DNA of 55,891 bases. It comes from Alphaproteobacteria bacterium (GTDB lineage Bacteria > Pseudomonadota > Alphaproteobacteria > UBA8366 > GCA-2717185). This document shows positions 1 through 55,891 of the stretch, piece by piece (position 1 is the first letter of the stretch; each line of letters starts with the position of its first letter). A program made the translations under genes and the position numbers. The notes beneath the pieces are model-generated. The model ran no database searches and was not told the origin of the DNA. It worked only from the letters and a program-made list of their open reading frames with translations. Location of the stretch: positions 1 to 55,891 of the forward strand of contig JBBDQU010000013.1 of NCBI GenBank assembly GCA_040905865.1, in the 5' to 3' direction.

Positions 1-67
1 GAGAATTGAATCACGACCGCGCGACGCTGGGAAGGGTTTTTCCGCAGCCTGTTAAATCTGATGTGCA

Positions 68-853
68 CTAATGAGTGATGTACCCGCCGTCGATCACGAT
101 ATCGGTGCCCTGCAAATAGGTCGCGTCGGTCGCGGCCATGAAATAGGCCAGTTCGGCGATCTCGGTCGCTTCGCCCAGCCGGCCGGCGCGGACATACTGC
201 TTGCGTCCGGCTTCGTAATTCGGATCGGCGGCGATGCGGTCCAGGATCGGCTGGGTGCGGATCGGGCCGGGGCTGATCGCGTTGACGATGATGCCTTCCG
301 GGCCCAGTTCAAAGGCCATCGATTTGGTCAGGTGGATCAGCGCCGCCTTGGTCAGTCCATAGACGGCGCGCTTGTCGGCGGCGACATGCCCCATCTGGCT
401 GGCGATATGGATGATACGGCCACCGCCCTGTTTGCGCATTGCCGGTAATACCGCCTGGCTGGCGAAGAATGCGGCGGTCAGGTTGACGGAGACAATGCGG
501 TCGAATTCCGCGCGGGAAAACGTGCCGAAATCCTTGTTGTCGCGGATGCCCGCGTTGTTCACCAGCACGTCGATCCTGCCGAAGGCGTCCAGCGCCGCGG
601 CGGTCATGGCTTCGGGCTGGTCCGGCTGGCCGAGGTCAAACTGCCCGTATGCCACGCTCGCCCCCGCCTGCGCCAGTTCCCGGCATTCCGTCGCAGCCGC
701 CTGCAACTGTTCCGGCGTGCCTTCGGCAACGAGGAAAAGCGATGCCCCCTCCGCTGCGAAGCGCCGGGCGATGGCGAGTCCGATGCCTTTCGGCGTCGAC
801 GCGCCGGTAATGACCGCAACCTTGCCCCTTAGCCCGTCCTTCAGCCCGCTCAT
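68..853 (-). CDS. SDR family NAD(P)-dependent oxidoreductase
   Basis: A 261-residue classical short-chain dehydrogenase/reductase, probably cytosolic. It should reduce a ketone or oxidise an alcohol with NAD(P)H; the substrate cannot be read from the sequence. The nucleotide-binding glycine motif TGASTPKGIG lies near residues 16-25, the NNAG motif at 99-102, and the catalytic Ser152, Tyr165 and Lys169 (YGLTK) are all present. The C-terminus ends in the usual GTDIVIDGGY stretch. The length is normal for FabG-like SDRs. It is divergent from the dioxygenase unit that begins near 992 and stands alone on the minus strand at the window edge. A FabG role is unlikely because no fatty-acid synthesis genes are nearby. 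Confidence 0.9.
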   Translation of the reverse strand: MSGLKDGLRGKVAVITGASTPKGIGLAIARRFAAEGASLFLVAEGTPEQLQAAATECRELAQAGASVAYGQFDLGQPDQPEAMTAAALDAFGRIDVLVNNAGIRDNKDFGTFSRAEFDRIVSVNLTAAFFASQAVLPAMRKQGGGRIIHIASQMGHVAADKRAVYGLTKAALIHLTKSMAFELGPEGIIVNAISPGPIRTQPILDRIAADPNYEAGRKQYVRAGRLGEATEIAELAYFMAATDATYLQGTDIVIDGGYITH

Positions 854-991
854 GACGATCCTCCTGATTTTCCTGTTCCCGGACAGGTTACGCCGTGCCG
901 GCTGAAATTCGAAGCGGCAATGCGCAGGAGTTGGATGGAGAGGCCGGATTCGCTACTATCCGGTCAGGTGACGATTTTGAGGGTCAGGAAA

Positions 992-1990
992 ATGCCGGAT
1001 ACCGGATCGAGAAAACCGATTGGCGGCGCCGCGACATGGCGCGGATCTGACCTCGCAGCATCGACGCACTGGATTCATCCGCTGTCGCCTTCGGCCATCG
1101 CGGAAATCGATGCGGCGCTGCCCGGTGCGAGGGGCCGTCCGTGGGAGACGCTGACCGCCGCCGATTTTCCACTGCCGGAGCTTGGTGCGGAACTGCGGGA
1201 TATCGCGGACGAGCTGGAGGACGGCTGCGGCGTGATGAAGCTGACGGGGCTGCCGGTGGATCGCTATTCGGAAGCGGAACTGCGCGCGCTGTATTTCGCC
1301 ATCGGATCGCATCTCGGCACGCCGGTGCCGCAGAATGGCGGTCGCGGCCTGATGCGCGACATACGCGACAACAGCCGTAACGGCGGCAAACGCGTCGATT
1401 CGGCGGAAGGATTGCCCTGGCATAACGACCGGGCCGATGTGGTGGCGCTGCTCTGTGTCCGGCAGGCGCATAACGGGGGAATCAGCCGCATCGTCAGCGC
1501 GACGGCGATCCACGACACGATGCTCGACCGCCGCCCGGACCTGGTCGATACGCTGTTCGAGGATTTCCAGCGTTACTCCCCGGGCGACGAGGTCGGCGCG
1601 GTGACGGGCAGCTATCCGCTGTCTGTATTCGGGATGCGGGACGGTTATTTCACCAGCCATTATTCGCGGACCTATATCGAGCAGGCGCAGACCCTGCCGG
1701 GGGTGCCGCCGCTGACCGACCGGCAGCGGGAAGCGCTCGACATGCTGATCGATGTCGCCGAGGAACTCTGCTTCGAAATGCCGCTGGCGCCAGGCGATAT
1801 CCAGTTCCTCAACAACCATATCGTCTATCACGGCCGGACCCCGTTTACCGATGATGCGGGATCGGGCGAGGAAAGGTTGTTGTATCGGCTGTGGCTGTCG
1901 ATGCCGAACAGCCGCCCGCTGCCGCAAAGCCATGCGGTGCTCTGGGGCAATGTCGATGCCGGCGGATTGCGCGGCGGCGTTCAGACCTGA
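992..1990 (+). CDS. TauD/TfdA-family Fe(II)/2-oxoglutarate dioxygenase
   Basis: A 332-residue member of the TauD/TfdA oxygenase family, which hydroxylates substrates using Fe(II), O2 and usually 2-oxoglutarate. The metal-binding HxD is His144-Asn-Asp146 (PWHNDRAD) and the distal His280 lies in VYHGRTPF, followed by an Arg-rich stretch (LLYRLWLSMP) where the 2-oxoglutarate-binding Arg sits. The frame is open from 920, but the ATG at 992 is preferred because the family-like sequence begins only after it. It is followed after 21 nt by two alpha/beta-hydrolase-fold genes on the same strand, so the three are probably co-transcribed. The substrate is unknown. Many such proteins are annotated only as TauD family, and taurine use is not implied. 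Confidence 0.85.
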   Translation: MPDTGSRKPIGGAATWRGSDLAASTHWIHPLSPSAIAEIDAALPGARGRPWETLTAADFPLPELGAELRDIADELEDGCGVMKLTGLPVDRYSEAELRALYFAIGSHLGTPVPQNGGRGLMRDIRDNSRNGGKRVDSAEGLPWHNDRADVVALLCVRQAHNGGISRIVSATAIHDTMLDRRPDLVDTLFEDFQRYSPGDEVGAVTGSYPLSVFGMRDGYFTSHYSRTYIEQAQTLPGVPPLTDRQREALDMLIDVAEELCFEMPLAPGDIQFLNNHIVYHGRTPFTDDAGSGEERLLYRLWLSMPNSRPLPQSHAVLWGNVDAGGLRGGVQT

Positions 1991-2011
1991 ATTTCTTAAG
2001 GAAAACAATAC

Positions 2012-2797
2012 ATGCAATGGGTGGAAGCGAATGGCGCGAGCCTGCGCTGTGAGGTCAGCGGCGCCGGGAAGGAAACGGTAGTGCTGATCCACGAACTGGG
2101 CGGGTCGCTCGAAAGCTGGGACGTGACCCTGCCGGCGTTCCAGGACCGGTTCCGGGTGCTGCGCTATGACCAGCGCGGGTTTGGCATGTCGGAAAAAACC
2201 CGGGGATCGCTTTCCATCAACACCCTGAACGCGGACCTTGTCGCGCTGCTCGATGCGCTGGGGATCGACGGACCCTGCCATGTTGTCGGCATCGCGCTTG
2301 GCGGTGGCATCGGCTTGGGTTACGCCATTGCACATCCGGAACGTGTCCGCCGCCTGGCGGTAACCAGTCCAGCCATTGGTCGTCCAACGGCGGAACTGCG
2401 GGAACGGCTGCTATCCCGCGCGGAACTGGTGGAAAAGGAAGGCATGCGCGCCGTCGTGGATGTCAGTCTTAACCGCTCTTTCCCGGAAGATATCCGCCGC
2501 GCCGTCGTCCGATTTCCGGCCTACTGGCAGCGCTGGCTGACCAACGATCCAAATGGCTTCGCTGCAATCAACCGGATGCTGGCGGAAATGAATTTACAGC
2601 CTGACCTGCACCGTATTGCCTGTCCCACGCTGGTGATTGGCGGCGCGAAAGACTCGATCCTGCCGCCATCGGTCATCGAACCGGTTGCGGCGGCGATACC
2701 GGGTGCGGTCTATCAGGAACGGGATACCGGGCATTTCATGCATGTCCAGACGCCGGAACTGTTCCTCGATACCGTCCTGCCGTTCCTGAGTGCCTGA
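2012..2797 (+). CDS. alpha/beta-hydrolase-fold protein with Ala at the nucleophile position
   Basis: A 261-residue protein with the alpha/beta-hydrolase fold, closest in style to 3-oxoadipate enol-lactonase/PcaD-type enzymes. The oxyanion region IHELGG (residues 26-31), the Asp214 region (GGAKDSILPP) and His241 (DTGHF) are in place. The nucleophile elbow reads GIALGG (93-98), so the expected Ser, Cys or Asp is Ala95 (codon GCG at 2294-2296). The protein therefore lacks the normal covalent nucleophile although Asp and His remain. It sits 21 nt after the dioxygenase and its stop is 2 nt before the next hydrolase-fold gene, suggesting translational coupling. It may be a non-hydrolytic enzyme (lyase or cofactor-free oxygenase type) or a binding protein; the sequence does not decide. 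Confidence 0.85.
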   Translation: MQWVEANGASLRCEVSGAGKETVVLIHELGGSLESWDVTLPAFQDRFRVLRYDQRGFGMSEKTRGSLSINTLNADLVALLDALGIDGPCHVVGIALGGGIGLGYAIAHPERVRRLAVTSPAIGRPTAELRERLLSRAELVEKEGMRAVVDVSLNRSFPEDIRRAVVRFPAYWQRWLTNDPNGFAAINRMLAEMNLQPDLHRIACPTLVIGGAKDSILPPSVIEPVAAAIPGAVYQERDTGHFMHVQTPELFLDTVLPFLSA

Positions 2798-2799
2798 TC

Positions 2800-3633
2800 A
2801 TGGCGGATATCCCGGATTTCACGCCGGCGCCAATGCCGCCGCCGATACCTGTTACGGAAGGATTCGTCGACGCCCAAGGGGCGAAGCTCTGGTACTGGGA
2901 CACGGGCGGCGACGGGGCTCCCGTCGTGCTGGGCCACTCAAGCACCGGCAGCGGGCTTGTCTGGGGTTATCAGCAGCCGGTGCTTGCCGCCGCCGGATAC
3001 CGGGTGATCGGCTATTCGCGGCGCGGCCATTACGGATCGGAATCGGGCCCCTTGAGGGACCGGGGAACGGGGGCGGGCGACCTGAAGACGCTGGCCGATC
3101 AACTGGAACTCGACCGGTTTCATCTGCTCGGCACCGCAATGGGGGGCATTGTCGCCACTGATTTCGCGCAGGCCTGGCCGGAACGGCTGCGCAGCCTCCT
3201 ATTGGCCTGCACGCTGGTCGGCGTGACGGACAGTGATTACGAGGCGATGTCGAAAGGGCTGCGGCCCGACGGCTTCGACCGGCTGCCGCCGGAATTCCGC
3301 GAACTGGGGCCTTCCTACCGGGCGGCCAATCCGGAAGGTGTCCGGGGCTGGCTAGATCTGGAGCACAAGGCGCTTCATGGGGCGCCGGTGAGCCGGCAGC
3401 CCACAGCGACGAAGATTACCTGGCGCACGCTGGAAAATCTGCCGATGCCCGTTCTGATGCTGACCGGCGATGCGGATCTGTATACGCCGCCGGCGGTTCT
3501 CGGAATGCTGGCTGAACGCATTCCGAGGCAGGAAACCGTGATCATTCCCGGCGCCGGGCATTCGGCCTATTGGGAACAGCCGGCGGCCTTCAACGGCGCC
3601 ATGCTCGGCTTCCTGTCACGGGTGGAGAATTGA
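2800..3633 (+). CDS. second alpha/beta-hydrolase-fold protein with Ala at the nucleophile position
   Basis: A 277-residue alpha/beta-hydrolase-fold protein beginning 2 nt after the stop of the preceding one. An N-terminal Pro-rich stretch (residues 8-18) precedes the core. The oxyanion region is VLGHSSTG (43-50). The elbow reads GTAMGG (111-116), so the nucleophile position is Ala113 (codon GCA at 3136-3138). The catalytic acid candidate Asp226 (GDADLYTPP) and His254 (GAGHS) are kept. The two tandem proteins are only distantly similar, yet both have the same replacement, which argues against a random inactivating mutation. It ends the dioxygenase unit and converges on the minus-strand Rap1a-like gene 8 nt away. 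Confidence 0.85.
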   Translation: MADIPDFTPAPMPPPIPVTEGFVDAQGAKLWYWDTGGDGAPVVLGHSSTGSGLVWGYQQPVLAAAGYRVIGYSRRGHYGSESGPLRDRGTGAGDLKTLADQLELDRFHLLGTAMGGIVATDFAQAWPERLRSLLLACTLVGVTDSDYEAMSKGLRPDGFDRLPPEFRELGPSYRAANPEGVRGWLDLEHKALHGAPVSRQPTATKITWRTLENLPMPVLMLTGDADLYTPPAVLGMLAERIPRQETVIIPGAGHSAYWEQPAAFNGAMLGFLSRVEN

Positions 3634-3641
3634 ACAACCTG

Positions 3642-4061
3642 TTACCGAAATGAGCAGGGAAAAGCGGCCGCCAATGCTTCGGCAACGAGCCCGGCGGCGG
3701 GGTCATGCCGGTATTGCTGATGCTCGCTCATCCATTTTGAGACAACCAACCGCAATTGCAGGATCGTGATCTCTTCGGGAATACAGGCGCGATACCGTCT
3801 GAATTCGATTCCGCCATTCATTTCATCGGCAATGGCGGCGATATAACCCTGGCAAAAATGAACGTTCACGCCCCGGCAGGCGGAATAAATATGCATGCCT
3901 TTCTGCACCTCTGCCCTGGCTTCCGCGCCCGTTGCCACGACCAGAAGCAAAATGGACAGTGCCAGTATCCTGAAAATGGGAATTGCTTTACTCCGTTTCC
4001 TTGCCGTGGCGCTGTCAGCGCCCGGCGTCAGCCAGCCCGGTGGGGAATGTATGAACGCCAT
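3642..4061 (-). CDS. Rap1a/Tai-like exported small protein
   Basis: The C-terminal ~90 residues resemble the Rap1a/Tai family: a Cys followed by GYI (FCQGYIAAI), then CIPEEITILQL, a VVSKW-type helix and a terminal FPC motif. Rap1a/Tai proteins include periplasmic immunity proteins against type VI amidase effectors, but many are orphan exported proteins. A hydrophobic segment (FRILALSILLLVVATG) ahead of an AEA-type site suggests a signal peptide. The start is uncertain. The ATG at 4061 is given, but it leaves a long N-terminus and overlaps the DUF952 gene by 47 nt. An ATG at 4142 would overlap more. A non-ATG start near 3983, behind an AGGAAACGGAG stretch, would fit the signal peptide best. 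No effector gene is nearby. Confidence 0.6.
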   Translation of the reverse strand: MAFIHSPPGWLTPGADSATARKRSKAIPIFRILALSILLLVVATGAEARAEVQKGMHIYSACRGVNVHFCQGYIAAIADEMNGGIEFRRYRACIPEEITILQLRLVVSKWMSEHQQYRHDPAAGLVAEALAAAFPCSFR

Positions 4062-4374
4062 CGTTCCATGGCAGGGGCGTGACATCAACCGCGGCCGTGA
4101 CCGGAAGCACCCCGTACAGATGGGGAAACAGCGCGCCGCCACGCGATTCCTCCCATATCAGGGGGGTATTCAGTTTTCCGGTATCGACCGTGACAAGGAC
4201 AAGGTCCGACTGTCCCGCGAAATGGCGACGGGCGGTTTCCGCGACTTGACCGGCGGTTGAGAAATGGATAAAGCCGTCCTGTATATCCACAGCGCTGCCG
4301 GTAAACGCGCCGGTTCGCGCCGCGTCCGCCCATTCCGCCGCCGTGCAGATTTTGTAGATAATGGTATTGGTCAT
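4015..4374 (-). CDS. DUF952 domain-containing protein
   Basis: A 119-residue protein matching the DUF952 family in length and pattern. It has an N-terminal IYKICTAAEW, then DGFIHFSTAGQV near residues 33-44, the VTVDTGKL strand, and a C-terminal FPHLYGVLPV block. DUF952 proteins are small, probably cytosolic, and have no established biochemical role; the fold is thought to be related to ADP-ribosyltransferase-like proteins, so function is not assigned here. It begins 10 nt after the stop of the upstream minus-strand FAD oxidoreductase, so it may be read from that promoter. Its 3' end overlaps the possible 5' end of the Rap1a-like gene. Confidence 0.8.
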   Translation of the reverse strand: MTNTIIYKICTAAEWADAARTGAFTGSAVDIQDGFIHFSTAGQVAETARRHFAGQSDLVLVTVDTGKLNTPLIWEESRGGALFPHLYGVLPVTAAVDVTPLPWNDGVHTFPTGLADAGR

Positions 4375-4384
4375 ACCCTGTCCC

Positions 4385-5725
4385 TCAGTACGGGCCCGGC
4401 TCGATCGGGCTGCCGTCGAAGAACCGCTGGACCCGGAACCGGGTCAGGTCGTGTCCCGGATCCCGCCCGGTAACGAGATCCGCCATGATCCTGCCGACCG
4501 CGGGGCCGATGCCGAAGCCATGACCGCTCAACCCGGTCGCGATGAACAGGCCCTTCACCGTGGCGTCTTCGCCAAGCGTCGGTACGGCGTCCGGGGTCAC
4601 GTCGATCATTCCGGCCCAGGCTTCCGCGATTTTGAGGTGTTTCAGTTCCGGGAACCGGATCGGCAGACGGGTCTTTATCCGCTTCAGCACCGTGGGCGAA
4701 GGTTCCGGGTTCAGCACCCGCATCCGCTCGAACGGACTGACCTCATCGGCGGTCCAGCGGCGGGGTGCGCCCCAGGCGCCGGGATAGCCCTTTGGCGCAC
4801 CCGGCTTTATACGGACGTCGTTTGCGGAAATTTTCAGAAGTTTCAGATATTTGGAAAAATATTTGAATGAATTGGATGAAAGAAAATGTTCCGCCAGATC
4901 GCCGCTGGTGATCGTATAGCCGCCATCGGTGCGGCGGCGCAGAGCGAAGCCGGGCGTCCGGAAATTCCCCGAATACAGTTCCGGGCCGGGTTCCGTCCGC
5001 GCTACGGTGGACCGCACCGCAAGCTGCGGCAGGTCGACTCCGGCATTGGCGGCAAAATGGGTCGACCAGGCGCCGCCGGCCAGCACGACCTGGCTGCAGC
5101 GCACGCGGCCCTTTTCCGTCATGGCGCCCGTGACTCGGCCGCCTTCCATGTCCAGGGTGCGGACGGCGCAGCCTTCGACGATACTGACGCCCAGCCGCCG
5201 GGCGGCGCGCGCCAGCGCCGGGATGGCGACGAAGGGCTCGCCGCGGCCATCGCTTTCGGTGACCTGTCCGCCGACCCAGTTGCCGCCGATATTGGGAAAC
5301 CGTTCCCGGACTTCCGCCGCGGACAGCATCCTGGTATCCAGCTGGTGTTTTTTCGCGATGTCATGGAAGGCTTCAAGTTTCTTGAGGCCGGCGTCACTGT
5401 CCACGAGGTGGATGCTGCCGCTTTGGGTGAAGGCCAAACCCGGCTCGCCGGTTTTTTCCGCCAGACTTCGCCAGATCCGGTTGGATTCCATCATGATCGG
5501 CAGTTCGGCCCAGTCGCGTCCCTGTTGGCGAATCCAGCCCCAGTTACGGCTCGACTGCTCGCCGGCGACGCGGCCCTTGTCGCAGAGCAACACCTTCACG
5601 CCGCGCTCGGCCAGAAAGAATGCCGTCGCGGTGCCGGCGATGCCCGCGCCGATGACCAGGACATCGACCGCGTCGGGCAACTGGTCCGCGAAGGCAACAG
5701 GCGACTGGTCGGTTATCATGGGCAT
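4385..5725 (-). CDS. FAD-dependent oxidoreductase, DAO/PuuB-like
   Basis: A 446-residue flavoprotein of the D-amino-acid-oxidase (DAO) superfamily. The dinucleotide-binding motif VIGAGIAGTATA lies near residues 25-36, followed by the E/D-ending strand LLCDKG. The segment GRVAGEQSSRNWGWIRQQG is typical of the gamma-glutamylputrescine oxidase (PuuB)-like branch, which oxidises amines or amino acids with release of H2O2 or transfer of electrons. A C-terminal FAD-contacting ATGLSGHGFGIGP motif is present. No glutamine-synthetase-like PuuA or other puu gene is nearby, so the substrate is open. The minus-strand DUF952 gene follows closely; TerC lies upstream on the same strand after 55 nt. Confidence 0.85.
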   Translation of the reverse strand: MPMITDQSPVAFADQLPDAVDVLVIGAGIAGTATAFFLAERGVKVLLCDKGRVAGEQSSRNWGWIRQQGRDWAELPIMMESNRIWRSLAEKTGEPGLAFTQSGSIHLVDSDAGLKKLEAFHDIAKKHQLDTRMLSAAEVRERFPNIGGNWVGGQVTESDGRGEPFVAIPALARAARRLGVSIVEGCAVRTLDMEGGRVTGAMTEKGRVRCSQVVLAGGAWSTHFAANAGVDLPQLAVRSTVARTEPGPELYSGNFRTPGFALRRRTDGGYTITSGDLAEHFLSSNSFKYFSKYLKLLKISANDVRIKPGAPKGYPGAWGAPRRWTADEVSPFERMRVLNPEPSPTVLKRIKTRLPIRFPELKHLKIAEAWAGMIDVTPDAVPTLGEDATVKGLFIATGLSGHGFGIGPAVGRIMADLVTGRDPGHDLTRFRVQRFFDGSPIEPGPY

Positions 5726-5780
5726 GGCCGAATCCCTGACGGTTACTGATCTGGCGCTGATTCTGCCGGAAATCGCGTCT

Positions 5781-6419
5781 TTAGAAAAGCACGCCGGCCG
5801 TTGCGCCGTAAACCTCGTTCGACCCGCGCCAGATCATCTCCACCGCAACATAGGTAACCACCGCAAGACCGGTATAGGCGAGCCAGCGGTGTTTTTCGAG
5901 CATGACGGCAATGTAATTAGCGGCGAAGGCCATCAGCGCCACCGAGAGAACCAGGCCGAAAACCATCATGCCAGGCGCTCCATGCGCCGCACCGGCCACG
6001 GCAAGGACATTGTCGAGCGACATGGTAACGTCGGCGACGATAATGCTGACCATGGCGCTGCGGATCGTCTTGGGGGCGGCTGTTACATCGACTTCCGTCG
6101 CCTTCTCCGCTTTGATCTGGCTCCGGAGTTCCTGCCACATCTTGTAGGCGACCCAGAGCAGCAGCAACCCGCCGGCGAGCGTCAGGCCGATGATGCTCAG
6201 AAGCTGATAGGTAATGGCCGAGAAAAAGATACGCAGGACCGTGGCGGCGACGATGCCGAAGAAAATGGCCCGCCGGCGCAATTCCGGCGGCAGGCCGGCG
6301 GCGGCCATTCCAATGATGATGGCATTGTCGCCGGACATGACCAGATCAATGAAAACAATTGCCGTGAACGCTTTGAAATCGAAGGTAAGTAAAATGTCCA
6401 GCAATGCGTCAATCGTCAT
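5781..6419 (-). CDS. TerC family integral membrane protein
   Basis: A 212-residue TerC/YjbE-type membrane protein with about seven hydrophobic segments. Two repeated acidic membrane motifs characteristic of the family are visible: FIDLVMSGDNAIIIGM near residues 23-38, and IIVADVTMSLDNVLAVAG in the second half. The Asp and Asn residues in these motifs are thought to bind metal ions; TerC relatives include manganese exporters and tellurium-resistance proteins. No ter operon genes are nearby, so tellurium resistance should not be inferred. A yybP-ykoY type manganese riboswitch is known upstream of some family members, but none was recognised in 6420-6616. That stretch is the divergent promoter region shared with the dienelactone hydrolase gene. 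Confidence 0.88.
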   Translation of the reverse strand: MTIDALLDILLTFDFKAFTAIVFIDLVMSGDNAIIIGMAAAGLPPELRRRAIFFGIVAATVLRIFFSAITYQLLSIIGLTLAGGLLLLWVAYKMWQELRSQIKAEKATEVDVTAAPKTIRSAMVSIIVADVTMSLDNVLAVAGAAHGAPGMMVFGLVLSVALMAFAANYIAVMLEKHRWLAYTGLAVVTYVAVEMIWRGSNEVYGATAGVLF

Positions 6420-6616
6420 TTTAACCCGGCACTTCCAGTTCTCGTGGAACGGACAGGCCGTTCAGCCTATCGTCTATCTGATAGCGGTTAATATTCTATT
6501 CTCAGCGCGGAGCATGTAAATTTTTTTCGAGGCCGACGCAATCAGGAAGGGCCGTATCAGCCTAATTGAGGCATATATGGCGGATGAGATACGACACACA
6601 AGGGGGAAATAGCGAC

Positions 6617-7315
6617 ATGATTGGCGATATGGTGCGGATCGATTCGCGGGACGGGGGACAGTTCGAGGCCTATATGGCCGCGCCTGCCGGCGGCAAGGGG
6701 CCGGGACTGGTTATCCTCCCGGAAATCTATAATTCCAATCACTGGGTACGGGCGGTCGCCGATGGCTACGCCGAGGACGGCTATGTCTGTATTGCGCCGG
6801 ATATCTACTGGCGGGAAGCGCCGGGCACCTATCTGGACTACACGCCCGAGGGGCAGGAGCAGGGGCGCGCGATGGGATTTGCCCTGGATCTGGACAAATC
6901 GATGGCGGATCTGGGCTGCTGTGTCGACTGGCTGCGCGCGCAGGACAACTGCACCGGCCGGGTCGGGTCGGTCGGGTTCTGTCTTGGCGGCAAGCTCGTT
7001 TATCTGGGCATGGCCCGCAAGGTGCTGGATGCGGGCGTGGGCTATTATTCGGTGCAGTTGAACAACCATTATGACGAGGCGGACAGCATCACCGGGCCGC
7101 TGATGCTGCATTTCGGTTCGCTGGATACGCGGATCCCGCCGGACATGCTGCGCGATATCCATACGCACCTGGACGGCAAGCCGAATGTGGTAATCCATGA
7201 ATACGAAGGCGCGGATCACGGGTTCAACCGGTTCGGTTATCCGCCGTTCCATGAAGAATGCGCCCATGTCGCGCGGGAGCGGACGCTGGCCTTTCTGGCA
7301 AAAGAGCTGGGCTGA
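6617..7315 (+). CDS. dienelactone hydrolase family protein
   Basis: A 232-residue dienelactone hydrolase (DLH)-type alpha/beta hydrolase, cytosolic. DLH opens dienelactones in chlorocatechol degradation; many relatives act on other esters or lactones. The Cys-His-Asp triad is visible as Cys122 (GFCLGG), Asp170 (GSLDTRIPP) and His201 (GADHGF), and the conserved Glu36 (LPEIYN) that tunes the Cys is present. The frame is open from 6566, but the ATG at 6617 is preferred because AGGGGGAAA stands about 8 nt upstream and the DLH fold starts there. No ring-cleavage genes are close, so a chloroaromatic role is not supported by context. Confidence 0.9.
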   Translation: MIGDMVRIDSRDGGQFEAYMAAPAGGKGPGLVILPEIYNSNHWVRAVADGYAEDGYVCIAPDIYWREAPGTYLDYTPEGQEQGRAMGFALDLDKSMADLGCCVDWLRAQDNCTGRVGSVGFCLGGKLVYLGMARKVLDAGVGYYSVQLNNHYDEADSITGPLMLHFGSLDTRIPPDMLRDIHTHLDGKPNVVIHEYEGADHGFNRFGYPPFHEECAHVARERTLAFLAKELG

Positions 7316-7401
7316 GTGCGAATCGGCGGCATTCGCACGGGCAGCGTATTAGGAAACCATATGCGCCGGTAATACCGGTTCGGCGAATTGCGGTGAGAAT
7401 A

Positions 7402-8634
7402 ATGGTCAGGACATGTCTGTACGGATTTGTTACTGCGACATTTTTCATGCTTTCCGGCGGTCACGCGATGGCGGAGAAAACGCTGCTTGGATCGGCAGCG
7501 CTGGAGGCCTTGTTCCAGGGCGGGCTGGTGTTTTCCATTGCCGGCCCCAAGGGAGATGTGACGTTTACATTTTCCGACGGGTTGCAATGGCGTGCCGAAA
7601 CGCAAGGCGGACACAGTGCCGGAGGCCGATGGAAGATCAGCGAAAACGCTATCTGCCGGAACGAAGCGCGCCATAGCGCTGGTTGGGAAGGGCTGGAACG
7701 GAAAAAGACATGTTTTACAATCTTCCAGGAAGGCAATGCGCTGTTTCTCGGCAGCCGGGCGATCCCGATGAAGTTGCGGGACCCGGACGTTGTCTCTCGT
7801 CTTGATGTGGCGCCCGAGACCGCCGCATCCGGCTCCAGTCCGGAGTCGGAGCGCGCCAGCCTCGTCCGCCACCCTGACACGCTGGCGGGGGGCAGGGCAT
7901 CGCCAGTACCGAAAAGCGCAAATATCAGCTGGGGCCGCTATCACGCGTTGGTCATTGGCATCAATGACTACAAGGCGCTTCCGAAACTCAAGACGGCGCT
8001 GACGGATGCCAGGGCGGTGGCGAAGGTTCTGCGGGAGGACTATGGCTACACCGTGCGGCTGATGGAAAATCCGGAGCGGGATGATATTATCGACGAATTC
8101 GACCGGCTCCGCGATACGCTCACGGAGGATGACAACCTGCTGATCTATTATGGGGGGCATGGCTGGCTGGACCGGCAGTCCGGCCGGGGATACTGGTTGC
8201 CCGCCGACGCGGAAGAAGACCGGCGATCACGATGGCTTTCCAATGCCAGCGTGACGGATACCCTGCAGGCGCTGCTGGCGAAGCATGTCATGGTCGTCGT
8301 AGATAGTTGCTTTTCCGGAACACTGACCCGCTCGATTGCCGTACCGGAACAGAATTCGTCCTACCTGGCCCGGATGATCGAAAAACGCACCCGGGTCGTA
8401 CTGTCATCGGGGGGGCTGGAACCTGTGGTGGATGCGGGCGGCGGTAACCATTCGGTCTTCGCCGCACAATTCCTGAAAGCGTTGCGGGACAATGGCGATG
8501 TGCTTGACGGGACCCAACTGTTCGAGCATGTCCGGCGTTCCGTCATGCTGAACGCGCAACAGACGCCGCAATATTCGGATATCCGGTTTGCCGGTCATGA
8601 AGGGGGCGATTTTATGTTCGTCCGCAATCGATAG
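7402..8634 (+). CDS. exported caspase-like (peptidase C14) protein
   Basis: A 410-residue protein. An N-terminal signal peptide (hydrophobic TCLYGFVTATFFML, then GGHAMAE) predicts export to the periplasm. Residues ~25-155 form a domain I do not recognise. A caspase/metacaspase domain begins near residue 178 (ALVIGINDY). The catalytic dyad is visible: His253 in YYGGHGW (codon at 8158) and Cys303 in VVDSCFSG (codon at 8308). Clan CD enzymes of this type usually cleave after Arg or Lys. The frame is open from 7258, but the ATG at 7402 is chosen because the signal peptide begins there behind a GGTGAG site. It stands between a dienelactone hydrolase and an acyl-CoA synthetase with no obvious partner. 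Confidence 0.88.
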   Translation: MVRTCLYGFVTATFFMLSGGHAMAEKTLLGSAALEALFQGGLVFSIAGPKGDVTFTFSDGLQWRAETQGGHSAGGRWKISENAICRNEARHSAGWEGLERKKTCFTIFQEGNALFLGSRAIPMKLRDPDVVSRLDVAPETAASGSSPESERASLVRHPDTLAGGRASPVPKSANISWGRYHALVIGINDYKALPKLKTALTDARAVAKVLREDYGYTVRLMENPERDDIIDEFDRLRDTLTEDDNLLIYYGGHGWLDRQSGRGYWLPADAEEDRRSRWLSNASVTDTLQALLAKHVMVVVDSCFSGTLTRSIAVPEQNSSYLARMIEKRTRVVLSSGGLEPVVDAGGGNHSVFAAQFLKALRDNGDVLDGTQLFEHVRRSVMLNAQQTPQYSDIRFAGHEGGDFMFVRNR

Positions 8635-8658
8635 ACACCAAGCGTACGGATAACAAAA

Positions 8659-10236
8659 ATGGAAAAACCTGCCAGCCGAACCGCGCCGGCCCTGCTGTCG
8701 GAAATGGCGGCCCGCTATCCGGACCGGGAATTCATCGTCGACGGCGATATCCGGCTGAGCTACGCCGCCTTCGCGGGTGCCGTCAGGCGCCATTCGAAAG
8801 GGCTGTACGCCTTGGGCATGCGGCGCGGCGGCCGCATGGCGATCCTGATGGACAACCGCCATGAATGGCTGGTCGCCTATTTCGCCGCGATGTCGCTGGG
8901 TGTCGAAGCCGTCGCCCTGAACACCTGGGCCACGCCGTCGGAACTGGCCTACCAGATGCGCGACGCCGACGTCGAACTGCTGGTCGCGGAGGACCGCCTG
9001 CGGTACAAGGCGCTGGACGATGTGCTGGCGGGGATACGGGCGGCGGATGGCGAAATCGCGTGCCTCGGCGGGATCGTCACGGTGGACGGTGCCGTTGCGG
9101 AAAACCGTATTCCCTTCGCGTCGCTGCCGGATATGGGGAAGACGGTCACGGATGGCGACCTGGCGGCGAACACGGCGTCAGCCGACGATATCGCCTGCAT
9201 CCTTTATACTTCGGGCTCGACTTCGATACCCAAGGGTGTGCCTCTGCTGCATCGCGGACTGATCGACAATATGTGGTCGATCGGCGAGCGCATGCATCTT
9301 TCGCCGGAGGACCGTCTGTGGCTGGCGGTTTCCATGTTCTGGTCGTTCTCCTGCGTCAACGCCCTGTTCACGGTGATGACCCATGGCGGCACGGTCGTGT
9401 TGCAGCATCACTTCGATGCGGGCGACGCGCTGCGCCTGATCGAGCAGGAGCGCTGCACGGTATTCTACGGGTTGCCGAACATGGCGCTGGCGATGACGGC
9501 GCATCCGGACCGGGCGTCGCGCAACCTCGGCTCCCTGCGGACGGGCGCCACCATCGGTACGCCGGAGCAGATCCAGCGGATCGTCGATCTGGGCGTGTAT
9601 GAAATCTGCAATGTTTACGGGCTGACCGAGGCCTATGGCAATTCGGCGGTCATCGATTGCCGGGATCCGCTGGAGCGTCGCCTGCGCTGTTCGGGCAGGG
9701 CGCTGGCAGGGCAGGAAATCCGGATCGTCGACCCGGAAACCGGGGCGGTCCTGCCGGCGGGCGCGCGCGGCGAAATCATGATCCGGGGCAATGTGACGCC
9801 GGGCTACCTGAACGATCCGGTACGGACGTCGGAGGTTTTCGATGCGGAAGGCTGGCTGCACAGCGGCGACCTGGGCGTTCTGGACGACGACGGATATCTG
9901 ACCTTTCACGGGCGGCTGAAGGAACTGGTGAAGACCGGCGGGATCAACGTTGCGCCGGCGGAAGTGGAAAAGGTGCTGGTCCGCTATCAGGGCATCGACC
10001 AGGCCTGGGTCACCGGTATTCCCGACATGCGACTCGACGAGGCGGTGGCGGCGGTCATAGTGCCGGCTAAGGGCGCGATTCTGGAACCCGAGGCGCTGAT
10101 CGCCTTCTGCCGCGAGTCGCTTGCCGCCTACAAGGTGCCGCGGCACTACCGCTTCGTGGCGGCGGGGGACCTGCCGCTGACCTCGACCGGCAAGCTGCAG
10201 AAAAACCGGCTGGCGGATTTTTTTCGGGACGGTTGA
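8659..10236 (+). CDS. AMP-dependent acyl-CoA synthetase/ligase
   Basis: A 525-residue ANL-superfamily adenylating enzyme, expected to activate a carboxylic acid to its CoA thioester through an acyl-AMP. The phosphate-binding loop ILYTSGSTSIPKG lies near residues 181-193, GLTEAYG in the core, the hinge region HSGDLGVLDDDGYLTFHGR, and the C-terminal catalytic Lys in LTSTGKLQKNRL. No carrier-protein domain follows, so a CoA ligase is more likely than a peptide-synthetase module. It converges on the enoyl-CoA hydratase gene with only 3 nt between stops. The acid substrate cannot be determined; the family spans short-chain, medium-chain and aromatic acids. Confidence 0.9.
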   Translation: MEKPASRTAPALLSEMAARYPDREFIVDGDIRLSYAAFAGAVRRHSKGLYALGMRRGGRMAILMDNRHEWLVAYFAAMSLGVEAVALNTWATPSELAYQMRDADVELLVAEDRLRYKALDDVLAGIRAADGEIACLGGIVTVDGAVAENRIPFASLPDMGKTVTDGDLAANTASADDIACILYTSGSTSIPKGVPLLHRGLIDNMWSIGERMHLSPEDRLWLAVSMFWSFSCVNALFTVMTHGGTVVLQHHFDAGDALRLIEQERCTVFYGLPNMALAMTAHPDRASRNLGSLRTGATIGTPEQIQRIVDLGVYEICNVYGLTEAYGNSAVIDCRDPLERRLRCSGRALAGQEIRIVDPETGAVLPAGARGEIMIRGNVTPGYLNDPVRTSEVFDAEGWLHSGDLGVLDDDGYLTFHGRLKELVKTGGINVAPAEVEKVLVRYQGIDQAWVTGIPDMRLDEAVAAVIVPAKGAILEPEALIAFCRESLAAYKVPRHYRFVAAGDLPLTSTGKLQKNRLADFFRDG

Positions 10237-10239
10237 CGG

Positions 10240-10995
10240 TTATTCGTATTCCGGCCGTCGCTTCTCCAGGAAGGCTTTCACGCCTTCGTCGAAATGCGGA
10301 CCGCCGCGGACGCTGTCGCCAAGTTCCTGGTCCATTGCCTCGCGCGACATGACATGACCGGCAATGGTAGCACTGATCTGTCGTTTCACCGCCTGAACGG
10401 CGGACGGACTGTTGGCAGCGATCGTTTCCGCCTTGGCGATGGCCCAGTCCATCAATTTATCTGCCGTGACGACGCAATTGACCAGTCCGAGTGCCGCAGC
10501 TTTTTCGGCGGAGATCAACTCGGCGGTCAGCAACAGGTCCATGGCATGAACATGGCCGATCTGCCGGGTCAGCTTCGTCGTCGATCCGCCAAAAGGATAG
10601 ATCGACCATTTCACCTCGGGCAGCCCGAAGCGGGCATTGGGAACCGCAGCGCGGATATCGGTCGACAGCAGCAGCTCCAGCCCGCCGGCGACGCAGTCGC
10701 CGTTCACCGCTGCGACGATGGGTTTCGGGTAGGGGTGGGTCTTCAGCAATCCGCGGTTGATTATCCGCGCCAGTTCCGGCGACGCGCTGAGATCGCCGCC
10801 CAGGTCAGCGCCGGAGCTGAAGGCGCGGTCGCCAGCCCCGGTGATGACGATGCAGCGATGGGGGGAGGTTTCCAGCCGGTCCCACAGCCGGGCCAGGTCG
10901 GCGATCATTTCCCGCGTCATCGCATTGCGGCGCGGCTGATTGTCGATGGTGATGATGGCGATACGCTCGCCATGCTCGGTCAGTCGGATTTCCAT
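10240..10995 (-). CDS. enoyl-CoA hydratase/isomerase family protein
   Basis: A 251-residue crotonase-fold enzyme. The oxyanion-hole segments (SSGADLGG near residues 62-69, and NGDCVAGGLELLL) are present, with Glu in GGLEL and a second Glu in FGLPEVKW. These match the two catalytic glutamates of enoyl-CoA hydratase, so hydratase activity is plausible. It is the last gene of a minus-strand unit after a quinone-reductase-like gene (17 nt away) and an MFS transporter. The convergent acyl-CoA synthetase at 8659-10236 could supply acyl-CoA, although the two genes are on opposite strands. Confidence 0.88.
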   Translation of the reverse strand: MEIRLTEHGERIAIITIDNQPRRNAMTREMIADLARLWDRLETSPHRCIVITGAGDRAFSSGADLGGDLSASPELARIINRGLLKTHPYPKPIVAAVNGDCVAGGLELLLSTDIRAAVPNARFGLPEVKWSIYPFGGSTTKLTRQIGHVHAMDLLLTAELISAEKAAALGLVNCVVTADKLMDWAIAKAETIAANSPSAVQAVKRQISATIAGHVMSREAMDQELGDSVRGGPHFDEGVKAFLEKRRPEYE

Positions 10996-11012
10996 GGATC
11001 ATGTCCGCCGGA

Positions 11013-11984
11013 TTATGGAGTGACGACGACCTTGCCGAAGGCCTGGCGGCCGGTCAGCAGCTTGATGGCGTCGACGGTCCTTTCCAGCGGCAGGCGATGG
11101 GTGATCAGCGGATGCAGCCTGTCTTCCTTGTACCAGCGGAACAGTTCCTCGACGCTCTGGCGCAGCTTGTCCGGCTGGTGCCAGCGGAAGTGGCGCAGGG
11201 AACTGCCAAGGGCGGCGCGGTTCTTCACCAGCAGGCGGTTGGCGGGGATCTGCGGGATGCCGCCGACAAAGCCGACGAGCAGGATACGGCCGCCCCAGCC
11301 GAGCGAGGACAGCGCGGAATCGAAAAGGTCGCCGCCGACGGGATCGAAACAGACATCGACGCCCTTGCCGCCGGTCAGCGCCATGACACGGTCCTTCAGC
11401 GAATCCTCGCGATAATTGATCCCGTCATCCGCCCCGTGAGCCGCCGCCGCGGCCAGTTTTTCCGCCGAACTGGCGGCGGCGATGACACGGGCGCCCATCG
11501 CCTTGCCGATTTCCACAGCGGTCAACCCGACACCGCCGGCGGCGCCCAGCACGAGTAGCGTTTCCCCTAGCTGCAACCGTCCTTCCCAGCGGATCGCCAC
11601 ATGGCTGGACAAATAGGCGACCGGGAAGGTCGCGGCGTCCTCGAACGACATGGCGTCGGGAATGACGAAAGTGTCGGTGGTCTTGGCAACCGCCTGTTCC
11701 GCGTAGCCGCCATAGGCCAGCATCGCCATCACCCGGTCGCCGGGCTTGCAGTTTGTGACCGTGTTGCCGCAGGCCAGTACGATTCCGGATGCCTCCAGCC
11801 CGGGGCTGAACGGAAGGTCCGGCCTGGTCTGGTACTTGCCGGCGATCATGAGGGAATCGGCGAAATTGGCGGACGTCGCCTTGACCTCGATCAGGATTTC
11901 GTCGTCCGCCGGCACCGGCGGCGGCACGTCTTCCATTGTCAGGTCGTCAACCGATCCCCATTCCTTGCATATGATGGCGCGCAA
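11013..11984 (-). CDS. NADPH:quinone oxidoreductase-like (zinc-free MDR family)
   Basis: A 323-residue medium-chain dehydrogenase/reductase of the quinone oxidoreductase/enoyl reductase branch. The Rossmann motif LGAAGGVGLTAVEIGKAMG sits near residues 145-163. The N-terminal GroES-like domain carries PGLEASGIV and GDRVMAM. The catalytic-zinc cysteines of alcohol dehydrogenases are not evident, in keeping with the Qor-like branch that uses NADPH to reduce quinones or enones. It lies between an MFS transporter upstream (31-nt gap) and an enoyl-CoA hydratase downstream (17-nt gap), likely in one transcript. Confidence 0.88.
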   Translation of the reverse strand: MRAIICKEWGSVDDLTMEDVPPPVPADDEILIEVKATSANFADSLMIAGKYQTRPDLPFSPGLEASGIVLACGNTVTNCKPGDRVMAMLAYGGYAEQAVAKTTDTFVIPDAMSFEDAATFPVAYLSSHVAIRWEGRLQLGETLLVLGAAGGVGLTAVEIGKAMGARVIAAASSAEKLAAAAAHGADDGINYREDSLKDRVMALTGGKGVDVCFDPVGGDLFDSALSSLGWGGRILLVGFVGGIPQIPANRLLVKNRAALGSSLRHFRWHQPDKLRQSVEELFRWYKEDRLHPLITHRLPLERTVDAIKLLTGRQAFGKVVVTP

Positions 11985-12015
11985 TGTTCCGTCTCCGTGT
12001 TGGTCGCCGGACGCC

Positions 12016-13236
12016 TCAATGGTTCCAGAGCGACGTCCTGTAATAGATGCCGACCAGCATACTCAGCCCGATGCCGATAAGGCCATAGATCGTCAGGGTC
12101 ACCGCGAAGCCGAAGGCCTCGATAATGCTGCCCGATGCCATCAGCCCGACCGGCAGGCCGTAAACGACAAGCATCCGTACCCCCATTATACAGCCCCGGA
12201 AATGCGGGGCGACGGTGGTCAGCAGGCTGACCGCCAGCGAAATCATCGAAATGCCCTGGGCGATGCCGATCAGGAGCAGGACTACGCTGCCGATCAACTC
12301 GTCCGTAATGAAGCCGAAGACGATGATGAGGGCGAACCACAGGAAGATATTCAGCAGGGTAAAACGTTCCGGGCGGCGCGGCGTTCCCAGCCATGCCATC
12401 ATCAACGATCCGGAAAGGGCGCCGACGGCGAAAAACGCGACAAGCCGGCCGAACCCGTTCTCATCAAGGTGATAGATATCCCGCGCGACATAACCCAGAA
12501 GCCCATGCGTGATTGGATAGCCGCACAGGTTGACCAGGAAGGCCAGCCACATCAGCGCCAGCACCTTTGGCGTCCGCCAGCAGTAGACCAGCCCATCCAG
12601 CAGGTTGCGCCAGGGCGAGGCAGGCGGCGGGGGCGGCGCACCGTCCGGGCCGTTGTCGGCGCCGGGGCGGTGCCGCGACACGCCGAAGGTGAAGGCGAAG
12701 CTGATCGCGTAAAGGGCCGCAATGGCGACATAGGATGGCCCGATGCCAAGGGTGGACAGCAACCCGGCGCCGGCCAGCGAGCCAAGGACGCGCGCGGAAT
12801 CCTGCGTCGTGCGGGACAGGCCCATCGCGTTGGTCAGCCCGGCCGGGGGCATCGTGTCACCGATAAGCGCGCTGCGCATGGAGATGTCGGACGGGCGCAC
12901 CAGGCCCGACAGCAACGCAATGGCGAAGACATGGTTGGGGGTCAGGGTATCCGTCAGTCCGAAAATCATCATGGCCACGGCGAGGGCGGCGTAGGTCGCC
13001 CGCATCATGCACATCACGGCGCGGCGGCCCATCCGGTCGCCGGCGACGCCGAACAGGGGTGCAATCAGCGTGCCAAGGAAATGTAGCGATCCGACCAGGG
13101 CCAGCGACACGACGGAATCGGTTTCGACCAGCACATACCAGCCAAGGATGAGCGTCTCCATTTCGAACGCCCAGGAGGTAAGCAGGTCGGCCGGCCACTG
13201 GAAGCGGAAACTTCTGACTCTGAAGGCGGCCAGCAT
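12016..13236 (-). CDS. MFS transporter (EntS/MFS_3-like)
   Basis: A 406-residue polytopic membrane protein of the major facilitator superfamily with about 12 hydrophobic segments. A loop motif between segments 2 and 3 (GVAGDRMGRRAVM) matches the conserved MFS G-x-x-x-D-R-x-G-R pattern. The overall order resembles the EntS/MFS_3 group, which includes exporters of siderophores and drugs. The frame is open to 13284, but the ATG at 13236 is preferred because AAGGA lies about 8 nt upstream and the protein then begins with the usual MLAAFRVRSFR stretch. It heads a minus-strand unit with the quinone-reductase and hydratase genes, so it may move a related compound. Substrate and direction are unknown. 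Confidence 0.85.
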   Translation of the reverse strand: MLAAFRVRSFRFQWPADLLTSWAFEMETLILGWYVLVETDSVVSLALVGSLHFLGTLIAPLFGVAGDRMGRRAVMCMMRATYAALAVAMMIFGLTDTLTPNHVFAIALLSGLVRPSDISMRSALIGDTMPPAGLTNAMGLSRTTQDSARVLGSLAGAGLLSTLGIGPSYVAIAALYAISFAFTFGVSRHRPGADNGPDGAPPPPPASPWRNLLDGLVYCWRTPKVLALMWLAFLVNLCGYPITHGLLGYVARDIYHLDENGFGRLVAFFAVGALSGSLMMAWLGTPRRPERFTLLNIFLWFALIIVFGFITDELIGSVVLLLIGIAQGISMISLAVSLLTTVAPHFRGCIMGVRMLVVYGLPVGLMASGSIIEAFGFAVTLTIYGLIGIGLSMLVGIYYRTSLWNH

Positions 13237-13443
13237 TGCGGTGTCCTTGGATGAAACGGCATCGGGGACCCGATGCGGCGGCAAGACGCAGACAGGAACC
13301 TTAGTAGCCGATAAGGCCGCGCGCCAAGACTATCTGCCGCGAAATGGGAGAATTCCTAAATGGCTGGATTTACAGGAATAAGCATGACATTTTGTGCGCG
13401 AACAGACGTCATTTGAAAACCGGATCGGGGAAATCGCCTTCTG

Positions 13444-14271
13444 ATGATACCACGCAACGACAGGCCACGGATTGACGCACGGGAAAAGCCGGGCGGCGAA
13501 TCTTCCACGCAAACGCTGTCGCTGCCGGATGATCCGGACAAGCTTGCCTTGTTTCTCGATATAGACGGTACGCTGCTGGAAATCGCCGAACGGCCGGAAC
13601 TGGTGCGCGTTCCGCCCGATCTCCTGGGCTGCCTGAAAAGCCTGGCGGCAAGCCTCAACGGTGCGTTGGCGCTTATTACCGGCCGGACGCTTGACGATGC
13701 TGATTCCCTGTTCGCGGGGCTTTCGTTTCCGGTTGGGGCGGTGCATGGCCTGGTGCGGCGGACATATAAGGGGCGCGTCGAAACGACCGGTTCACAGGAG
13801 TCGCTCAACGGCTTGCGGTCCGATCTGGCCGGTTTTGCGCAGAAACGGCCCGGCCTGCTGCTCGAAGACAAGGCCCGGACGGTCGCGCTGCACTATCGTG
13901 CGGTTCCGGAAATGGAGGACGATATCCGGGGCTTTATCGACACCTGCCTTTTGGCACGGGGCGGTTATACGGTTCTGCATGGCAAGATGGTCTTCGAAAT
14001 CAAGCCCGAGGGGGCGGACAAGGGAACCGCGATCCGCGCTTTCATGCTCGAATATCCCTTTGCCGGCCGTATCCCGGTTTTCCTGGGCGACGATACGACC
14101 GATGAATATGGGTTCGCCGCTGTGCAGAAACTCGGCGGGTTCGGCGTATTCGTGGGTCGCGATCCGGATACCGCCGCCCTGGGCCGGCTTGAAGGTGTCG
14201 ATGCGGTGCACGCATGGTTGCGCGCACTGAGAGTGAAACTGGAACGTAAGGACAGACGTCTCGATGGCTGA
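13444..14271 (+). CDS. otsB: trehalose-6-phosphate phosphatase OtsB
   Basis: A 275-residue HAD-superfamily phosphatase that removes phosphate from trehalose-6-phosphate to give trehalose. The HAD motif I DIDGTLLEIAERPE lies near residues 40-53 with both catalytic Asp residues. ALITGRTLDDADSLF follows (motif II region), then a Lys-containing FEIKPEGADKGTAI and the motif IV FLGDDTTDEYGF. The length is typical of bacterial OtsB. It is the first gene of an operon with a GH15 enzyme, otsA and glk; its last codons overlap the GH15 start by 8 nt. The divergent MFS gene begins about 200 nt upstream, so 13237-13443 probably holds the operon promoter, but no clear box was seen. Confidence 0.93.
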   Translation: MIPRNDRPRIDAREKPGGESSTQTLSLPDDPDKLALFLDIDGTLLEIAERPELVRVPPDLLGCLKSLAASLNGALALITGRTLDDADSLFAGLSFPVGAVHGLVRRTYKGRVETTGSQESLNGLRSDLAGFAQKRPGLLLEDKARTVALHYRAVPEMEDDIRGFIDTCLLARGGYTVLHGKMVFEIKPEGADKGTAIRAFMLEYPFAGRIPVFLGDDTTDEYGFAAVQKLGGFGVFVGRDPDTAALGRLEGVDAVHAWLRALRVKLERKDRRLDG

Positions 14272-16075
14272 ATCGGCAATACAGGGCGACTGGCGCGGCT
14301 TGAATCTAGGGGTAATCGGGAACTGCACCTTCTCGTCGTTGATCGACGACCGAGGGCGCCATGTCTGGTGCTGTCTGCCGCGTTTCGACAGCGACCCCGT
14401 ATTCAGCGCTCTGGTCAACCGGCAGCACGCCCGGGATACGGGATTCTGGGACGTGCAACTGTCCCATTTCGCGCGCGCCGAACAGCGCTACCTGCCGAAC
14501 ACGGCGATCCTGGAGACGACGCTCTGGGACGATCATGGCGGGAGTATACAGATTACTGATTTCGCCCCGCGCTTCAAACAGTACGGCCGCACCTTCCGGC
14601 CGCACATGCTGGCCCGCCAGATTGCGCCGCTCAGCGGGACGCCGCAGATCACGATCCGGCTGCGTCCCACATTTGATTATGCCCAGACCGCGCCGACGAT
14701 TACGCGCGGCAGCAATCACATTCGCTATCGCTCGCCGGAGCAGACCTGCCGCCTGACCACGGACTGCGCCGTCACCTACATAGAATTGGAAAAGCCGTTC
14801 ATCCTGGAAGACACGGTGACAATGTTCTTCGGCGCGGATGAAAGCCTGGAGGAGTCGGTCGCCGGCACCTATCGCAACTTCCTGGAGCGTACGCAGTATT
14901 ACTGGACAGAATGGTGCCGTTACCTGGCAATTCCCTTTGAATGGCAGGACGTCGTCATCCGTTCGGCGATTACCCTCAAGCTGAGCAGTTTCGAGGAAAC
15001 CGGCGCGATTATCGCCGCCGCAACCACATCGGTACCGGAATTCGACCGGTCGCACCGGAACTGGGATTATCGGTTCTGCTGGCTGCGGGATTCATATTTT
15101 GTCGTCCGCGCGCTCAATCATCTGGGGGTGACCCGTACGATGCAGGGCTACCTGACCTATATCAAGAATATTATTGTCGGGTCGGAAGACGGGTACCTGC
15201 AGCCGGTCTTCGGTATCCTGCACGAGAAGATCCTGACCGAGCGCGTGATCGACGGGCTGACCGGGTATGACGGCGCGCGGTCGGTGCGGGTCGGCAACGA
15301 TGCTTATCGGCAGGTGCAGAATGACGGCTACGGCAGCGTCATTCTCGCCAGCGCCCAGAGCTTTTTTGATCGGCGACTGGACCGGGTGGGCGATATCACG
15401 CTGTTCGAAAGCCTTGAGCGGTTCGGCGAGCAGGCGTTGCTACGCTGGGACAAAGCGGATGCGGGTCCCTGGGAATACCGGACCCGCGTGCGGATTCACA
15501 CTTTTTCAAGTGTCATGTGTTGGGCGGCCTGCGACCGGCTGGCAAAGATCGCCGTTCATCTGAAACTGCCGGACAGGGCACGGGTCTGGGCGGATCATGC
15601 CGCCTGGATCAAGGAAGGCATCATGGCGCGCGCCTGGAATCCGGCGCTTCAGGCCTTCACCAACAGTTTCGGGGGCGAGGGGGCGGACGCGTCCCTGCTG
15701 ATGCTGCCGCAACTTGGTTTCGTCGACGGCAAGAGCGCCGAATTCGCGGGCACGCTGGCATTCATCGAAAAGAACCTGAAGCACGGCAACTACCTTTTCC
15801 GCTACCATCAGGAGGACGATTTCGGCGTCCCCGAGACATCCTTCAACGTCTGTACCTTCTGGTATATCGACGGGCTGGCCTCGGCCGGGCGATTGGCGGA
15901 AGCCCGTCAGCTGTTTGAGCATATGGTGGAACGGCGCAATCATCTGGGCCTGCTTTCGGAGGATATTGATCCCGAGACGGGGGAGCTTTGGGGAAATTTT
16001 CCGCAAACCTATTCAATGGTCGGCCTGATCTACTGTGCGATCCGGCTGTCAAAATCCTGGGAGGATGCCTTTTGA
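14264..16075 (+). CDS. glycoside hydrolase family 15 protein (trehalase/glucoamylase-like)
   Basis: A 603-residue GH15 protein with an N-terminal beta-sandwich domain (to about residue 230) and an (alpha/alpha)6 barrel. Family-typical stretches include HRNWDYRFCWLRDS near residue 263, GPWEYRTRVRIH with a candidate catalytic Glu, and the C-terminal ETGELWGNFPQTYSMVGLI with a second Glu. Bacterial GH15 enzymes of this shape include inverting trehalases and glucodextranases/glucoamylases. Its place between otsB and otsA, with overlaps at both ends, suggests it acts on trehalose or a trehalose-derived sugar, but this is inference. No signal peptide is seen, so it should be cytosolic. Confidence 0.9.
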   Translation: MAESAIQGDWRGLNLGVIGNCTFSSLIDDRGRHVWCCLPRFDSDPVFSALVNRQHARDTGFWDVQLSHFARAEQRYLPNTAILETTLWDDHGGSIQITDFAPRFKQYGRTFRPHMLARQIAPLSGTPQITIRLRPTFDYAQTAPTITRGSNHIRYRSPEQTCRLTTDCAVTYIELEKPFILEDTVTMFFGADESLEESVAGTYRNFLERTQYYWTEWCRYLAIPFEWQDVVIRSAITLKLSSFEETGAIIAAATTSVPEFDRSHRNWDYRFCWLRDSYFVVRALNHLGVTRTMQGYLTYIKNIIVGSEDGYLQPVFGILHEKILTERVIDGLTGYDGARSVRVGNDAYRQVQNDGYGSVILASAQSFFDRRLDRVGDITLFESLERFGEQALLRWDKADAGPWEYRTRVRIHTFSSVMCWAACDRLAKIAVHLKLPDRARVWADHAAWIKEGIMARAWNPALQAFTNSFGGEGADASLLMLPQLGFVDGKSAEFAGTLAFIEKNLKHGNYLFRYHQEDDFGVPETSFNVCTFWYIDGLASAGRLAEARQLFEHMVERRNHLGLLSEDIDPETGELWGNFPQTYSMVGLIYCAIRLSKSWEDAF

Positions 16076-17463
16076 GCCGTTTGATAGTTGTCTCCAACCG
16101 AGTGATGGTTCCCGATGGCCGCCGCAAGGAGTCGGCAGGGGGACTCGCTGTCGCCGTACAGTCCGCGCTGGAACGCATGGGCGGTATCTGGGTCGGCTGG
16201 AGCGGCGAAACCGTGGAATCCGCTCCCGACGGGCTGCATTTCAAGAAGGTGGGCAATATCACCTATGCAACGCTGGATCTCGCGGCGCAGGATTACGAGG
16301 AGTATTACAACGGTTATGCAAACCGTTCCCTCTGGCCGCTGATGCATTACCGGCTGGATCTGACCGAATTCTCCCGCCAGAATTTCAGCGGCTATCACAG
16401 GGTCAATGAACTCTTCGCGAAGCAGATTGCGCCCCTGCTGGAGGCGGACGATGTGGTCTGGATCCATGACTATCATTTCCTGCCGCTGGCGTCGGAGCTA
16501 CGCAAACTGAAATGCCGCCAGAAGATGGGATTTTTTCTGCATATTCCATGGCCGGCTCGCGAGATTCTGCTGGCGCTGCCGAACCACAGGGAACTTGTTT
16601 CGGCGCTGCTGGAATTCGACGTGATCGGCTTTCAGACCCGTGGCGATGTCCTGGCGTTCCTGGATTACGTCATTCGCGAAGCGGGAGGCACGGCCGAACC
16701 GGATGGTACGGTCCATGTCGGTCGGAAAAAAACAAGGGTGAAACATTTTCCGATATCGATCGATACCGGAGATTTTATCAAGCTGGCTGACGAGGCGGAA
16801 AATTCATCCTCCGTCAGGCGCCTTATGGACAGTATCGGCGACAGGCATCTCATCCTCGGCGTCGATCGGCTGGATTATTCCAAGGGGCTGCTGCATCGGA
16901 TGCAGGCGTTCGACCAGTTCCTGCAAAGCTATCCAGAGCACAAGCGCGGCGTCACCTTCATGCAGATTGCTCCGCCCTCCAGGGAAGGCGTTCCGCAATA
17001 CCAGGAAATTCGCCACGAGCTGGAAGCCGAAGCGGGACATATCAACGGTGCGCATTCTGAATTCGACTGGGTACCGATCCGCTACCTGAACAAGGGATTC
17101 AGCCGCCGGGTGCTGGCGGGCTTCTACCGGCACAGCCGGGTCGGATTTGTGACTCCGCTGCGCGATGGCATGAACCTGGTCGCCAAGGAATTCGTGGCGG
17201 CGCAATCCTTTGACGACCCGGGGGTTCTCGTCCTGTCACGCTTTGCCGGTGCGGCGGAGGAAATGAAAGGTGCGCTGTTGGTCAATCCCTATGACATCGA
17301 AGGCATGGCGCAGGCGCTGAACCGGGCCATCCACATGCCGGTGGCGGAGCGCCGCATTCGCTGGGGGCAGATGGCGGAACAGCTGATTTCATTCGACGTA
17401 CACCGCTGGCACCGGAACTGCGTTGCCGAAATCGAAAATTTCGTCCGGGCGTTGGTGCGGTGA
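16072..17463 (+). CDS. otsA: trehalose-6-phosphate synthase OtsA (TTG start)
   Basis: A 463-residue GT20 glycosyltransferase making trehalose-6-phosphate from UDP-glucose (or another NDP-glucose) and glucose-6-phosphate. The N-terminus SRLIVVSNRV, AGGLAVAVQSAL, WIHDYHFLPL, the HIPWP stretch, LGVDRLDYSKGL (donor/phosphate site) and TPLRDGMNLVAKEF are all present. The frame is open from 15988, but the protein family begins at MSRLIVVSN, which fits a TTG codon at 16072-16074. That TTG overlaps the TGA of the GH15 gene (TTGA) and has GGGAGG about 7 nt upstream. A TTG start and a 4-nt overlap suggest coupled, modest translation. The glk gene follows after 4 nt. Confidence 0.93.
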   Translation: MSRLIVVSNRVMVPDGRRKESAGGLAVAVQSALERMGGIWVGWSGETVESAPDGLHFKKVGNITYATLDLAAQDYEEYYNGYANRSLWPLMHYRLDLTEFSRQNFSGYHRVNELFAKQIAPLLEADDVVWIHDYHFLPLASELRKLKCRQKMGFFLHIPWPAREILLALPNHRELVSALLEFDVIGFQTRGDVLAFLDYVIREAGGTAEPDGTVHVGRKKTRVKHFPISIDTGDFIKLADEAENSSSVRRLMDSIGDRHLILGVDRLDYSKGLLHRMQAFDQFLQSYPEHKRGVTFMQIAPPSREGVPQYQEIRHELEAEAGHINGAHSEFDWVPIRYLNKGFSRRVLAGFYRHSRVGFVTPLRDGMNLVAKEFVAAQSFDDPGVLVLSRFAGAAEEMKGALLVNPYDIEGMAQALNRAIHMPVAERRIRWGQMAEQLISFDVHRWHRNCVAEIENFVRALVR

Positions 17464-17467
17464 TCTG

Positions 17468-18385
17468 ATGGCGGCGCATCTCGTCGCGGATATCGGCGGG
17501 ACCAACGGCCGGTTTGCATTGGCCGGCAGCGGAGAGTCGCCGGTCGTGCTCCCGGTTGCGGACTACGGGGCGGCGCTGGATATGATCCGGGATGGTCTGT
17601 GTCACCTGGGGAATCCCTCCATCGGCGCCATTTCGGTCGCGGCCGCCGGGCCGGTGGACAAGACGAGCGTGACCCTGACGAACGGTTCGCTGGTTTTCCG
17701 GGCGGATGAAATCGGCGCGGCGTTCGGCGGCGTGCCGGTCCGGGTGTTTAACGATGTGCAGGCGGCGGCGCTGGCGCTGCCGGGGCTGGTGCCCGGGGAC
17801 CTGCTGTGTATCGGGCCGGAACGGGAGCCGGACTTCGGTCACCCCGTGGCGCTCGCCAATGTGGGCACGGGGCTTGGCGTATCCTGCCTGGTTCCCGGTG
17901 TCGCCGACAGTATTCCCGCCCTGGCGACGGAAGGCGGCCATGCGTCGTTGGCGGCCGTCAACGCGGTAGAGCGACAGATCCTGGCGGCAATGGAAACGCG
18001 TTTCGGTCATGTCTCGGCGGAGCGGGTCTTGTCCGGCAAAGGGCTGGCCAATCTGCATCATGCGATGACCGGTCAGGATTGGGCGCCCGGGGAAATAGTT
18101 CGCTCCGCCCTGTCGGGAGAGAGCGACGCGGTGGCTACCCTGACGCAGTTCACCGCTTTTCTGGGAACCTTCGCCGGGAATCTGGCGCTGATCTACGGCG
18201 CCTGGGGCGGCATTTTCATCGGCGGCGGCGTGCCGCCGCGCTTCGCGAATTTCCTCGCGATGTCGCCGTTCCGAACGCGATTCAAGGCCAAGGGGCGTTT
18301 CCGGCAAAGGCTGGAACAGGTGCCGACATACCTGGTGCTGAAAGACGATATCGCCCTGGAAGGGCTGGCGTCGCTCAGGCTTTAG
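17468..18385 (+). CDS. glk: glucokinase
   Basis: A 305-residue glucokinase of the bacterial Glk family (not ROK), phosphorylating glucose with ATP to glucose-6-phosphate. The phosphate-binding motif VADIGGTNGRFAL starts at residue 6, followed by the sugar-binding region around VFNDVQAAAL (Asn-Asp), NVGTGLGV and LATEGGHASLAAV. The frame is open from 17423 but the ATG at 17468, 4 nt after the otsA stop, gives the family-typical N-terminus. In the otsB-GH15-otsA context it could return glucose released by the GH15 enzyme to glucose-6-phosphate, a substrate of OtsA. Its 3' end overlaps the convergent MFS gene by 11 nt. Confidence 0.92.
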   Translation: MAAHLVADIGGTNGRFALAGSGESPVVLPVADYGAALDMIRDGLCHLGNPSIGAISVAAAGPVDKTSVTLTNGSLVFRADEIGAAFGGVPVRVFNDVQAAALALPGLVPGDLLCIGPEREPDFGHPVALANVGTGLGVSCLVPGVADSIPALATEGGHASLAAVNAVERQILAAMETRFGHVSAERVLSGKGLANLHHAMTGQDWAPGEIVRSALSGESDAVATLTQFTAFLGTFAGNLALIYGAWGGIFIGGGVPPRFANFLAMSPFRTRFKAKGRFRQRLEQVPTYLVLKDDIALEGLASLRL

Positions 18386-19577
18386 CGGGCTCCTGGGAAA
18401 GCCGGGCAAGCGGCTGGTCGCGGATCGGCCAGTGCAGCAGGGCCGCTACGAGGCCGAGCCCGATGGAAATCATCCACATCAGGTCGTACGATCCGGTCAC
18501 GTCGGAAATATAACCGCCGAGCCAGGCGCCGCCAAAAGCGCCGAACTGGTGGCTCATGAACACCACGCCGAACAGCATCGTGAAATGGCGGGTGCCGAAG
18601 ACCTGGGCGACAATGCCGCTGGTCAGCGGAACCGTCGCCAGCCACAAAAGCCCCATGCAGATTCCGAACAGGATGGCCGTCACGTCATTGATCGGCAGGA
18701 TCAGCAGCAAGGACATCAGCACCGCACGGCTGAAATAGATGACGACGAGCAGGTTCTTCTTGCCATATCGGTCGCTGAGCCTGCCGAAGAAGTAGGCGCC
18801 GATGACATTGCACAACCCGATTACGCCCAGCGCATAGGCGGCGGCCTGCGGCGAAACGTTCTTGTCGGCCAGAAAGGCGGGCAGATGGGTGCCGACGAAG
18901 GTGACATGGAAGCCGCAGACGAAGAATCCGAGGGTGAGCAGCACATAACCCGAATGCGATTTCGCTTCGCTGACGGCTTCGCGCAGGGACTGTTTGGGCC
19001 CCGCTGGTTCGGCCAGGGGGGCGGCGCGCAGGCCGATGGCGACGAGCGGAATCATGGCGATGGCGGCGGCGGCGACCGAGAAGCTGCCGCGCCAGCCAAG
19101 CGTATCGAGCAGCGATTGCGCGCCGGGTACGAAGACGAACATGCCGATGGATCCGGCGGAAATGACAATGCCAAAGGCGGTGCCGCGGCGCTCGTTGGGC
19201 ACGACCTTGCCGATCGCGCCCAGCACGACGACCTGGGTGGCCCCGCTCAAACCGACGCCGACCAGCAGCCCCATGGAAAGATACAGGTCCAGTGCGGAGG
19301 TGCTCATTCCCGCGAACCAGAGGCCCAGGGCATACAGCAGCGCGCCCGCTGTAATCACACGGAACGCGCCGTAACGGTCGGAAAGCATGCCGGCAACCGG
19401 CTGGCAGACGCCGAACAGCAGGGCCTGCGAGGCAATCACAAGCCCGAAGACCTGCCGCCCGATATCAAGGTCGATGGATACCGGGTTGAGGAATACGCCG
19501 AAAGACTGGCGTAGCCCACCGGCGAACAGCACGATGAGTACGCCGCAGGCGATCATGATATTGGTCTGCCGAGTCAT
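18375..19577 (-). CDS. MFS transporter (monocarboxylate/oxalate-formate-like)
   Basis: A 400-residue polytopic major facilitator protein with about 12 membrane segments. The inter-segment motif GMLSDRYGAFRV and a second-half counterpart FFGRLSDRYGKKN are both visible, and LGWRGSF is typical of the monocarboxylate/oxalate-formate antiporter-like group. It is downstream of, and 6 nt from, the aminotransferase-like gene on the same strand, so the two are probably co-transcribed. That neighbour and the divergent amidohydrolase operon suggest the substrate is an organic acid or acylated amino acid, but this is inference. The last codons overlap glk. Confidence 0.87.
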   Translation of the reverse strand: MTRQTNIMIACGVLIVLFAGGLRQSFGVFLNPVSIDLDIGRQVFGLVIASQALLFGVCQPVAGMLSDRYGAFRVITAGALLYALGLWFAGMSTSALDLYLSMGLLVGVGLSGATQVVVLGAIGKVVPNERRGTAFGIVISAGSIGMFVFVPGAQSLLDTLGWRGSFSVAAAAIAMIPLVAIGLRAAPLAEPAGPKQSLREAVSEAKSHSGYVLLTLGFFVCGFHVTFVGTHLPAFLADKNVSPQAAAYALGVIGLCNVIGAYFFGRLSDRYGKKNLLVVIYFSRAVLMSLLLILPINDVTAILFGICMGLLWLATVPLTSGIVAQVFGTRHFTMLFGVVFMSHQFGAFGGAWLGGYISDVTGSYDLMWMISIGLGLVAALLHWPIRDQPLARLSQEPAKA

Positions 19578-19583
19578 TTATTT

Positions 19584-20864
19584 TTAGTCCGTCAGCGCCT
19601 GTTCGAAAACACGCAGGGTTTTGGCAATATCGTCTGCGTCATGTGCGAGCGATACATAAAACTTGCTGTCGCCCTTCAGGACGCCATGCGATCGCAGATA
19701 CTGGTTGAAGGCCAGTAGCGGGTCGCGGTTTCCGGCAATCGAATCCCGGTAATCCGCCACGCGGCCTTTTGAAAAGATGATATCGAACAGGGGCGGTTCG
19801 CCGATCACCTGCGCCGCCGTTCCCGTCTTTTCGAGAAGGGTGGTCAGGCCGTCCATCAGGGCGCGGCCGTTATCAAATATTTTCTCATAGGCACCCGGGC
19901 GTTTCAGCACCTTCAGGGTCGCGAGGCCTGCGGTGGCGGCGACCGGGTTGCCGCTCAGCGTGCCGATCTGGGTAGCGTATTCTTCCGGCGCGACGGCATG
20001 CCGGTCGAAATGCACCATGTATTCGTCGCGCCCCGCGACCGCCGCCAGCGGGAAGCCGCCGCCGATCACCTTGCCGAGCGCGCACAGGTCCGGCACGACG
20101 CCGTAATACGCCTGGGCGCCGCCATAGGCGAAGCGGAACCCGGTCACCACCTCGTCGAAGATCAGCGCGATGCCGCACTCCGTCGTGACGTCGCGCAGCG
20201 CCTGCAGGAAGCCCGGAACCGGCTTGATCAGGCGCTGGAACGGTTCGACGATGACGCCGGCCAACTCGTCCCTGTGTTCGCGGATGATGCTCAATGCGGT
20301 TTCGGTGTCGTTGAACGGCGCGATCAGCACCTCGTCGCGGATACGCTGCGGAATTCCCGGCGAATCGGGAATGCTCTGGGGAAAATTGCCGGACCGGGCC
20401 GGCGCCATGCTCATCAGCGCGTAATCGCTCATGCCATGGAAGCCGCCTTCGAATTTCAGGATTTTGTCCCGCTTGTGGTGAGCGCGGGCGATTCGCATTG
20501 CATAGAGGGTCGCTTCCGACCCGCTGCTGGTGAAACGAACCTTCTCGGCACAGGCGATGGCGTCGACGATTTCCTCGGCGAGCAGGATGCCGGGTTCGTT
20601 GTTGACGAAAAATGTCGTGCCGCGTGCGATCTGTTCCTGGACCGCCTCCAGTACCTCCGGATGACCGTGGCCGATCAGCATGGGGCCGGAACCGAGCAGG
20701 AAATCGACATATTCATTGCCGCTGATATCATGGACCCGGCCGGCCTTGCCGTCCCGAAGCACGATGTCGAAGGCCACGTTGCCGAAGCCGCCGCCGGGCA
20801 GGACATTGCGTGCGCGCTCCATCAGCGCCGTTTCGGCGTCTCCGCGAATAATTTCCGACATCAT
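19584..20864 (-). CDS. class III aminotransferase, glutamate-1-semialdehyde-aminomutase-like
   Basis: A 426-residue PLP enzyme of aminotransferase class III, close in form to glutamate-1-semialdehyde 2,1-aminomutase (HemL). The PLP-phosphate region SGSEATLYAMRIARA, the cofactor-binding LIFDEVVTGFRFAYGG (Asp) and the Schiff-base Lys in LGKVIGGGFPLAAVAG are present. HemL of heme synthesis is normally found singly elsewhere in a genome, and alphaproteobacteria make 5-aminolevulinate by HemA instead, so a transaminase or aminomutase of a catabolic pathway is more likely. It sits with an MFS transporter and is divergent from the D-aminoacylase-like gene. Confidence 0.85.
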   Translation of the reverse strand: MMSEIIRGDAETALMERARNVLPGGGFGNVAFDIVLRDGKAGRVHDISGNEYVDFLLGSGPMLIGHGHPEVLEAVQEQIARGTTFFVNNEPGILLAEEIVDAIACAEKVRFTSSGSEATLYAMRIARAHHKRDKILKFEGGFHGMSDYALMSMAPARSGNFPQSIPDSPGIPQRIRDEVLIAPFNDTETALSIIREHRDELAGVIVEPFQRLIKPVPGFLQALRDVTTECGIALIFDEVVTGFRFAYGGAQAYYGVVPDLCALGKVIGGGFPLAAVAGRDEYMVHFDRHAVAPEEYATQIGTLSGNPVAATAGLATLKVLKRPGAYEKIFDNGRALMDGLTTLLEKTGTAAQVIGEPPLFDIIFSKGRVADYRDSIAGNRDPLLAFNQYLRSHGVLKGDSKFYVSLAHDADDIAKTLRVFEQALTD

Positions 20865-21001
20865 CTTCCTGCCTCCAACTCTCGTTACCTGTTTTTTATG
20901 GACCTGATTCTAGCAGACGGCATCGCCGCCGCAATCATGCGGAATTGTCGGCCTGCCGGGAGCATGTATAGACTGTTTTCCCGCCCGAAGCGTACAGGGG
21001 T

Positions 21002-21029
21002 TTGCGTCTTTGGTACACGGGATCATAAT
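21002..21029 (+). promoter_or_regulatory. candidate promoter of the amidohydrolase operon
   Basis: In the 215-nt divergent region between the aminotransferase and amidohydrolase genes, TTGCGT (21002-21007) and CATAAT (21024-21029) are 16 nt apart, close to a sigma-70 type arrangement. A strong GGAAGGAG ribosome-binding site stands 8 nt before the ATG at 21080. The match is by eye only; no transcription start is known. Confidence 0.3.
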
Positions 21030-21079
21030 CGGGCAGTATTGACGGCCCGTCGCGCCATCTCACGGAAGGAGATCGAAAA

Positions 21080-22795
21080 ATGTCCGGAATTGCTTCGCTT
21101 GTTATCCGTAGCGGCACCGTTCTGGATGGTTCGGGCGGCGACCCAGTTGAGGCGGATGTCGCGATTCGCGACGGCCGTATCGCGGCAATCGGTCGGAACC
21201 TGCCAAGGGGCGATACGGAAATCGACGCCACGGGGAAAATCGTGACGCCCGGGTTTGTCGATGTGCATACCCACTACGATGCGCAGGTGACGTGGAGCAA
21301 CCGGATCACGCCATCGTCGTGGAACGGCGTTACCACGCTGATGATGGGCAATTGCGGTGTCGGTTTCGCGCCGTGCAGACCCGACCAGCGAGACCTTCTG
21401 GTCAAGCTGATGGAAGGGGTGGAGGACATTCCCGAAGTCGTGCTGACCGAGGGGCTACCCTGGAACTGGCAGAGTTTCGACGATTATCTCGACCGGCTCG
21501 ATGCCCGGTCATACGATCTGGATATCGTCACCCAGGTGCCGCATGCGGCGGTCCGGGTCTTCGTCATGGGGGAACGGGCAGTCAATCACGAACCCGCAAC
21601 GGCTGAAGACCGGGCCGCAATGGCGAAACTGGCGGCGGCGGGTATTGCAAGCGGCGCGCTCGGCTTTTCAACCTCACGAACGCTCAACCACCAGACCAAG
21701 GCGGGCAACCCCACCCCGACCCTGCGGGCGGAAGAAGAAGAACTGCTGGAAATCGCCGGTGCGGTCGGCGCGGTCGGGTCCGGTTGGCTGCAGGTGATTT
21801 CCGATTTCGACGACCCCGAGGCGGAATTCGCCATGCTGCGCCGGATTGTGGCGCGCGCGGGCCGGCCGATGACGATCACAGTCCTGCAACGCGACGCCAG
21901 GCCGGAAGAATGGCGGCGGCTGATGGAGCGTGTCGCGGCGGCCAACGCTGACGGCTTGCCTATTTCCGGGCAGGTTCTGACCCGGCCGACCGGTATCATG
22001 ATGGGATTCGAGGTCTCGCAGAACCCCTTCCTCGGGCGTCCCGGCTATAACGCAATCGCGGATCTGCCGCTGGCCGAAAAAATGGCGATCCTGCGCCAGC
22101 CGGAATTTCGCGCGCGGCTGCTGGCGGAGACCAATCCCGATGCGGGGCTGGTGCGCCGCCTGGAACGCTGGGACCGGATTTTCCCGCTGGGCGATCCGCC
22201 CGATTACGAACCGGCGGCAGACAAGAGCGTCGCCGCCCGCGCGGCACGCGAGGGGCGCAGGCCGGAGGACGTCGCCTACGACATGCTGCTGGAAAAGGAC
22301 GGCAAGGCGATCCTGTACCGGCCGCTCAGTAATTACAGCTATGGCAACCTCGATACGGTGAAGGATATGATCAGCCATCCGAATTCGCTGGTCGGTCTTG
22401 GCGATGGCGGCGCGCATGTCGGGGTACTGAGCGATGCCAGCGCCATTACCTATATGCTGACCCATTGGACGCGCGACCGGAAGGTCGGGGCCAAACTGCC
22501 GCTAGGCTGGGCCGTTCGCCGCCTGACCCATGATAACGCCGCTGCGATCGGTCTGAACGACCGGGGCCTGTTGCGGCCGGGTTACAAGGCGGATGTGAAC
22601 GTCATCGATTATGACCGGCTGCGACTCCACGCGCCGGAAGTGGTCTATGATTTACCGAGTGGCGGTCGCCGCCTGATCCAGAAGACCGAAGGCTATGCCG
22701 CCACGCTGGTATCGGGCATTGTGGTGCAGCGCGACGGCGTGGAAACCGGCGAATTGCCGGGCCACCTGGTGCGCGGACCCAAAAGTCCTGCCTGA
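21080..22795 (+). CDS. D-aminoacylase-like amidohydrolase family protein
   Basis: A 571-residue amidohydrolase of the N-acyl-D-amino-acid deacylase group. The metal-binding HxH motif is in [10 protein letters not shown] (residues 57-66). The family-typical segment [13 protein letters not shown] follows near residues 90-102, and a late [12 protein letters not shown] supplies the catalytic Asp region. Family members remove acyl groups from N-acyl-D-amino acids, but many long members of this group remain uncharacterised. It opens a six-gene plus-strand catabolic unit; the 2-hydroxyacid dehydrogenase starts 16 nt later. The product may be an amino acid or amide-linked acid fed into the CoA steps downstream. 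Confidence 0.87.
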
Positions 22796-22811
22796 AAGAG
22801 AGTATCCGCCA

Positions 22812-23822
22812 ATGCCATCACCCCGCCCCTGGGTGGCCGTCACGGCCACGGAAGACTTGCCCGTATCAATGCAGCCGGTGGAAGCCGCCCTGCGCGGTGT
22901 GGCGCCGGTCAAAACCGTGCCGCTGCCTTACAGCAAGCTGACGGCGCAGGAAGAAAACCGTTTCGCGGAAATGTTTCAGGGTGCGTCGGGCATGCTGGTG
23001 CGCGCCGGTTACGTCACCCCGACGCTGCTGGATCAGTTACCGGACATGAAGATCGTCGCAGTGCACGGTGCCGGGGTGGACCAGGTGGACGTGGCGGCCT
23101 GCACCGAACGGGGCGTGCTGGTCACGAACGCGCCAGGTGCAAATGCGGATGCGGTGGCGGAAATGACCTTCGGGCTGATGATCAGCCTGGCGCGGAAAAT
23201 TCCGTCGGCGGTGGAACAGGTGCATAACAAACGCATCTGGGGAGACGCCCGGCATACCGGCAGCGAGTTGAAGGGGAAGACGCTGGGGCTGGTCGGCATG
23301 GGCCAGATCGGCCTTCGGGTGACCCGGATCGCCACGGCATTCGGCATGAAGGTATGCGCCAATGACCCCGGGCTGACCGCGGCGGAAATCCGCAACCGGG
23401 GCGCGCGTCCGATGAAGCTGGAAGCGCTGCTTGCGGCGTCGGATTATCTGTCGCTTCATGCGCCGCATATCCCGGCAACGCATCACATGATCAATCGCAA
23501 GGCGCTCGCCACGATGAAAAAGGGCGCCTTCCTGATCAATGCGGCGCGCGGCCAACTGGTCGATGAGGCGGCGGTGGCGCAGGCGCTGAAGAGCGGGCGG
23601 CTGGGCGGTGCGGCGCTGGATGTGCTCAGCGGCGAGCCGCCGGATCCGAAAAGCTCGATCTTCGATGCGCCGAATATCCTGCTGACGCCGCATATGGCAG
23701 GCTCCACCCAGGAATGTCTCGACACCATCGCCGGGACCGCCGGCGCGGATATCGCCCGTTTCCTGCAGGGCAAACGCCCGAAATTTCCGGTCAACAAACC
23801 CGTAAAGAGGAAACCCGTATGA
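22812..23822 (+). CDS. D-isomer specific 2-hydroxyacid dehydrogenase
   Basis: A 336-residue NAD(P)-dependent dehydrogenase interconverting 2-hydroxy and 2-oxo acids. The Rossmann motif LVGMGQIGLRV lies in the central nucleotide-binding domain. The catalytic Arg is in NAARGQLVD, the Glu in LDVLSGEPP and the His in LTPHMAGST, so the Arg-Glu-His set is complete. The frame is open from 22695 inside the amidohydrolase gene, but the ATG at 22812 gives the family-typical N-terminus. The stop overlaps the start of the crotonase gene (ATGA at 23819), showing tight coupling in the operon. Confidence 0.88.
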   Translation: MPSPRPWVAVTATEDLPVSMQPVEAALRGVAPVKTVPLPYSKLTAQEENRFAEMFQGASGMLVRAGYVTPTLLDQLPDMKIVAVHGAGVDQVDVAACTERGVLVTNAPGANADAVAEMTFGLMISLARKIPSAVEQVHNKRIWGDARHTGSELKGKTLGLVGMGQIGLRVTRIATAFGMKVCANDPGLTAAEIRNRGARPMKLEALLAASDYLSLHAPHIPATHHMINRKALATMKKGAFLINAARGQLVDEAAVAQALKSGRLGGAALDVLSGEPPDPKSSIFDAPNILLTPHMAGSTQECLDTIAGTAGADIARFLQGKRPKFPVNKPVKRKPV

Positions 23823-24580
23823 CATCGGTAAAAACTGAAAAACATGGCGCGGTCCGGACCATAACGCTGGCGCGGTCCGAAAAACGCAACGCGCTGGACC
23901 TGGCGATGCTGGAAGCGCTGTGCAACGCCTTCGCCGATACGCCGGACAAGACCGAACGGGTGATCGTGCTGCGCGCGGAAGGTCCCGTCTTCTGTGCCGG
24001 GATCGATCTGGCGGAGCGCCAGCGCAACCCGGCCCAGCGCGGCGAAAGCCCCATCGAACGGGTGCTGGAAGCGATGGAGCACAGCCCGCTGCCCATCGTC
24101 GGGGTGGTGCAGGGGGCGGCGATCGCCGGCGGGTGCGAACTGGCGCTGCACTGCGATTTCGTCGTCGCGTCGGAAAGCGCGCGGTTCGGCATGTCGCTGG
24201 CGCAGATCGGGCTGGCGCCGACCTGGTTCCTGGCCAAGAAGCTGGTGGAAATCGCCGGGCCGGTCGCCAGCCGGGAAATCCTGCTGCTGGGCGATGCACT
24301 GCCCGCCGCCAGGATGCTGGAACTGAACATCATCAGCCGCGTGGCGCCGCCGGACCAACTGAATACCGAAGCGCAGAAGATCATCGACCGGCTGTCGGCC
24401 AATGCGCCGCTGTCGCTGAAGGCGATGAAGGCGCTTCTGGTGCGCGAAATGGCCTTCCGGGGCGGCATCGATCATGATGATATCGACGACATGATCCAGG
24501 CGGCGCGGGAAAGCGCGGACGCGAAGGAAGGCATTGCCGCGAAGCTGGAAAAGCGTCAGCCCAACTTCACGGGCGAATAG
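23819..24580 (+). CDS. enoyl-CoA hydratase/isomerase family protein lacking the second catalytic Glu
   Basis: A 253-residue crotonase-fold protein. The first oxyanion segment FCAGIDLAE and the helix start AIAGGCELAL with Glu107 are present. At the position of the second catalytic Glu of enoyl-CoA hydratase (in the FGxPE stretch) it reads FGMSLAQIG, giving Leu127. It therefore probably does not hydrate enoyl-CoA by the two-Glu mechanism and may be an isomerase, hydrolase or other crotonase. The ATG at 23819 overlaps the preceding stop and is preferred over the open frame back to 23714. A small GIY-YIG-like gene follows after 9 nt. Confidence 0.85.
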   Translation: MTSVKTEKHGAVRTITLARSEKRNALDLAMLEALCNAFADTPDKTERVIVLRAEGPVFCAGIDLAERQRNPAQRGESPIERVLEAMEHSPLPIVGVVQGAAIAGGCELALHCDFVVASESARFGMSLAQIGLAPTWFLAKKLVEIAGPVASREILLLGDALPAARMLELNIISRVAPPDQLNTEAQKIIDRLSANAPLSLKAMKALLVREMAFRGGIDHDDIDDMIQAARESADAKEGIAAKLEKRQPNFTGE

Positions 24581-24589
24581 GGGAAAGCA

Positions 24590-24931
24590 ATGGCCGTACG
24601 GCTCGACAAACCATGGGTTCCGCTGACGGCGGATCATGTAAAGGAACTCGCCGGGCATCTGGGTGTCTACCAGCTGGCGAATGATGCAGGCGATATCGTC
24701 TATATCGGCGTGGCCGGTGGGCGGTCGCTGTTTGGGTTGAAGGGGGAGCTTGAAGCGAAGTGCAAGTCCCCCCCGGCCGGCGCGACGCAATTCCGCGTCG
24801 AAGTGAACATGGCGTATTTCACGCGTCACAAGGAACTCCTTGGCGCGTATCGCAATGATCATGGCGGCGACCTGCCCGTTGCAAATACCGACGTCGATGT
24901 CCGCTTGCTCGGCCGGTTGAGCCCCGGCTGA
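24590..24931 (+). CDS. small GIY-YIG-like protein
   Basis: A 113-residue protein of uncertain role. It shows the outline of the GIY-YIG nuclease core: GVY at residues 25-27, VYIG at 37-40, a following Arg45 (GGRSLFG), and Glu82 in RHKELLGAYR, ending at PVAN (Asn99). In GIY-YIG nucleases the Arg and Glu are catalytic. It carries no other domain, is close to the minimum size of the fold, and lies between crotonase and acyl-CoA dehydrogenase genes with short gaps (9 and 42 nt). It may be a nuclease, or a fold relative recruited to another job. I am unsure of function. Confidence 0.6.
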   Translation: MAVRLDKPWVPLTADHVKELAGHLGVYQLANDAGDIVYIGVAGGRSLFGLKGELEAKCKSPPAGATQFRVEVNMAYFTRHKELLGAYRNDHGGDLPVANTDVDVRLLGRLSPG

Positions 24932-24973
24932 CGCAGCGGTTGCGACATAAATCAGAAGAACCAGAAAGAAGGA

Positions 24974-26146
24974 ATGAAAGTCATGGACCTCGCCCTCTCC
25001 GACGAACAACGGATGATCGTCGACATGGTGCGGCGCTTCGTGCGCGAGGAAATTCTGCCGCTGGAGGAAAGCCTGGACCCGGATGCGGATGAACTGCCGC
25101 CGGAGGAACTGGCCCGCCTAGTCGAAATCGTCAAGGAAATGGGCCTATACGGCCTCGATACCCCGCCGGAATATGGCGGCCCGGAGATCGACCTCGTGAC
25201 CCGTTCGCTGATCGCCATCGAATGCAGCCAGCATCGCGCGGGTCTGTATGCGCCCTGTTACTACGCCTTTGGCGGCGCGCGGCAGGCGCAGATGTTCGAG
25301 GCGACGGAAGCGCAGAAAGACAAGTATCTGTATCCGATGCTGCGCGGCGAAAAGAAGGTGTTCTTCGGCCTGTCGGAACCGTCCGGCGGCAGCGATCCCG
25401 CCCGCGCGATCCAGACCCGCGCCGTGCGCGACGGTAACGAATGGGTACTGAACGGCACCAAGCTGTGGATCAGCGGCGCTGACCGGGCCGATTACGGGTT
25501 GCTGTTCGCACGCACCGGGGGACCGGGACGCAAGGGCGTGACCTGTTTCATTGTCGAAACCGACTGGCCGGGATTTCATGTCCGGCGAGTCGTCCATACG
25601 CTGCGTTCCGCCAAATATGCGACGGAAATCCAGTTGGAAGATCTGCGCGTGCCGCATGAAAACATCCTGGGCAAGGAAGGCGGCGGATTCGCCATCGCCA
25701 GCGAACGCCTGTCCCGCCAGCGCATCCCTTATGCCGCCGAATGTATCGGCGTCGCGGTGAAGGCGAACGAGATGGCGGTGGAATATGCGAAAATCCGCGA
25801 GACCTTCGGTGCGCCGCTTTCCTCGCGGCAGGGTATCCAGTGGATGCTGGTCGAAAACGAAATCGACCTGCGCACCGCCCGGCTTTTCGTGCTGGACGCC
25901 GCCGACAAGGCAGACCGGGGCGAGCCCTACCGCATGGAATCCGCACTGGCCAAGCTGATTGCCTCGGAAGCGAGCGGTCGGGTCGTCGACCGGTCGATGC
26001 AGATCCACGGCGGCCTGGGTGTTGCCAAGGATCTGCCGCTGGAACGCTGGTACCGGGAATTGCGGATCCGCCGGATTGGCGAGGGGCCGAGCGAAGTGCA
26101 GAAGCATGTCATCGCGCGGGAAATCTTCGGCTCGGGACTGCACTGA
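24974..26146 (+). CDS. acyl-CoA dehydrogenase family protein
   Basis: A 390-residue FAD-dependent acyl-CoA dehydrogenase, expected to insert an alpha-beta double bond in an acyl-CoA and pass electrons to ETF. The N-terminal helical domain, the FAD-binding FGLSEPSGGSDPA and WISGADRADYG beta-domain stretches, the C-terminal helices and RRIGEGPSEVQ are visible. Glu in GEGPSE occupies the usual catalytic-base site. An ATG at 24983 (MDLALSDEQ) is a possible shorter start. It follows the GIY-YIG-like gene and the CoA transferase begins 2 nt after its stop, so they probably act in one pathway. Confidence 0.92.
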   Translation: MKVMDLALSDEQRMIVDMVRRFVREEILPLEESLDPDADELPPEELARLVEIVKEMGLYGLDTPPEYGGPEIDLVTRSLIAIECSQHRAGLYAPCYYAFGGARQAQMFEATEAQKDKYLYPMLRGEKKVFFGLSEPSGGSDPARAIQTRAVRDGNEWVLNGTKLWISGADRADYGLLFARTGGPGRKGVTCFIVETDWPGFHVRRVVHTLRSAKYATEIQLEDLRVPHENILGKEGGGFAIASERLSRQRIPYAAECIGVAVKANEMAVEYAKIRETFGAPLSSRQGIQWMLVENEIDLRTARLFVLDAADKADRGEPYRMESALAKLIASEASGRVVDRSMQIHGGLGVAKDLPLERWYRELRIRRIGEGPSEVQKHVIAREIFGSGLH

Positions 26147-26148
26147 AC

Positions 26149-27360
26149 ATGACATCGGAAAAGGCGCCGCGCTGGCCCCTGGAGGGGCTGAAAGTGCTGG
26201 ATCTGGGGCAGATTTATAACGGTCCCTATGCGGGTTTCCTGTTCGCCCATGCCGGCGCGGACGTGGTCAAGGTCGAACCGCCCGATGGCGAGGCGCTGCG
26301 CAAGCGCGGCGGCGGCATGGGCCTGCCGCTGTCCTTCGCGATGCTCAACACCAACAAGCGCGGAATCGCCATCGACCTGAAATCGGACGGTGGCAAGGCG
26401 CTGCTCGTCGAACTGGCCGGCGAAGCCGATGTCCTGCTGGAAAACTTCGCGCCCGGTGCGCTGGACAGGCTGGGCGTCGGTCCGGAGGTCATGATGAAGG
26501 CCAATCCCCGGCTGATATACGGGTCCAGCACGGGGTACGGATTATCCGGTCCAGACCGCGACAACCTGGCGATGGACCTCACGATCCAGGCGGTCGGCGG
26601 CGTCATGAGCATCAACGGGCTGGAGAACGGGCCGCCGCTCAAGACCGGCCTGGCAATCTGCGATTTCCTGGGCGCGGTGCATCTTTATTCGGGAATCATG
26701 ACGGCGCTGTACGAGCGCAGCGTCACCGGGAGGGGCCGGTTGGTCGAGGTTTCGATGGAGGAAGCGCTCTACCCCGCGCTGGCCAGCAACCTTGCCAGCC
26801 TGCAGCGCGGCGGCTGGAAGCCGCCGGTGCGGCGCGGCAACCGGCATCCGACCTTCGGTTCGTCGCCTTATAATGTCTATCCCTGCCGGGACGGGCATAT
26901 CGCCATCATCTGCGTCCGCGAAATCCACTGGATCAATCTGTTGCAGGTCATGGGCCGGCAGGATCTGGCGGGGGAGAAACGTTTCGCCACCCAGGCGCTG
27001 CGTGCGCAGCATGAAGACGAAATCGACGCCATCGTCGAAAACTGGCTGAAGGACCTGCCAAAGGCCAAGGCCACGCAAATCCTCAAGGATAACCGCATTC
27101 CGGCGGCGCCGGTGCGGGACCTGGTGGAGGTGACGGCGGACCGGCATATGCGGGAACGCGGCATGCTGCACGATGTCGATCATCCCGAGATGGGCCATAT
27201 CGTGCTGCCGACCAGTCCGCTGCGCTTCGGCGACAGTCCGGAACCGGAACTGCGCCCGGAGCCGGGTATCGGCGAGCACAATGCGGACGTGCTGGCAGAC
27301 TGGCTCGGTTACGACGCCAAACGGATCGCCGCGTTGACGGCGTCTGGTGTCCTCTGCTGA
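26149..27360 (+). CDS. class III CoA transferase (CaiB/BaiF/Frc family)
   Basis: A 403-residue family III CoA transferase, which moves CoA between two carboxylic acids via an enzyme-bound aspartyl thioester. The N-terminal LKVLDLGQIYNGPYAG, the KVEPPDG stretch, AIDLKSDGGKALL and ENFAPGALDRLGVG are typical. The candidate catalytic Asp is in AICDFLGAVH. The frame is open from 25741 inside the dehydrogenase gene, but the ATG at 26149, 2 nt after that gene, gives the family N-terminus. It ends the six-gene plus-strand unit and converges on the LLM oxidoreductase gene with almost no space between. Confidence 0.9.
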   Translation: MTSEKAPRWPLEGLKVLDLGQIYNGPYAGFLFAHAGADVVKVEPPDGEALRKRGGGMGLPLSFAMLNTNKRGIAIDLKSDGGKALLVELAGEADVLLENFAPGALDRLGVGPEVMMKANPRLIYGSSTGYGLSGPDRDNLAMDLTIQAVGGVMSINGLENGPPLKTGLAICDFLGAVHLYSGIMTALYERSVTGRGRLVEVSMEEALYPALASNLASLQRGGWKPPVRRGNRHPTFGSSPYNVYPCRDGHIAIICVREIHWINLLQVMGRQDLAGEKRFATQALRAQHEDEIDAIVENWLKDLPKAKATQILKDNRIPAAPVRDLVEVTADRHMRERGMLHDVDHPEMGHIVLPTSPLRFGDSPEPELRPEPGIGEHNADVLADWLGYDAKRIAALTASGVLC

Positions 27361-27361
27361 A

Positions 27362-28246
27362 TTAACCGAGTTCCTCCTTGAAGCGGCGCATGGCGTCGAT
27401 ATGCGCGTCCGGGGTTGAAAGCCCGGCGCGCATGGTGTTGAGGCTGATATGCGTTGCGCCCAGTTCGCGCCATGCCTCGACCTCGGCGGCGCATTCTTCC
27501 GGCTTGCGGTTGCCAAGCGTGATCCGCCCGTCGATCTGGAAGGCGTCCGGGTCGCGGCCCGCATCGGCGATATAGCCGCGCATCTTCTGGATATAGTCTC
27601 GGCCCGCGGCGTTGACGGTTTTGCCGTCCGCCTCGAAGCCGCCGAATTGCGGCAGCCAGCCATCGCCCAGCCGCGCCGCGCGGCGCAGTACCGGGTCCGC
27701 CATGCCGCCGAACAGGATCGGAATTGGCCGTTGTACCGGCAGCGGGTTCAGCCCTGCATCGGGGATGCTGTGCCATTTGCCGTTGTAGGTGATGACGTCC
27801 TGGGTCCACAGCGCGCGCAGCACCTCGACCTGTTCTTCCGAGCGCTTGCCACGATTGTGGAAGTCCTCGCCCAGCGCTTCGTATTCCACCTCGTTCCAGC
27901 CGATGCCGATGCCCAGCCGTAGCCGTCCGCCGCTCAGCACATCGACCGCGGCGGCCTGTTTGGCGACCAGCGCGGTCTGCCGCTGCGGCAGGATCACGAT
28001 TCCGGTGGTGAAGCCGAGCGTCGTGGTCTGCCCGGCCAGAAAGCCGAACAGGACGAAGGGTTCATGGAACAGCGAGTCATGGTCATAGGGTCCGGTCCAG
28101 TTGCGGGTGCGCGAATTCGCGCCCAGCACATGGTCGAAGGCGAGCAGGTATTCAAAGCCCATGGCCTCCGCCGCCTGGGCGTAATCCCGCACCACGATGG
28201 GGTCCGGGCCGATTTCGATTTGCGGAAATACGATGCCTATCTGCAT
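27362..28246 (-). CDS. LLM class flavin-dependent oxidoreductase
   Basis: A 294-residue luciferase-like monooxygenase fold protein of the group often labelled F420-dependent. The N-terminus QIGIVFPQIEIG, LAFDHVLGANSR, TTGIVILPQRQTALVAKQAA and LSGGRLRLGIGIGWNEVEY are family-typical. Many proteobacterial members use FMN rather than F420, and no F420 biosynthesis gene is in the window. A GGGAGG ribosome-binding site stands about 8 nt before the ATG at 28246. It is convergent with the CoA transferase and lies 20 nt downstream of the mor-like ORF on the same strand. Confidence 0.88.
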   Translation of the reverse strand: MQIGIVFPQIEIGPDPIVVRDYAQAAEAMGFEYLLAFDHVLGANSRTRNWTGPYDHDSLFHEPFVLFGFLAGQTTTLGFTTGIVILPQRQTALVAKQAAAVDVLSGGRLRLGIGIGWNEVEYEALGEDFHNRGKRSEEQVEVLRALWTQDVITYNGKWHSIPDAGLNPLPVQRPIPILFGGMADPVLRRAARLGDGWLPQFGGFEADGKTVNAAGRDYIQKMRGYIADAGRDPDAFQIDGRITLGNRKPEECAAEVEAWRELGATHISLNTMRAGLSTPDAHIDAMRRFKEELG

Positions 28247-28266
28247 TCCTGTATCCTCCCGATATG

Positions 28267-28527
28267 TTACAGCCGGTATACCCGCGCGCCCATGTCATGG
28301 AACATCGCGGCGCGTTTGCCGACGGTATACCCGGTTGTCAGTTTCTTAAACACCGCGTTGTCATGACCGATGACGTTGACGAACGGATGTTTCCTGTATG
28401 GGTTCTTGGGAATATTGTTTTTCTCGGTGCCACCGAAGGCTTCGGCAAGCTGGACCGTCGCGGCCGCACCGATGATCGCCGCCAGCCGACGCAACCCGAT
28501 GGGCCATAACCGGGTGTCGTCGTTCAT
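28267..28527 (-). CDS. Mor-like phage transcription activator remnant
   Basis: An 86-residue ORF resembling the core of Mor/Mu-C family transcription activators. The stretch GAAATVQLAEAFGG followed by a NIPKNPYRKHP proline turn matches their dimerisation region. The tail from KKLTTGYTVGKRAAMFHDM looks like the start of the helix-turn-helix. It is shorter than Mu Mor (about 129 residues). Its ATG overlaps the end of the gemA-like frame (ATGA at 28524-28527), the order gemA then mor known from phage Mu. Assignment is from pattern only; an unrelated small gene remains possible. Confidence 0.55.
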   Translation of the reverse strand: MNDDTRLWPIGLRRLAAIIGAAATVQLAEAFGGTEKNNIPKNPYRKHPFVNVIGHDNAVFKKLTTGYTVGKRAAMFHDMGARVYRL

Positions 28528-28876
28528 CGCTTTGGCTTCCGGAACATCGTGCGACTACCTGCACCAAGCCGTGACGAAGCTTTGAAATTGCCGAATAAAT
28601 ATTTTCCCGGTTCCACCATATTCCGTTCATGGCTAGTCTGCCCTGAACAATTCTGGTCAACAGTTCCACCGTCCCTATCCGACCTTCCCTTCTTCATATC
28701 CAGCAGCGCTGCAATCGCCTTGGGCGCTTTTTCGCGTCCAGGAACCGGATAGCCGACACATGAAACGTCCGGTTCAACCATTTTCCCAGAGCGGCTTCGG
28801 TGCCCTTTTTATCGGTATATTCGGACCATAGTTTTCGGATCAGCGACACCTGGGCAGGCGTCGGCATTGGCGGCAA
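28524..28876 (-). pseudogene. gemA-like (Mu gp16, DUF1018) fragment with a frameshift
   Basis: Reading leftwards from 28876 (TTG codon), the frame PTPAQVSLIRKLW ... EAALGKWLNR ... SAIRFLDAKK matches the C-terminal half of the GemA/DUF1018 phage regulator family. At the A5 run (28727-28731 region) this frame turns into RPRRLQRCWI and stops near 28694. The -1 frame continues APKAIAALLDMKKGR as the family would, and stays open to the stop at 28524. One lost base, probably a G after AAAAAG, restores a single frame. A run of five A before G is not a full slippery heptamer, so programmed shifting is unlikely but not excluded. The N-terminal half is missing. Confidence 0.6.
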
Positions 28877-29050
28877 GGTGAAAACGCCCGTGGCGCGGCG
28901 CGCGGCCCCCGATCTATTCCATTTTATCCGGATTTATCCCGTTTAAAACCCAAATAATTGCAGCCATGACCATATAATTAATACCAGCGCAACGTTGCAG
29001 GCCGTCGAAAGCGGATTCAGACAGATCGGATCCGGCTGACGGGGCGACGG

Positions 29051-30421
29051 TTACGGCGCGGGGAATGCCAGCGAAATCCGCAGGCCGGGTTCATTATCCT
29101 CAAGCGACAACCGGGCGCCATGCAGTTTGGCCACCGCCGCAACCAGGCTCAGGCCAAGACCGCTGCCCGGAATATTCTGGCTGTCATCCAGGCGCACAAA
29201 TCGTTCCAGAACCCGTTCCCGGTCGTCCGGCGGAATGCCGGGGCCCGTGTCGCACACGGTAAGGCGCATCGAATCGACGTCCGGCTCAAGAGATACCGTG
29301 ACACGCCCGCCCGCCGGCGTGAACTTGATTGCGTTGTCCAGCAGGTTTGCGATGGTCCGGGCCAGCAGTTGCCGGTGACCGTCAATAGCGACGGTCGGGG
29401 AAATAGCAATGGCCAGATCCAGTCCCGCGTTTTCGGCAATGGGCTGGTACAGCTCGGCGAGATCGTTCACCAGGCCGGAGAGGTCGATCCGGTCGAGCAT
29501 GAGTTGCCGGCTGCCGGCTTCGGCCTGGGCGATGCTGATAAGCGCGTCGAAGGTGCGCAGGATCGTTTCCAGTTCGGCTTCGGTCTGGGTGAGCGCCCGC
29601 CGGTAGGCCTCCGGGTCGCTTTCGTGGCGCAGTGCCTGTTCGATGATGCTTTTCGTGTGGGTCAGGGGGCTGCGCAGATCATGCGCCAGACTGTCCGTGA
29701 CCGCCCGCATGCCCGTCATCAGCGAGTCGATCTGGTCGAGCATTATGTTGATGGTCTGCGCCAGCCGGTCGAACTCGTCGCCGCTGCCGGTCAGCGGCAC
29801 CCGCCGCGACAGGTCGCCGTTTACGATATCCGCGCTGGTTGCGCGCACAGCGTCCACCCGCCGCAGGCTGTACCGGCCGATAATCGCGCCGCCGACCAGA
29901 CCGAGCAGGAGCACCGGAGCCAGCGCCCAGGCGAGGGCGTCGACCATGGTGCTGCGGAAATTGTCCCGCACCTGGGTATCCCGGCCGACAAACAGGTTGT
30001 AGCCGCCCAGCAGGCTAAAGGCCCGGCCCCGGATCACATGCAGCGCGCCGCTGGCATCGTCGCGCCGCTGGAGATACGCTTCGACCCAGCCGGATTCACC
30101 GGGCTGGATATCCGGCCAGGCCGACAGGTTGCCGGCGAGGGGCTCCAGCCGTCGGTTGGCGAGAAGGTAGACTCCGAGCGGATTTCCCCGTGGGCCGCTG
30201 CGTTCGCCAATGACGGTCAGCAACTGCGCCAGGCCTTCATCGCGATATTGTTCGGCCAGCCCCCGGATTTCCGCTTCAATGGTTTCGTTCGTCTGCCGGT
30301 CGATCAACTGAGCGGTCGACCAGTAGACGAAGGAGACCAGCGCCAGCAACGTGACGCTCAGCAACAGCAGGTAGAAGAGGGCGATCTGAAAGCCGGAAGT
30401 CCGGAGGATTCTAATTTGCAC
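29051..30421 (-). CDS. sensor histidine kinase (HAMP, HisKA, HATPase)
   Basis: A 456-residue inner-membrane sensor kinase. Membrane segment 1 is near residues 11-33, a periplasmic region follows to about 160, and segment 2 is near 163-184. HAMP (RRVDAVRATSADIVNGDLSRR) follows, then the HisKA H-box LAHDLRSPLTHT with phospho-acceptor His247. The HATPase domain has the N-box ANLLDNAIKF and the G-boxes DTGPGIPP and GSGLGLSLV. The start is GTG (28-nt-like context AGTGCAAATTAG), overlapping the response regulator gene by 11 nt, so the two are translationally coupled. The signal is not readable. DegP upstream suggests envelope stress. Confidence 0.92.
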   Translation of the reverse strand: MQIRILRTSGFQIALFYLLLLSVTLLALVSFVYWSTAQLIDRQTNETIEAEIRGLAEQYRDEGLAQLLTVIGERSGPRGNPLGVYLLANRRLEPLAGNLSAWPDIQPGESGWVEAYLQRRDDASGALHVIRGRAFSLLGGYNLFVGRDTQVRDNFRSTMVDALAWALAPVLLLGLVGGAIIGRYSLRRVDAVRATSADIVNGDLSRRVPLTGSGDEFDRLAQTINIMLDQIDSLMTGMRAVTDSLAHDLRSPLTHTKSIIEQALRHESDPEAYRRALTQTEAELETILRTFDALISIAQAEAGSRQLMLDRIDLSGLVNDLAELYQPIAENAGLDLAIAISPTVAIDGHRQLLARTIANLLDNAIKFTPAGGRVTVSLEPDVDSMRLTVCDTGPGIPPDDRERVLERFVRLDDSQNIPGSGLGLSLVAAVAKLHGARLSLEDNEPGLRISLAFPAP

Positions 30422-31085
30422 TGATCGAGTATCCGCCGCCCCGATGTGTGTGTATCAGCGGTTTGTCGAAACCCCTGTCGATCTGCTGTCGAAGCCGGCT
30501 GATATGGACATCGACGACGTTGGTCTGCGGATCGAAGTGAAAATCCCATACGCCTTCAAACAGCATGGTGCGCGTCACCACCTGTCCGGCGCGCCGCATC
30601 AGGTATTCCAGCAGCTTGTATTCCTGGGGCCGCAGATCGATGGGCTGTCCCGCCCGCGTTACCTTCCTGGCCAGCAGGTCCATCGTCAGGTCGGCGACCC
30701 GCAGTTCCGTCTGTTGCGCCATGGCGGATGGCCGCCGGAGCAGCGCTTCCAGGCGCGCATGCAGTTCGGAAAAGGCGAAGGGTTTGGTCAGGTAGTCGTC
30801 GCCGCCGGCGCGCAGACCCATAACCCGTTCGTCCACATGGGCAAGGGCGCTCAGGATGAGCACGGGTATGCCGATACGCGCGGCGCGCAGGGACCGGATG
30901 ATCGACAACCCGTCCAGTTCGGGAAGCATGCGGTCGACGATAATGGCGTCGTACCGCTCCCCAATGGCCATCCGAAGGCCATCCGGGCCTGTGGCGGCAT
31001 GATCCGATGCAAAACCCGCTTCACCGAGCCCCTTGATGATATAGTCGGCTGTTTTCGGGTCGTCTTCGATAAGCAATATTCGCAT
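30411..31085 (-). CDS. OmpR-family response regulator
   Basis: A 224-residue response regulator with an N-terminal receiver domain (RILLIEDDP, phospho-acceptor Asp51 in IIVDRMLP, Lys101 in YLTKPF). The C-terminal winged-helix domain is of OmpR type (LRPQEYKLLEYLMRR, VVDVHISRLRQQID, HTHRGGGYSI). The frame is open to 31154, but the ATG at 31085 begins exactly at the receiver strand and is preferred. It is followed by the kinase gene with overlap. It lies 201 nt downstream of the degP-like gene on the same strand, in a spacer holding a strong hairpin at 31200-31233. Confidence 0.93.
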   Translation of the reverse strand: MRILLIEDDPKTADYIIKGLGEAGFASDHAATGPDGLRMAIGERYDAIIVDRMLPELDGLSIIRSLRAARIGIPVLILSALAHVDERVMGLRAGGDDYLTKPFAFSELHARLEALLRRPSAMAQQTELRVADLTMDLLARKVTRAGQPIDLRPQEYKLLEYLMRRAGQVVTRTMLFEGVWDFHFDPQTNVVDVHISRLRQQIDRGFDKPLIHTHRGGGYSISAN

Positions 31086-31199
31086 GGAGCCGCCAATCGG
31101 GGTGCTGTGCCAGGCTTCGTCAACATCGGTGTTAGTATATGGGGCGTCTTTCATGACTGTTGCAATCCTCCGTGCGCTTCGTGGGCCAGACAGCCGGAA

Positions 31200-31233
31200 G
31201 CGGGCGGTTCGACGGATGTTCGAGCCAGCCCGC
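31200..31233. other. strong hairpin between degP-like and response regulator genes
   Basis: GCGGGC then GGTTCGA (31200-31212) pairs with TCGAGCC then GCCCGC (31220-31233) across a 7-nt loop, with one bulged A and one G-T pair, giving a 13-bp stem. No U-run follows on the minus strand, so it is not a textbook terminator for degP. It could be an RNA-processing or stabilising element, or an attenuator, between protease and regulator. Confidence 0.5.
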
Positions 31234-31261
31234 TCCCTTGTAGTATCGTGTTTTGTTTTGT

Positions 31262-31297
31262 GACAGGCGATGCGACAGGCGACGTGTCAGGCGACGC
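31262..31297. repeat. three 12-bp tandem repeats across the degP-like stop codon
   Basis: Units GACAGGCGATGC, GACAGGCGACGT and GTCAGGCGACGC follow one another exactly every 12 bp. The third unit contains the TGA stop (31287-31289, minus strand) and the last codons of the protease. Because 12 is a multiple of three, expansion keeps frame, so the repeat could move or duplicate the C-terminal end. Confidence 0.75.
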
Positions 31298-32810
31298 CTG
31301 GCTTCAGGGCGAGAAACAGATCGTTCCCCTGACGGCTGACCAGCAGGAGAACCGCCGCATTTTCAGTTCTGGACGTGGTTTCCTTGACCAGCTTGTCAAC
31401 TTCGACGGGCGAGTTCACGGGAACGTCGCCCACTTTCTTGATCACGTCGCCCGCGCGAAGCCCCTGTTCGAAAATCGATTCGTCCTTCACGTCGAGAACC
31501 AGCACGCCGGTTTCATCCTCGGGAACCCGGTATTCGGCGCGGCGTTCCGGCGTCAGTGCTGCCAACTCGGCCTTGAGGGCCGACGAGTGAAGGCTGCCAT
31601 TCTTCATCGCATCGGGTGAAGTTGTCGCAACCTGCTCCTGGTTTGGCTGTTGGCCGGTGACGACGGTCAACTCCATTTCGCGTTTTTCCCGCCAGATCGT
31701 GACATCCGCTTCGCGTCCGACCTTTTCGCCGGAAACGATGATTGCAAGCTGGCGGGGGCCATCAACCGGTTTGCCGGCAAAGGACAAAATGATGTCGCCC
31801 TGCTGCAATCCTGCTTTCTCGGCCGGACTGCCGGCCATGACCTGCGTGACCATCGCGCCGCGCGTCGTATCGAGATCGACGGCCTGGGCGATCTCCGGCG
31901 ACATTCTCTGAATATGTACGCCGAGCCAGCCACGCTCGACCTTGCCATGTTCGCGGATCTGCGTGATCACGTTTTCCACGATATTGGAAGGAATTGCGAA
32001 GCCGATGCCAACGCTGCCGCCGGTAGGGGAATAGATGGCGGTATTAACGCCGATGACGTTGCCGTCCATGTCGAACAGCGGACCACCCGAATTGCCCCGG
32101 TTGATCGAGGCGTCGACCTGCAGGAAATCATCATACGGCCCGGATTCGATATTACGGCCGCGCGCGGAAATGATGCCTGCGGTGACCGTCCCGCCGAGAC
32201 CGAACGGATTGCCAACAGCCATGACCCAGTCGCCGACTTCGGCCGTGCTGGAATCGCCGAAGGACACGGCCGGCAACGGCTTGTTCGTATCGATTTTCAA
32301 CAGGGCCAGGTCGGTTTGGGGATCGGTACCGATAATCTTTGCGATGTAGACCGAATCGTCGTCCAACCGGACCTTTACCTCACTGGCGTCGTCCACGACA
32401 TGGTTGTTGGTTACGACATAACCGTCGGGGTCGATAATGAAGCCCGAACCCAGTCCAATCGATAGATTGGGCTGGGTGCGTTCGTCGCCACGCTCACCCT
32501 GGTCCATCCTGTCCTGGAATTGCCTAAAGAATCGTTCCAACGGCGACCCTGGGGGCAGGTCGAACGGCAGTTCCGGAATTGTAGCCCGGGGGTGTTCCGA
32601 CTTATGTGCAGAGGCAATATTTACGACCGCAGGTGCGACCTTCTTGGCCAGGCCGGAAAAGCTTTCCGGCACCGGTGCGGCGGTTGCCATGCCGCTCCAT
32701 ACCAGCAACGAAGCTGCCGCAACCCCTGTCGCGAGGACGCGAATAGCATTCGGTCGTTCGCCGAGTTTCCGAATAATCGTCATCTCCATCTCCATAATGT
32801 TGCGGCTCAT
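31287..32810 (-). CDS. DegP/HtrA-type (Do) periplasmic serine protease
   Basis: A 507-residue Do-family protease, periplasmic. A signal peptide precedes the mature part: hydrophobic VLATGVAAASLLVW, then TAAPVPES. The triad is His137 (TNNHVVD), Asp167 (TDLALL) and Ser241 (RGNSGGPL). Two PDZ domains follow, the first near 310-400 and the second at the C-terminus. The frame is open to 32957, but the ATG at 32810 behind AGGCGG gives a normal signal peptide; 32783 after a GGAG run is an alternative. It heads a degP - response regulator - kinase row, suggesting the protease is part of an envelope stress response. Its 3' end carries the 12-bp repeats. Confidence 0.92.
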   Translation of the reverse strand: MSRNIMEMEMTIIRKLGERPNAIRVLATGVAAASLLVWSGMATAAPVPESFSGLAKKVAPAVVNIASAHKSEHPRATIPELPFDLPPGSPLERFFRQFQDRMDQGERGDERTQPNLSIGLGSGFIIDPDGYVVTNNHVVDDASEVKVRLDDDSVYIAKIIGTDPQTDLALLKIDTNKPLPAVSFGDSSTAEVGDWVMAVGNPFGLGGTVTAGIISARGRNIESGPYDDFLQVDASINRGNSGGPLFDMDGNVIGVNTAIYSPTGGSVGIGFAIPSNIVENVITQIREHGKVERGWLGVHIQRMSPEIAQAVDLDTTRGAMVTQVMAGSPAEKAGLQQGDIILSFAGKPVDGPRQLAIIVSGEKVGREADVTIWREKREMELTVVTGQQPNQEQVATTSPDAMKNGSLHSSALKAELAALTPERRAEYRVPEDETGVLVLDVKDESIFEQGLRAGDVIKKVGDVPVNSPVEVDKLVKETTSRTENAAVLLLVSRQGNDLFLALKPGVA

Positions 32811-32928
32811 AAAGATTTTGCCGCCTGACAGAAGAGTGGGGTGTGGGGATGGATTGTTCGATTTCAGGAAGATGAACTCCCTGTCATGTTTTCCTGGCTG
32901 CCCGGAAAGATCGACATGGACCAAGAGT

Positions 32929-35478
32929 TCAGTCCATCGACTCCGCCTGCATGACAATCACGGGACTCTCCCGGAAGGCGTCGAAGGAAAATACCGTATT
33001 TCCCGTACGCACAACGCCGGCATCCGGATAAACGGACCTCAACGTCATCGACTTCCAGCTTTCGGGCAAAGTGAAGCGAGCCTGACCGTCTGTTTCCGCT
33101 TCCGCCGCCGCACAGTCGCACATGACCAGCAGGCCCTGCCCCGCAAAATCGCGTACGAATGCGAAAAAACCCGCTTGCTGCGCCATGGGCTGATCGAGCG
33201 GAAGAAAAGATCCCTCGGCAAAAAGTTGCGGCCACGATTTTCGCAGGCGCAGGAGGCGCAAAAGAAGGGCCAGCTTTGATTGTTCAAAATCGCCGCCTGG
33301 TGTCGGTTCGCTCGCCAGCGCGCTATCGTGCGCCGGAAAATCGACCGGCCGGCGGTTGTCGGGGTCGACGAGACTGAGGTCCGCGCGCTCCGTCCCCTGG
33401 TATATATCCGGGATGCCCGGCAGGGTGAGCTTGAGGGCGAGTTGTACGAGGCTCTTCCGTTCGCCCACCGCGATGAATCGCGCGGCAGCCGCCGAGAAGC
33501 GTTCGGGAAAAGGGCTGTCGGCCGACAATGCCTGCGCGACGAATTCGCCGAGCCGGCTTTCATAACCGTCATCAATACGCGCCCAACTCGTATTGCGCTT
33601 GGCTTCTCGCGCCGCCTTCAGCATGTAACTGGACAGGCGCTCGCGCAAATCATCAAGGTCGCCGGTTGTCCAGACGCCGAGCAGGGCCTGGTAAAAATGC
33701 CATCGCATTTCCGGGTCCGGCACCTCGTCAATTTCGGATGCCAGCAGAACATCCCACTCCTTTACAGCTCGCACCCAGGCTTCGGGATAGTCGGCAATGG
33801 CGGCGATGCGCATTCGCGCGTCTTCGCCACGCTTGGTATCATGTGTCGCCGTTGCGTTGAGCCCGGCCGGCTGGCGCCGCGCCCGTGCCGCGATGGCGTC
33901 GGCGAACACCGCTTCATCCGATCCGATCAGCGCAGGCGTCCCGCCGACTTCGTTGGCTGACAGAAGCCGGCTGGAGCGGTAGAACAGCGTATCCTCCATT
34001 GCTTTTGCCATCAGCGCACCGGTGGTCTGCTGGAAGCGCTGGCGAAAATAATGTGCATCGTCGCCTTTCGCCTCTACGAACAGCCGCAGTACGTCGGAGA
34101 CGACATGGGGATCTTCGAGATCGTATATCTGCACCGCCTTGCGCGCCACAAGGGCGAGAACAGCATCGTCTTCGGGAGACAGCGCCGTTGGAGCAAGATA
34201 GGTCCGGTACACGGGCATCGATACTGCGATTGCGATCAGCGCGCGCCGCAATGTATCCGGTCCCCAGTCGCGGGCCTGCGGGTCGAGAGCGGCCATGCGG
34301 ACCAGCAGGCGCTGCAACAACATAAGCTCTCCAGCCAGGTTGCGCGTCAGGATCTCGTGCTTTGCTTCGGCCAGCATGGCGGCAACGTTGGTCGAACTGC
34401 CGGTGAATGCTCGATAGCCATCCGTGACTGTATCGATCCCGTCCGAGTTCATAAGCAGATCGCCGACCAGCACGGCAAATTCATAACCCGTGGTTCCCGC
34501 TACAGGCCAGTCGTCCGCCAGCGCTTCGTTATCCCCCAGTATTTTCTCGACCCACACGGGTGGATTGCCGGGGGCCGTCTCCTTTAGTCGATGGAGATAG
34601 CCTGACGGGTTGCTGAGCCCGTCCACATGATCGATGCGAAGCCCATCGATATGTCCGGCTTCCAGCATCTCGAACAACAGCCGGTGGACATCGGCGAACA
34701 CCGACTCGTCTTCGACGCGTACGCCGACCAGTTCGGATATTTCGAAAAACCGTCGATAGTTCAGCATGTCCCGCCCGGCCCGCCAGTAGGCGAGGCGCCA
34801 GTGCTGCGCATCATGTAGCCTCTCAAGAAACGCCCGGTCACTGCTTAACGCGCGAAGGGCTTCGTCCAGGCGTTGCTTGTTCGACAGGTCGGATAGCCAT
34901 GCCGGCAATCGATCGGGTGACATTACGCCGGGATCTGTCCCTTTCGGCAGGGCCTGTGCCAGAAGATGCCAGCTCTCCGGGGCGATCGGAAACCTCGTGC
35001 CCCGATAATCCCAGCACGGGCCGTCCGTTTCACATTCGATTGAAAATACGCCATCCTCCAGGACAGACTGGAATGATGCTTCGAGCACTGCAAGGAGCAC
35101 CCGCGGCATCGACCAGTCGACATCGAAATGTTGCGCGTAACGGCTGGCGCGGCCATTGCGCAGCAGGTCGCGCCACCAAGGGTTGTGCACCGATGCCGCC
35201 ATATGGTTTGGCACAATATCGAGGATCAGTCCCAGGCCTTCGGCTTTGAGAGCGGCCGCGAGTCGCAGAAAGCCGTCCAGTCCCCCGAGGCTCTCGTCGA
35301 ATCGGTTGTGATCGGTTACGTCGTAGCCATGCGTCGATCCCGGCGTCGCCTGGAATAGCGGCGATGCGTAAAGGTGGCTGACACCGAGCCGGGAAAAATA
35401 GGGCGCAAGTGACGCGGCCCGGTCAAAATTCATACCCTGGCGGAACTGCAGGCGGTAGGTTGCGGTTGGCAGGCTCAT
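32929..35478 (-). CDS. treY: malto-oligosyltrehalose synthase TreY
   Basis: An 849-residue GH13 enzyme that turns the reducing end of a maltodextrin into an alpha,alpha-1,1 linked trehalosyl end, the first step of the TreYZ route. The N-terminus PTATYRLQFRQGM, the catalytic nucleophile region GLRIDHVDGLSNP, WVEKILGDNE with the acid/base Glu, and ATHDTKRGEDAR are typical of TreY. The start overlaps the malQ stop (ATGA at 35475-35478). It is the last gene of the seven-gene minus-strand unit, and about 120 nt separate its stop from the degP-like gene. Confidence 0.93.
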   Translation of the reverse strand: MSLPTATYRLQFRQGMNFDRAASLAPYFSRLGVSHLYASPLFQATPGSTHGYDVTDHNRFDESLGGLDGFLRLAAALKAEGLGLILDIVPNHMAASVHNPWWRDLLRNGRASRYAQHFDVDWSMPRVLLAVLEASFQSVLEDGVFSIECETDGPCWDYRGTRFPIAPESWHLLAQALPKGTDPGVMSPDRLPAWLSDLSNKQRLDEALRALSSDRAFLERLHDAQHWRLAYWRAGRDMLNYRRFFEISELVGVRVEDESVFADVHRLLFEMLEAGHIDGLRIDHVDGLSNPSGYLHRLKETAPGNPPVWVEKILGDNEALADDWPVAGTTGYEFAVLVGDLLMNSDGIDTVTDGYRAFTGSSTNVAAMLAEAKHEILTRNLAGELMLLQRLLVRMAALDPQARDWGPDTLRRALIAIAVSMPVYRTYLAPTALSPEDDAVLALVARKAVQIYDLEDPHVVSDVLRLFVEAKGDDAHYFRQRFQQTTGALMAKAMEDTLFYRSSRLLSANEVGGTPALIGSDEAVFADAIAARARRQPAGLNATATHDTKRGEDARMRIAAIADYPEAWVRAVKEWDVLLASEIDEVPDPEMRWHFYQALLGVWTTGDLDDLRERLSSYMLKAAREAKRNTSWARIDDGYESRLGEFVAQALSADSPFPERFSAAAARFIAVGERKSLVQLALKLTLPGIPDIYQGTERADLSLVDPDNRRPVDFPAHDSALASEPTPGGDFEQSKLALLLRLLRLRKSWPQLFAEGSFLPLDQPMAQQAGFFAFVRDFAGQGLLVMCDCAAAEAETDGQARFTLPESWKSMTLRSVYPDAGVVRTGNTVFSFDAFRESPVIVMQAESMD

Positions 35479-37268
35479 CGTGGTCGGGCCCGGGAAACTG
35501 CCGCCGTATGCGCCTGAAAACCCGGATGGCTCGCGATATGTTCGATGGAAACCGGGAGTCGGCGGCGCCAGTTCGGATGTTCGTCAATAGTCGTAGGGAT
35601 GTTGACCTGCTCGACCAGTCCAAGAGCGTCTTCGACCTGTACGGCGAAAAGACGGCAGGGACAGCGGGCGGCGAAATTATGCAGCTTTGGAGAAAGCACG
35701 GCAGGGTCATTGCTTGCTTCACCCAGCAGCCGCTGCAGCGCCTGCCGTTCCGCCACGCGCCCTGTCCGGGTGTCTCGCAACGACTTGTCCGTGAGCAATC
35801 CCAACGATTCGCGCATATCCAGGTCGCGCATCGACCACCAGCCCGCAAAGGTCGGCATATCGTGCGTCGCAATACAGGCTAGCGCGTCTGTCGACCAGTT
35901 TCCGGAATTGAATGCGCGGTTCGCATCGAACTCGAAATAGAAAACACGATAGCCGTGGAAATGACGTCGGGCCATCAGCGTTCGGAAGCCTCTGGGGACG
36001 ACGCCGAGATCCTCGCCAATGACAATGCAATCATTTTGACAGGACGCTGCCGCCAGTTTCGCCAACAGTCGCATTAACGGGTACCGTACATAGGCGCCGG
36101 CGCGCGCCGGCATGCCGTTCGGGATCAGCCAGAGCCGCGCCATGCTCATGGCGTGATCGATCCGCAGGGCCCCTGCATGCCGCATTACCGCAGCCAGGGT
36201 ATCCGCAAACGGCTCTCCGTCGTATTCCGCCAGCAGGGTCGGCGACATCGGCGCCAGTCCCCAGTCCTGTCCTCCTGTGCTGAAGCTGTCGGGCGGTGCG
36301 CCGACGGACAGGTTCGGGATCACCAGGTCCGGGTCCGTCCAGGTTGCCGAGCCGTCGGCCGACACGCCTACCGCAAGGTCGAGATAAAGTCCGATGCGCA
36401 TACCGGCTTTGCGAGCCGACTTGCAGACGCGGGCAAGCTGCCGGTCCGCCTGCCATTGTAGCCAAAGGTGATAGCCGACTTCACCGGCGTCGTCGGCGAT
36501 AATCTGGCGGACCGTCTCGCCATGTCGGTTCCGCAGAGCCTCGGGCCAGTCCAGCCAGCCGGCGCCGCATCCTTTCTCCACCATCGACCAGGACACTGTT
36601 TCAAACCAGGCATGGGTCAGTAATTGTTCTCCGCCCCGGTTGCAGAAGGCATCGTATTCCGAACGCGAAACCCCGGTCGCCTGAAATCGGGCGAACAACC
36701 GCCGCAGGATACCATCCTTCAGTTTCGACACGGCCGGATGATCGACCAACGCGGTCTCCCGCAGCCGCGCCGCCTCATAGGCTTCTTCGTCGCGCAACCC
36801 GCAGAAGCCGTCGATCCAGTCGGCCGCGAGGTATAGCGGATTGAGCATATTCCGGTTCGATGGCGAGAAAGGGCTGTAACGGCTCGGATCGCTCCAGAAC
36901 ATTGCATGCAGCGGATTCAGGCCGATGAAATCCGCTCCTGCCGCGCCGGCAATCCGGCACAAATCTTCGAGATCAGCGAAGTCTCCGATTCCCAGGTTGC
37001 GCGCTGAAGCCAGGCCTTGAAGCTGGCAGGTCAACCCCCAGGCCCGTGACAGTGTCAGGGTGTCCGGAACGTAACACTGCGGTGGCGTGGCCTCCAGCAA
37101 TGCCTCGTCGATGCCGGCAGGCGGTTTCGCGGCGGGCGCCTTTATGCCGAACGCGTCGACCAGCGCCCGCAGGGTTTCGTCCGATACGGTGCGCTCAATC
37201 CCGTCGACGTCCACATAGGTGGTCTCGATGCCGTACGACGTGCAAAGCCGGACGATAGAATCGGTCAT
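35475..37268 (-). CDS. malQ: 4-alpha-glucanotransferase MalQ
   Basis: A 597-residue GH77 amylomaltase that transfers alpha-1,4-glucan segments between maltodextrins. GLTCQLQGLASARNLGIGDF near the N-terminal part, GALRIDHAMSMARLWLIP with the nucleophile Asp, VIGEDLGVVPRGFR with the acid/base Glu, and ATHDMPTFAGWW are visible. The frame is open to 37304, but the ATG at 37268 overlaps the treZ stop (ATGA) and is preferred. It may rescale the glucan chains used by GlgE, GlgX and TreY. It is shorter than E. coli MalQ (about 694 residues) but keeps all core motifs. Confidence 0.92.
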   Translation of the reverse strand: MTDSIVRLCTSYGIETTYVDVDGIERTVSDETLRALVDAFGIKAPAAKPPAGIDEALLEATPPQCYVPDTLTLSRAWGLTCQLQGLASARNLGIGDFADLEDLCRIAGAAGADFIGLNPLHAMFWSDPSRYSPFSPSNRNMLNPLYLAADWIDGFCGLRDEEAYEAARLRETALVDHPAVSKLKDGILRRLFARFQATGVSRSEYDAFCNRGGEQLLTHAWFETVSWSMVEKGCGAGWLDWPEALRNRHGETVRQIIADDAGEVGYHLWLQWQADRQLARVCKSARKAGMRIGLYLDLAVGVSADGSATWTDPDLVIPNLSVGAPPDSFSTGGQDWGLAPMSPTLLAEYDGEPFADTLAAVMRHAGALRIDHAMSMARLWLIPNGMPARAGAYVRYPLMRLLAKLAAASCQNDCIVIGEDLGVVPRGFRTLMARRHFHGYRVFYFEFDANRAFNSGNWSTDALACIATHDMPTFAGWWSMRDLDMRESLGLLTDKSLRDTRTGRVAERQALQRLLGEASNDPAVLSPKLHNFAARCPCRLFAVQVEDALGLVEQVNIPTTIDEHPNWRRRLPVSIEHIASHPGFQAHTAAVSRARPR

Positions 37269-39052
37269 GGAGCAGATCTCGCGATTGCAGCCCGGAGGGC
37301 CCATGGGTCTGAAGCCGGGTCGCGCAGATCGAAGATCGCGCGGCCGTCAGGCACGCACTCGAATGTTGCGCCGCCAAGGTTTACGACAAGGTTCAGGCGG
37401 GTGCCGTCATCAAGCAGCCAGCTTACGGTAATTCCTCTTTCGCCTACGGAAGCGATACTCGTGTCCATTCTTTTTATTCCCGGAAGCCGCGGCGCGACCT
37501 CCGCCGCGCGGACCCGAAGCAACTCCCGGAGCAATGTCCGGCGAGCGCGCCCCTGGGGGCTTTCGGCATACGCCCAGTCCAGTCGTGACCGGTCAAACGT
37601 GGCCGGATCATTGGGATCCGGGATCGTCTCGCGCGTCGTCTTATCGGCAAACTGCGCCCAGCGCGAAAACTCCCGCCGCCGTCCCTCCCGCACCGCATCC
37701 CCCAGCGCGCCTTCGAAGTCGCAAAAGAACTGGAATGGCTTTTTCTCGCCCCATTCCTCGCCCATGAACAGCAGCGGTACGGTCGGTGCCAATAGCAGCA
37801 GCGCGGTCAATACCTCGACAGCCTCCGGTTCAGCCAGCATCGTCAGCCGTTCGCCGAAGGCCCGGTTCCCTGTCTGGTCGTGATTTTGCAGGAAATTGAC
37901 GAAGGCAACCGGCGGCATATGGGCTGAAGGTTCGCCGCGCGGCGAACCGTTGCGGTAGGGCGATTTCCGACCTTGGTGCACGTAGCCTTCGCCGAGCGCC
38001 GTCATCAGGTCGGCACGCGGGTCGTCCGCATAATCGCCGTAGTAACCGTCCGTTTCGCCAGTCGCCAGCACGTGGGTCACATGATGGAAGTCGTCGTTCC
38101 ATTCCCCATCATAGAGAAGTGGCCTGTTGTGATTGTCCCGCGCATGCAGGAAGCAGACATTGCGGTCGTCTTCGGTGGTGAGGTGGACGGTCCGACCGAA
38201 GTCGGTCCGCCGCACCGTTCTCGCCAGTTCCTCGAGAACGGATACGGCGGACGGATCGGTAATCTGATCGATCGCATCGAGCCGCAGGCCGTCGATTCGG
38301 TATTCCTGTAGCCAGTACAACGCGTTCTCGATGAAGAAGTTGCGGACCGCCGGCTCTTCGAAGGCGATAGCCGCCCCCCAGGGCGTCTGTCGCCCGGGAT
38401 CGAAGAATTCCGGCGCATAGAGATGCAGGTAGTTTCCGTCCGGCCCGAAGTGGTTGTAGACGACATCGAGGAAAATCATCAGGCCGCGTTCGTGTGCTGC
38501 GTCCACCAGCCGCTTTAGCCCCTGCAGTCCGCCATATTCCGGGTGCGGCGCATAAAGAAGCACGCCATCATATCCCCATCCTCGCTCGCCTGAAAACTGC
38601 GCGACGGGGCAGAGCTCGATGGCGGTGATGCCGGTTTCGGCGAGGTAATCAAGACGCTCACGCGCGCCGTCGAAGTTGCCGCCTGGCGAGAACGCCCCGA
38701 CATGAAGCTCGTAAATCACCGATTCATGCCATGGCCGGCCTTTCCAGTCGCAGCGCCACTCGAAGTCCCTCGGATCGACCAGTTTCGATGGACCATGAAC
38801 ATCACCGGCCTGCGCGCGGGCCGCGGGATCGGCCACAGCATGGCCATCGGGTAATATGAATGCGTAAGTATCGTCCGGGTCGGCGGGGAATTCGCCCTCA
38901 AACCATCCGTCCCGGGTCCGGTCCATCGGGTGATCGACGTTCGCTAGCCGGACCCGCAACTCAGACAGTCCAGGCGCCCAGAGCCGAAAGCGCCAGCGGT
39001 TGTCCCCCACTGGTTCCGCACCCCAGTTCTTCGTAAAATGCGACACGCTCAC
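37265..39052 (-). CDS. treZ: malto-oligosyltrehalose trehalohydrolase TreZ
   Basis: A 595-residue GH13 enzyme that releases trehalose from the trehalosyl-maltodextrin made by TreY. The N-terminal beta domain (GDNRWRFRLWAPGLSEL) is followed by IYELHVGAFSPGG, GYDGVLLYAPHPEYG, the nucleophile region GLRLDAIDQI, the acid/base region LTTEDDRNV, and NFLQNHDQTGNR. It overlaps glgX at its start and malQ at its end by 4 nt each. Trehalose so made would feed TreS. Confidence 0.93.
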   Translation of the reverse strand: MSVSHFTKNWGAEPVGDNRWRFRLWAPGLSELRVRLANVDHPMDRTRDGWFEGEFPADPDDTYAFILPDGHAVADPAARAQAGDVHGPSKLVDPRDFEWRCDWKGRPWHESVIYELHVGAFSPGGNFDGARERLDYLAETGITAIELCPVAQFSGERGWGYDGVLLYAPHPEYGGLQGLKRLVDAAHERGLMIFLDVVYNHFGPDGNYLHLYAPEFFDPGRQTPWGAAIAFEEPAVRNFFIENALYWLQEYRIDGLRLDAIDQITDPSAVSVLEELARTVRRTDFGRTVHLTTEDDRNVCFLHARDNHNRPLLYDGEWNDDFHHVTHVLATGETDGYYGDYADDPRADLMTALGEGYVHQGRKSPYRNGSPRGEPSAHMPPVAFVNFLQNHDQTGNRAFGERLTMLAEPEAVEVLTALLLLAPTVPLLFMGEEWGEKKPFQFFCDFEGALGDAVREGRRREFSRWAQFADKTTRETIPDPNDPATFDRSRLDWAYAESPQGRARRTLLRELLRVRAAEVAPRLPGIKRMDTSIASVGERGITVSWLLDDGTRLNLVVNLGGATFECVPDGRAIFDLRDPASDPWALRAAIARSAP

Positions 39053-41136
39053 GGCAGCGGCTCCAGTGTTTCGAGCAGTGTCAATGTCCGCGGGCCGACC
39101 TGGAATTCGACGCCCGAAGGGAGGACGTCCTGTATTTCAGGCGCCCCGTCCACACCGCTATCCAAAAGGACACGCCAATTTATATCCGTCTCGCGCGCGG
39201 GGAGCCGGAAACCCTCCGCTTCGGCGGTTGGATTGAAGATGAGCAACAATGATTGCTGGTGTGCGCCATTGAGCATCAGGGCAAGCTGGCATTCGTCCCC
39301 GTTTGTCCAATCATCGGTATTCATTGTCTCGCCGTCCGACCGAAGCCAGACCACGTCCGGGAACTCCGCCTCGCCGACCGGTTTGCCGTGCTGGAATTTT
39401 GCCGATCGAAGCAGTGGATGGGATCGGCGCAAGGCGCTCAGCCTGCCGACGAAATCGGCAAGGGCGGGATCTGCCGGCGCAGACCAATCGAGCCAGTTCG
39501 TCTCGTTGTCCTGGCAGTAGGCGTTGTTGTTTCCGTTCTGGCTGCGCCCCCATTCGTCGCCCATAAGCAACATCGGCGTTCCGTGGCTGAAGAACAGCGT
39601 CGCCAGACAGGCGCGGCGCAGGCTCTGCCGTATGCGCAGGACCTCAGGGTTATCGGTTGATCCCTCAACACCACAGTTCCAGCTGAAATTATGATCGTGA
39701 CCGTCCAGATTGTTTTCCTGGTTTGCTTCGTTATGTTTCGCGTTGTAAGCCCAAAGGTCGGCCAGGGTAAAACCGTCATGGGCGGTAACCAAATTGACGC
39801 TGGCCCACGGCCGCCGCCCGCGATGATCGAACAGATCCGCCGAGCCGAGCAGGCCGGTTCCGAGTCGCCGGCGCGACCCCGGGTCGTCCTTCCAGTAGCT
39901 ACGCAGATTATCGCGATAGCGGTCGTTCCATTCTGCCCAGCCAGGGGGAAAATTGCCAAGTTGATAGCCGTCCGGCCCGACGTCCCATGGTTCCGCGATG
40001 AGCTTCACCTGCTGCAGGACCGGGTCCTGGGACAGCGTATCGAAAAATGTTGCGTCCGGATCGAAACGGTCCCAATCACGCCCCAGCGCCGAAGCCAGGT
40101 CGAAGCGAAACCCGTCTACGTGGCACTCCTGCACCCAGTACCGTAGCGAGTCGGTTATCATCTGCAGCACCCGTGAGTGCCGCAGGTTCATGTTGTTTCC
40201 GCAGCCGGTCGTATCGAAATAGTAGCGCGGATCTTCCGCCAACGTGTAGTAGCTGGCGTTGTCAATGCCCCGGAAGGAAAGTGTCGGTCCCAGGTGGTTG
40301 CCCTCGATCGTATGGTTGTAGACGACGTCAAGGATCACTTCGATGTTCGCCTCGTGCAATCGCTTCACCATGAATTTGAACTCGCTGGTGCCGTGTCCGG
40401 GGGAGATGTAGCGATGCGCCAGGGCGTGAAAGCCGACAGTGTTATAGCCCCAGTAGTTCTTCAGGCCCTTCCGGATCAGAGAATGTTCGTCGAGGAAGGC
40501 CGTCACCGGCATCAGTTCCACCGCAGTGACGCCAAGCCGCACGAGATGGTCGATCACCCGTGGATCGGCAAGACCGGCGAATGTCCCCCGGACCTGCTCG
40601 GGCAGGTCGGGGTGCAGCGCTGTCATTCCCTTGACGTGGGCCTCGTAGATGATGGTCTCCGACCAGTCGCGCCGTGGCCGGATATCCTCGCCCCAGGTGA
40701 AGGCCGGGTCGATAACCACGCATTTCGGCATCACCATCGCACTGTTACGTCTGTCAATGGTCAGGTCTTTGCGAGGCGATGCGACACGATAACCGAAACA
40801 CGATTCATGCCAGCGAATGTCGCCGTGAAGCGCCTTGGCGTAGGGGTCGATAAGAAGCTTGTTGGGATTAAAACGATGGCCGTTTTCGGGTTCGTAAGGA
40901 CCGTGCACCCGGTAGCCGTAGAGTTGGCCGGGCCGGATGTCCGGGAAATAGCCGTGCCAGACTTCATGCGTTTGTTCGGGCAGGTCGATACGGTCGGTTT
41001 CGCGTCTGCCCTTGGGGTCAAAAAAGCAGAGTTCGACGCGCGTTGCGTTGGCGGAAAAGAGCGCGAAATTGACGCCTGATCCGTCCCATGTGGCTCCTAG
41101 CGGATTTGGTAGACCCGGGAAAACCTGCACGTCCAT
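39049..41136 (-). CDS. glgX: glycogen debranching enzyme GlgX
   Basis: A 695-residue isoamylase-type GH13 enzyme hydrolysing alpha-1,6 branches of glucan. The N-terminus FPGLPNPLGATWDGSGVNFA, the nucleophile Asp346 in DGFRFDLASALG, the acid/base Glu in LIAEPWDVGPDGY, and TAHDGFTLADLW are typical. The frame is open to 41277 inside glgB, but the ATG at 41136 behind GGGAG, 13 nt after the glgB stop, fits the family N-terminus. It should supply linear maltodextrins to MalQ and TreY. Its stop overlaps the treZ start (ATGA). Confidence 0.93.
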   Translation of the reverse strand: MDVQVFPGLPNPLGATWDGSGVNFALFSANATRVELCFFDPKGRRETDRIDLPEQTHEVWHGYFPDIRPGQLYGYRVHGPYEPENGHRFNPNKLLIDPYAKALHGDIRWHESCFGYRVASPRKDLTIDRRNSAMVMPKCVVIDPAFTWGEDIRPRRDWSETIIYEAHVKGMTALHPDLPEQVRGTFAGLADPRVIDHLVRLGVTAVELMPVTAFLDEHSLIRKGLKNYWGYNTVGFHALAHRYISPGHGTSEFKFMVKRLHEANIEVILDVVYNHTIEGNHLGPTLSFRGIDNASYYTLAEDPRYYFDTTGCGNNMNLRHSRVLQMITDSLRYWVQECHVDGFRFDLASALGRDWDRFDPDATFFDTLSQDPVLQQVKLIAEPWDVGPDGYQLGNFPPGWAEWNDRYRDNLRSYWKDDPGSRRRLGTGLLGSADLFDHRGRRPWASVNLVTAHDGFTLADLWAYNAKHNEANQENNLDGHDHNFSWNCGVEGSTDNPEVLRIRQSLRRACLATLFFSHGTPMLLMGDEWGRSQNGNNNAYCQDNETNWLDWSAPADPALADFVGRLSALRRSHPLLRSAKFQHGKPVGEAEFPDVVWLRSDGETMNTDDWTNGDECQLALMLNGAHQQSLLLIFNPTAEAEGFRLPARETDINWRVLLDSGVDGAPEIQDVLPSGVEFQVGPRTLTLLETLEPLP

Positions 41137-41149
41137 CGTATTGCTCCCA

Positions 41150-43369
41150 TCATTCGGATATAGGTTCGAGAACGAGCGTTGCCAGCGGCGGCAGGGTAAG
41201 CCGACACGATGCCGGGCGTCCGTGTATCGACGTATCAATAGCCATGACTCGTCCCCCGTTTCCGATGTTGGAGCCACCGTAGATCGCTGAATCTGTATTC
41301 ATCTTTTCCCGCCAGGCCCCCGCATGTGGAACACCGATTGTGTAATCGTGCCGGACGACGGGCGTCATGTTGCAGACGACGACCATGTTCTGGCCCGATT
41401 TGCCGCGCCGCTCGAAGGAATAGACGCTCTGCTCCGTATCGCCGCCTTCGATCCAGGCGAATCCCGCAGGATCGCAGTCAAGCGTGTGCAGTGCCGGGCA
41501 TTCGCGGTACAGCGCGTTCAGGTCGCGCACCAGCCGCTGCAGGCCGGCATGGTCCGCTTCGCCCAGCAAGTGCCAGTCCAGCGACCGGTCGTGGTTCCAT
41601 TCCCGGTCCTGGCCGAACTCCCCTCCCATGAAGAGCAGTTTCTTGCCCGGATGCGTCCACATGAAACCATAGTAGGCGCGCAAATTGGCAAATTTCTGCC
41701 ACCGGTCGCCCGGCATTTTTGCCAGTAGTGCACCCTTGCCATGCACAACCTCGTCGTGGCTGAGCGGCAGGATGAAGTTTTCGGAGAAGGCGTAGTCGAT
41801 CCCGAAAGTCATGAGGTGGTGATGGTGTTTCCGATGCACGGGATCCTGTTGCATGTATTCCAGCGTGTCATGCATCCAGCCCATGTTCCATTTGAAATCG
41901 AAGCCCAGCCCGCCTTCTGCCGTCGGCCGTGACACGCCCGGCCACGCGGTCGATTCCTCGGCAACCGTAATGCGGCCCTGGCAGCGCTCCGAGACCAGAT
42001 TGTTGAACTCGCGCATCAGTTCGACGGCTTCCAGGTTCTCGCGTCCGCCGTAGCGGTTGGGGACCCATTCGCCGGGCTGACGCGAATAATCTAGATAGAG
42101 CATTGAGGCGACCGCATCGACGCGCAAGCCATCAACGCCGTAATGCTCCAGCCAGAACAGGGCGTTTGCCGTCAGGAAATTGGCGACTTCTCGTCTGCCG
42201 AAATTATAAATCAGCGTGCTCCAGTCCTTGTGAAAGCCGAGCCGCGGGTCCTCGTGCTCGTAAAGGTGCGTACCGTCGAACCGCACAAGTCCATGCGGGT
42301 CTGAAGGAAAATGCGCAGGCACCCAGTCGACGAGCACACCGAGGCCGGCGCGATGACAGGCGGCCAGCAGGCGCGCGAAGCCCTCGGGCGGACCGAACCG
42401 CGCAGTGGGCGCATACAGCCCGATGGGCTGGTATCCCCAGGAGCCGGAAAAGGGATGTTCGGATACAGGCAGGAATTCGAGATGCGTGAAGCCCATATCC
42501 ACCGCATAGTCGACCAGGTTTTCGGCAAAAGTATCGTAGTCTAGCATGCCGCCATCCACGCCGCGGCGCCAGGATCCCAGGTGAACTTCATAGATCGAGA
42601 TCGGACTGGACTGTGCGTTGCGCGCCGCCAGCGCCTCCGTCCAGTCGGCAACCTCCTCATGCGAACCGAGCCCATGGATGACCGAGGCGGTAGCCGGCGC
42701 CAATTCCTCCTGGAAGGCAAGCGGATCGGCCTTGAGAGGCAGTAATTCGCCCTGCGGACCGACTATCTCATACTTGTAGCGCGCGCCAACCGTTACGTTA
42801 GGTATAAAAATCTCCCAGACGCCGGCGCCGTGTCGTAACCGCATGGGATGACGCCGGCCGTCCCAGAAATTGAAGTCGCCGGTGATGCTGACCCTGCGGG
42901 CGTTTGGCGCCCATACGGCGAACGTCGTGCCGTCGACGCCCTCGTGGCCGCGCGGATGCGCGCCGAGACACCGATAAAGCTCCCGATGTTTGCCCTCGCC
43001 AATCAGGTGCAAGTCAAGGTCGCCCAGTATCGGGCCGAATGAATATGGATCGTGTCCGCCCCAGTTCTTGCCGTCACCATGAAAAGCGAAGCGATAATCG
43101 AAGCGCCGCTTGCGCCGCTTTAACAGGGCGGCGAACACGCCGGCTGGGTGCACGCGTTCCAGGTTCGCCACCGTCGTTCCATCGGCATCGGTAAGGCGCG
43201 CTTCGGCGGCACCGGGATCAAAGCAAACGGCGCGAAGCCCGGCGGGCGTCTCGTGCAGACCCAGCCAGGTGAACGGATCGTCGAGGCGGCCTTCGGCTAT
43301 TGCCCGACAGATATCTTCTGACAGAACCGGCGGATCGGATATCGTCGGGGTTTTTCGCCGTGCCGCCAT
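41150..43369 (-). CDS. glgB: 1,4-alpha-glucan branching enzyme GlgB
   Basis: A 739-residue GH13 branching enzyme that cuts alpha-1,4 chains and reattaches them as alpha-1,6 branches. It has the N1 domain, a CBM48 domain ([20 protein letters not shown] near 150-169), the nucleophile Asp418 (GLRVDAVAS), the acid/base Glu471 ([12 protein letters not shown]) and [13 protein letters not shown]. Its start overlaps the treS/mak stop by 1 nt (TGATG). With GlgE it would produce branched alpha-glucan. No glgA or glgC is found beside it. Confidence 0.94.
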
Positions 43370-46300
43370 CAGTTCCCACTCTCGTCAAGCAGTGACAGGA
43401 CGCCGCGCACGGGGACTGACAGCCAGGCCGGTCGGTTCGCCGCTTCGTATCCGATTTCGTAGAACGCTTTCTGAAACATGAAGAGGAGTAACAATTCATC
43501 GCTTTTCGGAACTGTTGCCAGACCGACCGTCGCGTTGGAATAACCCTCGCGGAAGCGGGCGATCGACCGGTCACGCCAGGCTTTTGCAATCGAATCCGCT
43601 ACTTCCGACTGGCCGTGTCTTGATCGCGCGCGGTCGAGCGCGGCGAACGCCGCATAGTCGAAGCTGCGCAGCATGCCTGCGAGATCGCGCAACGGGGATG
43701 ACTTGACCCGGCGTTCATCCAGCTTGCGCCGCGGTTCGCCCTCGAAATCGATGATGTAGATGTCAGCCTGGCTGATCAGGATCTGACCCAGATGATAGTC
43801 GCCATGAATTCGCGACTTGTCGCCGCCCGGAACGCGGTCGCTAAAACTGCGGATCAGCGCTTCGATTTCATGTCGCCGTGACAGGAGCTGCTCAATTTCC
43901 TTTGTCCTTTCCATGGTCACCAGCCGGCGGAACGCATCGTCAATCTGCGTCAGCGTATCGGCGACCCAGTCAACGACATCGCGCTCGCTGACCGGCTCGG
44001 TGCCGAATGCCGGGTTATCCGTGGGCGCCGCCAGTGCGCGATGCAGCTCGCCGGTGCGTCTGCCGATAATATCGGACAGGTCGAGCGGATAGGGAAACTC
44101 TTCTTCGACCGCCTCGTCCAGTGCGGCGCCGGGTTCGTCCAGCATCCTGTCTTCGATCTCGCGTTCCAGCGCATCGACCATGGCTTTCCAGCCGTCGCCC
44201 TGATTAGGCACGAAGGCGAAACAGGCAGCGACCGTATACGGCTCCATGTCGGCGCGTGTCAGCGTCATTTCACCCAGGAACTCTGGCGTGTTGGCGAATT
44301 CCTGGGATTCGTTCAGGAAGCGCGCAACTTCGATGTCAGGCTGCCGGCCAGCCTGAAGGCGGCGGTAGATTTTGAGGATGCCCTTGTCGGCAAAGACAAT
44401 CGAGACATTGGATTGTTCGACGCCGAGCGCCCGGGTCTCGTCGACTTCCTCCAGATTCTCGAGGTTCGCCATACCCTCTGCCCGCAGTGTCATGCCGTCA
44501 GTTTCAAGCACTGTACGGTCGCGCATCGCACGGACTATCGCCTCGGCAAGGCGCGGACTGGTCGCGGCGTCCACTAACGCGCCAAGCCTGTTGGTGCGTC
44601 GCAATCGGGCCAGCGTCCCAGTGAGCGTAGGCGCATCGAATTGCAGATGTTCCTCACCCCACAGTGTGGCGAAGGGCATGAAATAGCTTTGTCGCCCGCT
44701 TTCAGTCGAAACCTCGACGATGGATAGCTGATATTCCGAGCTGATTTCCGGTCCGTTCAGCACTCGCGTCTGTCGAATGGTTTCACCCTTGGCGCCGAAC
44801 CAGCGCTGCAGCGGCAGGAATTCCGGCAGCACTTCCTGCTCCAACCGCCGCAATGCGTCGCCAGAAAGGACTGCACCGATCTCGGCGCTGCGGCAGGTGA
44901 GGGTCGCCAGTTCCGGCAACAACTCCGGCAACGGTTGATGCCAATCCGGCAGCGCAGCCGTTTCGGCCAGTTGGAACCAGTAGAAACCATATGGCGGCAA
45001 GGTCAGAAGATAGGGCAGATCGCCTATCGGAGGAAACGAGACTCCGCCTTCGAGTTCGACCGGCACCCGGCCCCGAAATTCCGACAGGTTCAGTTCCACC
45101 GCCTGCGCACTGCGGCTGACATTGAATACGCAGAGCACGATCTCCTCGTCATGGCTACGGGTATAAACCAGAACTTTCCGGTTGCGCGGATACAGAAAAT
45201 CTAGCCTGCCTCGTCCGAGAGCCTTCTGCCGTTTCCGGATCCGGATCATCCGTTTCATCCAGTTCAACAGCGATCCGGAACTCCAGCCTTGCGCTTCGAC
45301 ATTGACTGCCTCGTAACCGTAGACGGGGTCCTGGATGATCGGCAGATACAGTTCCTGAGGATTGGCGCGGGAGAATCCGCCATTGCGGTCGGCTGACCAT
45401 TGCATCGGCGTACGCACACCGTCGCGGTCTCCCAGGTAATAATTGTCACCCATGCCGAGTTCGTCACCGTAATATATAACCGGCGTGCCCGGCATCGAGA
45501 ACAGGAGCCCGTTCATCAGCTCGATCTTACGCCGATCGTTGCCGAGTAGCGGCGCGAGGCGGCGGCGGATACCCAGATTGATGCGCGCGCGGCGGTCCGA
45601 TGCGTAGAACGACCACATGTAGTCACGCTCCTTGTCGGTCACCATTTCGAGGGTCAGCTCGTCGTGGTTGCGCAGGAAGATTGCCCACTGGCAACTGTCG
45701 GGAATGTGGGGTGTCTGGCGCAGGATGTCGGTGACCGGATGCCGGTCCTCTTGCGCCAGGGCCATGTACATCCGCGGCATCAGCGGGAAATGGAACCCCA
45801 TGTGGCATTCATCGCCGTCGCCGAAATAGGTCCGCGTATCCTCTGGCCACTGATTGGCTTCGGCCAGTAGCACCCGGTCCGGATAATGCGCATCGAGCTC
45901 CGCACGGATCGTCTTCAGGACGCCATGCGTCTCAGGCAGGTTCTCGTTGTTTGTGCCTTCGCGTTCGACCAGATAGGGAATGGCATCCAGACGCATGCCA
46001 TCCACGCCCATGTCCAGCCAGAAATGCATGACGCGGAGTACTTCCTTCAGCACTGCCGGATTATCGAAGTTCAGATCCGGTTGGTGCGAATAGAAGCGGT
46101 GCCAGTAAAAGGCGCCCACTTCCGGGTCCCAGGTCCAATTGGATTTTTCGGTATCAAGGAATATTATCCTTGTATCGGCGAATTTTTCGTCAGTGTCGGA
46201 CCAGACATAAAAATCCCGTTCCGGACTGCCCGGCGGGGCTTCGCGGGCCCGCTGGAACCACGGGTGCAGGTCCGAGGTGTGATTGATCACCAGTTCGGTG

Positions 46301-46641
46301 ATCACCCGCAGGCCGCGGCTATGCGCCTCTGCGATGAATCGCTGGAAATCATCGATATCGCCATAGCTTTGGTTCACCGACTCATAGTCGGCGATGTCGT
46401 AGCCATCGTCACGCAACGGTGAAGGATAGAACGGCAGTAGCCAGATCGTATCGACGCCGAGTTCCTGAATATAATCCAGCCGCTCCATCAGCCCACGGAA
46501 GTCCCCGATACCGTCATTATTGGCGTCGCGGAACGCCTTGACGTGAAGCTGGTAGATTATCGCGTCCTTGTACCAATCGCTGTCGCTGCGATCGATCGTC
46601 GGGACGGCGACTGCCGCATGTAGGGATACGTTACTCGTCAT
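43369..46641 (-). CDS. treS: trehalose synthase-maltokinase fusion (TreS/Mak)
   Basis: A 1090-residue fusion. Residues ~1-550 are TreS (GH13), which interconverts trehalose and maltose: [16 protein letters not shown], nucleophile Asp219 ([10 protein letters not shown]), acid/base Glu261 ([11 protein letters not shown]) and FLRNHDELT near 323-330. Residues ~580-1090 are a maltokinase, making maltose-1-phosphate with [12 protein letters not shown], the catalytic loop HGDYHLGQ (Asp948) and metal-binding IIDFEGE (Asp965). Such TreS-Mak fusions are known in bacteria with the GlgE pathway. The start overlaps the glgE stop (ATGA at 46638-46641). The fusion would pass maltose directly to the kinase and then to GlgE. 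Confidence 0.93.
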
Positions 46642-48719
46642 TCCGTCTCCGGATCGTGCAAGGCAGCCGGATTATGCAAAGCCCAGATTGCGTAGGGACG
46701 GTCGTCGGGTGTCAGCCAGACATGCTGTATCTTGCCGTCCCACCGGAATTTATCTCCCGTGACCAGATCGGTCCCCTCGATGGAGCCTTCATCCGGCAGA
46801 TCGAATTCCCAAAGCGGGACCTCAATGGCCGCGCCCTGTGGATTCGCCGGATCAAGGTTGACAGCGAACATGACGAAGTCCGACTGGTCCGGCGTGAACT
46901 TCGCGTAGTAGAGGATGTGATCGTTCCAGGCGTTGTAGAACTTCAGCCCCGAAAACTGCTGCAGGGCAGGGTGCCGGTTTCGAAGCGCGTTGATCAGGCG
47001 GATGTCGTCCTTGATATGACCGGGCCGGTCGAAATCCCAGACGCGAAGCTGGTATTTCTCGCTATCCAGATATTCTTCCTTGCCTGGAATCGGCGTCGCC
47101 TCGCAGATCTCGAAGCCGTTATACATGCCATAATTCGAGGACAATGAAGCCGCGAGGATCAGGCGCACCCGGTGCCCCGCCCGACCGCCGGTCTGCAGGT
47201 GGTAGGGATTGATATCCGGCGTATTCACGAAGAAGTTCGGCCGCATGACATAGGGCACGTCGCCGGTCGTCAACTCCGTGAGGTATTCGGCCAGTTCCTG
47301 CTTGTCGTCGCGCCATGTGAAATAGCTATACGACTGGGTGAAGCCAACCTTGGCGAGACGCTTCATCATCTTCGGTCGCGTAAAGGCCTCGGCAAGAAAG
47401 ATGGCGTCCGGGTGTTTCGCCTGCACCTCTGCGATCATCCATTCCCAGAACGGCAGCGGCTTTGTGTGCGGGTTGTCGACCCGAAAAATCTTGACGCCAT
47501 GCCCGATCCAGAACAGGACGATGTCGCGTAGCGCCTCCCACAACGAGGGAATAGCGTCGCCGTAAAAATGGACGTTAACGATGTCCTCGTATTTCTTCGG
47601 CGGGTTCTCGGCGAACCTGATGGTGCCGTCTGTCCGCCAATCGAACCATTCCGGATGCTGCGCAATCCATGGGTGATCGGGCGAGCACTGGATCGCAAAA
47701 TCGAGCGCCACTTCGAGACTGTGCGACTTCGCGGCCTCGACCAGTTTCTCAAAATCATCGAAGTTTCCCAAATCCGGGTGAATTGCATCGTGCCCGCCTT
47801 CGTTCGAACCGATTGCGTAGGGCGATCCGGGATCGTCGGGCGCGGCAGTCAGGGAATTGTTTCGTCCCTTGCGGTTCGTCTTGCCGATGGGATGGATCGG
47901 CGGAAAATAGAGCACGTTGAAGCCGAGGTCTCTGATATAGGGCAGTCGCTCGATCACATCGTCGAAGGTACCGTGACGTTCGGCGTCAAACGACATGGAG
48001 CGCGGCATCAATTCATACCAGGCAGAGAACAGCGCCCGTTCCCGGTCAACCCAGACCGGAAGCGGTTCCGGCAGGGAGGAAAGATCGGTCCGCGACACAA
48101 CGCGTCGCATCAGCTCCGTTGTTTTGCCGGTCATCAGGAGGCTGAAGAGTTCACCTTCCGACTCCGTCCCATTCAGCTTTGCGGAAAGTGTCTTTAACTT
48201 CGCCCTGTCTGTCCGGGTCGGATTTTTCGCCTCTTCGATTGTGCGCATGACCAACATACGGCCTTCCGTCAGTTCGACGCCGATAGGCACGCCAGCAGCG
48301 TGTTTCGTTGCGACTTCGGCCTGCCAGGAGGCGAACTCGTCGCGCCAGGCCATGATGGTAAACTCGTGCGGACCCACCTCATCGAAGTTCTCCGTCCCGC
48401 GCCAGCGGTCGTTTTCCAACAACTGCATGGGTGTTTCGCGCCAGTTCCTGGCGCCGCGCCGTCGCGTCAGGACAGCCGCGTCAATTTTGTCGTGCCCGTC
48501 GCAGAATATGTCAGCCTCGACAACGAAAAGATGCCCCGCAACGGCTTTGGCCGCGAACCTTCCGTTGTCGACGGACGGCGAAACAGCTTCAATGACAATG
48601 CGATTCTCGGCCAGTTGCAGAAGGCGCGCCCTTGCGGCTCGTGTATTTGCACTTTTACCGCCTGTGGCTTCCGCCATGCGCCGGTCTGTCCGGGTCACGA
48701 TACTCCCCTCGATTTTCAT
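46638..48719 (-). CDS. glgE: maltosyltransferase GlgE (alpha-1,4-glucan:maltose-1-phosphate)
   Basis: A 693-residue GH13 (GlgE subfamily) enzyme that adds maltosyl units from maltose-1-phosphate to alpha-1,4-glucan. The N-terminal beta domain and helical insertion are present. The GlgE signature FRVDNPHTKPLPFWEW has the nucleophile Asp415; Glu444 lies in FLAEAFTRPKMM. The N-terminus starts MKIEGSIVTRTDRRM and is followed by an Arg/Ala-rich lead. It is the first gene of the seven-gene unit and overlaps treS/mak. The upstream 289 nt to the tRNA gene should hold the operon promoter. Confidence 0.93.
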   Translation of the reverse strand: MKIEGSIVTRTDRRMAEATGGKSANTRAARARLLQLAENRIVIEAVSPSVDNGRFAAKAVAGHLFVVEADIFCDGHDKIDAAVLTRRRGARNWRETPMQLLENDRWRGTENFDEVGPHEFTIMAWRDEFASWQAEVATKHAAGVPIGVELTEGRMLVMRTIEEAKNPTRTDRAKLKTLSAKLNGTESEGELFSLLMTGKTTELMRRVVSRTDLSSLPEPLPVWVDRERALFSAWYELMPRSMSFDAERHGTFDDVIERLPYIRDLGFNVLYFPPIHPIGKTNRKGRNNSLTAAPDDPGSPYAIGSNEGGHDAIHPDLGNFDDFEKLVEAAKSHSLEVALDFAIQCSPDHPWIAQHPEWFDWRTDGTIRFAENPPKKYEDIVNVHFYGDAIPSLWEALRDIVLFWIGHGVKIFRVDNPHTKPLPFWEWMIAEVQAKHPDAIFLAEAFTRPKMMKRLAKVGFTQSYSYFTWRDDKQELAEYLTELTTGDVPYVMRPNFFVNTPDINPYHLQTGGRAGHRVRLILAASLSSNYGMYNGFEICEATPIPGKEEYLDSEKYQLRVWDFDRPGHIKDDIRLINALRNRHPALQQFSGLKFYNAWNDHILYYAKFTPDQSDFVMFAVNLDPANPQGAAIEVPLWEFDLPDEGSIEGTDLVTGDKFRWDGKIQHVWLTPDDRPYAIWALHNPAALHDPETE

Positions 48720-48757
48720 CGGCAGTTCGGTTTCGACACATCGACGTTATCGATCAT

Positions 48758-48786
48758 TCAAATAAAATAACGTGCGAAACAGTCAA
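48758..48786 (-). promoter_or_regulatory. candidate promoter of the glgE operon
   Basis: On the minus strand TTGACT (48786-48781) stands 17 nt ahead of ATTTGA (48763-48758), inside an AT-rich stretch unlike its surroundings, about 40 nt upstream of the glgE ATG. The -35 is good and the -10 is poor. No other strong box was seen in 48720-49008. Confidence 0.35.
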
Positions 48787-49008
48787 TGGTTCCATTGCGC
48801 GTCGCGCATTCACCCGTCCGGTGATCGCGCCCGTCAGTCGGGGCGGGGCGCGACGATTCAGTTTAAGAGTGGACCATGGTTCGATGGTGTCGCGCTGCTG
48901 CGATAGACCCGGCCTGTCACGATGAACTGCCGAATTCCCTTGATTGGCCGCTTAATGTCATGATGTCATGGCGCGCCACAAAAATATCAAGCAAACCATT
49001 GAAATCGT

Positions 49009-49082
49009 TGGCTGGGGACGGAGGGCTCGAACCTCCAATACCTGATTCAGAGTCAGGCGTGATACCATTTCACCAGTCCCCA
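49009..49082 (-). tRNA. tRNA-Gln (anticodon CTG)
   Basis: On the minus strand the cloverleaf is complete. The acceptor stem TGGGGAC pairs with GTCCCCA. The D arm is GTGAAATGGTATCAC. The anticodon arm CCTGA-CTCTGAA-TCAGG has anticodon CTG (loop positions 34-36), reading CAG. The T arm is GGAGGTTCGAGCCCTCC, followed by discriminator G and an encoded CCA. It lies between the glgE promoter region and the ppx/gppA gene. TG at the 5' end with U1-A72 pairing is usual for glutamine tRNA. Confidence 0.95.
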
Positions 49083-49195
49083 CCGACGCGGCCGACCCTG
49101 CGACGGGGGCAGAAGGCGCGCTTGTTATCACATCGGATCGGGTTTGTGTAGCGTTTCGCCAGACGAACGTCGTTTTTCATGGCCGGAATTCGCAT

Positions 49196-49270
49196 TTCTT
49201 CGCTTCGCAATTGCGTGACATTCAGGTTACGATTCTTCGCTTCGCAATTGCGTGACATTCAGGTTACGAT
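49196..49270. repeat. perfect 37-bp tandem duplication near tRNA-Gln
   Basis: The segment starting TTCTTCGCTTCGCAATTGCG at 49196 is repeated base for base starting at 49233, with copies ending at about 49233 and 49270. Each copy contains the palindrome GCAATTGC and ends CAGGTTACGAT. The duplication lies 80-154 nt before the ppx/gppA start, so it may sit in its promoter or leader. A fresh duplication event is also possible. No protein motif was recognised in either strand here. Confidence 0.85.
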
Positions 49271-49349
49271 ATGTTTACACAGGGAATACGGGCAGGCAGG
49301 TATCTTTTATCGGGAAAGGGCATGACGATGGTAAGGGCGTCGGAAAGCG

Positions 49350-50426
49350 ATGGCGATTTACGTCAATCCGCGACGGCACGGTAGGGAGCGGCAGATTCCC
49401 GGGCGCCCGGATTTTGACGGTCGGGAGATGCATGTCTATGCGGCCATCGATCTGGGCACAAATAACTGCCGCCTGCTTGTAGCCCATCCTACCGAGGATA
49501 ATTTCCGCGTCGTTGACGCCTTTTCGCGGATTGTCAGGCTCGGCGAAGGATTGAGCGATTCCGGTGTGTTGTCAGAAGAAGCGATGGCGCGCGCCATCGG
49601 CGCATTGCGGATCTGTGCATCGAAAATGCGCCGCCGCAGGGTCGACCGGGCGCGGCTGATCGCGACGGATGCGTGCCGGCGGGCTTCGAACTGTCCGGAG
49701 TTCCTTGATCGTGTCGAATCGGAAACCGGATTGCGGATCGAGACGATTTCGTGTCAGGAAGAGGCGCGGCTCGCGATGCTGGGCTGTGCGCCGCTGTTCG
49801 ATGATGAAAAGCGCCGGGCGCTGGTCTTCGATATCGGCGGTGGCAGTACGGAAGTGACGGTTGCAGACACGAAGGCATGCAAGAATTCGGACTGCCGCAA
49901 TGAATCGGGCGCCACGAACTGGATTTCGCTGCCTTTTGGCGTGGTCGGTCTGAGCGAACGCTACGGCGATGCCGCGATGACCCGGGAATGCTACGTGGCG
50001 ATGATCGACGATGTCGACCGGGAACTGGCGCCGTTCTGCGCCCGTAACGATATATCCGGGTCAGTGCGCCGGGGGGAACTGCAGATGCTGGGTGCGTCAG
50101 GAACGGTAACGACGCTGACCGGCGTTTCGATGAAACTGGCGCGCTACGACCGTGGACTGGTCGACGGCGCCTTTCTGGAATTCGATGAAATCCTCAAGAT
50201 CAGCGACGAATTGCGCGGTATGAACTGCGCCGAACGCGCCGCTCATCCCTGCATCGGCTCCGACCGGGCGGATCTTGTCGTCGCGGGCTGCGCCATCCTC
50301 GAAGCCATGTGCCGGCGCTGGCCTGTGGGCCGGTTGCGTGTCGCCGACCGGGGCCTGCGCGAGGGTATCCTGCTCGACCTGATGAATGCGGCCGAACGGG
50401 AAGGGCAACCCATTGGCCGATCGTAA
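49350..50426 (+). CDS. Ppx/GppA family phosphatase
   Basis: A 358-residue Ppx/GppA phosphatase of the ASKHA fold, acting on polyphosphate ends or on pppGpp. The phosphate-1 motif AAIDLGTNNCRLLVA lies near residues 30-44, the catalytic Glu region SCQEEARLAMLG, and VFDIGGGSTEVTV the second nucleotide motif. The N-terminal Arg-rich stretch (residues 1-26) is common in alphaproteobacterial members. An ATG at 49428 (MHVYAAIDLG) is a possible shorter start. The C-terminal helical domain of long Ppx enzymes is absent, which fits the short GppA-like form. rlmE overlaps its end by 41 nt. Confidence 0.9.
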   Translation: MAIYVNPRRHGRERQIPGRPDFDGREMHVYAAIDLGTNNCRLLVAHPTEDNFRVVDAFSRIVRLGEGLSDSGVLSEEAMARAIGALRICASKMRRRRVDRARLIATDACRRASNCPEFLDRVESETGLRIETISCQEEARLAMLGCAPLFDDEKRRALVFDIGGGSTEVTVADTKACKNSDCRNESGATNWISLPFGVVGLSERYGDAAMTRECYVAMIDDVDRELAPFCARNDISGSVRRGELQMLGASGTVTTLTGVSMKLARYDRGLVDGAFLEFDEILKISDELRGMNCAERAAHPCIGSDRADLVVAGCAILEAMCRRWPVGRLRVADRGLREGILLDLMNAAEREGQPIGRS

Positions 50427-51147
50427 GGGCGGAAAGGGTGGCCGTCGCGACGTATCTGTCAGCCGCGATGAGACGGTTCGGTTGCGTCCGGGCAAGGGGC
50501 GCAAGGTCTCGTCCCGGCGCTGGCTTGAGCGGCAGCTGAACGATCCCTATGTGGCCGAAGCCCGGCGGCAGGGCTATCGCAGCCGGGCGGCGTTCAAGCT
50601 GCTGGAACTCGACGAAAAATACCGGCTGCTGAAGAAAGGCGCGCGCGTGGTCGATCTGGGCGCGGCGCCCGGCGGCTGGACCATGGTGGCGCTGGAGAAG
50701 GTTGGATCCTCGGGAAAGGTCGTCGGCATCGATATCACGCCGATCGACCCGATCAGCGGCGCCGTTATTCTTGAAGGGGACATGCACGACGCAGGTACCG
50801 CCGAACGGCTCGTTCGCGCACTTGGCGGTCCGGCGGATGTGGTCCTGTCGGATATGGCGGCGTCCGCCAGCGGCCACACGGCGACGGATCATCTGCGGAT
50901 CATCGGGCTGGCCGAAGCGGCGCTGGATTTCGCCGAGGATGTCCTGACGCCCGGCGGCGCCTTCGTGGCCAAGGTGCTGCAGGGCGGCACGGAGCACGGG
51001 TTGCTGAGCCGCCTGAAACGCGCGTTCCGGCGGGTGGCGCACGCCAAGCCCCCCGCCAGCCGCAAGGAATCGGCGGAGATGTATGTCGTGGCGATCGGGT
51101 ATCGGGGTACGCCCGCATTCTCCGCTTGCGACAAAAAACCACAATAA
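50386..51147 (+). CDS. rlmE: 23S rRNA 2'-O-methyltransferase RlmE (FtsJ/RrmJ)
   Basis: A 253-residue AdoMet-dependent methyltransferase that modifies U2552 of 23S rRNA in the 50S subunit. The core SRAAFKLLELDEKYRLLKKG is followed by motif I VVDLGAAPGGWTMVAL. The remaining RlmE set (Lys in AAFK, Asp in LSDMAAS, Lys in FVAKVLQGG, Glu in SRKESAEMYVV) is visible. The N-terminal Lys/Arg/Gly-rich extension (residues 1-45) is typical of alphaproteobacteria. Two starts are possible, the ATG at 50386 or TTG at 50413. It is translationally linked to ppx/gppA, a known neighbour. Confidence 0.93.
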   Translation: MRPNGKGNPLADRKGGKGGRRDVSVSRDETVRLRPGKGRKVSSRRWLERQLNDPYVAEARRQGYRSRAAFKLLELDEKYRLLKKGARVVDLGAAPGGWTMVALEKVGSSGKVVGIDITPIDPISGAVILEGDMHDAGTAERLVRALGGPADVVLSDMAASASGHTATDHLRIIGLAEAALDFAEDVLTPGGAFVAKVLQGGTEHGLLSRLKRAFRRVAHAKPPASRKESAEMYVVAIGYRGTPAFSACDKKPQ

Positions 51148-51170
51148 TTGCAGTTCCAGAGCCAGAATGT

Positions 51171-51212
51171 GACCGCAGTGTGCCCGAAACGGGCATTCAC
51201 GACCGCAGTGTG
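51171..51212 (+). promoter_or_regulatory. repeat-flanked hairpin upstream of guaB
   Basis: The 12-mer GACCGCAGTGTG occurs at 51171-51182 and again at 51201-51212, 30 nt apart. Between them TGCCCGAAACGGGCA (51181-51195) forms a perfect 6-bp stem with a 3-nt loop. No U-run follows, so it is not an obvious terminator of rlmE. The direct repeats suggest a regulator site for guaB, which is commonly controlled by purine supply; the binding factor is unknown. Confidence 0.4.
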
Positions 51213-51242
51213 TGCATTTTGTGGATAAATACGAGATAAATA

Positions 51243-53339
<2,097 letters not shown>

Positions 53340-53343
<4 letters not shown>

Positions 53344-54890
53344 CCGACCGTATCCTGATCATCGATTTCGGCAGCCAGGTGACTCAACTGATCGCGCGTC
53401 GCGTGCGGGAAAATGGCGTTTACTGTGAAATTCATCCCTTCAACCGCGTGGATGCGGAAAGTCTCGCGGCATTCGGGCCAAAAGCGATCATTCTGTCCGG
53501 TGGCCCCGCCAGCGTGACCGCGCCGGGCGCGCCGCGCGCGCCGGACGTGGTCTTCGAGTGCGGATTGCCGGTGCTGGGGATCTGCTATGGCCAGCAGCTG
53601 ATATGCGCGCAACTGGGTGGCCATGTGGAACCGTCCAGCCACCAGGAATTCGGCCGGGCGTTCATGCAGGTCCAGCAGGATTGCGCGCTGTTTCACGGTT
53701 TATGGGATGTCGGCGCGCGCGAACAGGTCTGGATGAGCCATGGCGACCGCGTGACGGCATTGCCGGAAGGCTTCGTCTCGGTCGGCACCAGCGATGGCGC
53801 GCCGTTTGCGGCCATTGCGGACGACGCGCGGCATTATTACGGCGTGCAGTTCCACCCCGAAGTCGTGCATACGCCGCAGGGCGGGCGGCTGTTGCGGAAT
53901 TTCACCCATCAAATCGCCGGCTGCGGCGGCGACTGGACGATGCAGGCGTTTCGCGCGCAGGCGGTGGAACGCATCCGCGAGCAGGTCGGCGACGGCCGCG
54001 TGATCTGCGGCCTTTCAGGAGGCGTCGATTCCTCCGTGGCGGCGGTCCTGATCCATGAGGCCATAGGCGAAAAACTGACCTGTATCTTCGTCGATCACGG
54101 TTTGTTGCGGATGGGCGAGGCCGAACAGGTCGTTACCCTGTTCGGCGACCACTATAATATCCCGCTGGTGCATCGTAATGTCGCGCCGCTGTTTCTCGAT
54201 GCGCTGGAAGGGGTGTCGGATCCGGAGGAAAAGCGCCGCATTATCGGCGGGCTGTTCGTCCAGGTGTTCGAAGAAGAGGCTCTCAAAACCGACGATGCGC
54301 GGTTTCTGGCGCAGGGCACGCTCTATCCGGATGTCATCGAATCCGTCTCCGTCATCGGCGGGCCGAGCGTGACGATCAAGTCGCACCACAATGTCGGGGG
54401 ATTGCCCGAACGGATGAAGCTGGCGCTGGTCGAACCGCTGCGCGACCTGTTCAAGGATGAGGTCCGCAACCTGGGCCGCGAACTGGGTCTGCCGGAATCC
54501 CTGGTTGGCCGTCATCCGTTTCCGGGGCCGGGGCTCGCGATCCGGCTTCCGGGCGGCATTACCCGGGAGAAGCTCGAAATTCTGCGCCAGGCCGATGCGG
54601 TGTATCTGGAGGAAATCCGGAATGCCGGGCTTTATGACGCCATCTGGCAGGCCTTCGCGGTGCTGCTGCCCGTGCGCACCGTCGGGGTGATGGGCGACAG
54701 CAGGACCTACGAATATGTCTGCGCGTTGCGGGCGGTGACGTCCAGCGACGGCATGACGGCGGATTCTTACCCGTTCGACCACGCGTTCATCGCAGCGGTC
54801 GCAACCCGGATCATCAATGAAGTGCGCGGAATCAACCGCGTGGTCTATGACGTGACGTCGAAGCCGCCCGGCACCATCGAGTGGGAGTGA
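53340..54890 (+). CDS. guaA: GMP synthase (glutamine-hydrolysing) GuaA
   Basis: A 516-residue bifunctional enzyme making GMP from XMP, glutamine and ATP. The glutamine amidotransferase domain (1-200) has the nucleophile Cys in LGICYGQQL and the His-Glu in [10 protein letters not shown]. The ATP-pyrophosphatase domain has the P-loop [10 protein letters not shown] near 223-232. The C-terminal dimerisation domain has [12 protein letters not shown]-like sequence and ends TIEWE. The start overlaps the GNAT gene. With guaB it completes GMP synthesis from IMP. Confidence 0.95.
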
Positions 54891-54931
54891 GGGAGAGTAT
54901 TCTGGCGTGGTAGCGGATAGTGTGGGATGCC

Positions 54932-54953
54932 TCGTTCGATATTTTCCGAACGA
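54932..54953. other. inverted repeat after guaA
   Basis: TCGTTCG (54932-54938) pairs with CGAACGA (54947-54953) around an 8-nt loop. A run of five T follows about 25 nt later, so it is a weak candidate for a guaA terminator or for a bidirectional end with the convergent HxlR gene. It is the only structure seen in the 127-nt gap 54891-55017. Confidence 0.4.
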
Positions 54954-55017
54954 ACGATGTCGATAGTTCTCGGCTTTTTCTCTCGCCGTTGTCAAAATTT
55001 CGGTAAGCTACTCCTTG

Positions 55018-55521
55018 TCAGGCTTGCGATCTTGCCTTCGCTCTGGCTATCGCAGCCTCGTAGGTTGCCTGTAACTGAGCGAAGATTGAGACCTTGGGGC
55101 GTGGTGCGCCTAAATGGAGGTGCTGCAACTCCTTCATGAACTGGGACCAAAGCACCGGGCCGCCTTCCTCGAGAACCTGTGCGCGCACCGAAAGGTCTTT
55201 CGAGACCGGTGTGTGACGCCGGCCCCATGCCCCTATATGTGCGAGCAGAGGAACGAGCTCGATCGCCGCTTCGGTCAAGCTGTAGATGGCCTTCTGCTTA
55301 TGGCTTGGATCATCGCGGCGCGTTACGAGGCCGGCTTTCTCCAGCCGTCTCAGCCTATCGACCAGGATGTTCGAAGCGATTCCTTCCTCCGATTGCGTGA
55401 GCAACTCCCGGAAATGGCGGCGATTTCCAAACATCAGGTCGCGGATGACAATAAGGCTCCACCGGTCGCCGAGCATCTCCAGCGTTAGGTTGATCGGGCA
55501 TCTTGAGCGATTGGCGTTCAT
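55018..55521 (-). CDS. HxlR-family winged-helix transcriptional regulator
   Basis: A 167-residue regulator of the HxlR/MarR-like winged-helix family. The N-terminal Cys in SRCPINLTLEMLGDRW is the usual HxlR cysteine, sometimes redox-sensing. GNRRHFRELL, EGIASNILVDRLRRLEKAGLV and YSLTEAAIELVPLL make up the winged helix. A C-terminal helix (~110-165) extends the protein. It is divergent from the YCII-family gene at 55608, with a 86-nt shared region holding repeats that could be its operator, so it probably controls that gene and itself. Confidence 0.88.
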   Translation of the reverse strand: MNANRSRCPINLTLEMLGDRWSLIVIRDLMFGNRRHFRELLTQSEEGIASNILVDRLRRLEKAGLVTRRDDPSHKQKAIYSLTEAAIELVPLLAHIGAWGRRHTPVSKDLSVRAQVLEEGGPVLWSQFMKELQHLHLGAPRPKVSIFAQLQATYEAAIARAKARSQA

Positions 55522-55540
55522 GCTGACCCTGAAAAAACTG

Positions 55541-55593
55541 ATTGCAATATAAAACCGGAATTGCTAATTTGCAACCAGTTGTGAAATGCAACC
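55541..55593. promoter_or_regulatory. candidate HxlR operator in the divergent region
   Basis: The palindrome ATTGCAAT lies at 55541-55548, and TGCAACC occurs at 55570-55576 and 55587-55593, 17 nt apart. These AT-rich sequences lie between the two divergent genes. Regulator sites of this family are often imperfect repeats of this kind, but the match is by eye. Confidence 0.35.
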
Positions 55594-55607
55594 ATAGAGG
55601 CCAAACA

Positions 55608-55891
55608 ATGCCCAAGTTCGTCACGATCGGATATGGCGATCAGGCTGGATACGACCGCACCTCCCAGGCTGTCAGAGACGCCGCCCACGAGCAGGATGGT
55701 AAACTGCGCTCGGAAGGCACTCTGATTGGCATTGCCGGCAGACCGGTGCAGGTGCGCAATCCGGATGCGGTCGGCCTCGAAACGCGCGATGGTCCCTTCA
55801 TGTCATCCGCCCTACCGATCGCCGGATTCGCTGTCATCGAAGCCGCCGATCTTGCCGAAGCCATCGAAAAAGTCTCGTGCGTTCCGTGCGC
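55608..55891 (+). CDS. YCII-family protein, cut by the window end
   Basis: The ATG at 55608 opens a frame that runs to the window edge without a stop (94 codons seen). The start PKFVTIGYGDQAGYDRTSQ, then EQDGKLRSEGTLIGIAGRP and ETRDGPFMSSALPIAGFAVIEA resembles YCII-related proteins, small dimeric alpha-beta barrel proteins of unclear activity. AGAGG stands about 8 nt before the ATG. It is divergent from the HxlR-family gene, a common arrangement for a regulator and its target. Confidence 0.7.
   Translation, partial: MPKFVTIGYGDQAGYDRTSQAVRDAAHEQDGKLRSEGTLIGIAGRPVQVRNPDAVGLETRDGPFMSSALPIAGFAVIEAADLAEAIEKVSCVPC

Follow-up and report, generated by a model that had tools for sequence, protein, structure and literature searches.

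Two separate alpha/beta-hydrolase-fold families with alanine at the nucleophile elbow, encoded in tandem beside a TauD-type dioxygenase gene in an alphaproteobacterium

Beta-ketoadipate-type pathways pass through beta-keto acids and enol-lactones. Among the described systems closest to the two proteins reported here are the 3-oxoadipate enol-lactonase PcaD (TIGR02427; PDB 2xua), a Ser-type enzyme, and RutD (TIGR03611; PDB 3v48), which has Ala at the nucleophile elbow and keeps the Asp and His of the triad. RutD is described as a proposed aid to a decarboxylation and as dispensable when cells grow with uridine supplying the nitrogen (PMC8113886). The tomato protein ShMKS1, with an Ala-His-Asn triad, is described as decarboxylating 3-keto acids (PMC11644291), and a review portrays carboxy lyases of the superfamily as working with a D/E-H dyad and no serine (PMC11878206). 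The hydroxynitrile lyases AtHNL and HbHNL are described as using His as general base for C-C cleavage while keeping the Ser, and the Ser81Ala variant of AtHNL is given as having <2% activity (PMC3444685). The Ala-type alpha/beta-hydrolase fold is therefore already known; the two families described here lie outside the curated models tried, and no account of either was found in the search listings of an open-licence literature collection, a scope that leaves out most subscription papers.

The window analysed, a stretch of 55,891 nucleotides whose base 1 is the contig start, encodes two adjacent alpha/beta-hydrolase-fold proteins, P1 and P2, in the following layout.

68..853, minus strand: short-chain dehydrogenase (SDR) gene, divergent from the TauD gene (Pfam adh_short_C2)
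992..1990, plus strand: TauD/TfdA-family Fe(II)/2-oxoglutarate dioxygenase gene (Pfam TauD, 106.9 bits)
2012..2797, plus strand: P1, PcaD-like alpha/beta-hydrolase-fold protein, 261 aa (Ala95, Asp214, His241)
2294..2296, plus strand: Ala95 codon of P1, GCG
2800..3633, plus strand: P2, second alpha/beta-hydrolase-fold protein, 277 aa (Ala113, Asp226, His254)
3136..3138, plus strand: Ala113 codon of P2, GCA

Since TauD, P1 and P2 share one strand, with intergenic gaps of 21 bases (TauD to P1) and 2 bases (P1 stop to P2), a common transcript is likely, with TauD as the first gene of a probable operon. TauD-P1-P2 is present in three of the four searched genomes of the window's genus; no P1 match was found in G002, a genome of this genus that is 64% complete. 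In two congeners TauD orthologues adjoin P1-P2, and in both the SDR is kept alongside, so that it likely belongs to the same pathway. Elsewhere in the window, an ORF at 7468-8634, spotted by eye, carries the motifs YYGGHG and DSCFSG, which we take to be metacaspase/caspase-like.

The superfamily nucleophile is Ser, Cys or Asp, and both proteins have Ala in its place: the elbow reads GIALGG in P1 (Ala95) and GTAMGG in P2 (Ala113). The ORFs and their GCG and GCA codons bear out the original prediction, made from this DNA alone, that both tandem genes encode Ala at the nucleophile; it was also right that the triad Asp and His are retained, as Asp214/His241 of P1 and Asp226/His254 of P2 align to the acid and base of Ser-type relatives. 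In our alignment, Ala occupies the elbow in all 26 P1-type and all 11 P2-type rows. P1-type rows that reach the positions have Asp (25/25) and His (25/25), and P2-type rows have His in 11/11 and Asp in 10/11, with Glu in the remaining one. The 25 full P1-type rows have 19 invariant positions, E28, A95, R136, D214 and H241 among them, and the least similar P1-type pair is 28.8% identical. Both proteins are under purifying selection between three orthologues from the window's genus, with dN of 0.029-0.117 against dS of 0.42-0.85 for P1, and 0.096-0.134 against 0.69-1.18 for P2; the TauD and SDR orthologues of three congeners likewise have dN well below dS. The fixed Ala, a short list of invariant sites that includes Asp and His, and dN far below dS together argue for a function that has been kept, not for decay.

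The Ala is not a peculiarity of this locus. It is found in all P1 relatives with at least 45% identity recovered in the relative search, which come from Alphaproteobacteria, Burkholderiales (L031 and the Ramlibacter record L034) and Rokuibacteriota records, and in five plasmid-borne relatives, three P1-like and two P2-like. Its codons differ synonymously, with 17 GCG, 3 GCA and 6 GCC in the P1 type and 5 GCG, 5 GCC and 1 GCA in the P2 type. A sequencing error or a recent local mutation is ruled out for practical purposes by the same residue, differently encoded, in congeners and distant lineages. The original prediction had named, as an outcome that would count against it, Ser in most relatives with Ala seen only here; close relatives do not follow that pattern, and Ser appears among more distant ones.

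Both proteins belong to the superfamily by the Abhydrolase_1 profile (99.3 bits for P1 and 72.5 bits for P2, cut-off 25.8). The best-fitting curated NCBIfam models are PcaD-type, namely PcaD for P1 and PcaDC for P2, both far below cut-off: P1 and P2 score 170.2 and 91.2 bits with TIGR02427 (PcaD; cut-off 255.85), and 93.7 and 59.9 bits with TIGR03611 (RutD; cut-off 238.5). The predicted model of P1 (pLDDT 90.6) has PcaD 2xua as its best PDB match (Z 36.3, rmsd 1.6, 253 residues). That of P2 (pLDDT 86.9) is best matched by a group of esterases (top Z 28.6, near 28 for the group); slightly below these come PcaD (26.9) and C-C hydrolases, MhpC (Z 27.0) among them. The match covers full-length P1, and P2 from about residue 14 onward. 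Such likeness between predicted and known folds is by itself no proof of function for either protein.

P1 thus has its closest profile and fold in PcaD, shares Arg136, Asp and His with it, and is found in some neighbourhoods of beta-ketoadipate type. However, all nine PcaD rows carry the catalytic Ser that P1 and P2 lack, and the oxyanion loop, N-S in PcaD, is H-E in 25 of 26 P1-type rows. RutD resembles both proteins in its elbow Ala with Asp and His kept, in serving an accessory catabolic step and in the RidA-family neighbours of some P2 relatives, but it falls in a separate clade and is at most 28.1% identical to P1 and 24.7% to P2. ShMKS1, known to us by description only, likewise has Ala in place of Ser and a retained His, but it is a plant MES-family protein with an Ala-His-Asn triad. 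The assignment of P1 as a plain PcaD or RutD is excluded by the sub-cut-off scores and by its placement in the tree.

A maximum-likelihood tree was computed from 78 rows, and an extended one from 84 rows, to which plasmids contributed the five relatives and a single Ser-type protein. PcaD was represented by 9 of 20 fetched PcaD loci, PcaD_L102 being excluded for an in-frame stop at the chosen ends; the Ala-type L023 lay outside the tree, and the P1 row L034_7680 was partial. The 26 P1-type rows form one clade (support 100/100) and the 11 P2-type rows a separate one (100/98), with Ser-type relatives outside each. In the 84-row tree, all five plasmid relatives (three P1-like, two P2-like) nest inside their respective Ala clades. 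Seven RutD and RutD-like rows make up a clade of their own (100/100), outside which P1 and P2 fall; within it, two Ala-type RutD rows constitute a third Ala group, adjoined by RutD-like rows of the Ser type. Because the three Ala groups stand separately among Ser enzymes, the replacement of Ser by Ala would, most simply, have been fixed at least three times. Judging from the tree, P1 and P2 are two old, separate Ala families that were later placed side by side. The original prediction's argument from the improbability of two losses within one operon has no bearing here, as the topology has two old losses in separate clades.

Several other relatives deserve mention. The RutD-like proteins split into an Ala subclade (L093, L094) and a Ser subclade (L095-L097, L099, L100), so that the Ala of RutD looks derived in part of its family. 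Tandem or near-tandem pairs of P1-type Ala genes occur in two Burkholderiales records (L031, 2181-3783; L034, 6001-8024); they group in one clade, which points to a duplication separate from the pairing of P1 with P2. The window's own genome encodes a P1 paralogue (L002/L066, G000:C84:28124-28900) that is 59% identical, has Ala (GLALGA) and adjoins a dienelactone-hydrolase-family gene. It also encodes a PcaD-like protein with Gly at the nucleophile position (L003, G000:C4:48054-48827; HVVGLGFGG), which was counted with the Ser group in the tree, and a P2-type paralogue with Ala (L010/L071, G000:C58:13138-13941; GVAGGG). The last lies among PAS/HisKA, response-regulator/cyclase, HD-domain and NIPSNAP genes, with matches to SDR and carboxymuconolactone decarboxylase-like proteins about 2 to 4 kb away.

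A P1 profile built from 18 sequences was run against 385 class genomes and 398 genomes from across the phylum, and matched at least 12 of the former at 1e-45 and at least 5 of the latter at 1e-50. Among the matches listed, those at 222 bits or more are all Ala (L053, L065, L054-L057, L134-L136) and those at 178 bits or less all Ser (L058-L064, L137). The P2 profile matched at least 12 of the 385 class genomes at 1e-35; here the listed matches are all Ala at 248 bits or more (L121, L133, L122, L123) and all Ser at 134.1 bits or less (L124-L132). Identity alone has no power to separate the two kinds, as the Ala-type L136 and the Ser-type L137 are 36.5% and 38.2% identical to P1, respectively. 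P1-Ala was found in at least five of the 385 class genomes (G000, G122, G246, G236, G219) and P2-Ala in at least three (G000, G122, G236); with these counts as lower bounds, since up to 6 candidates were scored in each genome, both families look rare.

Gene neighbourhoods of relatives were surveyed up to 6 kb per side where the record was long enough, with flank genes called by a simple script, or read from the ORF list for the lower-scoring L035 and L036. At 16 of 25 P1-type loci, a gene for a dienelactone hydrolase (DLH) of the L066 type, PcaI/J, a protocatechuate-dioxygenase-like protein or a carboxymuconolactone decarboxylase-family (CMD) protein lies within 6 kb, against none of 19 non-Ala control loci (15 Ser, 4 Asp) with a DLH, PcaI/J, dioxygenase or CMD match; the controls include L038, L042, L044 and L045, with short flanks in L038, L044 and L045. 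We regard this enrichment as suggestive, because the references came from the window and from P1/P2-type loci, several loci are close relatives of one another, and the controls were unmatched by organism or function. In the flanks examined, the nine P1-type loci without these matches are the window, L091, L092, L034, L035, L036, L079, L081 and L138, the flank being short on one side in L092 and L034. In two of these nine a DLH of a different type, not counted among the 16, lies nearby: about 3 kb away in the window, where it also matches the L066 type, but at a mere 26%, and about 4 kb away in L091. Over the 6 kb downstream and 2 kb upstream surveyed in the window, neither a ring-cleavage dioxygenase nor PcaI/J or CMD gave a match, and the P2-type loci L141 and L142 gave no match to any reference family.

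Individual loci show the following gene sets. PcaI- and PcaJ-family CoA transferase subunits, above NCBIfam cut-offs, lie immediately upstream of the P1 type in L069. L080 combines HpaB, both subunits of a protocatechuate 3,4-dioxygenase-like enzyme (alpha above the cut-off, beta just below), P1 type, LLM oxidoreductase and SMP-30. A P1 fusion protein in L080 was rejected: the long frame that would encode it has no Pfam domain before residue 516, and an SDR match lies on the opposite strand at 9135-9713, so that the upstream part of the frame is probably spurious. L140 holds a CMD gene and an amidohydrolase gene, the best model of the latter being 4-sulfomuconolactone hydrolase, far under cut-off. 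On plasmids, the P1-Ala gene of Pseudomonas luteola is accompanied by thiolase, metallo-beta-lactamase fold (MBL), 3-oxoacid CoA-transferase A and B, and catC, and that of Aminobacter MSH1 sits amid TctABC genes, MBL and SMP-30 lying some 2 to 5 kb off. In Massilia putida, P1-Ala is followed by a DUF4286 gene, next by a Ser-type member of the clade that includes PcaD, and then by CMD, so that there the Ala protein is not simply PcaD. Among P2-type genes, that of Agrobacterium pTi_Tun176 directly precedes an intradiol dioxygenase gene, with CMD about 3 kb upstream, and that of a Bosea plasmid lies next to RidA, together with an enolase-superfamily protein that matches, among others, the muconate cycloisomerase family at a score below cut-off. 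L083 and L084 contain GST, P2 type, RidA, PhyH and SDR, and L085 two dioxygenase subunits, GST and P2 type. PhyH is another Fe(II)/2OG oxygenase family, and matches of this type occur near the P2 relatives L083-L085, from a different genus in the same family, as TauD does near P2 in the window.

The idea that TauD generally partners the Ala types was rejected, since among the loci surveyed it accompanies P1-P2 in no more than three genomes, all of the window's genus; a TauD match and a P2-type neighbour are absent from 22 of 25 P1-type loci, many of which have genes for ring cleavage or lactone conversion close by. The original prediction had proposed that the pair may form a non-hydrolytic enzyme or use a different chemistry alongside the TauD-type dioxygenase, and had suggested a search for Ala homologs with a neighbouring TauD gene. 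Ala homologs exist, and with the Ala fixed and Asp and His kept, a chemistry that does not pass through an acyl-enzyme is the best reading; the TauD-P1-P2 unit, in contrast, was seen in the window's genus only.

A manual tally, in which SMP-30 was counted without control loci, placed another hydrolase family (DLH of either type, MBL, amidohydrolase or SMP-30) near 21 of 25 P1-type loci, the remaining four being L092, L031 (which has PepX), L081 (which has a GDSL lipase) and L139. PcaD-family genes, called by score with the elbow residue unread, are above cut-off in 9 of 17 Ala-bearing genomes searched, of which 14 have the P1 type and 3, as far as searched, the P2 type only. The window's genome has no PcaD above cut-off, its best match being the Ser-type L004 at 254.2 bits. 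As a separate hydrolase is usually near and PcaD-family genes above cut-off are present in 9 of the 17 genomes, the Ala proteins probably perform a different step in these clusters.

Our main reading, to which we assign a probability of about 0.5, is that P1 and P2 are active enzymes whose Asp and His work without an acyl-enzyme to decarboxylate or isomerise beta-keto or enol-lactone acids. An upstream oxygenase, TauD-type in the window, would make the beta-keto or enol-lactone acid substrate. The Asp-His dyad would then serve as general base and acid with no covalent acyl-enzyme, while the oxyanion hole, formed by main-chain NH groups at the elbow and after His27 (P1) or His46 (P2), would stabilise the negative charge. 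The likeliest reaction would be decarboxylation of that acid or a keto-enol or double-bond isomerisation. Ester or lactone hydrolysis would be left to a separate hydrolase, whether DLH, MBL, amidohydrolase, SMP-30 or a Ser-type PcaD relative, and in the window the SDR may finish the product. Decarboxylation is favoured over hydrolysis by analogy with ShMKS1, a plant protein compared by description only.

The main rival to decarboxylation or tautomerisation is direct attack by water, in which Asp-His would activate a water molecule against an activated enol-lactone, enamine or gem-diol-forming substrate in a RutD-like manner, making P1 and P2 serine-free hydrolases. We consider this a real but clearly weaker candidate. 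PcaD is the nearest fold match of P1, RutD offers a precedent for Ala, and the RidA-family genes adjoining P2 relatives (L083, L084, Bosea) echo RutC-RutD; Arg136 is common to all nine PcaD rows, yet it also occurs in 7/7 RutD rows and 13/25 other Ser-type rows. The other hydrolase families near 21 of 25 P1-type loci and the Ser-type PcaD-clade protein in the same gene run of Massilia speak against it, as does RutD itself, for which the account in PMC8113886 gives no demonstrated hydrolase activity. Loss of the nucleophile could also mean that P1 and P2 are pseudoenzymes, acting as non-catalytic ligand-binding, regulatory or scaffold subunits, for instance as a P1-P2 heterodimer, and Ala-type pairs do recur (in the window's genus, as P1-P1' in L031 and as P1-amidohydrolase-P1' in L034). 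However, a second Ala-type gene next to P1 was not found in 20 of 25 P1-type loci, and Asp and His are near-invariant amid divergence elsewhere, unlike in NDRG3, whose entire triad is described as substituted (PMC7022630); we therefore hold this explanation to be unlikely.

Two further possibilities keep catalysis and change its chemistry. Glu28, which follows the oxyanion-loop His and is present in all 26 P1-type rows, might be a new nucleophile or acid, and in hydroxynitrile lyases the residue after that His (Thr11/Asn12) is described as touching the substrate (PMC3444685). Three Ser-type proteins encoded in the window's genome (L008, L013, L014) share this Glu, which weakens the case, and P2-type proteins carry Ser, Pro or Ala in its place; a moved nucleophile seems to us very improbable. 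The equation of Thr11/Asn12 with the P1 position is our own reading of the motif. Still harder to credit is a cofactor-free oxygenase of the 2,4-dioxygenase kind, for which the fold and dyad chemistry would suit but whose described active site uses His251/Asp126 and contains Ser101 (PMC5178339). P1 and P2 have no such Ser and keep the acid at its usual position. Asp126 presumably lies at a position other than that usual acid site.

In current annotation such Ser-less proteins are named hydrolases, the five plasmid relatives being labelled 'alpha/beta hydrolase' or 'alpha/beta fold hydrolase'. A wider view, which we offer tentatively and think less probable than the main reading, is that serine-free, cofactor-independent lyases or isomerases arose from PcaD-like hydrolases at least twice apart from RutD, for aromatic or lactone catabolism, and added a beta-ketoadipate-like step outside the curated families tried; the window would then encode two of these enzymes, each with its own origin, acting in series after a TauD-type oxygenase. 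If Ser was lost repeatedly with Asp and His kept, this natural repetition would show the route from hydrolase to serine-free catalyst, and the two families would indicate that pathways of intradiol ring cleavage or lactone breakdown contain a step not yet described.
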